From Bacilli bacterium (GTDB lineage: Bacteria > Bacillota_I > Bacilli_A > RF39 > UBA660), in assembly GCA_017484125.1 (NCBI GenBank), contig JAFUTV010000033.1, positions 1 through 48,616 on the forward strand: a stretch of DNA of 48,616 nucleotides, written 5' to 3'. Under the pieces are notes generated by a model, which searched no databases, was not told where the DNA came from, and saw nothing but the letters and a program-made list of their open reading frames with translations. A program made the position numbers and the translations under genes. Below, piece by piece: positions 1 through 48,616 of this stretch; position 1 is the first letter of the stretch, and each line of letters begins with the position of its first letter.

Positions 1-33
1 AAAAAGATTATTTCTTTATGAAATAATCTTTTA
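1..33 (-). terminator. Terminator overlapping the end of the 853-aa transferase gene
   Basis: On the minus strand a 13-bp stem (AAAAGATTATTTC / GAAATAATCTTTT) is followed by a T run. The stem contains the last codons and the TAA stop of the gene that ends at position 8, so coding sequence and terminator share bases. Confidence 0.8.
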
Positions 34-2569
34 CAATATCATATATTCTTTGACAATTATTATAATCATGATATTTAAAGAATTTATCTATTCTTTTTTT
101 ATACTCATTTTTTATCTTACAATTGTTATTCATATATTGACATAATGAATCAACTAATTCTTTATGAGTTTTAACTATTTCCCCTAAAGACATTGTCTCA
201 TATTTGTATTCACCTTCATCATATGATGGTGGAAGTTCAATTGGATGATAGTAAACAATTGGTTTATACATATAAGCAAAATCAAATTGTACTCCTGAAT
301 AATCTGTTACCATAAGTGATGATTCAGTCATTATTTTTTCATAGTTTAAATCATCAGTTGATGCAACAAGTTCAACAAAGTCATTACTATCAAAATCATC
401 TATTTGTGAACTAGTACATGGATGAAGTAAATATATTAGCTTGTAACCTGTTTTCTTTGCTGTTTCAATTAATTTTTTATCATTAATTAAATTATTATAT
501 AATTTAAAATAATCACTCTTTATAAAATCTTCATTTTTTCCTCTTACTGAATTTAAATTAGTTACAGGAACCGCTAAATAATTTCTCCATGTAGGAGTTA
601 TAAGTATTTGTTTTTGATCATTATCTTTTAATCCATCATATCTTGGACATCCAGTTATTTTTAAAACATCTTCATATCCTTTATAAGAATATTCTTTATT
701 TAATAAATTCTTCTTTTCAACTTCTGATGCTAGGAAGAATAATTTTAAATCATCATTAATTCTATTTACTAGATTAGGTATTTTTTGAACTGATAGTCCA
801 TGTTGAATACATACATTATTAGTATTAAATAAACCTCTAAAATGCTTTTCAACTTTTGCACTAAATGAATGATGAGCGGTTGAAGAATTGTGCGTATTAA
901 ACACTATTTCACTATTTAAATAAAGCATTTTATGTTTTATAGAACAATATTGAACAAACTTTTTATGTTCTTTTCTAAATCTTTTAGCATCTAAACTATG
1001 CTTATCTAAAATATAATACTTTTTTATATTATCTTTTTGATTTATTGCATAAGTATATAAGTATTCTCCATTATCTCCTCCTTTATATATTTTATCTTCA
1101 AATAACCATATTCTTTTATTTTTATAAAAAGGATGAGTAATATGATAAATTATTCTTATAATACCGCACTTTTTAGTTAATTTACTTTTATTAAATAGTA
1201 ATGATAATATTAATTTTGTTTCTCTTTTAAATTGTCTTAATTTATTATTTTTTAAAACCATTAAACCTTTTTGACGATAGTTAATTGTATATTTATCTAC
1301 TGCCCAATAACCAGCTCTAGATTTTGTTAGTCTTGACAGTGGCTTTTTAAAATTAATTGCTAATTTATTTTCAAAGCCATCACAATCTAACCAAAATTTG
1401 ATATATTCTTTTTCATTAGATTCCTCTAAAGGAATAGATAAACTAAAACTATATTTATCATAAATAGCTTTACCAAATACTTTATAATCAGAAAATAAGT
1501 CTACTTTTTTAGCATAATACTTATTATCTTTATAAGTAGCAAATATCTTTAATCTATCTTCATCAAAAGGAAATGCATATTGTCCAATTATATTTAAATT
1601 ACCATCTTTAAAATCCATTAATAATATATCTATTGGAAAATCACTTTGTTTAATATAATATAAACCATTACATGATAAATATGTATTTAATCCAAAATTA
1701 TTATATTCATTACTATTAATATTATATTTTAATTTTAATAAATAATAATTAATTAACTTGTTTTTAGCTGCTCTAATAATAAAATTATAATTGATATCTT
1801 GAAGCATATTTATCATATTATTATTAAATTTATCTAAACTATCATTAACTATTACATGTTTATTTTTAGTATTAGCATTATCTACCATAATAATTATTAA
1901 TAGTTTCATATATACATTTTGAATATATGGTAATAATCTATTATATTTTTTTATTGAATACTTTTTAATGTTATCAAAAGAAGTAAATATATTTTCATAC
2001 CACTTAATATCATAATTACATAATTTTGTACTCTTTATTAAACCTATTTTCTCATGCATTTTTGTAAATATAGTATTTGTAGTAGAAACAATCAATTTAG
2101 TCAATAAATTTACTTCATAGTAATATTCATCTTCAGCCATATCATAGTTTTTTAATAATATATCTCTTTTAATAATAACAGCATTAATATTTAAATATGT
2201 TTTATATACATATTCATCAATTTCCATATCATCAGCATTTTCATATGTTGTAGTAATAACAATATCATTATCATTAAAATCATATTCATTATTTGAAATA
2301 GTTAATAAATCACCTTCATGTATAAATAATAAGTACTTATTATTAATTTTTTTGGGATAATCTTCATATATATCCTTATATTTATTAAATGTAATATATG
2401 AAATATTATTTGAATTAATGTATTCTTTAATAAATTCATCTTCATTTTTAATAGCTAAAGTAAAAGGTATATTACTTTTAGATTCTAATATAGAATTAAT
2501 AGTTTGATCTATTAATTCTATATTATTTGTTTTAGATATAATAATTATTCTTATGTCTTCTTTTGTCAT
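8..2569 (-). CDS. TagF-like CDP-glycerol glycerophosphotransferase with N-terminal GT2-like domain
   Basis: Membrane-associated enzyme expected to add polyol-phosphate units from a CDP-activated donor to a teichoic-acid-like polymer. The C-terminal part (about residues 490-850) is a Glyphos_transf domain: CIQHG motif, HP at about 716 and TDYSG at about 755, followed by a KPIVYYH segment, all as in TagF. Residues 1-150 resemble a degenerate GT-A/GT2 fold (IRIIIISKTN start, LFIHEGD). At 853 aa it is longer than typical TagF (about 750 aa). It is the last gene of a three-gene operon; its ATG shares one base with the upstream stop (TAATG). The exact polymer (glycerol or ribitol phosphate, or a decorated capsule) cannot be read from sequence. 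Confidence 0.85.
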   Translation of the reverse strand: MTKEDIRIIIISKTNNIELIDQTINSILESKSNIPFTLAIKNEDEFIKEYINSNNISYITFNKYKDIYEDYPKKINNKYLLFIHEGDLLTISNNEYDFNDNDIVITTTYENADDMEIDEYVYKTYLNINAVIIKRDILLKNYDMAEDEYYYEVNLLTKLIVSTTNTIFTKMHEKIGLIKSTKLCNYDIKWYENIFTSFDNIKKYSIKKYNRLLPYIQNVYMKLLIIIMVDNANTKNKHVIVNDSLDKFNNNMINMLQDINYNFIIRAAKNKLINYYLLKLKYNINSNEYNNFGLNTYLSCNGLYYIKQSDFPIDILLMDFKDGNLNIIGQYAFPFDEDRLKIFATYKDNKYYAKKVDLFSDYKVFGKAIYDKYSFSLSIPLEESNEKEYIKFWLDCDGFENKLAINFKKPLSRLTKSRAGYWAVDKYTINYRQKGLMVLKNNKLRQFKRETKLILSLLFNKSKLTKKCGIIRIIYHITHPFYKNKRIWLFEDKIYKGGDNGEYLYTYAINQKDNIKKYYILDKHSLDAKRFRKEHKKFVQYCSIKHKMLYLNSEIVFNTHNSSTAHHSFSAKVEKHFRGLFNTNNVCIQHGLSVQKIPNLVNRINDDLKLFFLASEVEKKNLLNKEYSYKGYEDVLKITGCPRYDGLKDNDQKQILITPTWRNYLAVPVTNLNSVRGKNEDFIKSDYFKLYNNLINDKKLIETAKKTGYKLIYLLHPCTSSQIDDFDSNDFVELVASTDDLNYEKIMTESSLMVTDYSGVQFDFAYMYKPIVYYHPIELPPSYDEGEYKYETMSLGEIVKTHKELVDSLCQYMNNNCKIKNEYKKRIDKFFKYHDYNNCQRIYDIVKDYFIKK

Positions 2570-3684
2570 TACTTCATATACCTTTCTATTTCTTTAACTA
2601 ATTTTTCAGTACAATTTACTCTGTTTTCAACATATTTATTTATAAACTTTTTTAAGTAGGCATAATCATATTCTTTTTCAAAAGATTTAACTAAATCTTT
2701 TGCATTATCACACTTATATCCTGGAAGTTCATTATAATCTATTGCTAAACCTCTTATAGTTTTATAATAATCTAAATCATAATCATAAAAATATAAAGGA
2801 ATATTTCTTACTCCAGCTTCATAAATAATACAAGAATAATCACTTATAAGCTTATCTGCCACAAAAAGCATATCAAAAGTAGAGAATTCCTTTGCAGTTA
2901 ATACTTTTTTATTAGTTATTTTTATTTTAGATAATGGATGTAATTTAACTATTAAATTATATTTTTTAAAATCAAAGTTTTTTACTAATTCATCTAATCT
3001 TCGATTAAATGAGGCTTCTTTTTTTCTAAAAGTAGGTGCAAATATAATATTTGGTTTATCTTTTAATGAAGGATATTTAGTATATATTTTATTTTTAATT
3101 TTTTCTTCATGTTTTTTATCTGTTAATAAATCAATTCTTGGTAAGGTAAATGTTTTAATCATAGATTTAGGTATATTAAATCCACGCGATAAATGATCCT
3201 TATAAGCATCAGATGCAGCGCACGCAAAAGTATAATTTTTATGCATTTTCATTGCATCAGCAATTTTATAATTGCTTCCTTCACCACGATCTATTACAGC
3301 ATATCCAAACAATTTCATAGTTCCAACTGAATGCCACATTTGAATAACTGTTAGACTTTTCTTTTGTCTTAGTATGCTAACTGTTGGACAATAAGTATCA
3401 AGTATACAAACTTTAGATGTAGCTAAATGATACATTTGTCTAAACATGTGAAAAAAGTATTTAATTCTAACACTCCATTTAGATTTAATTCCACCCTCAA
3501 GAGTTTTGCATAAATACACTACTTTATATTTATCTTTTAATTTTTTACCAAGTAATTTAAAATCAGTATTAACTTTATTAGATTGTCTACTAATCATTAC
3601 TACTTTATTTTGAGTTGGTAAAAGTTTAATAAAAAAATATATAAAATTAAGCACTAATATAAATATTTTTATTACCACAATCAT
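2569..3684 (-). CDS. CDP-glycerol glycerophosphotransferase family protein (TagB-like)
   Basis: Short (371 aa) Glyphos_transf family member with a hydrophobic N-terminus (about residues 3-22) likely to sit at the membrane. Family marks are QMWHSVG (about 115-121), HP at about 249 (IVKLHPLSK) and SDYS at about 281, then a conserved NIPLYFYDYD stretch. The size and single domain fit the TagB-type primase that adds the first glycerol-phosphate to the lipid-linked linker better than a polymerase; that assignment is inference. It overlaps the upstream gene by 4 bp (ATGA) and the downstream gene by 1 bp, so the three genes are probably translationally coupled. Confidence 0.8.
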   Translation of the reverse strand: MIVVIKIFILVLNFIYFFIKLLPTQNKVVMISRQSNKVNTDFKLLGKKLKDKYKVVYLCKTLEGGIKSKWSVRIKYFFHMFRQMYHLATSKVCILDTYCPTVSILRQKKSLTVIQMWHSVGTMKLFGYAVIDRGEGSNYKIADAMKMHKNYTFACAASDAYKDHLSRGFNIPKSMIKTFTLPRIDLLTDKKHEEKIKNKIYTKYPSLKDKPNIIFAPTFRKKEASFNRRLDELVKNFDFKKYNLIVKLHPLSKIKITNKKVLTAKEFSTFDMLFVADKLISDYSCIIYEAGVRNIPLYFYDYDLDYYKTIRGLAIDYNELPGYKCDNAKDLVKSFEKEYDYAYLKKFINKYVENRVNCTEKLVKEIERYMK

Positions 3685-5198
3685 CTGTCATTATCACCAA
3701 AAACCTTCTTTTTTATTATACCACAACTTTTATTATTATTACTATTTATATTAGTAAATCTATTATTAATATCAATATTTTTATACTTATTTAGCGCATT
3801 TAATAATTCATCAAATGTTTCTACTTCAATTTGATCTTTACTAAAACAATTTATAGTATGTAATGGTCTAAAATGTTCATAAGAAGCCTTATCATACCTA
3901 TAAAATATAATTGGTCTATTAAACTTTGAAAATTCATATACACATGATGAATAATCACTTATTAATATATCACTAATATATATTAAATCATTAATATCAA
4001 TTTCTGATAAATCAACAATATTAGAATAATTATTTAAGTTTATATGTTTATTTATAAATGGATGCATTTTAATAATAAATATAAAATTGTTTTTAATTGC
4101 ATAATTATTTATTGCATTTAAATCTAATACACTATAGTCATAATAAGCATCTTTTTTATCTATTCCTCTATATGTTGGAGCAAATAATATTATTTTTTTA
4201 TCAACTAAATATGGATAATTATCAAATAAATATTTTGTTTTATTTGCAATTACTTGCTTGTTCAAATAATTATCAAGTCTAGGCATTCCTGAAGGTATAA
4301 TAATATCTTTTTTACATCCAAAAACTTCCTTATATATGTTAATAAGTTCTTCATTATCCACAACTACATAAGTATACTTTCTATGTGCTGAAACAAAAGG
4401 ATGAGGACTTCCATCTTGACCAAATCTTGCATATCCAACAGCCTTAAAACCTACTCCAGCATGCCAAAACTGAACTAATATTTGTTTTGAAGATATATTT
4501 AATGGTGAAATTAAAGATACATAATTATCCATTAATATATACTTACAACTAGATATTAACAATAGTTCTTTTAATTTAGAAAATAAATTATCTTTATCAC
4601 TAGTATATATTTTTATTTTATAATTATCATCTTTTATATAGTTATAAAAATATTTTAAATTAGGTGATAATTCATTATAACTTTCTGATAAAAATAATAC
4701 ATTATTATTATTTTTATTAAAGAAAAATATTATTTGATAAATAATATTACATATTTTTAAAGAAACAATTTTAAATAGTTTAATTATTTTTTTTTTAAAA
4801 CTGTCTTCTTCAGCTAATCTAATAAACTTTTTATACTTATTATTTTTTATCATATAATTAATATTAATAAACAAATTATAATTTTCATTTATATCAAAAG
4901 ATAGAAGTAATGCATATATGCCATCTCTATATTTGAATATTCTAGACTTATCATCAAGTAAAGATACCATATTAGAATCAATGGTTAATATTTCATTATT
5001 TACTTCAATAAAGTATTTTCCTTCTTCTAAAGCACTACCTTCTGGAGTATTTACTATATTAATAATTAATTCATCTTTATTTGTATCTAATTTAATTTTT
5101 TTATTATTTTGCACTAGAAAAGAATCACTAGTAATTTTACTATTTAATTTTAAAATAATATTTGCTCTTTGTATATTAATATCTATAATTTTTAACAT
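3681..5198 (-). CDS. CDP-glycerol glycerophosphotransferase family protein
   Basis: 505-aa enzyme, first gene of the operon. N-terminal ~170 residues have no recognised domain (beta-rich, then a hydrophobic segment around 145-165); the C-terminal half is the transferase: VQFWHAG, FGQDGSPHP, IKMHPF (HP about 379), ISDYSS (about 414-418) and a RPIIFYRYD segment. The residues equivalent to those of TagB/TagF catalysis are present. AGGAGTG precedes the ATG, and an extended -10 box lies 21 bp upstream. Its TGA stop overlaps the next ATG, showing TGA works as a stop here. The different N-termini of the three operon enzymes suggest division of labour (priming, extension, decoration); this is inferred. 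Confidence 0.82.
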   Translation of the reverse strand: MLKIIDINIQRANIILKLNSKITSDSFLVQNNKKIKLDTNKDELIINIVNTPEGSALEEGKYFIEVNNEILTIDSNMVSLLDDKSRIFKYRDGIYALLLSFDINENYNLFININYMIKNNKYKKFIRLAEEDSFKKKIIKLFKIVSLKICNIIYQIIFFFNKNNNNVLFLSESYNELSPNLKYFYNYIKDDNYKIKIYTSDKDNLFSKLKELLLISSCKYILMDNYVSLISPLNISSKQILVQFWHAGVGFKAVGYARFGQDGSPHPFVSAHRKYTYVVVDNEELINIYKEVFGCKKDIIIPSGMPRLDNYLNKQVIANKTKYLFDNYPYLVDKKIILFAPTYRGIDKKDAYYDYSVLDLNAINNYAIKNNFIFIIKMHPFINKHINLNNYSNIVDLSEIDINDLIYISDILISDYSSCVYEFSKFNRPIIFYRYDKASYEHFRPLHTINCFSKDQIEVETFDELLNALNKYKNIDINNRFTNINSNNNKSCGIIKKKVFGDNDR

Positions 5199-5218
5199 AG
5201 TACACTCCTTTCACGTTA

Positions 5219-5227
5219 ATTATATCA
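5219..5227 (-). promoter_or_regulatory. Extended -10 box of the teichoic-like operon
   Basis: Minus strand reads TGATATAAT (TGn plus TATAAT), about 20 bp upstream of the first operon ATG. No clear -35 was seen, consistent with an extended -10 promoter. Confidence 0.5.
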
Positions 5228-5256
5228 AATGAGGTCATTTCAAACAATACTTTAAT

Positions 5257-5291
5257 AAAAAAACTTATTACCATATAGTAATAAGTTTTTT
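5257..5291 (-). terminator. Terminator of the downstream beta-helix gene
   Basis: Stem AAAACTTATTAC / GTAATAAGTTTT (5260-5271 with 5278-5289), 6-nt loop, T-rich tail on the minus strand. It lies just after the stop at 5295 and just upstream of the teichoic operon promoter, separating the two units. Confidence 0.8.
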
Positions 5292-5294
5292 ATA

Positions 5295-7979
5295 TTATTT
5301 TTTCCAACTTCTAGCTCTACTTCCTGAATTTTCAATAGTATTTTTTGAATCTTTTTTAATTTGACTTTCTTCAGCTTTAATTCCATATCTAACACTATCA
5401 TTCAACTTATTTTTTGAAAGAGATATTTTTGATGAATCTGTAATATTTACAGCGTCTCTTTTAGCACCAGTAATAGTGTTTGATGTTAATGTAGCACTAT
5501 CAGAAGAGCCTTCAATGTGAATTCCATCAGTCCCAGGAGTTTTAATAGTATTTGATGTTAAAGTTGTCTTTTTTGATTTACTTAGTCTAATTCCTGATGC
5601 TTTTATTTTCTTCAATGTATTAGATAATATTTTATTAGATTTAGATCCTTCAATATTTATTGCATATCTCTTAACATTATCTATTGTATTAGATTCTATT
5701 GTATTTGAATTTGATTTACTTAAATATATACCATCTTTTTTAGCTGTTACTTTAGAAATAGTGTTAGCTTTTATAGTATTTGATTCTGATTTTTCTAAAT
5801 GAATAGCATCAGCACTAATATTTTTAATCTTATTAGTTGATATATTATTTGTATTAGATTTACTTAATCTAATAGCAAACCCAGTAATATCATTTATTTT
5901 ATTTTTATATACTTTTGTATATGTAGTACCTTCTAAATTAATAGCATATCTTTTAATATTAGTAATTGTATTCTTTTCTATTGTTTTAACTTTAGAATTA
6001 GTTACATAAATTGCATCTTTCTTTTCTGTAATATTTTTAATTGTATTTGACATTATTTTATCATTATTAGCATTTTCAATGTGAATACCATCTTTTTTGG
6101 ATTTATTAATAGTATTTGATTGAACAATATTTTTCTTAGTTGAATATAATCTAATACCAAATTGTGTTGGCTTAGTAATTACATTTGATTTTATAGTATT
6201 AGAATTTGAACTTTCAATATTAATTGCATGTCTTTTAACTGATGAAATGGTATTTTCTAATACCTTATTAGAATTTGACTTTTGAATATTAATTCCATCT
6301 CTTTTTTTAGATGCCAAAGTATTTAATTTAATAGTATTATCTGTAGAATTAGTTTCTACATGAATTGCATCACTTGAATTATTAGTAATAGTATTAGATT
6401 CAATTGTATTAGAACTTGATTTTGATAATCTTATACCAAATTCTGCTGATAAATCTATTGTATTCTTTTTATTAATAATATTTCCTTTAGAACTTTCAAT
6501 ATTAATTCCATGTCTTAAAGATGAATTTACTTTATTATTTTGAATAGTATTAGAATTTGAAGCATCAACATGAATACCATCTTTAATAGAATTATTAATT
6601 GTATTATTTAATACTTTATTATTATTAGATTTTTGATTTAAATTAATTCCATTCATATCAGGAGCAAGTTTACGATTATCTTTTGCAGTAGTATTTGAAA
6701 TAGTATTACCTGAAATAGTATTTTTTTCACTTAATACTAATTTAATACCATCACCAGTATTTCCACCATCTTTACTTACAAAAGTATTAGAAGTAAATTT
6801 TGTTGTTATTTTATTATTGTTAATAATATTATCAATAGCACCTTGTAACCATATACCATAAGAAACATTATTTAATGCAATAACATTTCCAGATACATTC
6901 ACACCGCTTACTCTATAATCTCCTTTTAATACGCTACCAACATTTTTAGCAAGATTTTCTCCATATAGTTCGATAGCATATCCAACATTTTTATAGTTAA
7001 TATTATTAAATCCTTTTGTTATAGTTATTTTATTATTAGTTATTTTAGATTTCATATCAACATATTTATTGTGGATATTATTATTTATTTTAGGTGCATA
7101 GAAATTTTCATGAGCTTGTTCTATAGTTCTATATATAATTCCTGCACCAGAATTTGTAATTACATTATTATCTATTAAAGCATTAGTATAGTTTGTTGCA
7201 ATAATAGCATAACCAGTTATTTTATTAAATATATTATTAATTATTTTAATGTTATCAAAATATGAATTAATAACACCGGTATGTGTTCCTACTCCTCTTT
7301 GTAAAGTATCAAATGTATTATTTTTAATTGTAACATTAACTGATGGTGTTTCATCATCATTTGGTGCATAAGAACTAAAGTGATCACCTGCTAAAGCATC
7401 AATTTGTAATGCTTCATAGTTAGTTTCATCAGCAAAATTTCCAATAAATTTTGAAAAAGTACATCCTTCAACTAAAACGTCTTTTACTGCACCAAATTCA
7501 ACATGGTGAGCATTTTTAACGTTAGTAAAAACGACATTTTTTAGTGTGATATTTTGCGCATGTCCTACTCTAAAAATAGCATTTTCATATCCGCCACCAT
7601 CAAATGTTCCACCTTCAATAGATATATTTTTAAAACCGCTATATCCTGGTGTTGGATTTTCTTCTAAATCAGATACATTTCCAAGACGTAGCATTGTATA
7701 TTCGCCACTTACATTTTTTAATGTAGCACCATTCATAATAACATGAGTATTACTCCAAAGTTTTAATTGCCCTTCAACAGTATATGTTCCTTTTGGAATA
7801 ACTATAGTATACTCATTTGCTAAATCTTCCTTAGCATCCTTTGCAGCACTATTCCATATTTCAGTAATATCACTACCATTTTCTATAGGTAAAGTAATAG
7901 TAATATTTTTTGCATATGCACTAATAGGAACAATAGTAATTATTAATGCTAATGCGATAAACAATAAATTTTTCTTCAT
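5295..7979 (-). CDS. Secreted parallel beta-helix repeat protein (paralogue 1)
   Basis: Large exported protein with a right-handed beta-helix of the pectate-lyase/NosD type. Start chosen at 7979: GGAAGGG lies 6 nt upstream and translation begins MKKNLLFIALALI, a classical signal peptide ending near AYAK; an in-frame ATG 15 nt upstream would only add MEGKN. Residues ~25-330 look like an enzyme-type beta-helix start (IVIPKGTYTV, FDGGGYENAIFRVGHA, EALQIDALAGDHFS, NDDETPS, RGVGTHTGVIN); from ~330 to the end there is a ladder of ~22-residue coils with the SNTIxxNTI pattern. No LPXTG or C-terminal membrane segment. The conserved His/Asp cluster shared with the neighbouring paralogue could be a glycan lyase/hydrolase site, but no catalytic triad is certain. 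Could also be a structural surface protein. Confidence 0.8.
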   Translation of the reverse strand: MKKNLLFIALALIITIVPISAYAKNITITLPIENGSDITEIWNSAAKDAKEDLANEYTIVIPKGTYTVEGQLKLWSNTHVIMNGATLKNVSGEYTMLRLGNVSDLEENPTPGYSGFKNISIEGGTFDGGGYENAIFRVGHAQNITLKNVVFTNVKNAHHVEFGAVKDVLVEGCTFSKFIGNFADETNYEALQIDALAGDHFSSYAPNDDETPSVNVTIKNNTFDTLQRGVGTHTGVINSYFDNIKIINNIFNKITGYAIIATNYTNALIDNNVITNSGAGIIYRTIEQAHENFYAPKINNNIHNKYVDMKSKITNNKITITKGFNNINYKNVGYAIELYGENLAKNVGSVLKGDYRVSGVNVSGNVIALNNVSYGIWLQGAIDNIINNNKITTKFTSNTFVSKDGGNTGDGIKLVLSEKNTISGNTISNTTAKDNRKLAPDMNGINLNQKSNNNKVLNNTINNSIKDGIHVDASNSNTIQNNKVNSSLRHGINIESSKGNIINKKNTIDLSAEFGIRLSKSSSNTIESNTITNNSSDAIHVETNSTDNTIKLNTLASKKRDGINIQKSNSNKVLENTISSVKRHAINIESSNSNTIKSNVITKPTQFGIRLYSTKKNIVQSNTINKSKKDGIHIENANNDKIMSNTIKNITEKKDAIYVTNSKVKTIEKNTITNIKRYAINLEGTTYTKVYKNKINDITGFAIRLSKSNTNNISTNKIKNISADAIHLEKSESNTIKANTISKVTAKKDGIYLSKSNSNTIESNTIDNVKRYAINIEGSKSNKILSNTLKKIKASGIRLSKSKKTTLTSNTIKTPGTDGIHIEGSSDSATLTSNTITGAKRDAVNITDSSKISLSKNKLNDSVRYGIKAEESQIKKDSKNTIENSGSRARSWKK

Positions 7980-8042
7980 ATTTTTCCCTTCCATTTCATT
8001 AAAGTAATTATATATTATATTACCTAAAATATCAATTATAAA

Positions 8043-8080
8043 AAAAGAAAAACTAAATATTATTAATAGTTTCTCTTTTT
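8043..8080 (-). terminator. Terminator overlapping the end of beta-helix paralogue 2
   Basis: 12-bp stem with one G-U wobble that pairs only on the minus-strand transcript, then a T-rich tail. The TAA stop at 8063 lies in the loop region. Confidence 0.65.
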
Positions 8081-10363
8081 TATTTTGTTTGATGAAAAAG
8101 AATTATTTAAATCATATAATAATTGCTTTTTAGAAGCTTTAATTCCATATAATTTAGATTTTTTTATAATATTAGAAAATATAGATATTTTTTTACATTT
8201 AACAAGATATATTCCATTTTCTTTTGATTTATTAATTTTATTCCCTGTTAATGTTATTGAATTTGATTTTTCTATATATATACCATTTAATGCCTTAGTT
8301 ATCTTATTATATAATACTACATTTAATTTTGAAGAAATAATATTTATACCATTTCCTTTAGTATCAGAAATAATATTATTATATATAGTATTGCTATTTG
8401 ACTTATATAGATAAATACCATTTTTTATTGCAGATATATTATTTTTATTATCAATAACATTATTATTTGATTTTTCTAAATGAATACCATCTTTTTTTAC
8501 ATTTATTATTTGGTTTTTCTTTATTTTATTTTTTTTAGCATTATAAAGTCTTATACCATGTTGCGATGAACTATATATTTTATTAGAAGATACATTATTA
8601 GAATTAGATTTTTCTAAATTGATACCATTTCTTTTAGCACTTGTTATAGTATTACTTTTTATAGTATTAGAATTAGATATTTGAATATTTATTCCATCCC
8701 TTTTATTTGATGAAACTATATTATTATTTATTGTATTTTTATTAGAATATTCTATATGAATACCATCATTTGTAGTAGCTTGAAAAACATTATTATTAAT
8801 CTTATTATTATTTGATTTTCCAAGTCTTAATCCAAATTCAACCGAATTAAATACAAGATTACCATTATTAACAGTATTTGATAAAGAACTTTCAATATTA
8901 ATACCATGTCTTTGAGCAGATATAATAGTGTTTTTCTTAATATTATTAGAATTAGATTCATCAATATGAATACCATCTTTAATAGCATAAGTAACTCTAT
9001 TTTTATTAACCGTATTATTTGATGATGATTGATTTAAAGCAATACCATTCATATCCTTTGCAAGATAATAATTACTACTTATAGTATTATTTTCAATATT
9101 ATTATTTAAAATATTATTATTTGTACTATTTATTAATTTAATACCATCACCTGTACTTGTTGTTGTTGCACTGGTAAATTTTAAGACAATATTATTATTA
9201 TCAATAGTATTTTTTATAGCACCCTGTAACCATATTCCATAGGAAACATTTTTTAAAGTAATATCATTATCTTTTATAGTCACTCCACTTACTCTAAAAT
9301 CACCTTTTGAAGTTGTTCCGATATCACTAGTTAATTCTTCACCATATAGTTCTATTGCATAACCAACATTTTTATATTTAACTTTATAACCTTTATTAAT
9401 CATTATTTTATTATTTCTAATAATGGAATTCATATCCTCGTAAGTGTTATGTATATTATTATTTACTTTAGATGAATAAAAGTTTTCATGAGCTTGTTCC
9501 ATAGTTCTAAATAAGATACCTGCACCAGCATTATAAATATTATTATTTTCTATTATTGAATTTTTATAATTGGTAGCAATTATTGCATAACCAGTAATAT
9601 TAGTAAATGTATTATTAGTTATTTTTATATTATCAAAATATGAATTAATTATACCAGTATGTGTTCCTACTCCTCTTTGTAAATTTTTAAAAGTACAATT
9701 ATCTATTGTAACATTTTTAGATGGCGTTTCATCATCATTAGGATTATAAGTACTAAAGTGATCATCAACTAACGCATCTATTTGAAGTGCTTCATTATTT
9801 GTTGTTAAAGAATAATTTCCTTGATAATTTGAAAAAGTACAACCAGTTACTAATAAATTATCAACAGCGCCAAATTCAACATGATGATTTTCTTTAACAT
9901 TAGTAAAAGTAACATTTTTTAAAGTGATATTAGATGCATGTCCTACTTTAAGGATTTCTTGCTTTAAATTTCCTCCATCTAAAATTCCACCCTCTATTGT
10001 AATATTATCAAAACCACTGTACTTAGAATACCCTTTATTATCATTTGCTTCATTTACTTCATCAAGCGTTGCAAATCTAATCATTGATGATGAATCATCT
10101 TTATGAGTAATTTTTACTCCTTCCATAAAAATATGAGTATTACTCCAAATATATAATTGGCTACTTGAGGTATAATTACCATCTGGTATAACAATTTTAT
10201 AATCAAAACCAGATTCATCATTTTTTACTAAAGAAGTAGCATTATTCCATGCTAAAGATATGTCTGCACCATCTTCAACATCAAGTGTAATAACTTTTGC
10301 TTTTGCACAAACATTTAAAGGAAATAATAGTAATAAAAATATAAGTAAATAATATTTTTTCAT
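8063..10363 (-). CDS. Secreted parallel beta-helix repeat protein (paralogue 2)
   Basis: 766-aa paralogue of the next gene downstream, same layout: signal peptide (MKKYYLLIFLLLLFPLNVCA), an N-terminal enzyme-like beta-helix with the same block EALQIDAL..DHFS.Y.PNDDETPS and RGVGTHTGIINSYFDN, then a ladder of SNTIxxNxI coils to the C-terminus. The two genes are in tandem, separated by a terminator, so they arose by duplication and may be expressed separately. The shorter ladder (about five fewer coils) suggests repeat gain or loss. Substrate unknown; proximity to the teichoic-like operon suggests a cell-surface glycan, which is inference. Confidence 0.8.
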   Translation of the reverse strand: MKKYYLLIFLLLLFPLNVCAKAKVITLDVEDGADISLAWNNATSLVKNDESGFDYKIVIPDGNYTSSSQLYIWSNTHIFMEGVKITHKDDSSSMIRFATLDEVNEANDNKGYSKYSGFDNITIEGGILDGGNLKQEILKVGHASNITLKNVTFTNVKENHHVEFGAVDNLLVTGCTFSNYQGNYSLTTNNEALQIDALVDDHFSTYNPNDDETPSKNVTIDNCTFKNLQRGVGTHTGIINSYFDNIKITNNTFTNITGYAIIATNYKNSIIENNNIYNAGAGILFRTMEQAHENFYSSKVNNNIHNTYEDMNSIIRNNKIMINKGYKVKYKNVGYAIELYGEELTSDIGTTSKGDFRVSGVTIKDNDITLKNVSYGIWLQGAIKNTIDNNNIVLKFTSATTTSTGDGIKLINSTNNNILNNNIENNTISSNYYLAKDMNGIALNQSSSNNTVNKNRVTYAIKDGIHIDESNSNNIKKNTIISAQRHGINIESSLSNTVNNGNLVFNSVEFGLRLGKSNNNKINNNVFQATTNDGIHIEYSNKNTINNNIVSSNKRDGINIQISNSNTIKSNTITSAKRNGINLEKSNSNNVSSNKIYSSSQHGIRLYNAKKNKIKKNQIINVKKDGIHLEKSNNNVIDNKNNISAIKNGIYLYKSNSNTIYNNIISDTKGNGINIISSKLNVVLYNKITKALNGIYIEKSNSITLTGNKINKSKENGIYLVKCKKISIFSNIIKKSKLYGIKASKKQLLYDLNNSFSSNKIKKRNY

Positions 10364-10411
10364 ATCCTTAACTATCCACTCCTAATTATATCTTCTCACT
10401 ATTATTTTAAC

Positions 10412-10456
10412 ACAAAAGTAAAACATGTGTCTAATAGCTATACACATGTTTTACTT
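10412..10456 (-). terminator. Hairpin after typA
   Basis: Long 15-bp stem (AAGTAAAACATGTGT with its complement, 10416-10430 and 10442-10456) after the typA stop; tail on the minus strand is TTTTGTG, a modest U tract. Probably the typA terminator. Confidence 0.6.
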
Positions 10457-10478
10457 ATATTTACGTTATTTTACAATA

Positions 10479-12293
10479 TTATTTTCTGTTTAATCTAAAT
10501 CTTTCATTAGCATCTAATACTTTTTTTCTCATTCTTATTGCATCAGGAGTAATTTCAACAAATTCATCATCTGCAATAAATTCCAAAGACTCTTCTAAAT
10601 TGAATGTTTTAGGTGGTACAAGAGCAATAGCATCATCACTTGCTTTACTTCTTGTATTAGACATTTCTTTATTCTTGCATGGATTAACATTTAAATCATT
10701 ATCTCTATTATTTATACCTACTATTTCTCCGGCATAAACATCAACTGCAGGACCAACAATTAATTGTCCTCTATCTTGTAAATTCCATAAAGAGTAACCT
10801 AAAGTCTTACCTGTTTCCATTGAAACAAGAACACCATTTTTTCTTCCATGTATTTCTCCAACATATGGTTTATATGAATCAAAACTTCTTACCATAATAC
10901 CTTCACCCTTAGTATTAGTAATAAATGCTGATCTATAACCTATTAAACCTCTAGTTGGTGCACTAAATTCTAAATGAACATAATTTTCATCAGTTTCAGA
11001 ATTAGTCATAATGTTTAGAGTAGCTTTTCTTTCTTGTAAATCGCTAATTATAGTTGATGCATATTCTTGTGGGGTATTTACTATAACATTTTCAAATGGT
11101 TCGCATTTTTTACCATCAATAGTTTCATATAACACTTCTGGTTTAGAAACACATAGTTCAAAACCTTCTCTTCTCATTTGTTCAATTAATACAGATAAGT
11201 GAAGTTCACCACGACCAGATACTTTATATCCATCAGTTCCAGGTAGTTCTTCTACTTCTAAACCTACATTAGTTTCAAGTTCTTTTTCAAGTCTTTCTTT
11301 TATGTGACGTGAAGTTAAAAACTTACCTGATTGTCCAGCAAATGGTGAAGAATTAACCATGAAATTCATTGACATTGTAGGACGTTCAATAGTAATTGGA
11401 GGAAGATGATCAACTACTCCTTTTTGGCAAAGAGTATCACCAATTGAAATATCAGCACATCCAGCAATTGTTACAATATCGCCAAAATAAGCTTCGTTAA
11501 CTTCTTTTCTTTTGATTCCTTCTTGAACATACAATTTAGATATTCTAAAATCAGTAGTTTTATCAGAACCATTTCTTGCTAAAGTAACTGTTTCACCATT
11601 TTTAATCATTCCTTTAGTAATTCTTCCAATTCCAAGTCTTCCAATAAATGAATCATAATCTAATTGGCATATTTGCATTTGTAAATTATCATTAATATTA
11701 CCAGCATATGGTTTAACTTGATTTAAGATTACTTCTAAAAGTGGTGAAATATCTTTCATTTCTTCATTTGGTGTAAGTCCAGCTTTTCCTTCTCTAGCAA
11801 TACCATAAACTATTGGAAAATCAAGTTGTTCATCAGTGGCATTTAATTCCATAAATAAATCAAATGTCATATTAACAACTTCTTCAGCTCTTTGATCTTT
11901 TTTATCTATTTTATTAATAAATAATATAGGTCTTAAATTTTGTTCTAAAGCTTTCTTAAGAACAAATCTAGTTTGAGGCATTGGACCTTCTTTAGCATCA
12001 ACTATTAAAACAACTGTATCAACAGTTCTCATTATTCTTTCTACTTCAGAAGAAAAATCGGCATGTCCTGGTGTATCAACAATATTAATTTTATAATCTT
12101 TATAATGTATTGCACAAGGTTTAGAATAAATAGTAATACCTCTTTCTCTTTCTAAATCATTACTATCCATTACTTGAGCTTCAACCACTTCATTATCTCT
12201 AAATGCTCCATTTTGAGAAAGTAAAGCATCAACTAATGTACTTTTTCCAGCATCAACATGTGCAACAACAGCAATATTTATTATTTTATCCAT
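10479..12293 (-). CDS. typA: Translational GTPase TypA/BipA
   Basis: Ribosome-associated elongation-factor-like GTPase used in ribosome assembly and stress or cold growth. Full length (604 aa; family about 600-615). G1 AHVDAGKST (9-17), G2 RGITI, G3 DTPGHADF and G4 NKID are all intact, followed by EF-G-like domains and the TypA-specific C-terminal region. GGGGAA precedes the ATG. It stands alone between two terminators, so it is probably monocistronic. Confidence 0.97.
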   Translation of the reverse strand: MDKIINIAVVAHVDAGKSTLVDALLSQNGAFRDNEVVEAQVMDSNDLERERGITIYSKPCAIHYKDYKINIVDTPGHADFSSEVERIMRTVDTVVLIVDAKEGPMPQTRFVLKKALEQNLRPILFINKIDKKDQRAEEVVNMTFDLFMELNATDEQLDFPIVYGIAREGKAGLTPNEEMKDISPLLEVILNQVKPYAGNINDNLQMQICQLDYDSFIGRLGIGRITKGMIKNGETVTLARNGSDKTTDFRISKLYVQEGIKRKEVNEAYFGDIVTIAGCADISIGDTLCQKGVVDHLPPITIERPTMSMNFMVNSSPFAGQSGKFLTSRHIKERLEKELETNVGLEVEELPGTDGYKVSGRGELHLSVLIEQMRREGFELCVSKPEVLYETIDGKKCEPFENVIVNTPQEYASTIISDLQERKATLNIMTNSETDENYVHLEFSAPTRGLIGYRSAFITNTKGEGIMVRSFDSYKPYVGEIHGRKNGVLVSMETGKTLGYSLWNLQDRGQLIVGPAVDVYAGEIVGINNRDNDLNVNPCKNKEMSNTRSKASDDAIALVPPKTFNLEESLEFIADDEFVEITPDAIRMRKKVLDANERFRLNRK

Positions 12294-12390
12294 AGTAATT
12301 CCCCACTTCTTTTTTAAAATACCTTTAAGATATTACTACAAAATCTTTAAATTTACAACATTTTTTTAATATTTAATAATATTAATACAA

Positions 12391-12416
12391 TAAAAAAGTG
12401 CTAAATTAGCACTTTA
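12391..12416 (-). terminator. Terminator overlapping the stop of the 139-aa membrane protein gene
   Basis: 9-bp stem AAAGTGCTA / TAGCACTTT (12395-12403 and 12407-12415) followed by TTTTTTATT on the minus strand. The TAA stop at 12414 is part of the stem. Confidence 0.75.
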
Positions 12417-12833
12417 TTGTTGTACATTATTATTATTTTGGCTTTTTACTAAGTTATAATATCTATTTTTACATAGAATAAAAAACAATATAATACCAAA
12501 AATAGTATATAAGCTATTCCAAATAAAATACCAAGTATTTTGCATTTTATCATTAAAATTAATACCTAAATTTATTATTAAGTCTAAACCATAATCCCTA
12601 ACAAATTGAAATGGTAATGATAAAATTATAATAAATCCCGCAATTATAGCAAGTCTTAACAATAATGCAAATAAATCACTAGAATTTCTTGTGGTTATAT
12701 ATCTAAAAGCATCTTTAAAAAACTCATTTAAAGTGTGCTTTTCTTTATTATTACTTTGAGTAACTACATTTGATGGTTGTTGCATTTCATTATTAATTTT
12801 GGGTAATTCAGGTATTTGGTTTTCATCATTCAT
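12414..12833 (-). CDS. Small two-TM membrane protein, unknown
   Basis: 139 aa with a hydrophilic N-terminus rich in Asn/Gln, two predicted membrane helices (about 54-74 and 104-122) separated by an amphipathic loop, and a polar Asn/Gln tail. No family recognised. It starts 8 bp inside the end of the upstream 613-aa coiled-coil gene, so the two are translated together and probably work together at the membrane. Confidence 0.7.
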   Translation of the reverse strand: MNDENQIPELPKINNEMQQPSNVVTQSNNKEKHTLNEFFKDAFRYITTRNSSDLFALLLRLAIIAGFIIILSLPFQFVRDYGLDLIINLGINFNDKMQNTWYFIWNSLYTIFGIILFFILCKNRYYNLVKSQNNNNVQQ

Positions 12834-14667
12834 TGTTATTCCTCTTTTCTATAATTACTTTGTTTATATTAATTTTATAATTAACACTAAATTTGTCAAC
12901 ATAAGTATATTTATTAGTTTTAACTAAATTAGATTTAAATCTAGTATAAATAATAGTATTAGAATCTTTATTTATATTAATATCTCTTGTATCTAAAAAT
13001 ATATCTAAATTATCATAATCTAATACTTCAATTCTTTTATTATAAGTATCATTAGTTGGAATAACAACATACTTAGGTGAATAAAGTACATTTATATTCT
13101 TTTTACAATCCGCAGTTATGACACGATAAGTGCCACTTTTTTGTTGCATGTATGGTGCTATAATTGATGATGTAAATATAAACATATTCTTGTCTAATGA
13201 ATTAATATCATTTGTAGAAAAATATAATTTAAAATTATATTTTAATTTCATCTTATTATTTATATTAGCAATAATCATAATATTATTTTTTATAGATTCA
13301 ATAAACTTTTCTTTACTATCAAAGTTTATATTTTTAAATATAGTGTTTTTACTATCTTTATTAACATCAAGTTTTATTAATTCTTTTACTTTATTAAAAC
13401 AATCATCAAGTAATTTTGTAAAAGAATCAGTAATATTTAAAATATTTAATAGCTCAACTGAAGATAATTTTTCAAAATTATCAATTGATTGAATCATATC
13501 AAATAATTCTCTATAAAAAGAAACATATAATATTAAAGCATTTTTTTCATCATCATTTAAATTATTATTAAATTGTTTTTTTAAGTCTACTTTAATATCA
13601 TCAATATTATTATCAAATGATTCTAATTTAACACTTATATCATTTTTACATCTATTAATATTTCTTTCTATATCGTATTCCTTATTAGTTTTAAAATTAT
13701 TTAAATATTCAGCTAATCTAAATTCATTAATTTTATCTCTAACATCATATTTTTTATTAATAAAATCTTTATATTTACTTTCAAAATTATCATCATATAT
13801 ACTTTCATATGTACTTTGAGAATCTATTGCCTTAAACTTTTTCTTTAAATCAACAATTTTATGAGTTTTTTTAGAAAGTAATTCTTTCATAAAATCTATT
13901 TTAGTAACAGTTAGACGCATTTCTTCATCTACATCATCATTATATCTTAAAGCATACATATATGAATTATTAGTTTCTAAAGATTTATTTAAATCCCATA
14001 TAATATCTATTAATTTATATAAATGTTCTTCTTTAGGAAGATTCTTATTATATTCAGAAATCAACATATTTACTTCACTTTCAATATTAAGTAAAGTATT
14101 AAATATTCTTTTATCATCATCTATTTCAGGATGGGTATTATTCTTATTATATCTATCAATTAAATTCTGTAAGTCTAAATAATATCTTTTTAATTCTCTT
14201 TCTTTATCTAATAGATTATTAGTATATTTTTCTTTTGCTTTCTTTTCTAAGTAATAGTGGTCCATTAAGTTTTCTGCTTCAATTAATAATCTTTTGGTAT
14301 GAGATAATTTATTATTTTTGTCCTCTAATTTATCATATGATTTGATATTAAACATTTCATTATCAGTCATTACATGATTTTTTCTTATATATAAAACTTC
14401 AGGATTAGCTACTTCATAATTATTTAGTTTAAGTGAAACCCCTTCTTTTTTACCATTTAATTTGTACCATTGATATTTTTTTAAAAACATATCTAAATCA
14501 GCATCATTATGAAAAGATATTACTCTTTCAGTAATGCCGTATTTACTATCTATATAAGAATAATTAATACCTATTTCTTTATTATTCTTATATAAAAAAG
14601 GATGAACTGTTTTAGAACTATATCCATATTTTTTTAAGATTTTTAAGGCAGAGTCTAATGTAATCAT
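12826..14667 (-). CDS. Coiled-coil protein of unknown function
   Basis: 613 aa, cytosolic as far as can be seen (no signal peptide or membrane segment). Residues 1-100 form a compact globular region (ALKILKKYGYSSKTVHPFLYKN...), 110-450 are mostly charged helix with coiled-coil character, and the C-terminal ~120 residues look globular and beta-rich (TYRVITADC, KYVVIPTNDTYNKRIEV). Not recognised. Strong GGGGAGG site 7 nt before the ATG and an extended -10 about 26 bp upstream. First gene of a two-gene unit with a small membrane protein, which may serve as its anchor. Confidence 0.7.
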   Translation of the reverse strand: MITLDSALKILKKYGYSSKTVHPFLYKNNKEIGINYSYIDSKYGITERVISFHNDADLDMFLKKYQWYKLNGKKEGVSLKLNNYEVANPEVLYIRKNHVMTDNEMFNIKSYDKLEDKNNKLSHTKRLLIEAENLMDHYYLEKKAKEKYTNNLLDKERELKRYYLDLQNLIDRYNKNNTHPEIDDDKRIFNTLLNIESEVNMLISEYNKNLPKEEHLYKLIDIIWDLNKSLETNNSYMYALRYNDDVDEEMRLTVTKIDFMKELLSKKTHKIVDLKKKFKAIDSQSTYESIYDDNFESKYKDFINKKYDVRDKINEFRLAEYLNNFKTNKEYDIERNINRCKNDISVKLESFDNNIDDIKVDLKKQFNNNLNDDEKNALILYVSFYRELFDMIQSIDNFEKLSSVELLNILNITDSFTKLLDDCFNKVKELIKLDVNKDSKNTIFKNINFDSKEKFIESIKNNIMIIANINNKMKLKYNFKLYFSTNDINSLDKNMFIFTSSIIAPYMQQKSGTYRVITADCKKNINVLYSPKYVVIPTNDTYNKRIEVLDYDNLDIFLDTRDININKDSNTIIYTRFKSNLVKTNKYTYVDKFSVNYKININKVIIEKRNNNE

Positions 14668-14692
14668 ATTCTTACCTCCCCTATTATTATTA

Positions 14693-14701
14693 ATTATAGC
14701 A
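14693..14701 (-). promoter_or_regulatory. Extended -10 box for the 613-aa gene
   Basis: Minus strand TGCTATAAT (TGn plus perfect TATAAT), about 26 bp before the ATG; no clear -35. Confidence 0.5.
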
Positions 14702-14737
14702 TATTTATGGTTATTTTTAAAATAAATAAAAATTAAG

Positions 14738-14766
14738 TTTACATAACTTTTATTTTATTTTATAAT
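14738..14766 (+). promoter_or_regulatory. Sigma-A-type promoter for the DUF308 gene
   Basis: TTTACA at 14738-14743, 17-bp spacer, TATAAT at 14761-14766; the ATG follows 24 bp later with an AAGAAGG ribosome binding site. Confidence 0.75.
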
Positions 14767-14790
14767 CTATATTAGAAAGAAGGTTAACAA

Positions 14791-15441
14791 ATGGTTATAA
14801 TTGAATCTAAAAAGAGTTTAATTAAATCAATATTATTTTTAATATTTGGAGCTTTAATTGTTGCTAATCCAGATAGTATTATTAAAATAGCTTCAACAAT
14901 TATTGGTATAATTATTATATTATATGGAGTATTCTTAGCATTTAAAAATTATTATGATACTAAACAAGATAGTAACACATCATCAACAACATTAATATTT
15001 GGTATAACATGTATTATTATTGGGATATTATTTATTGTTTTAGCAGATTCTATTGTTAAAATAATTCAATATATATTAGGTGCATGGATAATATTTAATG
15101 GAATAGAAAGATTAATGATTGCTTTATCATTAGGTAAAGATAATAGTAATTTTATAACTCAATTAGTACTATCAATACTTTTACTTGCTGCAGGATTATA
15201 TACAATATTTAGAGCTAATCTTCCAATTCAAATAGCAGGTCTTGTAATGATTATTTATGCAATACTTGAAATTATTGGATATATAACTAATAAAAAAGAT
15301 AAGATATCTGTTAAAGAAGAAGTAGAAGAAAATATTAAGTTAAATAATACTAATAATAATGTTAAAGAAGCTAAAATAATTGAAACTAAAGATAATAAAG
15401 ATACTAAAGAAACTAAAAAGAAGAAAAAAAGCAAAAAATAG
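14791..15441 (+). CDS. DUF308 (HdeD-like) membrane protein
   Basis: 216 aa with six predicted membrane helices in three hairpins, the pattern of the DUF308/HdeD family (repeated ILFLIFGALIVANPD, IIIGILFIVLADS, LLLAAGLYTIFRANL segments). E. coli HdeD is linked to acid stress, but the role in low-GC bacteria is not established. The tail from ~170 is a Lys/Glu/Asn-rich cytosolic stretch ending in poly-Lys. Own promoter and terminator, so monocistronic. Confidence 0.85.
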   Translation: MVIIESKKSLIKSILFLIFGALIVANPDSIIKIASTIIGIIIILYGVFLAFKNYYDTKQDSNTSSTTLIFGITCIIIGILFIVLADSIVKIIQYILGAWIIFNGIERLMIALSLGKDNSNFITQLVLSILLLAAGLYTIFRANLPIQIAGLVMIIYAILEIIGYITNKKDKISVKEEVEENIKLNNTNNNVKEAKIIETKDNKDTKETKKKKKSKK

Positions 15442-15460
15442 TTATTAAACTATTTTTTTC
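15434..15460 (+). terminator. Terminator of the DUF308 gene
   Basis: Stem AAAAATAGTT / AACTATTTTT with 4-nt loop then a T run; the TAG stop (15439-15441) lies in the left arm. Confidence 0.8.
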
Positions 15461-15512
15461 TTTATTTTTATAATTATTAATGCTATAATCTAATAGATTT
15501 GGAGGGAATAAA

Positions 15513-15623
15513 ATGAGAACTTATAAAGTAAATTTACCTGAAGGTAAAAAGAAAGCTTTTGGAAATAGAAGAGGCGTTAAAGTTAGATTAATTAGTAAGA
15601 AAACTACTAAGAAAACAAAATAA
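15513..15623 (+). CDS. 36-aa highly basic small protein
   Basis: Short gene supported by signals: a TATAAT at 15484-15489, a strong GGAGGG site 6 nt before the ATG, and an intrinsic terminator starting at its stop. The product has 14 Lys/Arg of 36 and one Glu, starts MRTYKVNLPEGKKK, and holds a GNRRGVKVR core with a Lys/Thr tail. No secretion signal. Such composition is typical of very small ribosomal or nucleic-acid-binding proteins, but it does not match bL34, bL36 or bTHX as I know them, so function is open. Confidence 0.72.
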   Translation: MRTYKVNLPEGKKKAFGNRRGVKVRLISKKTTKKTK

Positions 15624-15657
15624 AAGAATCTAAGATAAAACTTAGATTCTTTTTTTA
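15623..15657. terminator. Bidirectional terminator between the 36-aa gene and htrA
   Basis: 12-bp stem AAAGAATCTAAG / CTTAGATTCTTT (15623-15634, 15641-15652). T run on the plus strand is strong; the minus-strand tail (TTTTATTTTG) is weaker but serves the convergent htrA. Confidence 0.85.
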
Positions 15658-16767
15658 TTCACTTTTTGACTTAGCAAGAATTATATCAGTATCTTTTTCA
15701 GAACCATCTCTATTGTATGTTATTTTTACTTTATCACCAATACTATATTGATATAATTGATATTTTAATTCTGCAATTTTAGATACATCTTTACCATTTA
15801 CTTTAGTAATAACATCTCCTGATTTAATTCCAGCTTTCTCTGCAGCAGAGCCCTTTTCAACTGAAACAATAACAACTCCTTTTTCCACATTACTTGGAAT
15901 ACTAATATTATATCTATAATATAGTAATGCAGCATCAGTTACTTCAGCCATTGATATACCAATATATGGACGAGATACATCTTCACCATTAATTAATTTT
16001 TCAGCATATTCTAATGCTTTATCAATTGGAATAGCAAATGACATACCTTCAATTGATGAAGAAACTAATTTCATATTAGTAATACCAATTATTTCACCAT
16101 TAGAATTGCATAATGGTCCACCAGAGTTTCCAGCATTAATTACGGCATCAGTTTGAAGAGATTCCATTATATAATCTGCAGTATTAGAATTACTTGTTGA
16201 TACACTAACCATTCTATTTTTGCCTGAAAGAATACCTCTTGTGACAGTCCATGAATATGTAGTACTATCAACTGGAGCGCCTACAGTAAATACTGTATCA
16301 CCAACTCTAGTATTTTCAGAAGATCCTAATTTTGCAATGGAATAATCTTTATCACTTTCAAATGTTAAGATAGCAATATCAATATATTTATCACTACCAA
16401 TTAATGATGTTTCTATTTCTTCATCATTTGATAGTCTTATCTTAACAGATGTAGCATTTTCTACCACATGATTATTAGTCATTACATAGTATTTTTTACC
16501 TTCTTTTTTATAAATAAATCCTGAACCAGTACCATACATAGTTTTATTTTGATATACTTGAACAACTACTACTGAATCATATACCTTTTCAACAGCATCA
16601 GCTATTCCATTTTCATTTACAGTAACTTCTTTTTCAGATTTATTAATTATTGTAGTGCCAGGAATAGAAGTAATATAAAAATACATTCCAAAAGCTCCTA
16701 ATCCGATTAATAGTATTGTTGCAAATACAGCAATTATTATTTTTTTAGTATTATTATTTTTTTCCAT
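15655..16767 (-). CDS. htrA: HtrA/DegP-type membrane serine protease with PDZ domain
   Basis: Surface quality-control protease. One N-terminal membrane anchor (about 9-31), trypsin-like domain with the triad His100 (MTNNHVV), Asp130 (YIDIAIL) and Ser215 (NAGNSGGPL), then one PDZ domain (about 270-365) that would bind unfolded C-termini. Length 370 aa is normal for HtrA/DegP homologues of low-GC bacteria. Its ATG is 3 bp after the stop of the Abi_2/HEPN gene with no strong ribosome binding site, so it is likely co-transcribed and possibly translationally coupled with that gene. Family members are usually under envelope-stress control; no CssR-like site was identified. Confidence 0.93.
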   Translation of the reverse strand: MEKNNNTKKIIIAVFATILLIGLGAFGMYFYITSIPGTTIINKSEKEVTVNENGIADAVEKVYDSVVVVQVYQNKTMYGTGSGFIYKKEGKKYYVMTNNHVVENATSVKIRLSNDEEIETSLIGSDKYIDIAILTFESDKDYSIAKLGSSENTRVGDTVFTVGAPVDSTTYSWTVTRGILSGKNRMVSVSTSNSNTADYIMESLQTDAVINAGNSGGPLCNSNGEIIGITNMKLVSSSIEGMSFAIPIDKALEYAEKLINGEDVSRPYIGISMAEVTDAALLYYRYNISIPSNVEKGVVIVSVEKGSAAEKAGIKSGDVITKVNGKDVSKIAELKYQLYQYSIGDKVKITYNRDGSEKDTDIILAKSKSE

Positions 16768-16770
16768 ATT

Positions 16771-17703
16771 TTACACATCCATTCTCATTAAATCTTTATA
16801 ATTTTGTGGAAATCCCATCATATCCATTACTTTTTCAACTCTAATGCAATGAAGTTTTCCACTTAAAATGTCTAATTCATATGATATTTCTTGCATCATC
16901 AAATGAAAATCAGCATCTCTAAGTACTCTTTTAAGTATTATTATCAAAGCAAACAAATCATCTTTACCATATATGTACATACCATCAGTTCTAGGAATAT
17001 TTAAACAACTGTGATATATAGTATCTACTATAGTTCTTTGTGATTTATGATCAAATAATATATCTTCATGAGCACATAAATTTCTATAATTGGCTAGTAT
17101 AGGGAAATATTGAATTAAGTCATCAGGACTAATATTATAAATACCTGCTATAGCTTGTTGATCTTCACCCTTTAGTATAGTATATAGTTCAGAAACTATT
17201 CCAAAAGAAAGTACTTTAACAACAATCCAAAGAGGTAAATATCCATAATTATTTAAATAATGCATAGTTGCAGCATGTTGACCACCATTGATTCTTATTT
17301 GTCTTTGAATTTTCTTAAGTAAATCATTTACTTGTTTTTTCTTGCTTGAATCTCTTGTGAAGTTTTTAGCATTTAAATAATCAGATTCTTTATAACCATA
17401 ATTTTTTGATAATTGATAAGAAAATATACTTTTAGCATTATTTTCAACTATTAAAATATTTTTAAATAAAATATTTCTTATTTGCCTATCAAAATTAAAT
17501 ATGGCATAGAGTTCATCAAAAGTTGTACCATTAATAAATTCTCGGTCTTTTTCACTCTTAAAGAAAATATGTCTATAACCCATTAAGAAAAAGTAGTTTT
17601 CTCTAAGAAGAGTGTCTTTAGCAAAAGATATATCATCTATTACTAGACCTTTTCTTTGAAGTATTGCTATTTGTTCATCTAATGTCTTAAACGTCTTTTC
17701 CAT
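16771..17703 (-). CDS. Abi_2 family protein with HEPN-type Rx4H motif
   Basis: 310 aa related to AbiD/AbiF-type abortive-infection proteins (Abi_2): early FAKDTLLRENYFFLMGYRHIF, then FDRQIRNILFKNILIVEN, and RNLCAH at 207-212, an Rx4H motif as in HEPN ribonucleases. Known members act in phage defence by RNA cleavage after infection; whether this one does is inference. AGGTGAGG before the ATG and an extended -10 further upstream. No antitoxin-like partner of its own is visible; the next gene downstream is htrA, 3 bp away. Confidence 0.82.
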   Translation of the reverse strand: MEKTFKTLDEQIAILQRKGLVIDDISFAKDTLLRENYFFLMGYRHIFFKSEKDREFINGTTFDELYAIFNFDRQIRNILFKNILIVENNAKSIFSYQLSKNYGYKESDYLNAKNFTRDSSKKKQVNDLLKKIQRQIRINGGQHAATMHYLNNYGYLPLWIVVKVLSFGIVSELYTILKGEDQQAIAGIYNISPDDLIQYFPILANYRNLCAHEDILFDHKSQRTIVDTIYHSCLNIPRTDGMYIYGKDDLFALIIILKRVLRDADFHLMMQEISYELDILSGKLHCIRVEKVMDMMGFPQNYKDLMRMDV

Positions 17704-17723
17704 TATACCTCACCTATTATAGA

Positions 17724-17732
17724 ATTATACCA
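17724..17732 (-). promoter_or_regulatory. Extended -10 box for the Abi_2-htrA unit
   Basis: Minus strand TGGTATAAT about 20 bp before the ATG at 17703; -35 region is poor. Confidence 0.5.
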
Positions 17733-17775
17733 CAATAGACAATATTATGATAGTTAAAAATGATGTTTTTTTTAT

Positions 17776-17812
17776 ATAAAAATTGTGAAGATTTGGTGAA
17801 ATATTCACAATT
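17776..17812 (-). terminator. Terminator after the 46-aa gene
   Basis: Stem AATTGTGAA / TTCACAATT (17781-17789 and 17804-17812), followed by TTTTT on the minus strand; begins 2 bp after the small ORF stop. Confidence 0.65.
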
Positions 17813-17814
17813 AA

Positions 17815-17955
17815 TTATTTTGTTCTTTCTAAATCTTTGAAAATATAGTTATTATTAGCATCCTTTTCAAAAGTCATTTTATATTCTAACTGACCTAAAA
17901 GCGTATCGCCAATTATGCCTTCCTTAACTGCTTTTTTAATATTTTCATTTTCCAT
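17815..17955 (-). CDS. 46-aa small acidic-basic protein, unknown
   Basis: Open frame in the 300-bp gap between the Abi_2 gene and the amidase gene. It begins MENENIKKAVKEG and ends FKDLERTK; it has no membrane segment or signal peptide. Support is the terminator hairpin right after its stop and normal codon use; the ribosome binding site (GTGGTAG) is weak. It lies 49 bp after the amidase stop, so it may be the last gene of the transglycosylase-amidase unit. Function not recognised. Confidence 0.5.
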   Translation of the reverse strand: MENENIKKAVKEGIIGDTLLGQLEYKMTFEKDANNNYIFKDLERTK

Positions 17956-18004
17956 ATAAACTACCACTATTCTAAAAATATTCTAATATTATTACTATAT
18001 AAAA

Positions 18005-18637
18005 TCAATTATAAAAGTTTATTATTGCTTTGGTTATAGTTTTAGCTAATTTTTCTTGATATTCCTTAGTTAATAACTGTTTTCTTTCTTTTTCATTAGA
18101 AATAAAACCACATTCAATTAAAACACCTTTCATTTTTAAATATTGATACATATAAATATCTGGCATTTTTTTAATACTTCTTGGATAAGAAATAGTATTT
18201 AATTCTGATTGGATAGTTTCTGCTAGTTTTTTATTAATTTCATCATAATAAAATACTTGAGCACCATAATATTTTTGATTATCTAAATAATTCATATGAA
18301 TAGATAAATATAAATCAAAAGAAGAGGCATTAATATAGTCTATTCTATTATTAAAATCACTTCTTTTTCTTCTTGAAGCATTAGGTGTTGATAAATCATA
18401 ATCACCTTCTCTTGTAAGCAATACACTAGCGCCATTTTTTATTAATTGTTTTTCTAATTCTTTAGATACTTCAAGATTTATATTTTTTTCTAAAATATTT
18501 TGATAAGAAGTTCCTTGATCTTTTCCTCCATGTCCAGCATCAATTACAATAAATTTACCAGATAAAGGAAGAGATGCATTAGTAGATGTTATAAATAAAA
18601 CTAAACATAATAAAAAAATAAATATAATTTTTTTCAT
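18005..18637 (-). CDS. N-acetylmuramoyl-L-alanine amidase (Amidase_3, CwlD-like)
   Basis: Exported zinc amidase cutting the MurNAc-L-Ala bond. Signal peptide (1-21), then IDAGHGGKDQG (first zinc His), Glu in the NILEKNINLEVS segment, SIHMN (second His), and the catalytic Glu in VLIECGFISNEKE. Size (210 aa) and lack of binding repeats resemble CwlD, the amidase needed for spore cortex muramic lactam in spore formers; no other sporulation gene is in the window, so a sporulation role is only a possibility. No clear ribosome binding site; it follows the transglycosylase gene by 30 bp. Confidence 0.88.
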   Translation of the reverse strand: MKKIIFIFLLCLVLFITSTNASLPLSGKFIVIDAGHGGKDQGTSYQNILEKNINLEVSKELEKQLIKNGASVLLTREGDYDLSTPNASRRKRSDFNNRIDYINASSFDLYLSIHMNYLDNQKYYGAQVFYYDEINKKLAETIQSELNTISYPRSIKKMPDIYMYQYLKMKGVLIECGFISNEKERKQLLTKEYQEKLAKTITKAIINFYN

Positions 18638-18667
18638 AATAAATTATATTTATTTAATAATTTTTAA

Positions 18668-19534
18668 TTACATTTGATTTGAAGGTATTATCTCTATAGA
18701 ACTTTCTTTTATTTCACCATCGCTATATTGTTTAAATGTCATAACATTATTTTGTCTATCTTCTTCATATACTGTAAGATATCTTAATACATTTCTTAAA
18801 TAATTAGGATCTCCAGCACTTTTTCTTTCACCTTTATCATTAATATAATAAGCAAATTTATCTGTATGATTAACAAATTCTAAATCAGATTTATTTGCAA
18901 GAGCTTCTTCAACTGTTGTATAGTCATTAATTACTTTTTTTGTTCTAGTTGAACCATAATTATACGCTTGAATTGTAAGTGGAATATTATAATCCATTTC
19001 TCTTGCTGTTTTTGCAAGTAAAATTGCTGCGACACTAATATTTGTTTTTGGGTTTTCTAAATCTTTTCTAGTTATACATATACAATCATTATATTTTGAT
19101 GGATTATCTGTTAAAACTACTTTTTCATATCTATTATCTATAAAATTATATACTTTAATTACATCGTCTTTATTAACATCAAATTCTATTTGCATTAAGT
19201 TTGTTTGATTACCAGAACTTTCTTGAGCCATCATTGCTCCAAGAAGATTATCTGGAACACCCCACTTTCTAGAACTATAATCTATATATTCACTATATTT
19301 TTGAACTTGAGAAGCCATATCTTTAGAATACTCATAATTAAAATTTAAGTATGCTTTTGCAATATTATTTCCATCTAAAATAGAATCTAAATCCATTGTT
19401 TCCGTTTCTACTTCATTTTTATTTCCTCGATAATGAGGATCATTTTCACTTATTGGTTCTATTTTAATTGATTGTATGGTATCATTATCATTATTATCCT
19501 TTCCACCAAATAAGTTCATAAAAAATTCTTTCAT
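18668..19534 (-). CDS. SLT-domain lytic transglycosylase-like protein
   Basis: 288 aa. The start at 19534 is chosen because AGGGTG lies 7 nt upstream; a GTG 9 nt earlier is inside that site. Residues ~1-75 are polar and acidic; the SLT domain follows: LLGAMMAQESSG with the catalytic Glu, LMQIE, and AYNYGSTRTKK. Normally this fold cleaves the MurNAc-GlcNAc bond. No signal peptide is obvious: the N-terminus (MKEFFMNLFGGKDN) is short and amphipathic, so it may be phage- or conjugation-like, or exported non-classically. Next to an amidase gene, it forms a wall-remodelling pair. Confidence 0.8.
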   Translation of the reverse strand: MKEFFMNLFGGKDNNDNDTIQSIKIEPISENDPHYRGNKNEVETETMDLDSILDGNNIAKAYLNFNYEYSKDMASQVQKYSEYIDYSSRKWGVPDNLLGAMMAQESSGNQTNLMQIEFDVNKDDVIKVYNFIDNRYEKVVLTDNPSKYNDCICITRKDLENPKTNISVAAILLAKTAREMDYNIPLTIQAYNYGSTRTKKVINDYTTVEEALANKSDLEFVNHTDKFAYYINDKGERKSAGDPNYLRNVLRYLTVYEEDRQNNVMTFKQYSDGEIKESSIEIIPSNQM

Positions 19535-19538
19535 ATTA

Positions 19539-19576
19539 AACACCCTATTATCATTTTACCATGATAATAGGGTGTT
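19539..19576 (-). promoter_or_regulatory. 15-bp perfect hairpin sequestering the transglycosylase ribosome binding site
   Basis: Arms 19539-19553 and 19562-19576 are perfectly complementary with an 8-nt loop. On the minus strand the 3' arm contains AGGGTG, the ribosome binding site of the gene starting at 19534. The tail is only TTTAAT, so it is a weak terminator for the ohrR operon; it could instead act as a translational lock or both. Confidence 0.6.
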
Positions 19577-19582
19577 ATTCAA

Positions 19583-20011
19583 TTATTTTTGACTTAGTAT
19601 TTTATACAATATTTTGTATAATTCTACTACCTCTTTTTCTTCTAAATTTATACATTTTCCCATTTTATATGGAATATCTTTAGCTTTTTCTTTTAAAGAT
19701 TCTCCTTTATTAGTTATTGATATTATTAAATTTCTTTCATCACTTTTAAGTCTACTTCTTTTTATATATCCTTTATTTTCTAAAGTTTTAAGTAATGGAG
19801 TTAAAGTACCTGAATCTAAATATAATTTTTCGCCTAATGCTTTTACATTAATATTGTTTTCTTCCCATAAAACTAACATAACAATATATTGAGTATAAGT
19901 AATATCTAGTTCATTTAAAAATGATTTATATTTTTTTATTACTTCTTTTGATGCTGCATATAATGGAAAACACAATTGTCTATCTAATTTTAAGCAATCA
20001 TATTCATTCAT
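19583..20011 (-). CDS. ohrR: OhrR-type MarR family peroxide-sensing repressor
   Basis: 142-aa winged-helix repressor. The N-terminal LDRQLCFPLYAASKEVIKKYK block is the OhrR signature; Cys14 matches the reactive cysteine that organic peroxides oxidise, and Cys6 is a second thiol. YTQYIVMLVLWE and the SGTLTPLLKTLENKGYIKR recognition region are also OhrR-like. It is the last gene of gpx-trxB-ohrR, 1 bp after trxB, so it probably represses its own operon through the palindrome at the promoter. OhrR usually controls ohrA; here it is paired with a glutathione peroxidase-family enzyme. Confidence 0.9.
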   Translation of the reverse strand: MNEYDCLKLDRQLCFPLYAASKEVIKKYKSFLNELDITYTQYIVMLVLWEENNINVKALGEKLYLDSGTLTPLLKTLENKGYIKRSRLKSDERNLIISITNKGESLKEKAKDIPYKMGKCINLEEKEVVELYKILYKILSQK

Positions 20012-20012
20012 A

Positions 20013-20903
20013 TTAAAACATCTCTTTTATGGCAGTTGTTGCTGCAATTGCACCATCAGATGCTGCAGTAACTAATTGTCTTAGTATTTTTTCTCTGGCA
20101 TCTCCTGCAACATATATTCCAGGAGTTTTTGTATGCACTCCATCATTGCTTTTAATATACCCATTTTCTGTTAAATCAACAACATTAGAAAATATTTCAT
20201 TTTTTGGTGATTGGCCAACTGCAACAAACAAACCATTAATAGGTATATTAACTTCATTATCATCTTTACCTTTAACATCTATTGAAGAAAGTGTGGGATT
20301 TCCATGTAAACCAACAACACTAGAATTATATTTTATTTCTATATTTTTTTTATTATTTAATTCATCAACTAAAGATTCATCACAATCAAAAATATCTTTA
20401 TCATTAATTAAATATACTTTAGAAGCAATATCATTAAGATAAATAGCATCTTCTATTGCATGATCTGTTGCACCAACAACGGCAACTTCTTTATTTTTAT
20501 AAAAATTACCATCGCATGTAGCACAATAAGAAACACCTTTACCAATAAAATCACTTTCTTTAGCAATATTTAATTTTTTCTTTTGAGTTCCAGTTGCAAG
20601 TATTATAGCTTTTGCATTATATTCATTATCACTAGTTATAACTGTTTTTTCTTTAGTAATTCTAATAACAGTTTCAAACTTTATTTGAACACCTAATTCT
20701 TTTATTTGATTGTATAAATTAGTGGCATAATCAAATCCTGAAATATTAGGTAATGCTGGATAATTTGCAATATTACTTGCATTAACTATTTGACCACCAT
20801 AAGTATTACTTTCTAAAACTAAAACTTTCTTATTTGCTCTTAGTGCATATAAAGCACTAGTCATACCTGCAGGTCCAGCACCAATTATAATAATGTCGTA
20901 CAT
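20013..20903 (-). CDS. trxB: Thioredoxin reductase-like flavoprotein
   Basis: 296 aa low-molecular-weight thioredoxin reductase fold. FAD site GAGPAGM (8-14), redox-active CATC (127-130), second dinucleotide region at ~142-152 and the C-terminal GIYVAGDAR FAD motif. The expected NADPH marks are altered: the GGGDSA-type loop reads VGATDHA, and the HRR basic patch is replaced by LINDKDIF. So it may not use NADPH (ferredoxin-dependent and other unusual reductases lose these motifs). AAGGAGG site; 10 bp after gpx. It would reduce the thioredoxin that recycles the peroxidase. Confidence 0.9.
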   Translation of the reverse strand: MYDIIIIGAGPAGMTSALYALRANKKVLVLESNTYGGQIVNASNIANYPALPNISGFDYATNLYNQIKELGVQIKFETVIRITKEKTVITSDNEYNAKAIILATGTQKKKLNIAKESDFIGKGVSYCATCDGNFYKNKEVAVVGATDHAIEDAIYLNDIASKVYLINDKDIFDCDESLVDELNNKKNIEIKYNSSVVGLHGNPTLSSIDVKGKDDNEVNIPINGLFVAVGQSPKNEIFSNVVDLTENGYIKSNDGVHTKTPGIYVAGDAREKILRQLVTAASDGAIAATTAIKEMF

Positions 20904-20913
20904 AAATACCTCC

Positions 20914-21453
20914 TTATAATAAATTTTTAATATCTTCTTCGATTAATTTAGGTTCATCAGTTGGGGCGTATCTTTTAACCACCTGACCATTTTTATCAAC
21001 TAAAAATTTAGTAAAATTCCATTTTATGTCACCATCTTTTTTGCATGATGAACTTATTTTTTCAATTGCTTTCATTGCTATTTTACCTTTTAATCCTTTA
21101 ATTTCTTCGTTAGGAATTTCATTTTTAATATATGTAAATAAAGGATCTTCATTATCACCATTTACATCAATTTTTTTAAATTGATCAAAGGTAGTATTAT
21201 ATTTTAAAGTACAAAATTCATGAATTTCACTATCAGTTCCTGGTGCTTGATTTCCAAATTGATTACATGGAAAATCAAGTATTTCTAATCCCTTATCATG
21301 ATATTTTTGATAAAGTTCTTCAAGTCCTTTATATTGAGGTGTAAAACCACATCCAGTTGCACTATTAATTATTAACATTACCTTTCCTTTATAATTTTCT
21401 AAACTAAAATCTTTTTCATCCCTTGTTTTAACACTAATATCGTAAATACTCAT
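20914..21453 (-). CDS. gpx: Glutathione peroxidase family thiol peroxidase
   Basis: 179 aa peroxidase reducing hydrogen or organic peroxides. Catalytic Cys35 (ATGCGFTPQY), FPCNQFGNQ with the conserved Gln, WNFTKF (Trp145, Asn146), and Cys81 in EFCTLKY, the usual resolving cysteine of thioredoxin-dependent members. It is therefore more likely thioredoxin- than glutathione-dependent. First gene of the peroxide operon, directly behind the OhrR-box promoter, with AAAGGAAAG before the ATG. Confidence 0.92.
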   Translation of the reverse strand: MSIYDISVKTRDEKDFSLENYKGKVMLIINSATGCGFTPQYKGLEELYQKYHDKGLEILDFPCNQFGNQAPGTDSEIHEFCTLKYNTTFDQFKKIDVNGDNEDPLFTYIKNEIPNEEIKGLKGKIAMKAIEKISSSCKKDGDIKWNFTKFLVDKNGQVVKRYAPTDEPKLIEEDIKNLL

Positions 21454-21482
21454 ATAATCTTTCCTTTCTTAAATATATTAAT

Positions 21483-21512
21483 CACAATTAAATTGTATAC
21501 AATTTAATTTAT
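21483..21512 (-). promoter_or_regulatory. OhrR-type operator
   Basis: Two adjacent half-overlapping copies of the OhrR box TACAATTnAATTGTA: 21483-21497 matches 14 of 15 positions, 21498-21512 about 12 of 15. The centre is a perfect 20-bp palindrome at 21488-21507. It covers the -10 box of the gpx promoter, so repressor binding would block RNA polymerase. Confidence 0.8.
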
Positions 21513-21520
21513 TTTGTCAA
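21492..21520 (-). promoter_or_regulatory. gpx-trxB-ohrR promoter
   Basis: Minus strand: perfect TTGACA (21515-21520), 17-bp spacer, TACAAT (21492-21497) overlapped by the OhrR-type operator. Confidence 0.82.
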
Positions 21521-21521
21521 T

Positions 21522-21546
21522 AGAAAAAAGGTAGATTACTACCTTA
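21522..21546 (-). terminator. Terminator of the DUF362 gene
   Basis: 7-bp stem AAGGTAG / CTACCTT with 4-nt loop and TTTTTT on the minus strand; the TAA stop at 21544 touches the stem. Confidence 0.75.
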
Positions 21547-22434
21547 ATCTATATTAATTAATTCATAACTTGTACTTCCAAGTCCTAGACTTTGAGCATA
21601 TGGTAGTATTTCTCTTCCTTGTTGTCTATCTATTCTTTCTTGAAGTTTTATTGCACCTGGATCAGAAGAATTATATACCATATCAATAAATGCTTGATCA
21701 TTGGCTACAGGATCAAGAGATGCAACAATACCTAAATCAGCCATTACTGGATCTCCTTGATGACAATCGCAATCACAATCAACAGATAGTGCATTCATAA
21801 CTGTAATATAAACAATTTGCTTGCCACTATCTTTAATATAATCTGCAACTGCATTAGCAGCCTCAGCCATAGACTCAATAAAGTCTATTTGTTCATGTTT
21901 TGATACCCAGCAAAGTGAAGGACTTGTAGTTTTACCACATGAATGAATATATGCTTTACCTTTACGTGACGCTATTCCAATTGATTGATTTTTCAAATTA
22001 CCACCAAAACCACCCATTGCATGTCCTTTACCATGTGCTAAATTTATAATTGAATCATAGTTTTTAAAATTATTACCTATTAAATCATATTCTAAATGTT
22101 TACCTTTTTTTACAGGTATTTTAAAATCACCAGTACTATCCATAATATCAACATCAGCAAAAGATGTAAAACCATGGTCTTGCGCTACTTTCATATGATC
22201 TTTAGCATTGTTTCTTTTTCCAGAATATGCTGTATTACATTCAAGTATTGTTCCATTTAGCATTTTTACTAATGGCCCAATAAGATTTGCTTTTAAATAA
22301 CCTTTAGAGCCAGCTTCACCAGTAGAAACTTTAACTCCTATTTTTCCGTTTAATTCTACTCCCAAAGATTCATATATTCTAATTAAACTTTCTGGAGTTA
22401 TTTCTTTAGTAAAATAAACTTTTGATTTTTCCAT
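21544..22434 (-). CDS. DUF362 domain protein
   Basis: 296 aa, cytosolic. DUF362 features: KIGVKVSTGEAGSKGYL, INLAHGKGHAMGGFGGNLKNQSIG, and a CDCDCHQGDPVMADLGIVAS cysteine/histidine cluster that may bind metal or an Fe-S cluster. Many DUF362 proteins carry an added 2x[4Fe-4S] ferredoxin module; none is present here. Biochemical role of the family is not established. GAAAGGAA before ATG. It may share a transcript with natAB upstream, as no strong terminator separates them. Confidence 0.88.
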   Translation of the reverse strand: MEKSKVYFTKEITPESLIRIYESLGVELNGKIGVKVSTGEAGSKGYLKANLIGPLVKMLNGTILECNTAYSGKRNNAKDHMKVAQDHGFTSFADVDIMDSTGDFKIPVKKGKHLEYDLIGNNFKNYDSIINLAHGKGHAMGGFGGNLKNQSIGIASRKGKAYIHSCGKTTSPSLCWVSKHEQIDFIESMAEAANAVADYIKDSGKQIVYITVMNALSVDCDCDCHQGDPVMADLGIVASLDPVANDQAFIDMVYNSSDPGAIKLQERIDRQQGREILPYAQSLGLGSTSYELINID

Positions 22435-22482
22435 AATAAAATTCCTTTCTTTAATTATTATAATTTAAATAATAATAATAAT

Positions 22483-23772
22483 CTAATTATTTTTTAATGC
22501 CTTAAACATTTTCTTCCATAAATGATTAGTTGAATAATTAAGTATACCTTCTTTATATATTCTAAGACCATATTTAAATATTATAAATGTTGCAATTACT
22601 TGAAGTATTAAAGATATAATAAGAGATATAATTGATGTTTGATTAAGCAAAAATAAAGTTGGAGCAAGTAAAAAACTAACCATAGGAATATAAGATATTA
22701 TTTTAATTAATATAGACCCTTCAAATATCATAGCAAGTATTGATAAATAAAAACCAATAGATATTAAAAACATTAATGGTGTTTGAAGTTGCTGAAAATC
22801 GTCTATACTAGTTGTCATTGATGCAAGTACACCAGCTAAAATAGCATATGAAACTAAAGTAAATATAAAGAAAATTATTAATATTGGTATAATTTGAATG
22901 GCAGTATTTACTATTTGAGTACTAGCTATACTGTTTAACAAATTACTAATAAGAGAATTATTATTAATAGCATTATCTTTTAATAAAGATGCTATAAATC
23001 CATATAAGAATAATAAAGATAATTGAATAATTGTAAATAAAGTACAAGATACTATTTTAGCTATTAAATGATCAGTTGCTTTAACATTAGATATAATTAT
23101 TTCCATAGCTTTAGTTGTTTTTTCTTCATTTATTTCTGATCCAATCATTTGTACTAAAGTAATAATTAAAAAGAAAAATACTAAGATAAAAACAATTACT
23201 ACAATGGATGCTAAAACATTATTTTCATCTTTAACACTATCAACTTTTTCAAGTGATAAAATATTAGAATCTAATTCTACACTAGAATTAATTCTTTTTA
23301 TATCAGATGATGTTAATCCTAAACTAGATATAGCCTTTTTATACTTAATTTCATTTAAAGAAGATAATATCATATTTCTATTAATCAAAGACAAACCATT
23401 TTTTGTATATACAGTACCTTTAATAATATTATTTGGATCACTATCTATAACAAGTAATATATAATTAGTATTAGTTCTAACATTAGATTTTAATGTATCT
23501 ATAGAATTAAATGTTCTATTAATAGTTAAACTATCTTTATCAAATGAACTATTATTATATAAATTACTTTCAAATTCATCAAATACATTAACATTATCTA
23601 AAACCATTAATAATTTATAATCTTTAAAATCTCCTCCAAAAATATTAATAATACTACCAATATTAACTGATATTATAATTAATAAAGCAACAAATATATT
23701 AATACCTAAAAACCATTTAGATCTAATTTTTTTCTTTAAACTTTCTTTAATTAGAAAATTTCTTTTATTCAT
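22483..23772 (-). CDS. ABC-2 type permease (NatB-like)
   Basis: 429 aa membrane subunit of an ABC exporter. One helix near 20-45, a large external domain (about 50-185), then five helices (190-400), the NatB/YhaP arrangement; EEKTTKAMEIIISN after helix 2 is the typical coupling segment. Substrate may be Na+, a peptide or a drug; NatAB naming is by architecture only. Start overlaps the ATPase gene by 8 bp with AGGTGA upstream. Confidence 0.85.
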   Translation of the reverse strand: MNKRNFLIKESLKKKIRSKWFLGINIFVALLIIISVNIGSIINIFGGDFKDYKLLMVLDNVNVFDEFESNLYNNSSFDKDSLTINRTFNSIDTLKSNVRTNTNYILLVIDSDPNNIIKGTVYTKNGLSLINRNMILSSLNEIKYKKAISSLGLTSSDIKRINSSVELDSNILSLEKVDSVKDENNVLASIVVIVFILVFFFLIITLVQMIGSEINEEKTTKAMEIIISNVKATDHLIAKIVSCTLFTIIQLSLLFLYGFIASLLKDNAINNNSLISNLLNSIASTQIVNTAIQIIPILIIFFIFTLVSYAILAGVLASMTTSIDDFQQLQTPLMFLISIGFYLSILAMIFEGSILIKIISYIPMVSFLLAPTLFLLNQTSIISLIISLILQVIATFIIFKYGLRIYKEGILNYSTNHLWKKMFKALKNN

Positions 23773-24661
23773 TTAATTCACCTACTTTCTCTATAAATAT
23801 ATCATTTAAAGTAGGATCTTCTATTGCAAACTTTGTAATATTTTTACTTTTTTTAATAATATTAAATATATTTGATGCAACACTATTTGAACTAACATTA
23901 ATAATATATTCATCATTATTATTAGTAATATTTTCAACACCTTTAATACTTTTAATATCTTTTATATTAATATCGCCTATTACATGAATAACTTTCTTTA
24001 AATAGCCATCTTTTATTTCCTTTAAGGAACCTTGTAAAATCGATTTTCCTTTAACAAGTATTATTAATTTATCGCAAAATGCTTCGACATGTTCCATTCT
24101 ATGAGATGCAAATATAATAATAGTTCCTGATTTAGCCATTTCTCTTAATAAATTCATTAATATATTAACATTAAAAGGATCTAATCCCGTAAATGGTTCA
24201 TCTAATATTAATAATTTAGGATTATTAATAATTGCACTAATAAATTGTATTTTTTGTTGATTACCCTTAGATAATTCTTTTATCTTTTTATATTTATAAT
24301 CTTTAATATCTAATTTTTCTAGATAATAATCCAATCTTTTTATAATTGTATTTTTATCCATATTCTTTAATTTACCATAAAACAACACCTGTTCTATTAC
24401 ACTCATTTTAGTAAGTAAACTCTTTTCTTCAGTTAAAAATCCTATATTATCAGTAAGTGAATAATCTATTTTTTTATTATCTAAAGTGATTTCACCCTTA
24501 TCAGGAGACAAGAGGCCAATTATCATCCTGAATGTTGTGGTTTTACCTGCACCATTTACTCCTAAAAGTCCAAATATTTCACCTTTATCTACTTCAAAAG
24601 ATAAATCATCTACGGCTTTTAATTTATCATAACTTTTAGATATATGACTAACTTTTAACAT
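23765..24661 (-). CDS. ABC transporter ATP-binding protein (NatA-like)
   Basis: 298 aa. Start at 24661 chosen because AGGTGA sits 5 nt upstream; a GTG at 24670 lies within that site. Walker A GVNGAGKTT, Q-loop region GFLTEE, signature LSKGNQQK, Walker B LLILDEPF, D-loop GLDP, switch His in ASHRMEH; C-terminal extension (220-298) as in NatA/CcmA-type export ATPases. Pairs with the overlapping permease. Confidence 0.9.
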   Translation of the reverse strand: MLKVSHISKSYDKLKAVDDLSFEVDKGEIFGLLGVNGAGKTTTFRMIIGLLSPDKGEITLDNKKIDYSLTDNIGFLTEEKSLLTKMSVIEQVLFYGKLKNMDKNTIIKRLDYYLEKLDIKDYKYKKIKELSKGNQQKIQFISAIINNPKLLILDEPFTGLDPFNVNILMNLLREMAKSGTIIIFASHRMEHVEAFCDKLIILVKGKSILQGSLKEIKDGYLKKVIHVIGDINIKDIKSIKGVENITNNNDEYIINVSSNSVASNIFNIIKKSKNITKFAIEDPTLNDIFIEKVGELNE

Positions 24662-24678
24662 ATTATTCACCTATTATT

Positions 24679-24687
24679 ATTATACCA
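24679..24687 (-). promoter_or_regulatory. Extended -10 box of natAB
   Basis: Minus strand TGGTATAAT about 18 bp before the ATG at 24661, after the tatD stop. Confidence 0.5.
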
Positions 24688-24710
24688 TGAAATATAATAA
24701 ATAAATGTTA

Positions 24711-25466
24711 TTATCTAATTTTTTTAAATAATCTTTTAGTGTTTTGATTTGTTAGTTTTTCAACTTCTTCAATACTTATATTTTTAATTTCTGATAACTT
24801 ATTTACAATATATTTGATATTGCTAGTTTTGTTTATTTCACTTCTACATGGTTCAGGACTAATATATGGACTATCGGTTTCTACTAAAAACAAATCATTA
24901 GGCACTCTTTTTGCTACTTCAATTGATTTTTTTGCATTTTTATAAGTTATTTTTCCAGCAAATGAAATATAATAGTTATTGCTTATTAAATAGTTTAAAT
25001 CATCTATATCAGGTTGAAAGCAATGAAAAACGCATCCATTCTCAGGCTTAACTGCTTTTTCAAAAATATCTATTATTAATTTATTTGCATTATTAGAATG
25101 AATAATTACTGGCAATTTAAGAAGATTAGCAATCATTATTTGTTTAATTAAGTATTTTATCTGTTCTTTAATATTATTATGTGATAAATCTAAGCCAATT
25201 TCTCCAATAGCTACTACTTTATCATTAAAAGATATTTTATATAATTCTTTTATATCTTCATTTTCTATATACAAAGGATGTATTCCAACAGCACAATAAA
25301 ACTTACTATTATCATTTGCAATAGCAATAGATTCTCTTGATGTAGCAATATTAAGGCCTACATTTATTACACTTTCAATATTTAAATTATTATTAATATC
25401 ATCTATATATTCTTTAGTATTATCTAAAACTTTACTATTAATATGCATATGAGAATCTATTATCAT
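24711..25466 (-). CDS. tatD: TatD family metal-dependent hydrolase/DNase
   Basis: 251 aa TIM-barrel hydrolase. Metal ligands and motifs in order: DSHMHI (first His pair), GIHP, GEIGLD, IIHSNN, FHCF, and VETDSPYISPEP. These match TatD, a 3'-5' DNase linked to DNA repair and peroxide damage. AAAGGAAA before ATG. Solitary gene with its own extended -10 promoter. Confidence 0.93.
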   Translation of the reverse strand: MIIDSHMHINSKVLDNTKEYIDDINNNLNIESVINVGLNIATSRESIAIANDNSKFYCAVGIHPLYIENEDIKELYKISFNDKVVAIGEIGLDLSHNNIKEQIKYLIKQIMIANLLKLPVIIHSNNANKLIIDIFEKAVKPENGCVFHCFQPDIDDLNYLISNNYYISFAGKITYKNAKKSIEVAKRVPNDLFLVETDSPYISPEPCRSEINKTSNIKYIVNKLSEIKNISIEEVEKLTNQNTKRLFKKIR

Positions 25467-25499
25467 TTTATATCATTTCCTTTAATTAAATTATGCAAT

Positions 25500-25527
25500 A
25501 TTATACCATTATTTATGATTAAGTTAA
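25500..25527 (-). promoter_or_regulatory. tatD promoter
   Basis: Minus strand TTAACT (25522-25527), 16-bp spacer ending in TGG, TATAAT (25500-25505): an extended -10 promoter about 34 bp before the ATG. Confidence 0.6.
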
Positions 25528-25681
25528 CTAAAAAAGGCCTTAATCAAGTCTAAATAGTTTAAGAGGATTATTTAATGATTAGATAGTTAAGATAGTCCGA
25601 AACCATCAAAACAAATAAATAAACAATTTAATTCTATAATCACTATACCATGAATTTAACTATAATTATTTTTATAAAAAT

Positions 25682-25722
25682 AAAAATACCTAAGGTTTCA
25701 AAAGCTTCCTAGGCATTTTTTT
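25682..25722 (-). terminator. Terminator of the HTH-repeat/sigma-like gene
   Basis: Stem of about 13 bp including G-U pairs (AAATGCCTAGGAAG with CTTAGGTATTT side) followed by TTTTTATTTTT on the minus strand, 11 bp after the stop at 25733. Confidence 0.7.
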
Positions 25723-25732
25723 AATAAATTTA

Positions 25733-27994
25733 TTAATTATCTTTTCTTGTTTTCCTTAATACTTTAACGCCATCATCATTTTTTAATAATGATAGGATTT
25801 CTATTTCTTTTTGTTTTATTTCATCTAGTGTTAAATTGAAATGATTTGATAAATCTTCATCACTATAATTTTCTTGATATTTTAACATAATAAGAGATAA
25901 ATCTTTAGGATCTAATAATGATAATACTTTCATCATATCTGAACTAAATGAATTATTTTCAGTTTCCTCATATGGATTGTTATGATCAAGATCAGAAATA
26001 TAATCAATCATTGATTTTTCTTTTCTTGTGCCTTTATCACGAGAATATTTCGCATCATCTAATGATAAACTATTATTTTGCTTTCTATATTTTTTTAAAT
26101 AAGTTCTAAAATAACCTTTTACAGACAAATCCATATACTTAATTATTTGTCCATAAATATTTAAATTAGTCCTATTTATTACCGTTAATAGATAATATTT
26201 AATTTCACTTTCAAAATCTTCATAATTACTATTATTTACTTTTACTTCATAATTACAACATAATGAATATATTGTTTTATATATATATCTTTTTTGTCTC
26301 AATAATATTTTATTTCTTGAATCATATAACTCACTTTTATATATACCAATTAAATCATACAGTTCAAATTGTTCAATGTCCTTTTTATTATTTTTTAAAT
26401 TATCAATTAAAGTAAAAATATCCTTTATTTTTTTATCAGTAATCATTTTATAATCATCATTATTTTTTTTATCAGAAAAATACCAAATCATATTGATTGC
26501 CTGATTAAATGAGAAGTCCATACTAACTAAATCATTTACGTTTTCAAAATCTATTTTTAAGAAAGCACATATCTCCCTTATTTCGTTTATATCATGTATT
26601 TTATTACTTTTTAGTTTATCAAATATTTCACTTATTTTATCTATTTGTAATTTATCTTCATATTTTTTTATTGCCGATTCTATAATTTGATCATTATCTA
26701 ATGAATTATCTTTAGATTCTAGTGTTTTAATTCTTCTCCAAATTGATAAATATGGATATCCATTTACATCACAGAATTTTGTTAATGATTGATCATTAAA
26801 ATAATATTTAGTTCTTAATGGTGGATGTTCAATATAATAATCTACAATTTGTTTTATTGCTTCATCTATATCAATATCAGTTTTATCTACATAGTCATAT
26901 AGATATCTTTGAATTACTGTATTATAATTTAAACCAATGCTATTACAATATGTTAAAAGCGGTATCCCATTGTAATAGTATTTGATGGAAAACTTTTGAT
27001 AAGATTCAACACACTCATCTACAATTTCTTGTAATGGTTTATTACTTCTTAATTGTTTTCTTAAAATAGCACAACGAATTGAACTTGCATTTAAATCATT
27101 TTGCTCGGCATAATCTTTTAAAGGTATGCCTTTATAATAATAAATTATTCCATACCTATTTATTGTTTTTATACCTTCCTCAATTAAATCATCAATATTC
27201 TTCGTGCTGTCTTTTGCTAATCCTCTTTTTACAAACGATACTACACTATAATATGATAAATCATTTTGAATACAATACTCCCTTAGAGATAATCCATTAT
27301 ACAGATATTTAAGTTCAAACTGTTGATATTGATTCATAATTGCTTCAACAAATTCATCATCACTTAATTCTTTAAAGTTATCATTATTTCTATATCTGCT
27401 TATATATGTAATTAAGTTTCTATAATTTAAATTATTATCATCACAATATTGTTTTAGTGGTATTCCTAAATAGTAATATTTATAAATTCCCTTATGAGCT
27501 TTATCTAAATATTGATTAATTAATTTTTCATCAGATAACTCTGGATTTTTTTCTTTTTCTCTATTGATGTATGTCCTAATAGAGTTGTAACTTATATCAG
27601 GATGGCTTTCACAATATTCCTTTAAAGGTACACCTTTATAAAAAAATCTAAAATTTTTATTATCGAATTCTTCCATTGCTAAAATTACTAATTCATCATT
27701 TGATAATTTTTCATTTTGCTTTCTTAAATTATTTATTCTAGAATTAATAGTTCCTATATTAATACCATTATCTATGCAATATTGTCTTAAAGATATTCCC
27801 TTATACATATATTTAATAGCACTACCATAAGCTTCTATAACCATATCCACAATTTCTTGTTCTGTATAGTTCTCATATTTTTTACTTTGTTTCTTTTTCC
27901 ATATTCTAGCACGTATGGTACTTATATTAATATTATTATCTTTACAATACTTCGATAAAGGTATGCCATTATATAAATACTTACTTTCTTGCAT
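25733..27994 (-). CDS. Eight tandem HTH-like repeats fused to a sigma-factor-like C-terminus
   Basis: 753 aa, no membrane segment. Residues 4-450 are eight repeats starting near 4, 60, 115, 171, 228, 284, 337 and 394, spaced about 56 aa, consensus Y-Y-x-G-I-P-L-x-x-Y-C-x-x-N-x-[LI]-N-Y-x-T-I-x-x-R-I, then a short acidic helix. The Cys/Asn/Ile pattern looks like a helix-turn-helix unit. Residues ~560-740 resemble sigma-70 family regions 2 and 4: FESEIKYYLLTVINR, FRTYLKKYRKQNNSLSLDDA, and a C-terminal LSLLDPKDLSLIMLKYQENYSDEDLSNHFNLTLDEIKQKE HTH. Inference: a DNA-binding transcription regulator or alternative sigma factor with a multivalent DNA-reading arm. GGTGGTG before the ATG. No name in my knowledge fits. 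Confidence 0.75.
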   Translation of the reverse strand: MQESKYLYNGIPLSKYCKDNNINISTIRARIWKKKQSKKYENYTEQEIVDMVIEAYGSAIKYMYKGISLRQYCIDNGINIGTINSRINNLRKQNEKLSNDELVILAMEEFDNKNFRFFYKGVPLKEYCESHPDISYNSIRTYINREKEKNPELSDEKLINQYLDKAHKGIYKYYYLGIPLKQYCDDNNLNYRNLITYISRYRNNDNFKELSDDEFVEAIMNQYQQFELKYLYNGLSLREYCIQNDLSYYSVVSFVKRGLAKDSTKNIDDLIEEGIKTINRYGIIYYYKGIPLKDYAEQNDLNASSIRCAILRKQLRSNKPLQEIVDECVESYQKFSIKYYYNGIPLLTYCNSIGLNYNTVIQRYLYDYVDKTDIDIDEAIKQIVDYYIEHPPLRTKYYFNDQSLTKFCDVNGYPYLSIWRRIKTLESKDNSLDNDQIIESAIKKYEDKLQIDKISEIFDKLKSNKIHDINEIREICAFLKIDFENVNDLVSMDFSFNQAINMIWYFSDKKNNDDYKMITDKKIKDIFTLIDNLKNNKKDIEQFELYDLIGIYKSELYDSRNKILLRQKRYIYKTIYSLCCNYEVKVNNSNYEDFESEIKYYLLTVINRTNLNIYGQIIKYMDLSVKGYFRTYLKKYRKQNNSLSLDDAKYSRDKGTRKEKSMIDYISDLDHNNPYEETENNSFSSDMMKVLSLLDPKDLSLIMLKYQENYSDEDLSNHFNLTLDEIKQKEIEILSLLKNDDGVKVLRKTRKDN

Positions 27995-28018
27995 AATAAC
28001 ACCACCAAATTAAATTAT

Positions 28019-28027
28019 ATTATAACA
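28019..28027 (-). promoter_or_regulatory. Extended -10 box of the sigma-like gene
   Basis: Minus strand TGTTATAAT, 24 bp before the ATG at 27994. Confidence 0.5.
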
Positions 28028-28116
28028 CAAAATAATTAAATTTAAGTATAATCAGTCAATTATAATCTACAGCATATTATTGATAAAATTAATAACTAGC
28101 TACATATCTTATCAAA

Positions 28117-28153
28117 AAAAATATAAAAACTAATTCATTTCTGAATTAGTTTT
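28117..28153 (-). terminator. tmRNA terminator
   Basis: Perfect 12-bp stem AAAACTAATTCA / TGAATTAGTTTT (28126-28137, 28142-28153), 4-nt loop, T-rich tail on the minus strand, 34 nt after the tmRNA CCA end. A small CTCGA/TCGAG hairpin lies between. Confidence 0.8.
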
Positions 28154-28186
28154 AAGTAAACTCGAAAGTTCGAGCAGATTTCCCTA

Positions 28187-28557
28187 TGGTGGAGTAGAGG
28201 AGACTTGAACTCCTGTCCAAACTATATGGTAAGACAACATCTACAAGTTTAGTAGGATTTATAATTTCATTAAATAACTGGCTACTACGTACCTATTACT
28301 TAACTAAGATTAGTTAAATTCATATTATAACCTAATCAATTATAATATATAACCTATATATATGATCTTCTATCTTAAACTATAGGTAAATTTAAGTAGA
28401 AGAACTCCCATACCTTCAATTAGGCAAATGCAGGAGTGAATGCTCCAATTGAGCTTTCATTGTTATCATTTAATTTTAATTTATAAGTTTTAAGTCATTA
28501 ATAGACTACTTGCAATCATCTTCCATAAAAATAGCCTGTCGAAACCATAGCTACCCC
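28187..28557 (-). ncRNA. ssrA: tmRNA (ssrA)
   Basis: Transfer-messenger RNA for ribosome rescue. The 5' end GGGGTAG pairs with CTACTCC (one G-U) before an encoded ACCA; GGTTTCGACAGG is the conserved 5' segment, and GGACAGGAGTTCAAGTCTCC is the T-arm. About 371 nt. The tag reading frame ends at 28420-28422 (TAA) and its last residues read SSIGAFTPAFA; the resume codon is not certain (open frame extends back past LNDNNE). An AFA-type end resembles Mollicutes tags rather than the usual LAA. RNase P would mature the 5' end and the CCA is encoded. Confidence 0.93.
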
Positions 28558-28567
28558 ATGCGCTATA

Positions 28568-28596
28568 ATAATAGCACCAAAAAAATATTAAGTCAA
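28568..28596 (-). promoter_or_regulatory. ssrA promoter
   Basis: Minus strand TTGACT (28591-28596), 17-bp spacer, TATTAT (28568-28573); the mature tmRNA starts 11 nt after the -10, leaving a short leader for RNase P. Confidence 0.75.
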
Positions 28597-28683
28597 TTGT
28601 TTAATAAATTCTCTTTTCTTAATTAATAAAGATATTAATATCTAAAAAATAAAAGAATCTTTTTTATTTATTTAAGAAAAAAT

Positions 28684-28712
28684 TTGACAAATATGATACT
28701 TTATGTTAATAT
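28684..28712 (+). promoter_or_regulatory. Promoter of the J-like/surface protein operon
   Basis: TTGACA (28684-28689), 17-bp spacer, TAATAT (28707-28712). A ~45-nt leader with a weak TTAAATG/CATTTAA hairpin and AAAGGGGG ribosome binding site follow. Confidence 0.75.
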
Positions 28713-28768
28713 ATGGAGCCATAAATTTAAATGGGCATGTTCTCATTTAAAAAGGGGGTTATTTTATT

Positions 28769-30004
28769 ATGAAAAATAATGAAAAAAGCAACATAGATTA
28801 TAATCACAATTATTATTATGATTTAGGAGTTAGTGAAGATGCTAGTATATCTGAAATTAGACTTGCATTTAGAAAATTAATGGATGCTGTTAGCAATGAT
28901 TCAACATTAAGTGATAAAGATGCAAATATGTATTTAGAAAGACTAACATTTGCATATCATGTATTAACTGATGAAGAAGAAAGAACTAGATATGATAAGA
29001 TTAGAAAAGAAAGAAAAGTAACAAATGAAATAGTTAGACGTAAAAAAGGTGATGTTAAAAATAACAATAGTGACATTGAACGTGACTTAGATACTGGTGC
29101 TGATGTTAGCAAAAAAACTAGTAATATACCTTTTTATATTTGTGCTGGTGTTCTTGGCGCAGCAATTATCACAACTGGTATATTAGCTTATGAAGCTGTT
29201 AAACTAAAAAATAGTATTAACGATGAAACAACTACAGTTTCTGATGATAATACTAGATCAATGGAAAACCAAGATTTAACACAATCAGATCAAACTAGTG
29301 ATTTTAATAATCAATTAGATGATTCTAATGACGATATCGTTACACAAGAAGAAAGTGTACCTGTTGTTGAAGAAGTTCAAGAAGTTGAAGAAGATATTGA
29401 AACTAAAATAGCAAGAACAACAGATGAAGCATATAGTGTACTTCAACAAAATACTGATGACACTATCAAATATTCTTTTGATAGAGACACAGTTGAAGCT
29501 TTAGTTAGATATGCTAATGGTGAAAGACTTTTTACAAATGAATATTCTTATGAACAATTATATGCACTTGCCCAAAATGGTGTAGATATCTCAATGTTTT
29601 ATAAAGATGCAGTTTCATATGATAATATTAAAAATTTAGATTATGCTATGTTAGCTATAAATGAAAATAATAATACATATGATGATGAATACAATGCATA
29701 CAAAGCTATAGATTTAGCAATAGATAGTATGGATCAAAATAATTTTGCTGAAGTAATTGCAATAAGAGCTGCTATTGATGCAAATATTGATAGAAATTCT
29801 ATGGCAATGTTAAGAGATGGAGCTTTAGAAAATGGTAATGAAGGAGAAACTTATTACCAAGAAAAAGCATCTATTGATTCAGCAAAAAAAGAAGAATGTA
29901 AGAGAATATATAACGATGTAGATTTAAATAATGCTGACAGTGCAATTATGCAAGCAACATATAAAGCACTTGATGCAGATAGTGAATTAGTAAGATCAAG
30001 ATAA
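28769..30004 (+). CDS. Membrane-anchored J-domain-like protein lacking HPD
   Basis: 411 aa. Residues ~14-76 match a J-domain in order (YYYDLGVSEDASISEIRLAFRKL ... YLERLTFAYHVLTDEEERTRYDKIRK) but the HPD tripeptide between helices II and III is replaced (VSND at 41-44), so it should not stimulate DnaK ATPase in the usual way. A single membrane helix follows (about 120-142), then an acidic, Asn/Asp/Gln-rich external domain with a helical C-terminal part (220-411). First gene of a three-gene operon; the intervals are 21-22 bp with strong ribosome binding sites. Confidence 0.75.
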   Translation: MKNNEKSNIDYNHNYYYDLGVSEDASISEIRLAFRKLMDAVSNDSTLSDKDANMYLERLTFAYHVLTDEEERTRYDKIRKERKVTNEIVRRKKGDVKNNNSDIERDLDTGADVSKKTSNIPFYICAGVLGAAIITTGILAYEAVKLKNSINDETTTVSDDNTRSMENQDLTQSDQTSDFNNQLDDSNDDIVTQEESVPVVEEVQEVEEDIETKIARTTDEAYSVLQQNTDDTIKYSFDRDTVEALVRYANGERLFTNEYSYEQLYALAQNGVDISMFYKDAVSYDNIKNLDYAMLAINENNNTYDDEYNAYKAIDLAIDSMDQNNFAEVIAIRAAIDANIDRNSMAMLRDGALENGNEGETYYQEKASIDSAKKEECKRIYNDVDLNNADSAIMQATYKALDADSELVRSR

Positions 30005-30025
30005 AGGAAATGGAGGTAAAAACTC

Positions 30026-31162
30026 ATGGAAAACGTGGAAGATAAAGATTATCTAATGGTTATTGAAGATGAAGAAGATGAAGAACTAGCCAAAAAAGCT
30101 AGAAATGCAAAAATAATAACTACTAGTGCAGCTTTACTTGGAATAGCACTTTTAGCTGGTGCACTATATATTTCACATAAAGAAAAAACAAAAATTGTAC
30201 CACAAGTAGATGATGGCAGTTCAAACCAAACAACATATGAATCAATTATAGTAGATAGTGATCAAGATATTATTATTCCAACAAGTGAAGATAGTTTTGT
30301 AGCTATAAATGATTCTATAATAGATGATAATAAAACTGAAAATACTCAAGATATTATTATCAAAGATGAAATTGTTAAATCTTCTGAAGAAGTAGAAAAT
30401 AATGAATTTACTTTCAAAGAAGTCGACTATTCAAACGTTGCAACTTTCTATAATCATATAATTGAAAATAGAAATAAATACGGAAGTTTTGCTGAAAGTT
30501 TCCAAAGTGAGGAAGACGTTAAAAACTTTATCAATTTTGTTTATAACTTTGATGAGTTATATGCCTATAATGATTCAACTATAAGATCACAAGAAGATTA
30601 TGACGCTATAATAAGAGATTATTATAAATCTTGTGTTAGACATGATGTTTTAGGACAACTTCATCTATTATTTAAAGATGATACTCTAGCACAAAAGAAA
30701 CTTCAAGAAGCTGAAGAATTAGCATATGACTTAAAAAACGGAAGTGGAAAAGATTATACTATCGCAAATAAATATTATACTTGGTTTGGAGTAAACCTAT
30801 GTGATGGTAGAACAAATATTGATAGAAATACAAAAAACGCACCATTAATTGATGGTTTAAGAGAACAATATGAACAATATAGATATTCAGGTAATATGTT
30901 AAATGCAAGAAAATATCAAAAAAATGATTCATTACCTATTGAAGGTATAAATATGTATTATTCTGAAGAATTACCTGAAGGAATGGAAGTTGTTGAAGTT
31001 CAAAATTCATACAGTTGTCCAGACTGGGGAATTGATAACATTGTATCTAAATCTGAAGAAGATACAGAAACAAGATTAGTAAAAAAAGAAAATGGTATAG
31101 ATTTATTTAAGGAAGTTGATGATGCCTTTGATTTAGTGCTAGGCACTTCACTAGAAAGATAG
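30026..31162 (+). CDS. Single-pass membrane protein with external domain, unknown
   Basis: 378 aa. Short acidic cytosolic head (EDEEDEELAKKARNAK), one membrane helix (about 30-50), a disordered acidic linker to ~130, then an external globular region (about 135-378) ending CPDWGIDN ... FDLVLGTSLER. Same orientation and layout as the upstream J-like protein, but without a J-domain. No known family. GGAGG 9 nt before ATG. Likely partner of the neighbouring proteins in one surface complex (inference). Confidence 0.7.
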   Translation: MENVEDKDYLMVIEDEEDEELAKKARNAKIITTSAALLGIALLAGALYISHKEKTKIVPQVDDGSSNQTTYESIIVDSDQDIIIPTSEDSFVAINDSIIDDNKTENTQDIIIKDEIVKSSEEVENNEFTFKEVDYSNVATFYNHIIENRNKYGSFAESFQSEEDVKNFINFVYNFDELYAYNDSTIRSQEDYDAIIRDYYKSCVRHDVLGQLHLLFKDDTLAQKKLQEAEELAYDLKNGSGKDYTIANKYYTWFGVNLCDGRTNIDRNTKNAPLIDGLREQYEQYRYSGNMLNARKYQKNDSLPIEGINMYYSEELPEGMEVVEVQNSYSCPDWGIDNIVSKSEEDTETRLVKKENGIDLFKEVDDAFDLVLGTSLER

Positions 31163-31184
31163 ATAACGTTAGGGGGTAAAAATT

Positions 31185-33557
31185 ATGTATTATGATGATA
31201 ATGTAAAAATTAAAATTGATTGGAAAAATTTAATAATAAAATTAATCTTAGTAGTATTATTTGTATTATTAATTATTTGGTTATTTCCTGTACCAAAATT
31301 AGATACATTCTACAATAAAATTTACAATGAAAATTTATCTAATATGAAAGAAGTTTCTGAAAAATATTTCGCTAGTGAAAATTTACCAGAAACTACAGGA
31401 AGTTCTGTAACTATTAAACTTCAAGATATGCTTGATAAAAAAATTATTACTAATTTTACAGATAAAAATAATAAAGAATGTAGTAATACAAATTCATATG
31501 CACAAGTAACTAAAACTGATAATAATAATTATGTATTAAAAGTTCAATTATCTTGTGATGATAAAACTGACTATATTTTAGAAAACTTAGATACAGTTAA
31601 AACTGTATATGTTAATAAAAATTCTGGAAATGCTAATGTTAATTCAAATTCTAATAATGATAGTAACGCAGAAAACAAAAATGAATCAAGTAATGAAACT
31701 ATTCAAGGTCAAGATGATGGAATTGAAATTGATCCTAGCATATTAAATAGTGGTGATAGTAAATATGATAAAGATTTATCTGTTACTGAATATGAGTATA
31801 AAAAACCAATAGTTAAACAAACAACAACATATGTTTGTCCTGAAGGTTATATAAGAGACAATAATTCTTGTTATAAATATGAAACAGGTGAAACTATTGA
31901 TGCTACACCATTATACTTTAATGATGTAACTCAAAAAACTGATGCTAAGAAAAATGTAACAGGTGCTTATACTAAAAAAGGAAAAGTAATTAAAACTGTT
32001 GAAAAAGAAGAAAAAATATGTCCAGAAGGATATACATTAAATGGAAATATTTGTTATAAATACGTAAATGCTACAGTAGTTCCAGGAACAACAACATACG
32101 TTTGTCCTGAAGGTTATACTAAAAATGGTACTTCATGTACTAAAACATTAACTGCAACTGAAAAAGTAGGAGATACTTCTTATTATTGTCCTGAAGGTTA
32201 TAGTTTATATGGAACTAAATGTTATAAATATGTAGATGCTAATAAAAATATTAACCAAGGCTCATATTACTATACATGTGATAAGGGTGTTGGAAGCTTA
32301 AATGGTACTAAGTGTACATATTCTGCATCAAGACAAAACGGATCAACTACATGTAAATGTACTGAAGGATATGAAGAAAACGGAAGATGTGTTGTAAATT
32401 CATCTTATACTGGAACATATCATGCAGGTCAAATAAATTATCAAAGTTGTCCAAGTGGATATAGTGAATCAGGTAGTAAATGTACTAAGACTAATTCATA
32501 TGCAGCTACTAAAAATGTATCATGGAGTAATCCAACAGTATCTACATCAAGTACAGCATTATCAGAATATAATAATGGTACAACAAAGAGAGTATTAGCT
32601 AACAAGAGTTGTACACTTAGAGGTTGCACATATACATATCATACATACACTGCTAACGTAAGTTATTCTTGTCCAAATGGTGGTACTCTATCAAATCAAT
32701 CATGTATTTCTTATAGTACTATAGATAGATCTTATACTACAACTGATGCATACTATACATGTAATGATGGTTCAAGACAATCAAGTTCTACATGTTATAC
32801 AAAAACATACAAAGATAAAACATGTAATACTACATCTGGATCATATTATTGTCCATATGGTGGTAGTGTAAATCAATCTAATGGAACATGTACTTATGAT
32901 GCTACATATCATAAAAATGATGATAATGTATCATATACTTGTCCAGATGGTTATCATGTAGTAGCTGGAAATAGTCAAAGATGTGAACAAATAATTGATG
33001 CTACAATTAAAACTGGTGAAACTACATATTCTTGTCCAGCTGGATATACAGTAAATGGTAAGAATTGTACAAATACAATTGCTGCTACTCCAGTAACAAC
33101 TGATACTAAATATACATGCCCAAGTGGTTATGTTCAAGAAGGAACTACATGTTATCAATACACTGAACCTACAAATAAGAAGACATATAAATATAATTGC
33201 TCAGAAGGTTATACTAAAAATGGTGAAGGTGAAAAAACAACATGTACTAAAAAAGTAGAATCAACAACTACATATTATTGTGAAGATGAAGATGAAGAAC
33301 TAGTTGGAGATAAATGTGTTAAAGTTGTTAAAGGTGGAATAAAAGGATATACTTGTCCTGAAGGTTATATTTTAAATAAAAATAAATGTGTTAAGAAAAC
33401 TTTAGAGTGTGCACCACTTCAAGAGGTAACAAATACATCTACAACTTATGAATATACTTGGAGTAGTGATCCATACTTACAAGGATGGACACAAACTGGT
33501 AAGACTAGAACATCTAATACTACACAAGTAACAAATATTAACGCATATGAAAAGTAG
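31185..33557 (+). CDS. Membrane-anchored surface protein with ~16 CPxGY...C repeats
   Basis: 790 aa. N-terminal anchor (about 14-37), then a ~110-aa domain (SEKYFASENLP...TIKLQDMLDKKIIT...YAQVTK) with two Cys, like heads of other gut Bacilli surface proteins, an Asn/Ser linker, and about sixteen ~25-45-residue repeats of the type TTYxCPxGYxxxGxxCxKx between ~215 and 770. The two cysteines per repeat suggest EGF-like disulphide-linked modules on a stalk. Adhesin or scaffold is the likely role. Repeats vary strongly (CPEGY, CPSGY, CNDG, CPYGG), so they are old rather than freshly duplicated. Last operon gene; strong AGGGGG site. Confidence 0.75.
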   Translation: MYYDDNVKIKIDWKNLIIKLILVVLFVLLIIWLFPVPKLDTFYNKIYNENLSNMKEVSEKYFASENLPETTGSSVTIKLQDMLDKKIITNFTDKNNKECSNTNSYAQVTKTDNNNYVLKVQLSCDDKTDYILENLDTVKTVYVNKNSGNANVNSNSNNDSNAENKNESSNETIQGQDDGIEIDPSILNSGDSKYDKDLSVTEYEYKKPIVKQTTTYVCPEGYIRDNNSCYKYETGETIDATPLYFNDVTQKTDAKKNVTGAYTKKGKVIKTVEKEEKICPEGYTLNGNICYKYVNATVVPGTTTYVCPEGYTKNGTSCTKTLTATEKVGDTSYYCPEGYSLYGTKCYKYVDANKNINQGSYYYTCDKGVGSLNGTKCTYSASRQNGSTTCKCTEGYEENGRCVVNSSYTGTYHAGQINYQSCPSGYSESGSKCTKTNSYAATKNVSWSNPTVSTSSTALSEYNNGTTKRVLANKSCTLRGCTYTYHTYTANVSYSCPNGGTLSNQSCISYSTIDRSYTTTDAYYTCNDGSRQSSSTCYTKTYKDKTCNTTSGSYYCPYGGSVNQSNGTCTYDATYHKNDDNVSYTCPDGYHVVAGNSQRCEQIIDATIKTGETTYSCPAGYTVNGKNCTNTIAATPVTTDTKYTCPSGYVQEGTTCYQYTEPTNKKTYKYNCSEGYTKNGEGEKTTCTKKVESTTTYYCEDEDEELVGDKCVKVVKGGIKGYTCPEGYILNKNKCVKKTLECAPLQEVTNTSTTYEYTWSSDPYLQGWTQTGKTRTSNTTQVTNINAYEK

Positions 33558-33580
33558 GAACATTCCTACTTTTTTATTTT
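33551..33580. terminator. Bidirectional terminator between surface operon and LysR gene
   Basis: Stem AAAGTAGG / CCTACTTT with 6-nt loop; T runs on both strands. The TAG stop of the repeat protein lies in the stem, and the LysR stop is at its right edge. Confidence 0.8.
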
Positions 33581-34458
33581 TCTTTAATATAATTAATAAA
33601 CTTATTACATGAAGATGACAATATATTATTTTTTAAAGTAATTATTCCATATGCAACTCTCGGAGGTTTAGGAACAACATCTATTATTTTTATGTCATTA
33701 TTTTTTAATTCTTTACTAACATATAATTTAGTAACAAATCCAATGCCATAGCCAATCTTAACAAAATCAATTAATAAAGAAGAACTGCCTATATTTAGAT
33801 TGGATTCAACATAAAATCCATTATTTTTAAAATATTTATTAGCTAAAACATAAGAATTTGAAGGATTATTTTGTAAAAGTATAGGATACTTAACTAGTTC
33901 TTCAAGATTTATTTTCCTGTTAAGCAATTTACTATAATCATTATTTGCAGTAAAAACATATTCTAAATCACCTAATTTAGAAAATATTAAATCATTATCT
34001 ATATGTTCTGGGTATTTACAAATAATAATATCAATAAGTCCACTTTGAAGCATTTTGATATGTGCTGCTGTTGGATCTGTATTAATTGTTATATTAATAT
34101 TTGGATAAAGTTTATGAAAAGAATTAATATAATCAATTAAGTAAAATCTAGTCAAAGAAGTACTAACACCAATTCTAATAGTTCCTGAATTTAATTCTTT
34201 ATTTTCCTCAATATTTTTTTCTAAGTTATCTAATGTCGTCATAGCATTTTTAACTTGTAAAAAAATATTTTTTCCATCATTAGTTAAGACTACACCTTTC
34301 CTAGTTCTAATAAAAAGGATAATGTCTAAAGTTTCTTCTAAATTTTTTATGTGTTTTGTAACAGCTGGTTGAGAAATATTAAGTATTTTTGCGGCTTTAG
34401 TAATACTTTGACATTGAGCAACTATATAAAAAATACGATACAACTCTAAATTAATCAT
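33574..34458 (-). CDS. LysR family transcriptional regulator
   Basis: 294 aa with the second of two adjacent ATGs (GGAGG is 5 nt before it, 2 nt before the first). N-terminal winged HTH (LYRIFYIVAQCQSITKAAKILNISQPAVTKHIKNLEETLDIILFIRTRKGVVLT), then a substrate-binding-type effector domain (about 88-290). Effector unknown. Divergent from the HD hydrolase gene with 87 bp between starts, the usual LysR arrangement for control of the neighbour; not proven. Confidence 0.93.
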   Translation of the reverse strand: MINLELYRIFYIVAQCQSITKAAKILNISQPAVTKHIKNLEETLDIILFIRTRKGVVLTNDGKNIFLQVKNAMTTLDNLEKNIEENKELNSGTIRIGVSTSLTRFYLIDYINSFHKLYPNINITINTDPTAAHIKMLQSGLIDIIICKYPEHIDNDLIFSKLGDLEYVFTANNDYSKLLNRKINLEELVKYPILLQNNPSNSYVLANKYFKNNGFYVESNLNIGSSSLLIDFVKIGYGIGFVTKLYVSKELKNNDIKIIDVVPKPPRVAYGIITLKNNILSSSCNKFINYIKEK

Positions 34459-34501
34459 CATAACCTCCAGTTATTGCAAATATAATTTATTTATATTTTA
34501 A

Positions 34502-34525
34502 ATTATACCATATTTTGTATATAAT
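34502..34525. promoter_or_regulatory. Divergent -10 boxes of lysR and the HD hydrolase gene
   Basis: Minus strand: TGGTATAAT (34502-34510), extended -10 for lysR. Plus strand: TATAAT at 34520-34525 for the HD gene. The two promoters are within 25 bp of each other, so one bound regulator could affect both. Confidence 0.55.
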
Positions 34526-34545
34526 TTAAATAGGAAGTGAAATAT

Positions 34546-35100
34546 ATGAGTAGTATTGAAGAAAAAGCTTTGACTTTTGCAACCAAAAAGCATGAAAATC
34601 AAACAAGGGTTGATGGTACACCATATATCACTCATCCCATTTCAGTAGCAAATTATGCAAAAGAATTATTTAAAAATGATGAACTAAAAGAAGAATTAGT
34701 TGCAGCAGCATATCTTCATGACACTATTGAAGATACAAATACTACTTATGAAGAAATTGCGAAAGAATTTGGTTACTTTACTGCAAGTTTAGTGCTTGAA
34801 CTCACAAACAATGATTATATGAAAAATTTAATTTCTAAAGCAAAATACTTAAGTTACAAAATGGTTGATATGACTTATTATGGTTTATGTCTTAAATTAT
34901 TAGATAGAAAATCTAATGTTAAAGATTTAATTAACGCTGATGAAAAATTTAGAATTAAATATATTAAGGAAACAACTTACATTATTGATTTCTTACTAAA
35001 TAATAGAGAATTAGATGAAAGGCAAAAAGAAATAGTAAATGATATAATATATTATATTAAATTATATAATAAAACTAGGATGCAATTATCTGCAGCCTAG
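34546..35100 (+). CDS. HD-domain small alarmone hydrolase (MESH1/SpoT-HD-like)
   Basis: 184 aa. ATG at 34546 preferred: AGGAAG lies 8 nt upstream, the GTG 9 nt earlier is in it. Signature of the (p)ppGpp hydrolase HD fold: R21-x-x-G24, H30 in YITHP, HD at 58-59 (YLHDTIED) with ED 62-63, and LLDRKSN near 121. Size fits stand-alone hydrolases (~180 aa) without synthetase, TGS or ACT domains. Expected role: hydrolysis of (p)ppGpp; substrate not proven from sequence. Divergent from a LysR gene. Confidence 0.85.
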   Translation: MSSIEEKALTFATKKHENQTRVDGTPYITHPISVANYAKELFKNDELKEELVAAAYLHDTIEDTNTTYEEIAKEFGYFTASLVLELTNNDYMKNLISKAKYLSYKMVDMTYYGLCLKLLDRKSNVKDLINADEKFRIKYIKETTYIIDFLLNNRELDERQKEIVNDIIYYIKLYNKTRMQLSAA

Positions 35101-35106
35101 TTTTTT
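35071..35106 (+). terminator. Terminator of the HD hydrolase gene
   Basis: Stem AAAACTAGG-A-TGCA / TGCA-G-CCTAGTTTT with 6-nt loop and T run; lies inside the last ten codons and the TAG stop. Confidence 0.75.
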
Positions 35107-36208
35107 AATCAGCATAATCTTTATCAACCACAATAAAATACTCATAATCAGGATATTTTTCTTTTATATCATTTAATACTCTTTCTTTTATTTCTTCTTC
35201 ATTTTTACATTCAAAATCAAAAATCAAGTCAAAAGTAATTATATTGCTTTCAGGATCTACAAAAAATCCATGAAGTTGAAGTATTTCTTTATGTTTCTTT
35301 ACTATTTTAACTAAATCATTCTTTATTAATTCAAATTTTTCATTACTAGTATTTGATGCATATATACCAATTGTTAATGTAATATTTAATTCTTGATATA
35401 CTTTTGCCTGTATTTTTTTAGAAAGCATATGTATTTCTTTAGCTTTCATATCATCATTTACTTGAATATGAGCAGATCCAATAATTTCTGATGGACCATA
35501 ATTATGTAATGTAATATCATAACATCCTTCAACTTCCTTGAATGAATTAATTATTTTTTTTAATTTTATAGTTAATTCCCTATCAGCTCTTAAACCAATA
35601 ATAGTTGCTAGTCCATCTTTTAACATTTCAATACTTGATTTAATTATTATTATAGATATAATAACACCAAGATAGCCTTCAATTCCTATATTTAAAGTCA
35701 TACTAATGATAGCCGCAACTAATGTAGAAAATGATAATATGGAATCCATATATGCATCGGTTCCTGATGCTATTAAACTTTGAGATTTAATTTTTTTACC
35801 TACACTTTTAACATATTTACCAAATATATACTTAACTATTACAGCAACACTAACAATAATTAATGAAACAATTGTATAATTTGTTTCTTCTGGACTAATT
35901 ATTTTTACAAATGATTCTTTTATAGATGTTATACCTGCAAATAATACTATTGCAGCTATTATAACTGAAGCAATATATTCAATTCTTCCATGACCATAAG
36001 GATGTTCTTTATCTGGCTTTTTTGTAGATAATTTTGTACCTATAATTGTAATAATTGATGAAATAGCATCAGATAAATTATTTACAGCATCAAGTATTAT
36101 AGCAATAGAATTAGTAAATAAACCAACTATTGCTTTAAATATAACTAATATAATATTTACAATAATTCCCATAATACTTGTTTTAATAATAATCTTATTT
36201 CTTTCCAT
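35105..36208 (-). CDS. Cation diffusion facilitator (CDF) family metal exporter
   Basis: 367 aa from the ATG at 36208 (TGGATG 6 nt upstream; an ATG 9 nt earlier has no site). Six membrane helices in the first ~210 residues, with metal-site blocks ILDAVNNLSD (D40, D47, helix 2) and GTDAYMDS (helix 5), then a cytosolic domain with HIQV, as in CDF transporters. DxxNNxxD-type helix 2 resembles the Mn/Fe subgroup (MntE-like), but metal is not certain. Extra C-terminal ~75 residues beyond the classic fold are present (about 290-367). Confidence 0.88.
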   Translation of the reverse strand: MERNKIIIKTSIMGIIVNIILVIFKAIVGLFTNSIAIILDAVNNLSDAISSIITIIGTKLSTKKPDKEHPYGHGRIEYIASVIIAAIVLFAGITSIKESFVKIISPEETNYTIVSLIIVSVAVIVKYIFGKYVKSVGKKIKSQSLIASGTDAYMDSILSFSTLVAAIISMTLNIGIEGYLGVIISIIIIKSSIEMLKDGLATIIGLRADRELTIKLKKIINSFKEVEGCYDITLHNYGPSEIIGSAHIQVNDDMKAKEIHMLSKKIQAKVYQELNITLTIGIYASNTSNEKFELIKNDLVKIVKKHKEILQLHGFFVDPESNIITFDLIFDFECKNEEEIKERVLNDIKEKYPDYEYFIVVDKDYAD

Positions 36209-36252
36209 ATAAATCATCCATTTCTAATAAATATTATACAAAATATTATTTA

Positions 36253-36292
36253 ATAAAAAAAGTCATAATGTTAATTCAATAAATAAACATTA
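36253..36292 (-). terminator. Terminator of tspO
   Basis: 8-bp stem ATAATGTT / AACATTAT (36265-36272, 36285-36292) with long loop that includes the stop, and TTTTTTT downstream on the minus strand. Confidence 0.5.
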
Positions 36293-36729
36293 TAACTTAG
36301 TACTAAAGCGACAATTAGCCATATTAAATATGGAATTTGAAGTAATCCAGCAGCTTTATTAATCTTATAAAATTTATATATCATAATTATAGTTAATACT
36401 ATCAATAATATTACTGTAATAAATGCTATAAAAAACCATTGTAATCTAAAAAATATAATTGACCACAAACCATTAATAATTAATTGAATAGCATATATTT
36501 TGAGTGCATCATATTTATAAGTAGTATTTTCTTTATATATTAGATAAGATGATATTCCCATTAATATATATAAAATGCTCCATACAATTGGAAATACTAT
36601 TCCTGGTGGAGTAAATTCCGGTTTATTAAAAGAATCAAAATTATCTTTAACTTTACTAAAAATAGCACTGACTACTCCAACAATATTTGGAATAGCTATA
36701 GAAACAATTATTTCTTTTATCTTGTTCAT
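36271..36729 (-). CDS. tspO: TspO/MBR family membrane protein
   Basis: 152 aa, five membrane helices. Family marks KPEFTPPGIVFPIVWSILY, WSIIFF and LQIPYLIWL; Trp and Pro pattern of the porphyrin/cholesterol-binding TspO pocket. Role in bacteria: binding or degrading tetrapyrrole and stress signalling. It is the second gene after the Clp-like ATPase, 39 bp apart, with AGGTGA before the ATG. Confidence 0.9.
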   Translation of the reverse strand: MNKIKEIIVSIAIPNIVGVVSAIFSKVKDNFDSFNKPEFTPPGIVFPIVWSILYILMGISSYLIYKENTTYKYDALKIYAIQLIINGLWSIIFFRLQWFFIAFITVILLIVLTIIMIYKFYKINKAAGLLQIPYLIWLIVALVLSYNVYLLN

Positions 36730-36768
36730 AATATCACCTATTATTATATTATGTAAAAAATATAAATT

Positions 36769-38361
36769 TTATGTAGAAGGTAATAATATTTTTTCATCCA
36801 ATGGAAGATAATTAAAATCATCACTAAGATCATAATTAGATGCAAAGCCAATTTTAGGTTTTTCACTCTCACCTTCCATAATAATAATATAATTATCAAA
36901 TGAAATATTATTACCATAGTTATCAATAATTCTTCTAGATTTAATAATTTTTTCAACAAATTCTTTTAATATTAAATTATAATTATAATTTGTTATAGTA
37001 ATTATTCCAATTGGATTATCAATGGCACTTTTTAATAAATAATTTCCCTTTTTTATTAAAGGATTACCAATCAAATTATAAAGATCATCATCGCTTTTAA
37101 ATCGTTTTCCATCTATATTAATTACATTACATGGCATACTATAAATCTTATATATATTATCTATAGAAGTTATAAGTATTATCTTATTATTAAGTATATT
37201 TTTTATATAATCATTATTTATATCTATTCCATATCTATTTTTAAATATTTTATATAAATTATCTATAGCAACATTGTTTTTTTCATTAAATTTTGCATTA
37301 GCACAACAAGAATCAAGTAGCTCTATAGACTTATCTGGATTCCTTTTGTTAGTAATATATTTACTTGCTAATAAGACTATTTCATTTATTAATTCGTTAT
37401 CTATTTTTATATTATGATATTTTTCATATGATTTTTTTAATCCATTTAAAATATTTATAGTATCTATATTAGATGGTTCTTTAATTAAAACAGTTTGAAA
37501 TCTTCGATTAAGTGCTTCATCAACTTCAAAATATTCATGATATTCACTAATGGTTGTTGCACCAATACATTTTATTTTGCCACGTGCTAAATATGGTTTT
37601 ATTATGTCACCAGCTGATATTGCACCTTCAGCTCCTCCTGCATGAACAAGTGTGTGTATTTCATCAATAAATAATATTGCTTTTTCTTTTTCTACACTCG
37701 TTAATAAATCGTTAATTTTACTTTCAAAATCTCCTCGATATTTTGTTCCGGCAACTAATTGTGATATATCAACGTTTATAATCTTATATCCTTTCAAACA
37801 ATCAGGAACATCATTATTAATTAGTTTTCTTTGTATTTCTTCAACTATTGCTGTTTTTCCTACGCCTGCATCACCAATTAATAAAGGATTACACTTATTT
37901 TTACGCATTAATATTTGCAATATTTCATTTATTTCATTATCTCTATTGGTTATGCTTATATTATCTACTTCCATATAATTTTCCGATAATATATTTATGG
38001 AATCGATATCTATTTTCATTGTTTCCATTATTCTAATAGCTATTCCTTCTTTAGCCTCTAAAAGTGCCAAAAATAAAACTTTTGAAGTAATAATTTTTGA
38101 TTTATTTTCTGCTATATTTAGCACTTTTCTAAGCATTGGAGTATATAAAATATATGGTGATTTGTTAGATCCTTCACCTATAATTTCTTTTAATCTTTTT
38201 TTAAACTTATTATATGTTAAATTATATGTTTTAAGTTTTTCTGTTAAATCATTATCTAATGATAATATTGCAAGTAATAAATGCTCCGTACCTACATATG
38301 GATGTTTTAACATGTTATGCTCTTTTTCAGCCTTTTTAAGTATTCTTTCATATTCATTCAT
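36769..38361 (-). CDS. Shortened ClpC-like AAA+ ATPase with degenerate second domain
   Basis: 530 aa, against about 810-850 for ClpC. N-domain (1-130: YVGTEHLLLAIL, TPMLRKVL repeat), then a full D1: Walker A GDAGVGKT (163-170), YRGDFESK, Walker B ILFIDEIH (229-236), GATT sensor and NRRF arginines (285-288). The ClpC middle coiled coil is missing, and the D2 remnant (about 385-530: NVINIDGKRF, LIGNP, VEKIIKSRRIIDNYGNNISFDNYIIIM) has no Walker A or B and no ClpP-binding loop. So it may unfold or remodel proteins without ClpP. No frameshift was seen; the frame ends cleanly. AAAGGAG before ATG. Confidence 0.82.
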   Translation of the reverse strand: MNEYERILKKAEKEHNMLKHPYVGTEHLLLAILSLDNDLTEKLKTYNLTYNKFKKRLKEIIGEGSNKSPYILYTPMLRKVLNIAENKSKIITSKVLFLALLEAKEGIAIRIMETMKIDIDSINILSENYMEVDNISITNRDNEINEILQILMRKNKCNPLLIGDAGVGKTAIVEEIQRKLINNDVPDCLKGYKIINVDISQLVAGTKYRGDFESKINDLLTSVEKEKAILFIDEIHTLVHAGGAEGAISAGDIIKPYLARGKIKCIGATTISEYHEYFEVDEALNRRFQTVLIKEPSNIDTINILNGLKKSYEKYHNIKIDNELINEIVLLASKYITNKRNPDKSIELLDSCCANAKFNEKNNVAIDNLYKIFKNRYGIDINNDYIKNILNNKIILITSIDNIYKIYSMPCNVINIDGKRFKSDDDLYNLIGNPLIKKGNYLLKSAIDNPIGIITITNYNYNLILKEFVEKIIKSRRIIDNYGNNISFDNYIIIMEGESEKPKIGFASNYDLSDDFNYLPLDEKILLPST

Positions 38362-38440
38362 CTAATCTTCTCCTTTGATAATAATTCTATGTATATAATG
38401 AATAATATTTTGTCATTTTAAACACTATTCAAAAAAAATT

Positions 38441-38474
38441 TACATAAAAAAACTATTACTTATTAGTAATAGTT
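38441..38474 (-). terminator. Terminator of trpS
   Basis: 9-bp stem AACTATTAC / GTAATAGTT (38451-38459, 38466-38474) and TTTTTTT on the minus strand; the TAA stop at 38456 is in the stem. Confidence 0.8.
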
Positions 38475-39532
38475 AAATTATCATTATCAAAATAATTTAT
38501 TTTCATTGCTTCTTTAACATCTCTTAATGTTTGATTAGATATTTTAATAGCCTTATTTGTACCTTGTTTTAGTATATCAATAATTTGAGGTAACATTTTT
38601 GCAAATTCATTTCTTTTTTCTCTTATTGGTTTTAGTTCTTCTTGCAATATATCATTTAAGAATGCCTTTATTTTACCATCACCTATACCACCATTTTCAT
38701 AAGCTTTCTTTAGTTCATCAAAATTATTAAACTCTGGATAATATTTTTTAAAGTGTTCATCTTTAACAAATACATCTAAATAAGTAAATACAACATTTCC
38801 TTCGATTATTCCTGGTTCATCAATATTTCTTGGATTGGTTTTCATAGAATTCACTTTCTTTTTAATAGTATTTTCATCATCTGCTAAATAAATGCAATTA
38901 CCTAATGATTTACTCATTTTTGCGTTACCATCAATCCCAGGTAGTCTATAACATGTTTTATTAGTTGGTAAAATTGCCTTACATTCCACTAAAGTATTAG
39001 TATTATAAATTCTATTAAACGATCTTACAATTTCTCTTGTTTGTTCAAGCATTGGAAGTTGATCTTCACCAACAGGAATGATATTAGCTTTAAAGGCTGT
39101 TATATCTGCTGCTTGAGAAATAGGATAATTAACAAATCCTACAGGAAGTCCAGTTTCTTCCTTATCAAATCCTCTTAAATTAATTTCTGACTTAACAGTA
39201 GGATTTCTCATAAGTCTTGGTAGTGATACTAAATTCATGTAATATGCAGTCAACTCAGGTAATGCAGGAAGCATTGATTGAATAGCAAACGTAACTTTGT
39301 TTGGGTCAAGTCCAATAGCTAAATAATCAAGCATTACCTCCAAAATATTATCCCTTACCTTTTTGGGATTATCAGCATTATCAGTTAATGCTTGAGCATC
39401 TGCAATTAAAACGATAAATTCATCATAATTACCATCATTTTGAAGTCTTAATCTTTCTCTTAAAGAGCCAACATAATGTCCAATATGAAGTTGTCCTGTT
39501 GGTCTATCACCTGTTAATATTATATTTTTCAT
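38456..39532 (-). CDS. trpS: Tryptophanyl-tRNA synthetase
   Basis: 358 aa class I aminoacyl-tRNA synthetase charging tRNA-Trp. PTGQLHIGHYVGSL with HIGH at 16-19 and KMSKSLGN, full length (family 330-360). GGAGGAATT before the ATG. No T-box leader: only about 30 bp separate the -10 and the start, so control by tRNA charging is unlikely here. Confidence 0.97.
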   Translation of the reverse strand: MKNIILTGDRPTGQLHIGHYVGSLRERLRLQNDGNYDEFIVLIADAQALTDNADNPKKVRDNILEVMLDYLAIGLDPNKVTFAIQSMLPALPELTAYYMNLVSLPRLMRNPTVKSEINLRGFDKEETGLPVGFVNYPISQAADITAFKANIIPVGEDQLPMLEQTREIVRSFNRIYNTNTLVECKAILPTNKTCYRLPGIDGNAKMSKSLGNCIYLADDENTIKKKVNSMKTNPRNIDEPGIIEGNVVFTYLDVFVKDEHFKKYYPEFNNFDELKKAYENGGIGDGKIKAFLNDILQEELKPIREKRNEFAKMLPQIIDILKQGTNKAIKISNQTLRDVKEAMKINYFDNDNLTITNK

Positions 39533-39558
39533 AAGAATTCCTCCTTAAATTTAATATT

Positions 39559-39567
39559 ATTATAGCA
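39559..39567 (-). promoter_or_regulatory. Extended -10 box of trpS
   Basis: Minus strand TGCTATAAT about 27 bp before the ATG, just before the terminator of the next gene. Confidence 0.5.
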
Positions 39568-39590
39568 TAAAAGGAGATAAATATCTCCTT
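39567..39590 (-). terminator. Terminator of the VanY-type gene
   Basis: 8-bp stem AAGGAGAT / ATCTCCTT (39571-39578, 39583-39590), followed by TTTTATGC on the minus strand; short U tract. It abuts the trpS -10 box. Confidence 0.6.
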
Positions 39591-39600
39591 GAATTATTTA

Positions 39601-40776
39601 TTAATAATCATATTCACTTGTTATACCAAAATAATCCTCTAAAGAAATCCAATTTCCATCATTATATAGTTTTGTAGCTAACTCAACTCCTACATATCTA
39701 AAATGCCATGATTCATATTGATATCCAGTTTCATTTGTTTTATTCTTAGGAAATCTTAAAATGAATCCATATTTATATGCGTTTTTAGCTAACCATTTAG
39801 CTGGTGGTGTATTATCAAATGTAGAATTAATACAACCATATCCATTATGGCAAACATCAAATGCTAATCCGCTTTGGTGTTCAGAATGTCCAGGACGTGC
39901 AGAATACACATCAGCAGAAGAAGCACCATCTCTTGCGGCATAGTTATTATATAATCTTTTTTGAGTATCATAAGATCTAAAACCACTAACAATATAAATA
40001 TTAAATCCTTCTTCTTTATTAGCCGCGTCAAACATTACTTTTGCTTTACTTTCTACATCACTATTTAAACCAGGTGCATAAGTTGATGGCAAAGCATATG
40101 TTTTATTTACTACCAAAAATCCATCAATATATGTTATTCCATTTTTAGTATAACCTTTAAATCCTTTTGAAGTAGTAAATTCACCATCTTCTTTTGTATG
40201 TTCCACTACACCAGTACTATTATTTTTTTGCTCTTGTTTTTTTTCACCAACAATTAAAGTAAACTCTTCTTTTGTAACATTTCCATCATCATCTTTAGCT
40301 ATATAATATAATTTATATTCGCCAGATTTGTTAAAGTCATATTCACCTTCAACACTAACTTTGACATCATCATCACCATCTTTTGCACTTACACCATCTA
40401 GTAAATCAATTTTAACTCCAAGTTCAGTTGTTAATTTATTCTTAAAATTTATAACAGGAACATCACCATCAACAACTATTACTTTAGTATTATATTCTTT
40501 ATCTTTATTATAATTATCTTTAATAATTATTTTTACATTTATATTCCCTATTTTACTAGTATCTACTTCTTCATTACCATTTACTATTGTGGCATTTTCT
40601 ATACTTCTTACTAAATCTTTAATAGTAATTTTTTTATTCTGATTTATGGTAACATTTTCCCTTATTTCGATTTTGGCATCCTTTTTAAAGGCAAAAAAAT
40701 ATACCAATAATCCCATAATAATTAATAATATTATTAAAAATATCAATTTATTTTTTTTGCTTTTTTTCTTTCTCAT
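39601..40776 (-). CDS. VanY-type D-alanyl-D-alanine carboxypeptidase (M15B), membrane-anchored
   Basis: 391 aa from the ATG at 40776 (AGGTG 5 nt upstream; the ATG 18 nt earlier has no site). Lys-rich start and membrane helix (about 10-28), two Ig-like beta modules (40-190: TINQNKKITIKDL, KDGDDDVKVSVEGEYDFNKSGEYKLYYIAKDDDGN), then the M15B catalytic domain (225-385) with SEHQSGLAFDV (zinc His, Asp) and ESWHFRYVG (Glu, His). Trims terminal D-Ala from peptidoglycan stem peptides. No vanHAX-like genes nearby, so it is housekeeping or wall-remodelling, not vancomycin resistance. Confidence 0.9.
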   Translation of the reverse strand: MRKKKSKKNKLIFLIILLIIMGLLVYFFAFKKDAKIEIRENVTINQNKKITIKDLVRSIENATIVNGNEEVDTSKIGNINVKIIIKDNYNKDKEYNTKVIVVDGDVPVINFKNKLTTELGVKIDLLDGVSAKDGDDDVKVSVEGEYDFNKSGEYKLYYIAKDDDGNVTKEEFTLIVGEKKQEQKNNSTGVVEHTKEDGEFTTSKGFKGYTKNGITYIDGFLVVNKTYALPSTYAPGLNSDVESKAKVMFDAANKEEGFNIYIVSGFRSYDTQKRLYNNYAARDGASSADVYSARPGHSEHQSGLAFDVCHNGYGCINSTFDNTPPAKWLAKNAYKYGFILRFPKNKTNETGYQYESWHFRYVGVELATKLYNDGNWISLEDYFGITSEYDY

Positions 40777-40798
40777 AATAACACCTACTATCAAGTAA

Positions 40799-40807
40799 AT
40801 TATAACA
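40799..40807 (-). promoter_or_regulatory. Extended -10 box of the VanY-type gene
   Basis: Minus strand TGTTATAAT, 22 bp before the ATG at 40776. Confidence 0.45.
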
Positions 40808-40810
40808 TAC

Positions 40811-40850
40811 TTTAAAAAAATAAAAAATAGGATTATATTCCTATTATTTT
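40811..40850 (-). terminator. Terminator of the 154-aa protein gene
   Basis: 7-bp stem AATAGGA / TCCTATT (40826-40832, 40839-40845) followed by a T-rich stretch on the minus strand; the stop at 40849 precedes the stem. Confidence 0.65.
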
Positions 40851-41313
40851 ATTTTTTCCTTGTTAATTCATGTTCATTTATAACAAATATATCATCAATT
40901 ACAGAAGAATTTTTTAATAAATAGTCTCTTTGAACACGTGCATCATTAACTTCTTTTACAAATAACGCATTAACATATTCTTCATGAAAAATATTAGTTA
41001 AATATACACGTAATATATTACTTATATCTTCCTTACTATTTTTATCGTATATATACATAGAATAATCATCTAGCATAAAATTAGTATAAAATTTCATTTT
41101 AGAATTAACATCATTTAATACAAAGTATTCACAATTAACAATAATATAACTATTCTCACTCTCCGCTGTCTCATATTTAAATGTTTTTTCTTCATTTTCA
41201 TCTAAATATAATAATCCACATCTTTTATAATTTTCAATTAAGCAATAATAAATTAAATTCTTAAATTGTTCCTCACTTAATCTTTTAATAAAAGTTTTAC
41301 TTACATCATTCAT
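40849..41313 (-). CDS. Hypothetical 154-aa protein
   Basis: Start at 41313 because GGAGG lies 5 nt upstream; the frame is open 27 nt further without a site. No signal peptide or membrane helix. Starts MNDVSKTFIKRL and ends NEHELTRKK; mixed alpha/beta pattern with several paired hydrophobic strands (IIVNCEYFVLND, YTNFMLDDYSMYIYD). Not recognised. Transcribed divergently from the 363-aa coiled-coil gene. Confidence 0.7.
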   Translation of the reverse strand: MNDVSKTFIKRLSEEQFKNLIYYCLIENYKRCGLLYLDENEEKTFKYETAESENSYIIVNCEYFVLNDVNSKMKFYTNFMLDDYSMYIYDKNSKEDISNILRVYLTNIFHEEYVNALFVKEVNDARVQRDYLLKNSSVIDDIFVINEHELTRKK

Positions 41314-41347
41314 ATTAACCTCCATTAAACTATATGACACAAGAGGT

Positions 41348-41356
41348 ATTATAGCA
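41348..41356 (-). promoter_or_regulatory. Extended -10 box of the 154-aa gene
   Basis: Minus strand TGCTATAAT, 34 bp before the ATG at 41313. Confidence 0.45.
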
Positions 41357-41382
41357 TATCAAAAATTTATTTACAAATATTT

Positions 41383-41411
41383 TTTACAATAATATATATT
41401 AATGATATACT
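41383..41411 (+). promoter_or_regulatory. Promoter of the 363-aa coiled-coil gene
   Basis: TTTACA (41383-41388), 17-bp spacer, TATACT (41406-41411); AAGGAAG ribosome binding site before the ATG at 41437. Confidence 0.65.
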
Positions 41412-41436
41412 ATATATAATAAGGAAGTGATGCAAT

Positions 41437-42528
41437 ATGGTAATTAATTCTTTAAAAAATTATAGTGTTATAAATGATGGTTTACAATCTCTTGATACTA
41501 TTGAAAGTAGTTTTGATGATTTAAATAGTTTGCTTAAAGATTTACCAAAAACTTCTTTTAATAATATGTCTAGAGAGCAAAAGTATATGAATACTATAGA
41601 AAAACAAAAAGATTTCGATGAAAAAGATGCATTAACTTTGTTTCAAGAGCAAATAAAACAAGAAGAATTAAAAAAGAAAGAAAATAATAACAATTTATCA
41701 AATGAAATGTTAAGTAAACAACTAGATAATTTTTTTGCATCTTTAGATGGTGGTATAAAAAAAGATTCTAAACAAACAATACATATAAAAGAAAAAATAG
41801 ATAATTCTACAATATTGGAAGAATTAAGTAGTATAATAGATAAAAAATATTTATTATTAACTAAAGAAATAGAAAGACTATCTAGTTTAAGAGAATTAAA
41901 TAATTCATTATTTCAATTTAAGAAAGATTTAAAACAAATTATTGATAATAAAGGAAAATCAATAAAAAGTTTAATAATAACAGATACTAAACTAAATGAA
42001 TTAATAAGTGTTATAGATGAAATGCACCAAAATAATAACGAATATAAAACTAAAGAAAAAGAAAAATTAATGAATGAACTAAATGAATATCAAAAGTATT
42101 TAGAAGATAAATATGGCAAGTATTGGTTTAGTAAAATTAATGATTTTGAAAGAGAACAATATATATTACTATCAATGCAAGCTCACAATTTATCTAGAAA
42201 AATTGTTGAACAAAGCTTAGCTCAATCAATAAATATATCATATAATCAAATAATTAAAGAAAATAGTAAGACTATCGATTATGATAGTGAAATTAAAAAC
42301 AAAATAAATTATGCTACATCTACTTTAAAACAAATGTATCATAGGTTAAATGAAGCAACAACTACACAAATAGAAGAATTTAAATACCTATATGATACAA
42401 TATCAAATATTAACATAGAAAATACATTAACTATAGTAGAAAAACAAGAAAAATTAGAATACATAAATGAATTAACAACACGTGTTAATTATTTAAAAGA
42501 AAGTCTTTTAAAATCAAAAAGTAGATAA
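41437..42528 (+). CDS. Coiled-coil protein, unknown
   Basis: 363 aa, no signal peptide or membrane segment, rich in Lys/Glu/Asn. Long helical stretches at ~50-110, 125-240 and 290-355, with a central globular segment (YLEDKYGKYWFSKINDFEREQYILLSMQAHNLS). Resembles cytosolic scaffold or division-type proteins but no family identified. 22 bp upstream of the YgjV-GNAT gene and likely in one operon with it. Confidence 0.65.
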   Translation: MVINSLKNYSVINDGLQSLDTIESSFDDLNSLLKDLPKTSFNNMSREQKYMNTIEKQKDFDEKDALTLFQEQIKQEELKKKENNNNLSNEMLSKQLDNFFASLDGGIKKDSKQTIHIKEKIDNSTILEELSSIIDKKYLLLTKEIERLSSLRELNNSLFQFKKDLKQIIDNKGKSIKSLIITDTKLNELISVIDEMHQNNNEYKTKEKEKLMNELNEYQKYLEDKYGKYWFSKINDFEREQYILLSMQAHNLSRKIVEQSLAQSINISYNQIIKENSKTIDYDSEIKNKINYATSTLKQMYHRLNEATTTQIEEFKYLYDTISNINIENTLTIVEKQEKLEYINELTTRVNYLKESLLKSKSR

Positions 42529-42550
42529 TATGTATTAAGGAAGATAAATT

Positions 42551-43624
42551 ATGGATGGAAATATAATAACAATTATTATTGCGCAAATATTTGGAATAAT
42601 ATCTTGGATACTACTATTATATAGTTACACAAAAAAAGATATTAACAAATTACTATTTATACAAATATTAGTTTGTATTTTTGATATATTATCCTATTTT
42701 CTTTTAGGAGCAGATGCAGGTTTACTTATTTGTATAGTAGAACTTGTTAAAAATATTTTATATTATAAAACTGATAAGGATGACTTAATATTTAAAATTA
42801 GTATTTTTGTATATTTACTTATTGGTTTATTAACAATAAAAGAGTGGTATGCATCTCTTCCTGTGATAGCTTGTATACTAGATTCCTTTGGTACATCTAA
42901 AAATTCAAAAATTGCTAATATATGTTCAATAATATCTAATAGTTTATGGGCTGTATATGATATATTAATACTTTCTTATATTGGCGCTATTAATGATATA
43001 GTAGTTGTTATATGTAATATAAGCATATTATTATTTGGATATTCAAAACTATTAAATATATCTAATTTTAGAATAATAAAAAACAATCGTCTAAATAAAA
43101 ATACTTTAGATAATATATATAAATTAGATTATAAAAATTTTGGAAAAGAAAATACCTGGGAAAAAAATTATCAAATGGATGTTTATAAAAGAAATAAAGA
43201 TTCTTTCTTTTATATTAAATATGATAATAGATTTTCAGGATACATTAATTACTTAAACATTATAGAAGAAGAATATAATTATTTAAAATCATTAAATAAA
43301 ATGCCTTCAAAAATTAATTTAGATAATATAATTAAATTTAAGAAAAATAAAAAAGCATTTATATTAATAGAAACTATAAACATAAAAAAAGAATACGAAA
43401 ATAGTCAAACAATTGATTTAATATGTAAAAAACTAATTAATTTTATTAAAACTAAATATAAACAAAGAATATTTATAAATGGTATTATTTCTTTTACTGT
43501 TAGTGATTTTGAAGAAAATATATATAAATCTTTAAAATTTACCAAAATAAAAGAATTAGATAATAATATTAAATTATATGAAATAACAAAAGAGAACATA
43601 AAAAAGTATTATTTGGCTAAATAA
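42551..43624 (+). CDS. YgjV-like membrane domain fused to a GNAT-like domain
   Basis: 357 aa. Residues 1-170 are six or seven membrane helices of the YgjV/Imp type (AQIFGIISWILLLYSYTKKDINKLLFIQ, then a repeat of similar helices). Residues ~175-357 look like a cytosolic acetyltransferase fold (LYKLDYKNFGKENTWEKNY, SFFYIKYDNRFSGYINYLNI, then IFINGIISFT and the SLKFTKIKELDNNIKLYEI terminal strands), although the GNAT acetyl-CoA motif QxxGxG/A is not seen. The membrane and cytosolic domains in one chain suggest that something sensed or delivered at the membrane is acylated or bound inside. AAGGAAG before the ATG. Confidence 0.65.
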   Translation: MDGNIITIIIAQIFGIISWILLLYSYTKKDINKLLFIQILVCIFDILSYFLLGADAGLLICIVELVKNILYYKTDKDDLIFKISIFVYLLIGLLTIKEWYASLPVIACILDSFGTSKNSKIANICSIISNSLWAVYDILILSYIGAINDIVVVICNISILLFGYSKLLNISNFRIIKNNRLNKNTLDNIYKLDYKNFGKENTWEKNYQMDVYKRNKDSFFYIKYDNRFSGYINYLNIIEEEYNYLKSLNKMPSKINLDNIIKFKKNKKAFILIETINIKKEYENSQTIDLICKKLINFIKTKYKQRIFINGIISFTVSDFEENIYKSLKFTKIKELDNNIKLYEITKENIKKYYLAK

Positions 43625-43634
43625 TACTTTTTAT
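43602..43634 (+). terminator. Terminator of the coiled-coil/YgjV-GNAT unit
   Basis: Perfect 13-bp stem AAAAGTATTATTT / AAATAATACTTTT, 4-nt loop, short T tail; the TAA stop is inside the right arm. Confidence 0.8.
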
Positions 43635-43685
43635 ATATTTATAAATGTGATATAATAACTTGATTTAAAAAAAGGGATGGTAGAT

Positions 43686-45023
43686 ATGGAATTAGATGCA
43701 TTTAAAGAATTATTAGTTAATAAAAAATATTCAGATATTAAAGCAATTTATAAAGATACAAATGAATATGACATTGCAGAATTAATACAAGATTTAAAAG
43801 AAGAAGATTTAATTCAAGCCTTTAGATTACTTCCTAAAAGTATTGCAACTGATGTTTTTGTTAACATGGAAGATGAAGTTCAAAAAAAATTAATTAATGC
43901 TTTAACTAATAAAGAAGCAACATCAATTATTGAAGAAATGTATTCAGATGATGCAGCAGATTTATTTGATGAAATGCCTGCTATTATGATTTCAAAGTTA
44001 TTATCTAATGTATCAAAAGAAACAAGACAAACAATTAATAGACTTTTAAGATATCCTGATAATTCTGCTGGCTCCTTAATGGCAATGGAATATATTCATT
44101 TAAAAAAAGGACAAACTATTAAACAATCTATAGAAAGAATAAGAAGTCAAAAAGATGATTTTGTTACTTATGATAATTGTTATGTAACAGATAATGAAAG
44201 ACATTTATTAGGTTATGTAACTATAAAAGATTTACTTATTAATGATCCGGATATTTTAATAGATAATATAATGCAAGAAATAAAACACATGATTCCAACT
44301 TTAATGGATCAAGAGCAAGTAGCAGAAATGTTTCAAGATTACGACTATTCATCCATGCCAGTAGTTGATATGGAAGATAGATTAGTTGGAGTTATAACAA
44401 TTGATGATATTATTGATGTTATTGAAGAAGAAACTACTGAAGATATTGAAAAGATGGCCGCTATTACTCCATCAGATAAATCCTATATAAATACTGGAGT
44501 ATTTGAAACATTCTTTAAAAGAATACCTTGGTTATTACTTCTTATGATATCTGCAACATTTACTGGAGGAATAATAACTCACTTTGAAAATGCCCTAGCC
44601 TCATATGTTGTTTTAACAGCCTTTATTCCAATGCTTATGGATACTGGAGGTAATGCTGGTTCACAAGCATCAGTTTCTGTTATAAGAAGCTTATCTTTAA
44701 ATGAAATAGAATATAAAGATACTTTTAAAGTGCTTTGGAAAGAATTAAGAGTATCATTATTATGTGGTACTAGCTTAGCTTTAGCTAACTTCTTAAAACT
44801 AATATTTTTAGATAATGTCAGTATTTTAATTGCAAGTGTTGTATGTATTACTTTAGTTATAACAGTATGTGTTGCTAAACTAATAGGATCATCTCTTCCA
44901 ATAATTGCCAAAAAATTAAAATTTGATCCAGCAGTTATGGCATCTCCATTTATTACAACTATTGTTGATGCTTGTTCATTATTAATATATTTTAAAATTG
45001 CAACAATACTTTTAGGTATATAA
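43686..45023 (+). CDS. mgtE: Magnesium transporter MgtE
   Basis: 445 aa from the ATG at 43686 (AGGGATGG 5 nt upstream; an ATG 9 nt earlier overlaps that site). Soluble N domain (DIAELIQDLKEEDLIQAFRLLP), two CBS domains (about 140-255), long plug helix and five membrane helices with the DTGGNAGSQAS pore motif and the Mg-binding Asp in TTIVDACS. Mg2+-gated channel-like importer in the inner membrane. TATAAT at 43651-43656; no M-box-type leader (under 40 nt). Confidence 0.96.
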   Translation: MELDAFKELLVNKKYSDIKAIYKDTNEYDIAELIQDLKEEDLIQAFRLLPKSIATDVFVNMEDEVQKKLINALTNKEATSIIEEMYSDDAADLFDEMPAIMISKLLSNVSKETRQTINRLLRYPDNSAGSLMAMEYIHLKKGQTIKQSIERIRSQKDDFVTYDNCYVTDNERHLLGYVTIKDLLINDPDILIDNIMQEIKHMIPTLMDQEQVAEMFQDYDYSSMPVVDMEDRLVGVITIDDIIDVIEEETTEDIEKMAAITPSDKSYINTGVFETFFKRIPWLLLLMISATFTGGIITHFENALASYVVLTAFIPMLMDTGGNAGSQASVSVIRSLSLNEIEYKDTFKVLWKELRVSLLCGTSLALANFLKLIFLDNVSILIASVVCITLVITVCVAKLIGSSLPIIAKKLKFDPAVMASPFITTIVDACSLLIYFKIATILLGI

Positions 45024-45055
45024 AAAATAAAGAGTATTACTACTCTTTATTTTCT
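45024..45055. terminator. Bidirectional terminator between mgtE and the PPi-phosphofructokinase gene
   Basis: 13-bp stem AAAATAAAGAGTA / TACTCTTTATTTT (45024-45036, 45041-45053) starting right after the mgtE stop; runs of T or A on both sides, so it works in both directions. Confidence 0.85.
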
Positions 45056-46273
45056 TATTAAATGTTGTACTACTCCATCTTTAAATATTGGAAGTAACTC
45101 ACCAATAATTAATGGCTTAGCATAATTAATAAATTCTTCTTTCATTTGTTTATTTTCTTTATCATACCATTCTAAAGGAATTTTCTTTTCAACATTTGCA
45201 ATATCATGAATATCAAATACATTTGTATTGCAAACATATGGTTTATCACTTTCTCTAATTAATGTTACCATCATACCAGTTTTACCATTATTTGCTTCCT
45301 CTACTGCTTTTTGTCCTACTAGTTCTGCCTCATTAATATCTGTTAAAGAAGCAATATGAGATGCAGCTCTTTGTAGTGTAGAAAATTCAATTGCTCTAGT
45401 TTTTAATCCTGTTTCTTTTGCAACAATATTTGCAAGTGTAGTTGCTGTACCTGATAATTGTTTATGGCCAAATGAATCTACTGCCCTATTTGAATCAGAT
45501 AATTCACAAACAAATTTACCATCACTGGTTTGAATACCTTCAGAAACAGCAATAACAATGCTAGATTTAGTCTTAGCTAATTCTTTTACTCTATTTAAAA
45601 ATTCATCTAAATCAAATTCAACTTCAGGTAAATAAATTGCATCTACTCCTTCACCAGTTTCATCCTTAGCTAAAGATGCTGCTGCAGTTAACCAACCTGC
45701 ATGTCTTCCCATTATTTCAACAATGCAAACAGTTAATCTATTTTTTGAAAATGATGCATTATCTCTAATTATTTCTTTTAAACTAGTAGCAATATATTTA
45801 GCACAACTTCCATATCCTGGACAATGATCTGTTATTGGTAAATCATTATCAATAGTTTTAGGAACTCCCATAAATAATTGCTTTTTATCATGTGCCTTTG
45901 CATAATCAGATAGCATTTTTATTGTATCCATAGAATCATTTCCACCAGTGTAGAAAAATGCATCTATTTCATTTTTTTCTAAAATATCAAATATACGTTC
46001 ATATACTTCTTCATTATCTTCAATCTTTGGTAACTTGTATCTACAAGATCCTAAGAAAGCCGATGGAGTTCTTTTTAATAATTCATAGTTATCATTATCT
46101 TTTAGATAATCATCTAAATCAATAAAGTTTTCTTCTAAAAAACCTTCTATACCATGTACCATACCATATACATGTTCTACCCCTAATTCTTTAGCTTTTT
46201 TATATACACCTGCAATACTAGAATTAATAACAGATGTTGGTCCACCAGATTGACCTACTACAATGTTTTTCAT
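45047..46273 (-). CDS. PPi-type phosphofructokinase
   Basis: 408 aa. Adds phosphate to fructose 6-phosphate in glycolysis. GQSGGPTSVIN start, GGNDSMDT (110-117), PKTIDNDLP (138-146) and MGRHAGW. Asp after GGN (GGND rather than GGDG) and Lys in PKTIDND are marks of pyrophosphate-using enzymes. So PPi rather than ATP is the probable donor and the step may be reversible; confirmation needs an assay. A good extended -10 sits upstream, and the gene is divergent from the glycoside hydrolase. Confidence 0.9.
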   Translation of the reverse strand: MKNIVVGQSGGPTSVINSSIAGVYKKAKELGVEHVYGMVHGIEGFLEENFIDLDDYLKDNDNYELLKRTPSAFLGSCRYKLPKIEDNEEVYERIFDILEKNEIDAFFYTGGNDSMDTIKMLSDYAKAHDKKQLFMGVPKTIDNDLPITDHCPGYGSCAKYIATSLKEIIRDNASFSKNRLTVCIVEIMGRHAGWLTAAASLAKDETGEGVDAIYLPEVEFDLDEFLNRVKELAKTKSSIVIAVSEGIQTSDGKFVCELSDSNRAVDSFGHKQLSGTATTLANIVAKETGLKTRAIEFSTLQRAASHIASLTDINEAELVGQKAVEEANNGKTGMMVTLIRESDKPYVCNTNVFDIHDIANVEKKIPLEWYDKENKQMKEEFINYAKPLIIGELLPIFKDGVVQHLIRK

Positions 46274-46296
46274 TTATTTCACCTCTTCCACTTGAT

Positions 46297-46305
46297 ATTA
46301 TAACA
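46297..46305 (-). promoter_or_regulatory. Extended -10 box of the phosphofructokinase gene
   Basis: Minus strand TGTTATAAT, 24 bp before the ATG at 46273. Confidence 0.5.
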
Positions 46306-46332
46306 CTTATTAATAACGTTAATTAGATAAAT

Positions 46333-46360
46333 TTGACTTTTTCTAAAAAAATAGTATAAT
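46333..46360 (+). promoter_or_regulatory. Promoter of the secreted glycoside hydrolase
   Basis: TTGACT (46333-46338), 16-bp spacer, TATAAT (46355-46360); AAAGAGGGG ribosome binding site ahead of the ATG at 46386. Confidence 0.75.
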
Positions 46361-46385
46361 AAGTAACTCAAAAGAGGGGTTTGGT

Positions 46386-48464
46386 ATGAAAAAAAATAAA
46401 ATTATTAGTATATTTTTAATTACTTTATTAATAATATCTTTTTGTAGTGATTTAATAACTTATTCTTACGCACTTAATCAAAATCAAGAAAGTATTGAAA
46501 TCATTAAATCAAATGGAAATATTACTGAGAAAATAGGAATGAATGGACATGTTGATGTTCCCCGTGATATTTTACTAGCAGGTTCAGTAGTAAGAGAATA
46601 TCACAACTTTGGATGGTCTATTACTGAAAATAAACAGATGTTTTTTGAAAGATTCTCTTGGTGGGATTTTGATGGATACTATAAATTCTTACATGATAAT
46701 AATATTACTATTTTGCCTTGTATACAAATGGGTGAACAAGCAGTCTTTAATAGAAATAGAAATGAGAAACCAGTAATGAAAGGTGATGATACCACTGATC
46801 CTTTAAGTTACAAAATACATAGTAACTATTTATTTAATTATGCTGCAAGATATGGTTCTACTAAAGTAGATACATCTCTTCTTAATTTAGATCCAAAAGA
46901 TAGCATTAAAACTGGTTTAGGATATATTACATACTATGAAGACTGGAACGAACCGGATAAAACATGGCAAGGACCTGATGCACAGTTTAATTCTACTGAA
47001 CTTGCTGCGATGCTTTCTGCAGATTATGATGGACACGAAGGAAAATTAGGTAAAACATATGGTGTTAAACAAGCTGATCCAAATGCAAAATTAGTTATGG
47101 GTGGTATGGCTGGTGGATCTTATATGGTAAAGTGGCTTAGTGAAATGCAAGAATGGGCAAACAAAAATAGAACTGACAAAAAATTACCACTAGATGTTAT
47201 AAATTATCACCAATATGGTGGAACTCATTCACCAGAAAACACAACATTTGTTGAAGATGCTAAAAAAATAATGGCTTGGCGTGATGAAAATGCTAAAGAC
47301 AAAGAAATATGGATAACAGAATTTGGATGGGATACAAATCCTGGTTCAACAAAACATGCCGCACCATCAGAAGATGCACAAAGAGATTGGATTATAAGAG
47401 AGTACTTAATTGGAGATAGAATTGGTCTAGATAAAATGACTGTATATGATGCCCTAAATGATGGGCCATCATCTGATGCAACACAATACTCTACTTCAGG
47501 ACTTGCAACTAAAGTATCCGAAGGAACAGTAAAAAAATCTTCATGGTATGGTGTTAATACTTTAAAAAATACTTTAAAAGGATATCATTTATCTGAAATA
47601 ATTAAAGAAGACAACCAAATGTATATATATAAATATATAAATGGAAATGATATTTGTTATGTTTTATGGTCACCTACTGAAAATAATACAGTAATTAGTA
47701 ATTATGCATTAAACATTGGAAAATATAAAAATGCAACACTAACACAATTAAAAGATAAGGAAGCTTTAGGCTTAACAAGTGACCTACCTATTAATAATAA
47801 TCAAGTAACAGTTAACGTAAGCGAAAGTCCAATATTTATAAAAGTTAGTGGAAAAATCAAGGAAGAAACTAAACAAGAAAACAAAGAACAAGATGATGAT
47901 AAAAAACAAGAAGATAACAAAACAGTAGTTGACGATAAAAAACAAGATGATAATAAAACAGTAGTTGACGATAAAAATCAAGAAGATAATAAAACAGTAG
48001 TTGATGATAAAAATCAAGAAGAAGAAATAATTAAAAATGATACAAATAAACAAGGAAACAATATCGATGAAACAAATAAAGATAAAGAAATAAAAAACAA
48101 TGACAATGTTAAAAAAGAAATAAATAATAATAAAGAAGTCATAAAAAAAGATAATAATAAACCTACGAATAATCAAACAAATACAGATAATATTAAAAAT
48201 ATAGAGAAAGACACTGGAATTAATAATAATGACAATTATGAACAAACAAATATAAATAATAATGAAACAGATGAGTATAAATCAAATAATTATCAAGAAA
48301 ATAAAATAAAAAATACATCACTAGATCCAAGCCTTATAGTAGATAATTCTATAAAAAATAATACCACAAAAATGGATAGTTTTTTAGCAATAAAATATAT
48401 ATTATTATCTTTATTAATTATAGTATTTGTATTTCCAGGTGATATATTAATTATAAAAAAATAA
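46386..48464 (+). CDS. Secreted clan-A glycoside hydrolase with charged linker and C-terminal anchor
   Basis: 692 aa. Signal peptide (1-29), a TIM-barrel glycosidase domain (about 45-400) with acid/base Glu189 in DWNEPDKT and nucleophile Glu312 in WITEFGWDTN, then a beta module (to ~495). The pattern fits GH clan A (GH39/GH5-like); family and substrate are not certain. From ~500 a low-complexity linker carries three near-identical DDKNQEDNKTVV-type repeats and a long Asn/Lys/Asp stretch. It ends with one membrane helix (about 665-688) and no LPXTG, so it is held in the membrane rather than by sortase. A hairpin follows the stop, with an IS3-type insertion just behind it. Confidence 0.82.
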   Translation: MKKNKIISIFLITLLIISFCSDLITYSYALNQNQESIEIIKSNGNITEKIGMNGHVDVPRDILLAGSVVREYHNFGWSITENKQMFFERFSWWDFDGYYKFLHDNNITILPCIQMGEQAVFNRNRNEKPVMKGDDTTDPLSYKIHSNYLFNYAARYGSTKVDTSLLNLDPKDSIKTGLGYITYYEDWNEPDKTWQGPDAQFNSTELAAMLSADYDGHEGKLGKTYGVKQADPNAKLVMGGMAGGSYMVKWLSEMQEWANKNRTDKKLPLDVINYHQYGGTHSPENTTFVEDAKKIMAWRDENAKDKEIWITEFGWDTNPGSTKHAAPSEDAQRDWIIREYLIGDRIGLDKMTVYDALNDGPSSDATQYSTSGLATKVSEGTVKKSSWYGVNTLKNTLKGYHLSEIIKEDNQMYIYKYINGNDICYVLWSPTENNTVISNYALNIGKYKNATLTQLKDKEALGLTSDLPINNNQVTVNVSESPIFIKVSGKIKEETKQENKEQDDDKKQEDNKTVVDDKKQDDNKTVVDDKNQEDNKTVVDDKNQEEEIIKNDTNKQGNNIDETNKDKEIKNNDNVKKEINNNKEVIKKDNNKPTNNQTNTDNIKNIEKDTGINNNDNYEQTNINNNETDEYKSNNYQENKIKNTSLDPSLIVDNSIKNNTTKMDSFLAIKYILLSLLIIVFVFPGDILIIKK

Positions 48465-48466
48465 AA

Positions 48467-48482
48467 ACTTCATAATTGAAGT
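48467..48482 (+). terminator. Hairpin after the glycoside hydrolase, T run lost to the IS
   Basis: 6-bp stem ACTTCA / TGAAGT with TAAT loop directly after the stop. The expected T run is missing because the IS3-type end (TGAACCCC...) begins at about the last stem base. Terminator function is therefore doubtful. Confidence 0.5.
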
Positions 48483-48531
48483 GAACCCCGTTTCGGACAC
48501 TTTAAAAAAAAGTAACTTTAGTGTAAAATAG

Positions 48532-48551
48532 CACCTCAAGAAAGTGAGGTG
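48532..48551 (+). promoter_or_regulatory. Hairpin over the IS orfA ribosome binding site
   Basis: Perfect 7-bp stem CACCTCA / TGAGGTG with 6-nt loop. The right arm holds GAGGTG, the ribosome binding site 8 nt before the orfA ATG, so read-through transcripts from outside would be poorly translated, a known way of restraining IS elements. Confidence 0.6.
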
Positions 48552-48559
48552 TTATTTTT

Positions 48560-48616
48560 ATGGCTAAAAGTGGGCAAAAATTCAAAAAATATAATGATGA
48601 GTTTAGAAATAGTGTT
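48560..48616 (+). CDS. IS3-family transposase OrfA, N-terminal fragment
   Basis: Only the first 19 residues are present (MAKSGQKFKKYNDEFRNSV), typical of the OrfA N-terminus ahead of its HTH. The frame is open to the window edge; it is cut by the boundary, not by a mutation. Confidence 0.75.
   Translation, partial: MAKSGQKFKKYNDEFRNSV

Follow-up and report, generated by a model that had tools for sequence, protein, structure and literature searches.

What does a protein do that carries an array of helix-turn-helix (HTH) repeats in front of a sigma-like module? We find such a protein (P0001) encoded in a 48,616-nucleotide stretch of DNA from an uncultured Bacilli bacterium, referred to here as the window. 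Its gene, which we call the array-sigma gene, is an open reading frame at 25733-27994 on the minus strand that starts with ATG and specifies 753 aa; a conserved GGTGGTG and an extended -10 promoter lie upstream. Among orthologues, conservation of the upstream DNA ends beyond ~60-75 bp, and we therefore discounted autoregulation through a long upstream site. From N- to C-terminus, the protein consists of eight ~55-aa repeats, a helical linker domain and sequences resembling sigma regions 2 and 4. Each repeat in the following list is backed by the repeat profile, AlphaFold and a held-out test.

28019..28029, minus strand: extended -10 promoter TGTGTTATAAT of the array-sigma gene, kept in most orthologues
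25733..27994, minus strand: array-sigma gene, 753 aa (open ORF, conserved RBS, orthologues, dN/dS)
27824..27982, minus strand: HTH repeat 1, residues 5-57
27656..27817, minus strand: HTH repeat 2, residues 60-113
27488..27652, minus strand: HTH repeat 3, residues 115-169
27317..27484, minus strand: HTH repeat 4, residues 171-226
27152..27310, minus strand: HTH repeat 5, residues 229-281
26990..27148, minus strand: HTH repeat 6, residues 283-335
26825..26986, minus strand: HTH repeat 7, residues 337-390
26651..26812, minus strand: HTH repeat 8, residues 395-448
26372..26641, minus strand: helical linker domain, residues 452-541, with a conserved WYFxD (pLDDT 82-97)
26051..26371, minus strand: sigma region 2-like, residues 542-648 (collinear TIGR02937 matches in five divergent members; fold)
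25760..25957, minus strand: sigma region 4-like, residues 680-745 (hhalign, SigD fold match, retrieval of SigA-type factors)

Is the array real? A repeat profile found eight copies in the window protein. As a guard against circularity, each of them was also scored against a profile that left out its own repeat position and drew on the remaining seven in other genomes only. Scores in this held-out test (33.6-61.4 bits) exceeded those of 300 shuffled versions of each repeat, of which the best reached at most 9.8 bits; this places the array far above chance and establishes it as real. A sequence-only reading of this DNA had proposed eight repeats of ~56 aa, and the repeat profile and held-out test bear out both their number and their starts.

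The repeats belong to the HTH superfamily (IS66 TnpA/HTH_23 type), as judged from profile matches above cut-off. Summed over its repeats, P0001 matches the NCBIfam model of IS66 TnpA (NF047593) at 46.4 bits with a cut-off of 28; the homologue L140 reaches 84.7 bits with this model, and its repeats exceed the Pfam cut-offs for HTH_23, HTH_28 and Sigma70_r4_2. Further matches of the P0001 repeats are to BcepMu gp16, phage terminase small subunit and excisionase families. AlphaFold2 (13 homologues; mean pLDDT 67.9 and pTM 0.32, which is modest) models every repeat as strand-strand-helix-helix-helix, with two short strands leading into a helix of 7 to 8 residues, then a turn, a helix of 11 to 14 residues and finally the third helix. 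These family matches and the modelled fold of each repeat agree with the HTH assignment made earlier from the letters. Across 14 arrays, basic residues prevail in helix 2, with K/R reaching 65% at single positions and D/E staying below 20%, and helix 3 is acidic, as expected if helix 2 contacts DNA. While each window repeat matches the HTH type of IS66 TnpA, BcepMu gp16 and HTH_23 proteins, the latter are not eight-HTH arrays fused to a sigma module.

Between the array and region 2 lies a well-predicted helical domain (residues 452-541) that the sequence-only reading had not described. This domain is possibly a ninth, diverged HTH; that it is one more copy of the array repeat found no support, its E-value of 0.033 falling within the control range. 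For the C-terminus, patterns like those of sigma regions 2 and 4 had been proposed, and these held up, firmly for region 4 and as likely for region 2. Residues 569-738 match TIGR02937 (sigma70-ECF; E 1.2e-8) over model positions 4-162 of 165; the scores of P0001 (34.8 bits) and of its homologue L041 (41.0 bits) are both below the curated cut-off for naming an ECF sigma factor (42.9 bits). TIGR02937 also matches L029, L048, L051 (4.6e-9), L041 (1.4e-10) and L143, mostly over the whole model. Among the Pfam matches of P0001 a sigma domain is absent, and those to UDPG_MGDP_dh, Tai4 and C34 were set aside as below cut-off and implausible.

Profile-profile alignment (hhalign) of residues 542-745 with eleven sigma factors of the same and related genomes covered 180 collinear columns at an E-value of 1.2e-8. 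Taken by itself, region 4 reached 3.4e-7 against sigma factors of the same and related genomes. Region 2 alone reached 0.007 as compared to 0.012 for a control pair and, as these are about equal, was discounted as evidence by itself; a search with region 2 of P0001 alone gave zero matches. A separate model of residues 452-753 has a pLDDT of 79.3 and a pTM of 0.60, again modest as a whole; most of region 2 lies at a pLDDT of 77-94. Foldseek and VIA-align on the modelled C-terminus returned sigma factors as all of the top PDB matches, in alignments that extend through region 2, and the region 4 model fits SigD region 4 (3vfz) with a Z of 9.6 and 1.6 A over 62 residues. By fold and sequence, region 4 falls into the Sigma-70 superfamily. 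Searches with the family profiles also retrieve ordinary SigA-type sigma factors in many genomes across the class, and region 2.2 of the window protein contains EDFESE, a D-x-x-x-E. Given the alignments, the models and the retrieval of ordinary sigmas, we consider the prediction of region 4 firm and that of region 2 likely, the latter on the basis of collinear full-length matches in divergent homologues and a confident fold. Repeats without an HTH and a C-terminus without a sigma fold had been named as the outcome that would speak against the original reading; models and structure matches gave the opposite.

Like ECF-type and SigH/FliA-type members of the Sigma-70 family (TIGR02937), the window protein has collinear putative regions 2 and 4, and its modelled region 4 superposes on SigD and SigW to within 1.6-2 A. 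Unlike them, it places an HTH array of ~450 residues and an extra domain in front, scores under the curated cut-offs and has no conserved partner gene adjoining it.

How widespread is this layout? It recurs in more than 10 orthologues (L016-L028 with 73-91% identity, L029 with 50%) and in relatives with one to eight repeats. A scan of species genomes yielded 19 loci, mostly full-length orthologues and nearly all in metagenome assemblies of uncultured Bacilli. Within the order, 27 of 385 genomes match, a number that includes a few ordinary sigma factors or other HTH proteins; all belong to one family and are spread over 20 of 117 genera. Outside that family, a phylum sample of 392 genomes contained a single negligible, stop-ridden match to the array. 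The array-sigma layout was hence seen only in one family of uncultured gut Bacilli, and there patchily. Phage and plasmid collections and viral contigs held no relatives of the window protein in scans that reach close relatives only, leaving an identity as a phage protein unsupported, and P0001 had no match up to E 0.1 among PADLOC defence models. The earlier statement that no protein with this layout has been described stands for Pfam, NCBIfam, PHROGs, PADLOC, the phage and plasmid collections and the open-access literature. Residues 660-747 of L041 show a weak match (E 0.0011) to the 726-position NCBIfam model of MzaA, a large sigma-like protein associated with an anti-phage system according to NCBIfam.

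The family varies in both of its parts. Most arrays have eight repeats, L051 has six, L049 four, L052 three, and L150, L151 and L057 have one. Some relatives are without region 4 and some without the entire sigma part, including L140 and L142 with seven repeats per protein. At L140 (2374-4929), two seven-repeat proteins without a sigma domain lie next to each other, the first having an LTLTR C-terminal tail as in L141; these array-only proteins could compete with the sigma form or act as its partners. At L150 (4334-5708), a one-repeat form with region 2 is followed by a separate small gene matching sigma region 4, and this locus seems, from its sequence, to split the two regions into adjacent genes. 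L076 (5203-6345) likewise has a one-repeat form with region 2, followed by a small in-frame gene whose ATG comes right after the stop and in which a resemblance to region 4 was noted by eye only. SigO-RsoA of Bacillus subtilis is a two-part sigma, which L150 resembles in its seemingly adjacent region 2 and region 4 genes; in contrast, the window protein holds both regions in one chain, and SigO and RsoA are without an HTH array.

How does selection act on these parts? In comparisons of the window protein with eleven orthologues, most dN/dS values fall at 0.1-0.3 and the full range is about 0.1-0.4. Pooled pN is 0.074 at exposed helix-2 positions, 0.074 in the remaining repeat and 0.114 in the C-terminus, with pS at 0.33-0.43; judged from these rates, all three are under purifying selection. 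Several copies (L023, L027, L032 and L046) are interrupted by stops or frameshifts, for which decay, phase variation and assembly error are candidate causes. Such copies, all from metagenome assemblies, together with the patchy distribution would fit a decaying selfish gene that is functionless for its host, but dN/dS well below 1 between intact orthologues from different genera makes this reading very improbable, while leaving room for a selfish function that serves the element.

A test for accelerated evolution of helix 2 between orthologues came out negative. The exposed positions of this helix vary strongly between the repeats of one array and each repeat is conserved between orthologues; together with the pN of helix 2, this means that the reading face is kept in orthologues yet differs among repeats. 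In the L051 array of genome G358, which has five near-identical repeats, amino-acid changes affect 10 of 13 helix-2 codons (21-33) as compared to 7 of 37 codons elsewhere (Fisher p 3e-4, from one array whose repeats are not independent samples). Several of these helix-2 codons differ by two or three bases, and the buried I23, I27 and L30 are retained across the repeats. Read at the sequence level, this young array shows where change is tolerated or favoured, namely on the exposed face of helix 2. The location of the changes also bears on a different explanation, in which the repeats read RNA or protein and the sigma factor is gated by such a ligand, in the manner of an anti-sigma or sensor built into the chain. 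Gating of sigma factors by an N-terminal extension is known in general, and the array is N-terminal; the basic second helices, the HTH family matches and the concentration of changes on the HTH recognition face argue against such gating, which we regard as improbable.

Where does the gene reside? Its surroundings are those of a genomic island at the end of a tmRNA gene, delimited by the following features.

28187..28557, minus strand: tmRNA gene, its 3' CCACCA being the left island boundary (ARAGORN; synteny with G001-G004 ends here)
28160..28186, minus strand: left island end TAGGGAAATCTGCTCGAACTTTCGAGT (near-same sequence after the tRNA-Thr 3' CACCA in L016 and L033)
25582..25607, minus strand: conserved right-end motif GATGGTTTCGGACTATCTTAACTATC (common to L016 and L017 right of the gene, there followed by CACCAG)

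The same-genus genomes G001-G004 share the far side of the tmRNA gene, and similarity stops exactly at its 3' CCACCA; downstream, their content differs from that of the window, G002 and G004 being alike there. The sequence of the TAGGGAAATCTGCTCGAACTTTCGAGT type after tRNA-Thr is less exact in L033 than in L016. GATGGTTTCGGACTATCTTAACTATC occurs as a single copy in its own genome, and from the end of similarity to L016 and L017 we infer a right island boundary at about 25582. At L022, a boundary of another type (CACCAGATTGATACCAAACTCG) follows tRNA-Leu and recurs just right of the array gene, framing a 4.3-kb unit; in the window, no repeat of this motif was present. Tandem mini-islands follow tRNA 3' ends at L080/L022 (8015-12356), L020 (3481-4447) and L017 (4243-6650), each beginning with CACCAGATTGATACCAAACTCGGACTTTT(ATAATT)CGAG and some of them shorter than 1 kb and without a large ORF. 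Large serine recombinases are encoded near the array gene in L016, L019 and L067, and a Mob_Pre relaxase in L016; a conserved neighbour of any kind was not found across the orthologue loci. Because of these tRNA- and tmRNA-end islands, the recombinases near some copies and the lack of a conserved neighbour, the array-sigma gene is best read as mobile cargo, which in the window comes first in an island adjoining the 3' end of tmRNA. A TatD-type DNase gene (24711-25466) lies beside it. The same genome has another TatD, same-genus relatives have one match at 33-34%, and the window copy looks like an accessory one; a TatD also adjoins the L029 homologue. The neighbouring TatD matches QatD in PADLOC, but a Qat system is unsupported, as TatD alone is insufficient.

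On the other side of the tmRNA gene, and divergent from it, lies a core operon (28769-33557) for a membrane protein with a DnaJ domain, a second protein that is membrane-anchored and a cysteine-rich surface protein with EGF-like repeats. The sequence-only reading had proposed that the array protein could be the dedicated sigma factor of this operon, and the divergent orientation over a common intergenic region would suit that role. In genomes of the same genus without the array gene, however, the operon keeps its syntenic place upstream of tmRNA, so that its control by the protein is unsupported; moreover, the tmRNA gene and the island boundary lie in between, and orthologues elsewhere have different, unrelated neighbours. 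We give this proposal hardly any credence.

Does the cargo initiate transcription at all? Alternatively, the protein could be a DNA-binding accessory factor of its element (of excisionase, architecture or silencing type), in which remnants of a sigma factor tether DNA or RNA polymerase and initiation does not occur. Consistent with this, the repeats are similar to the HTHs of excisionases, IS66 TnpA and terminase small subunits, the array gene sits at island ends, array-only relatives (L140, L142) and forms without region 4 exist, and sigma scores stay under curated cut-offs. On the other hand, divergent members retain the sigma region order, the C-terminus is under purifying selection and many loci have no recombinase gene nearby. 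We rate an accessory role as the main rival, and as rather unlikely.

The reading that we favour, and hold to be probable, is that of an island-borne, divergent sigma-70-type factor with its own address reader, whose array would sit on a long DNA site and whose regions 2 and 4 would dock RNA polymerase beside it. The basic second helices of the repeats would follow one long site and anchor the protein to it; region 2, placed on the clamp of RNA polymerase, and region 4, placed on the flap, would recruit the core enzyme and open a nearby start site. Specificity would derive mainly from the array, with relaxed reading of -10 and -35 elements. Since helix residues are the same across genera, the eight-repeat orthologues would be expected to have one fixed common target, probably within conserved core DNA or on the element itself. 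Repeat gain and loss in whole units, together with exchange of recognition-helix residues, would enable islands to re-aim the factor.

TALE repeats are shorter two-helix units that read one base each. As in TALE-like proteins (TALEs, RipTALs, BurrH and MOrTL; PMC5472282), the window protein has tandem repeats in a fixed frame, few exposed variable positions and a changing array length. It does not belong among these short two-helix repeat proteins: unlike in TALEs, its repeats are ~55 aa long, consist of a beta-hairpin and three helices and are joined to a bacterial sigma module. Since the screen of PMC5472282 took in repeats of 30-43 aa only, it would have missed them. In an RNA-guided transcription complex (PDB 9n9q), which we take to be dCas12f with an ECF sigma, a sigma factor is likewise aimed by a separate sequence reader, an analogy of working rather than kinship; guide RNA and Cas12f there stand against a fused protein array here.

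Tentatively, and with less confidence than in the island-borne factor itself, one may go further and envisage a protein-programmed sigma, wherein interchangeable HTH readers aim RNA polymerase at long addresses, largely without canonical promoters, and islands re-aim it through repeat duplication and diversification. If true, this would add a further kind of modular DNA reader, built of repeated HTHs and wired directly to transcription initiation, along with a new reading code to decipher and an orthogonal tool to activate chosen bacterial genes. With this family one could also gauge, in a natural setting, to what extent reading by an array can stand in for recognition of -10 and -35 elements, and gain insight into how mobile islands control host or element genes in genome-reduced gut Bacilli.
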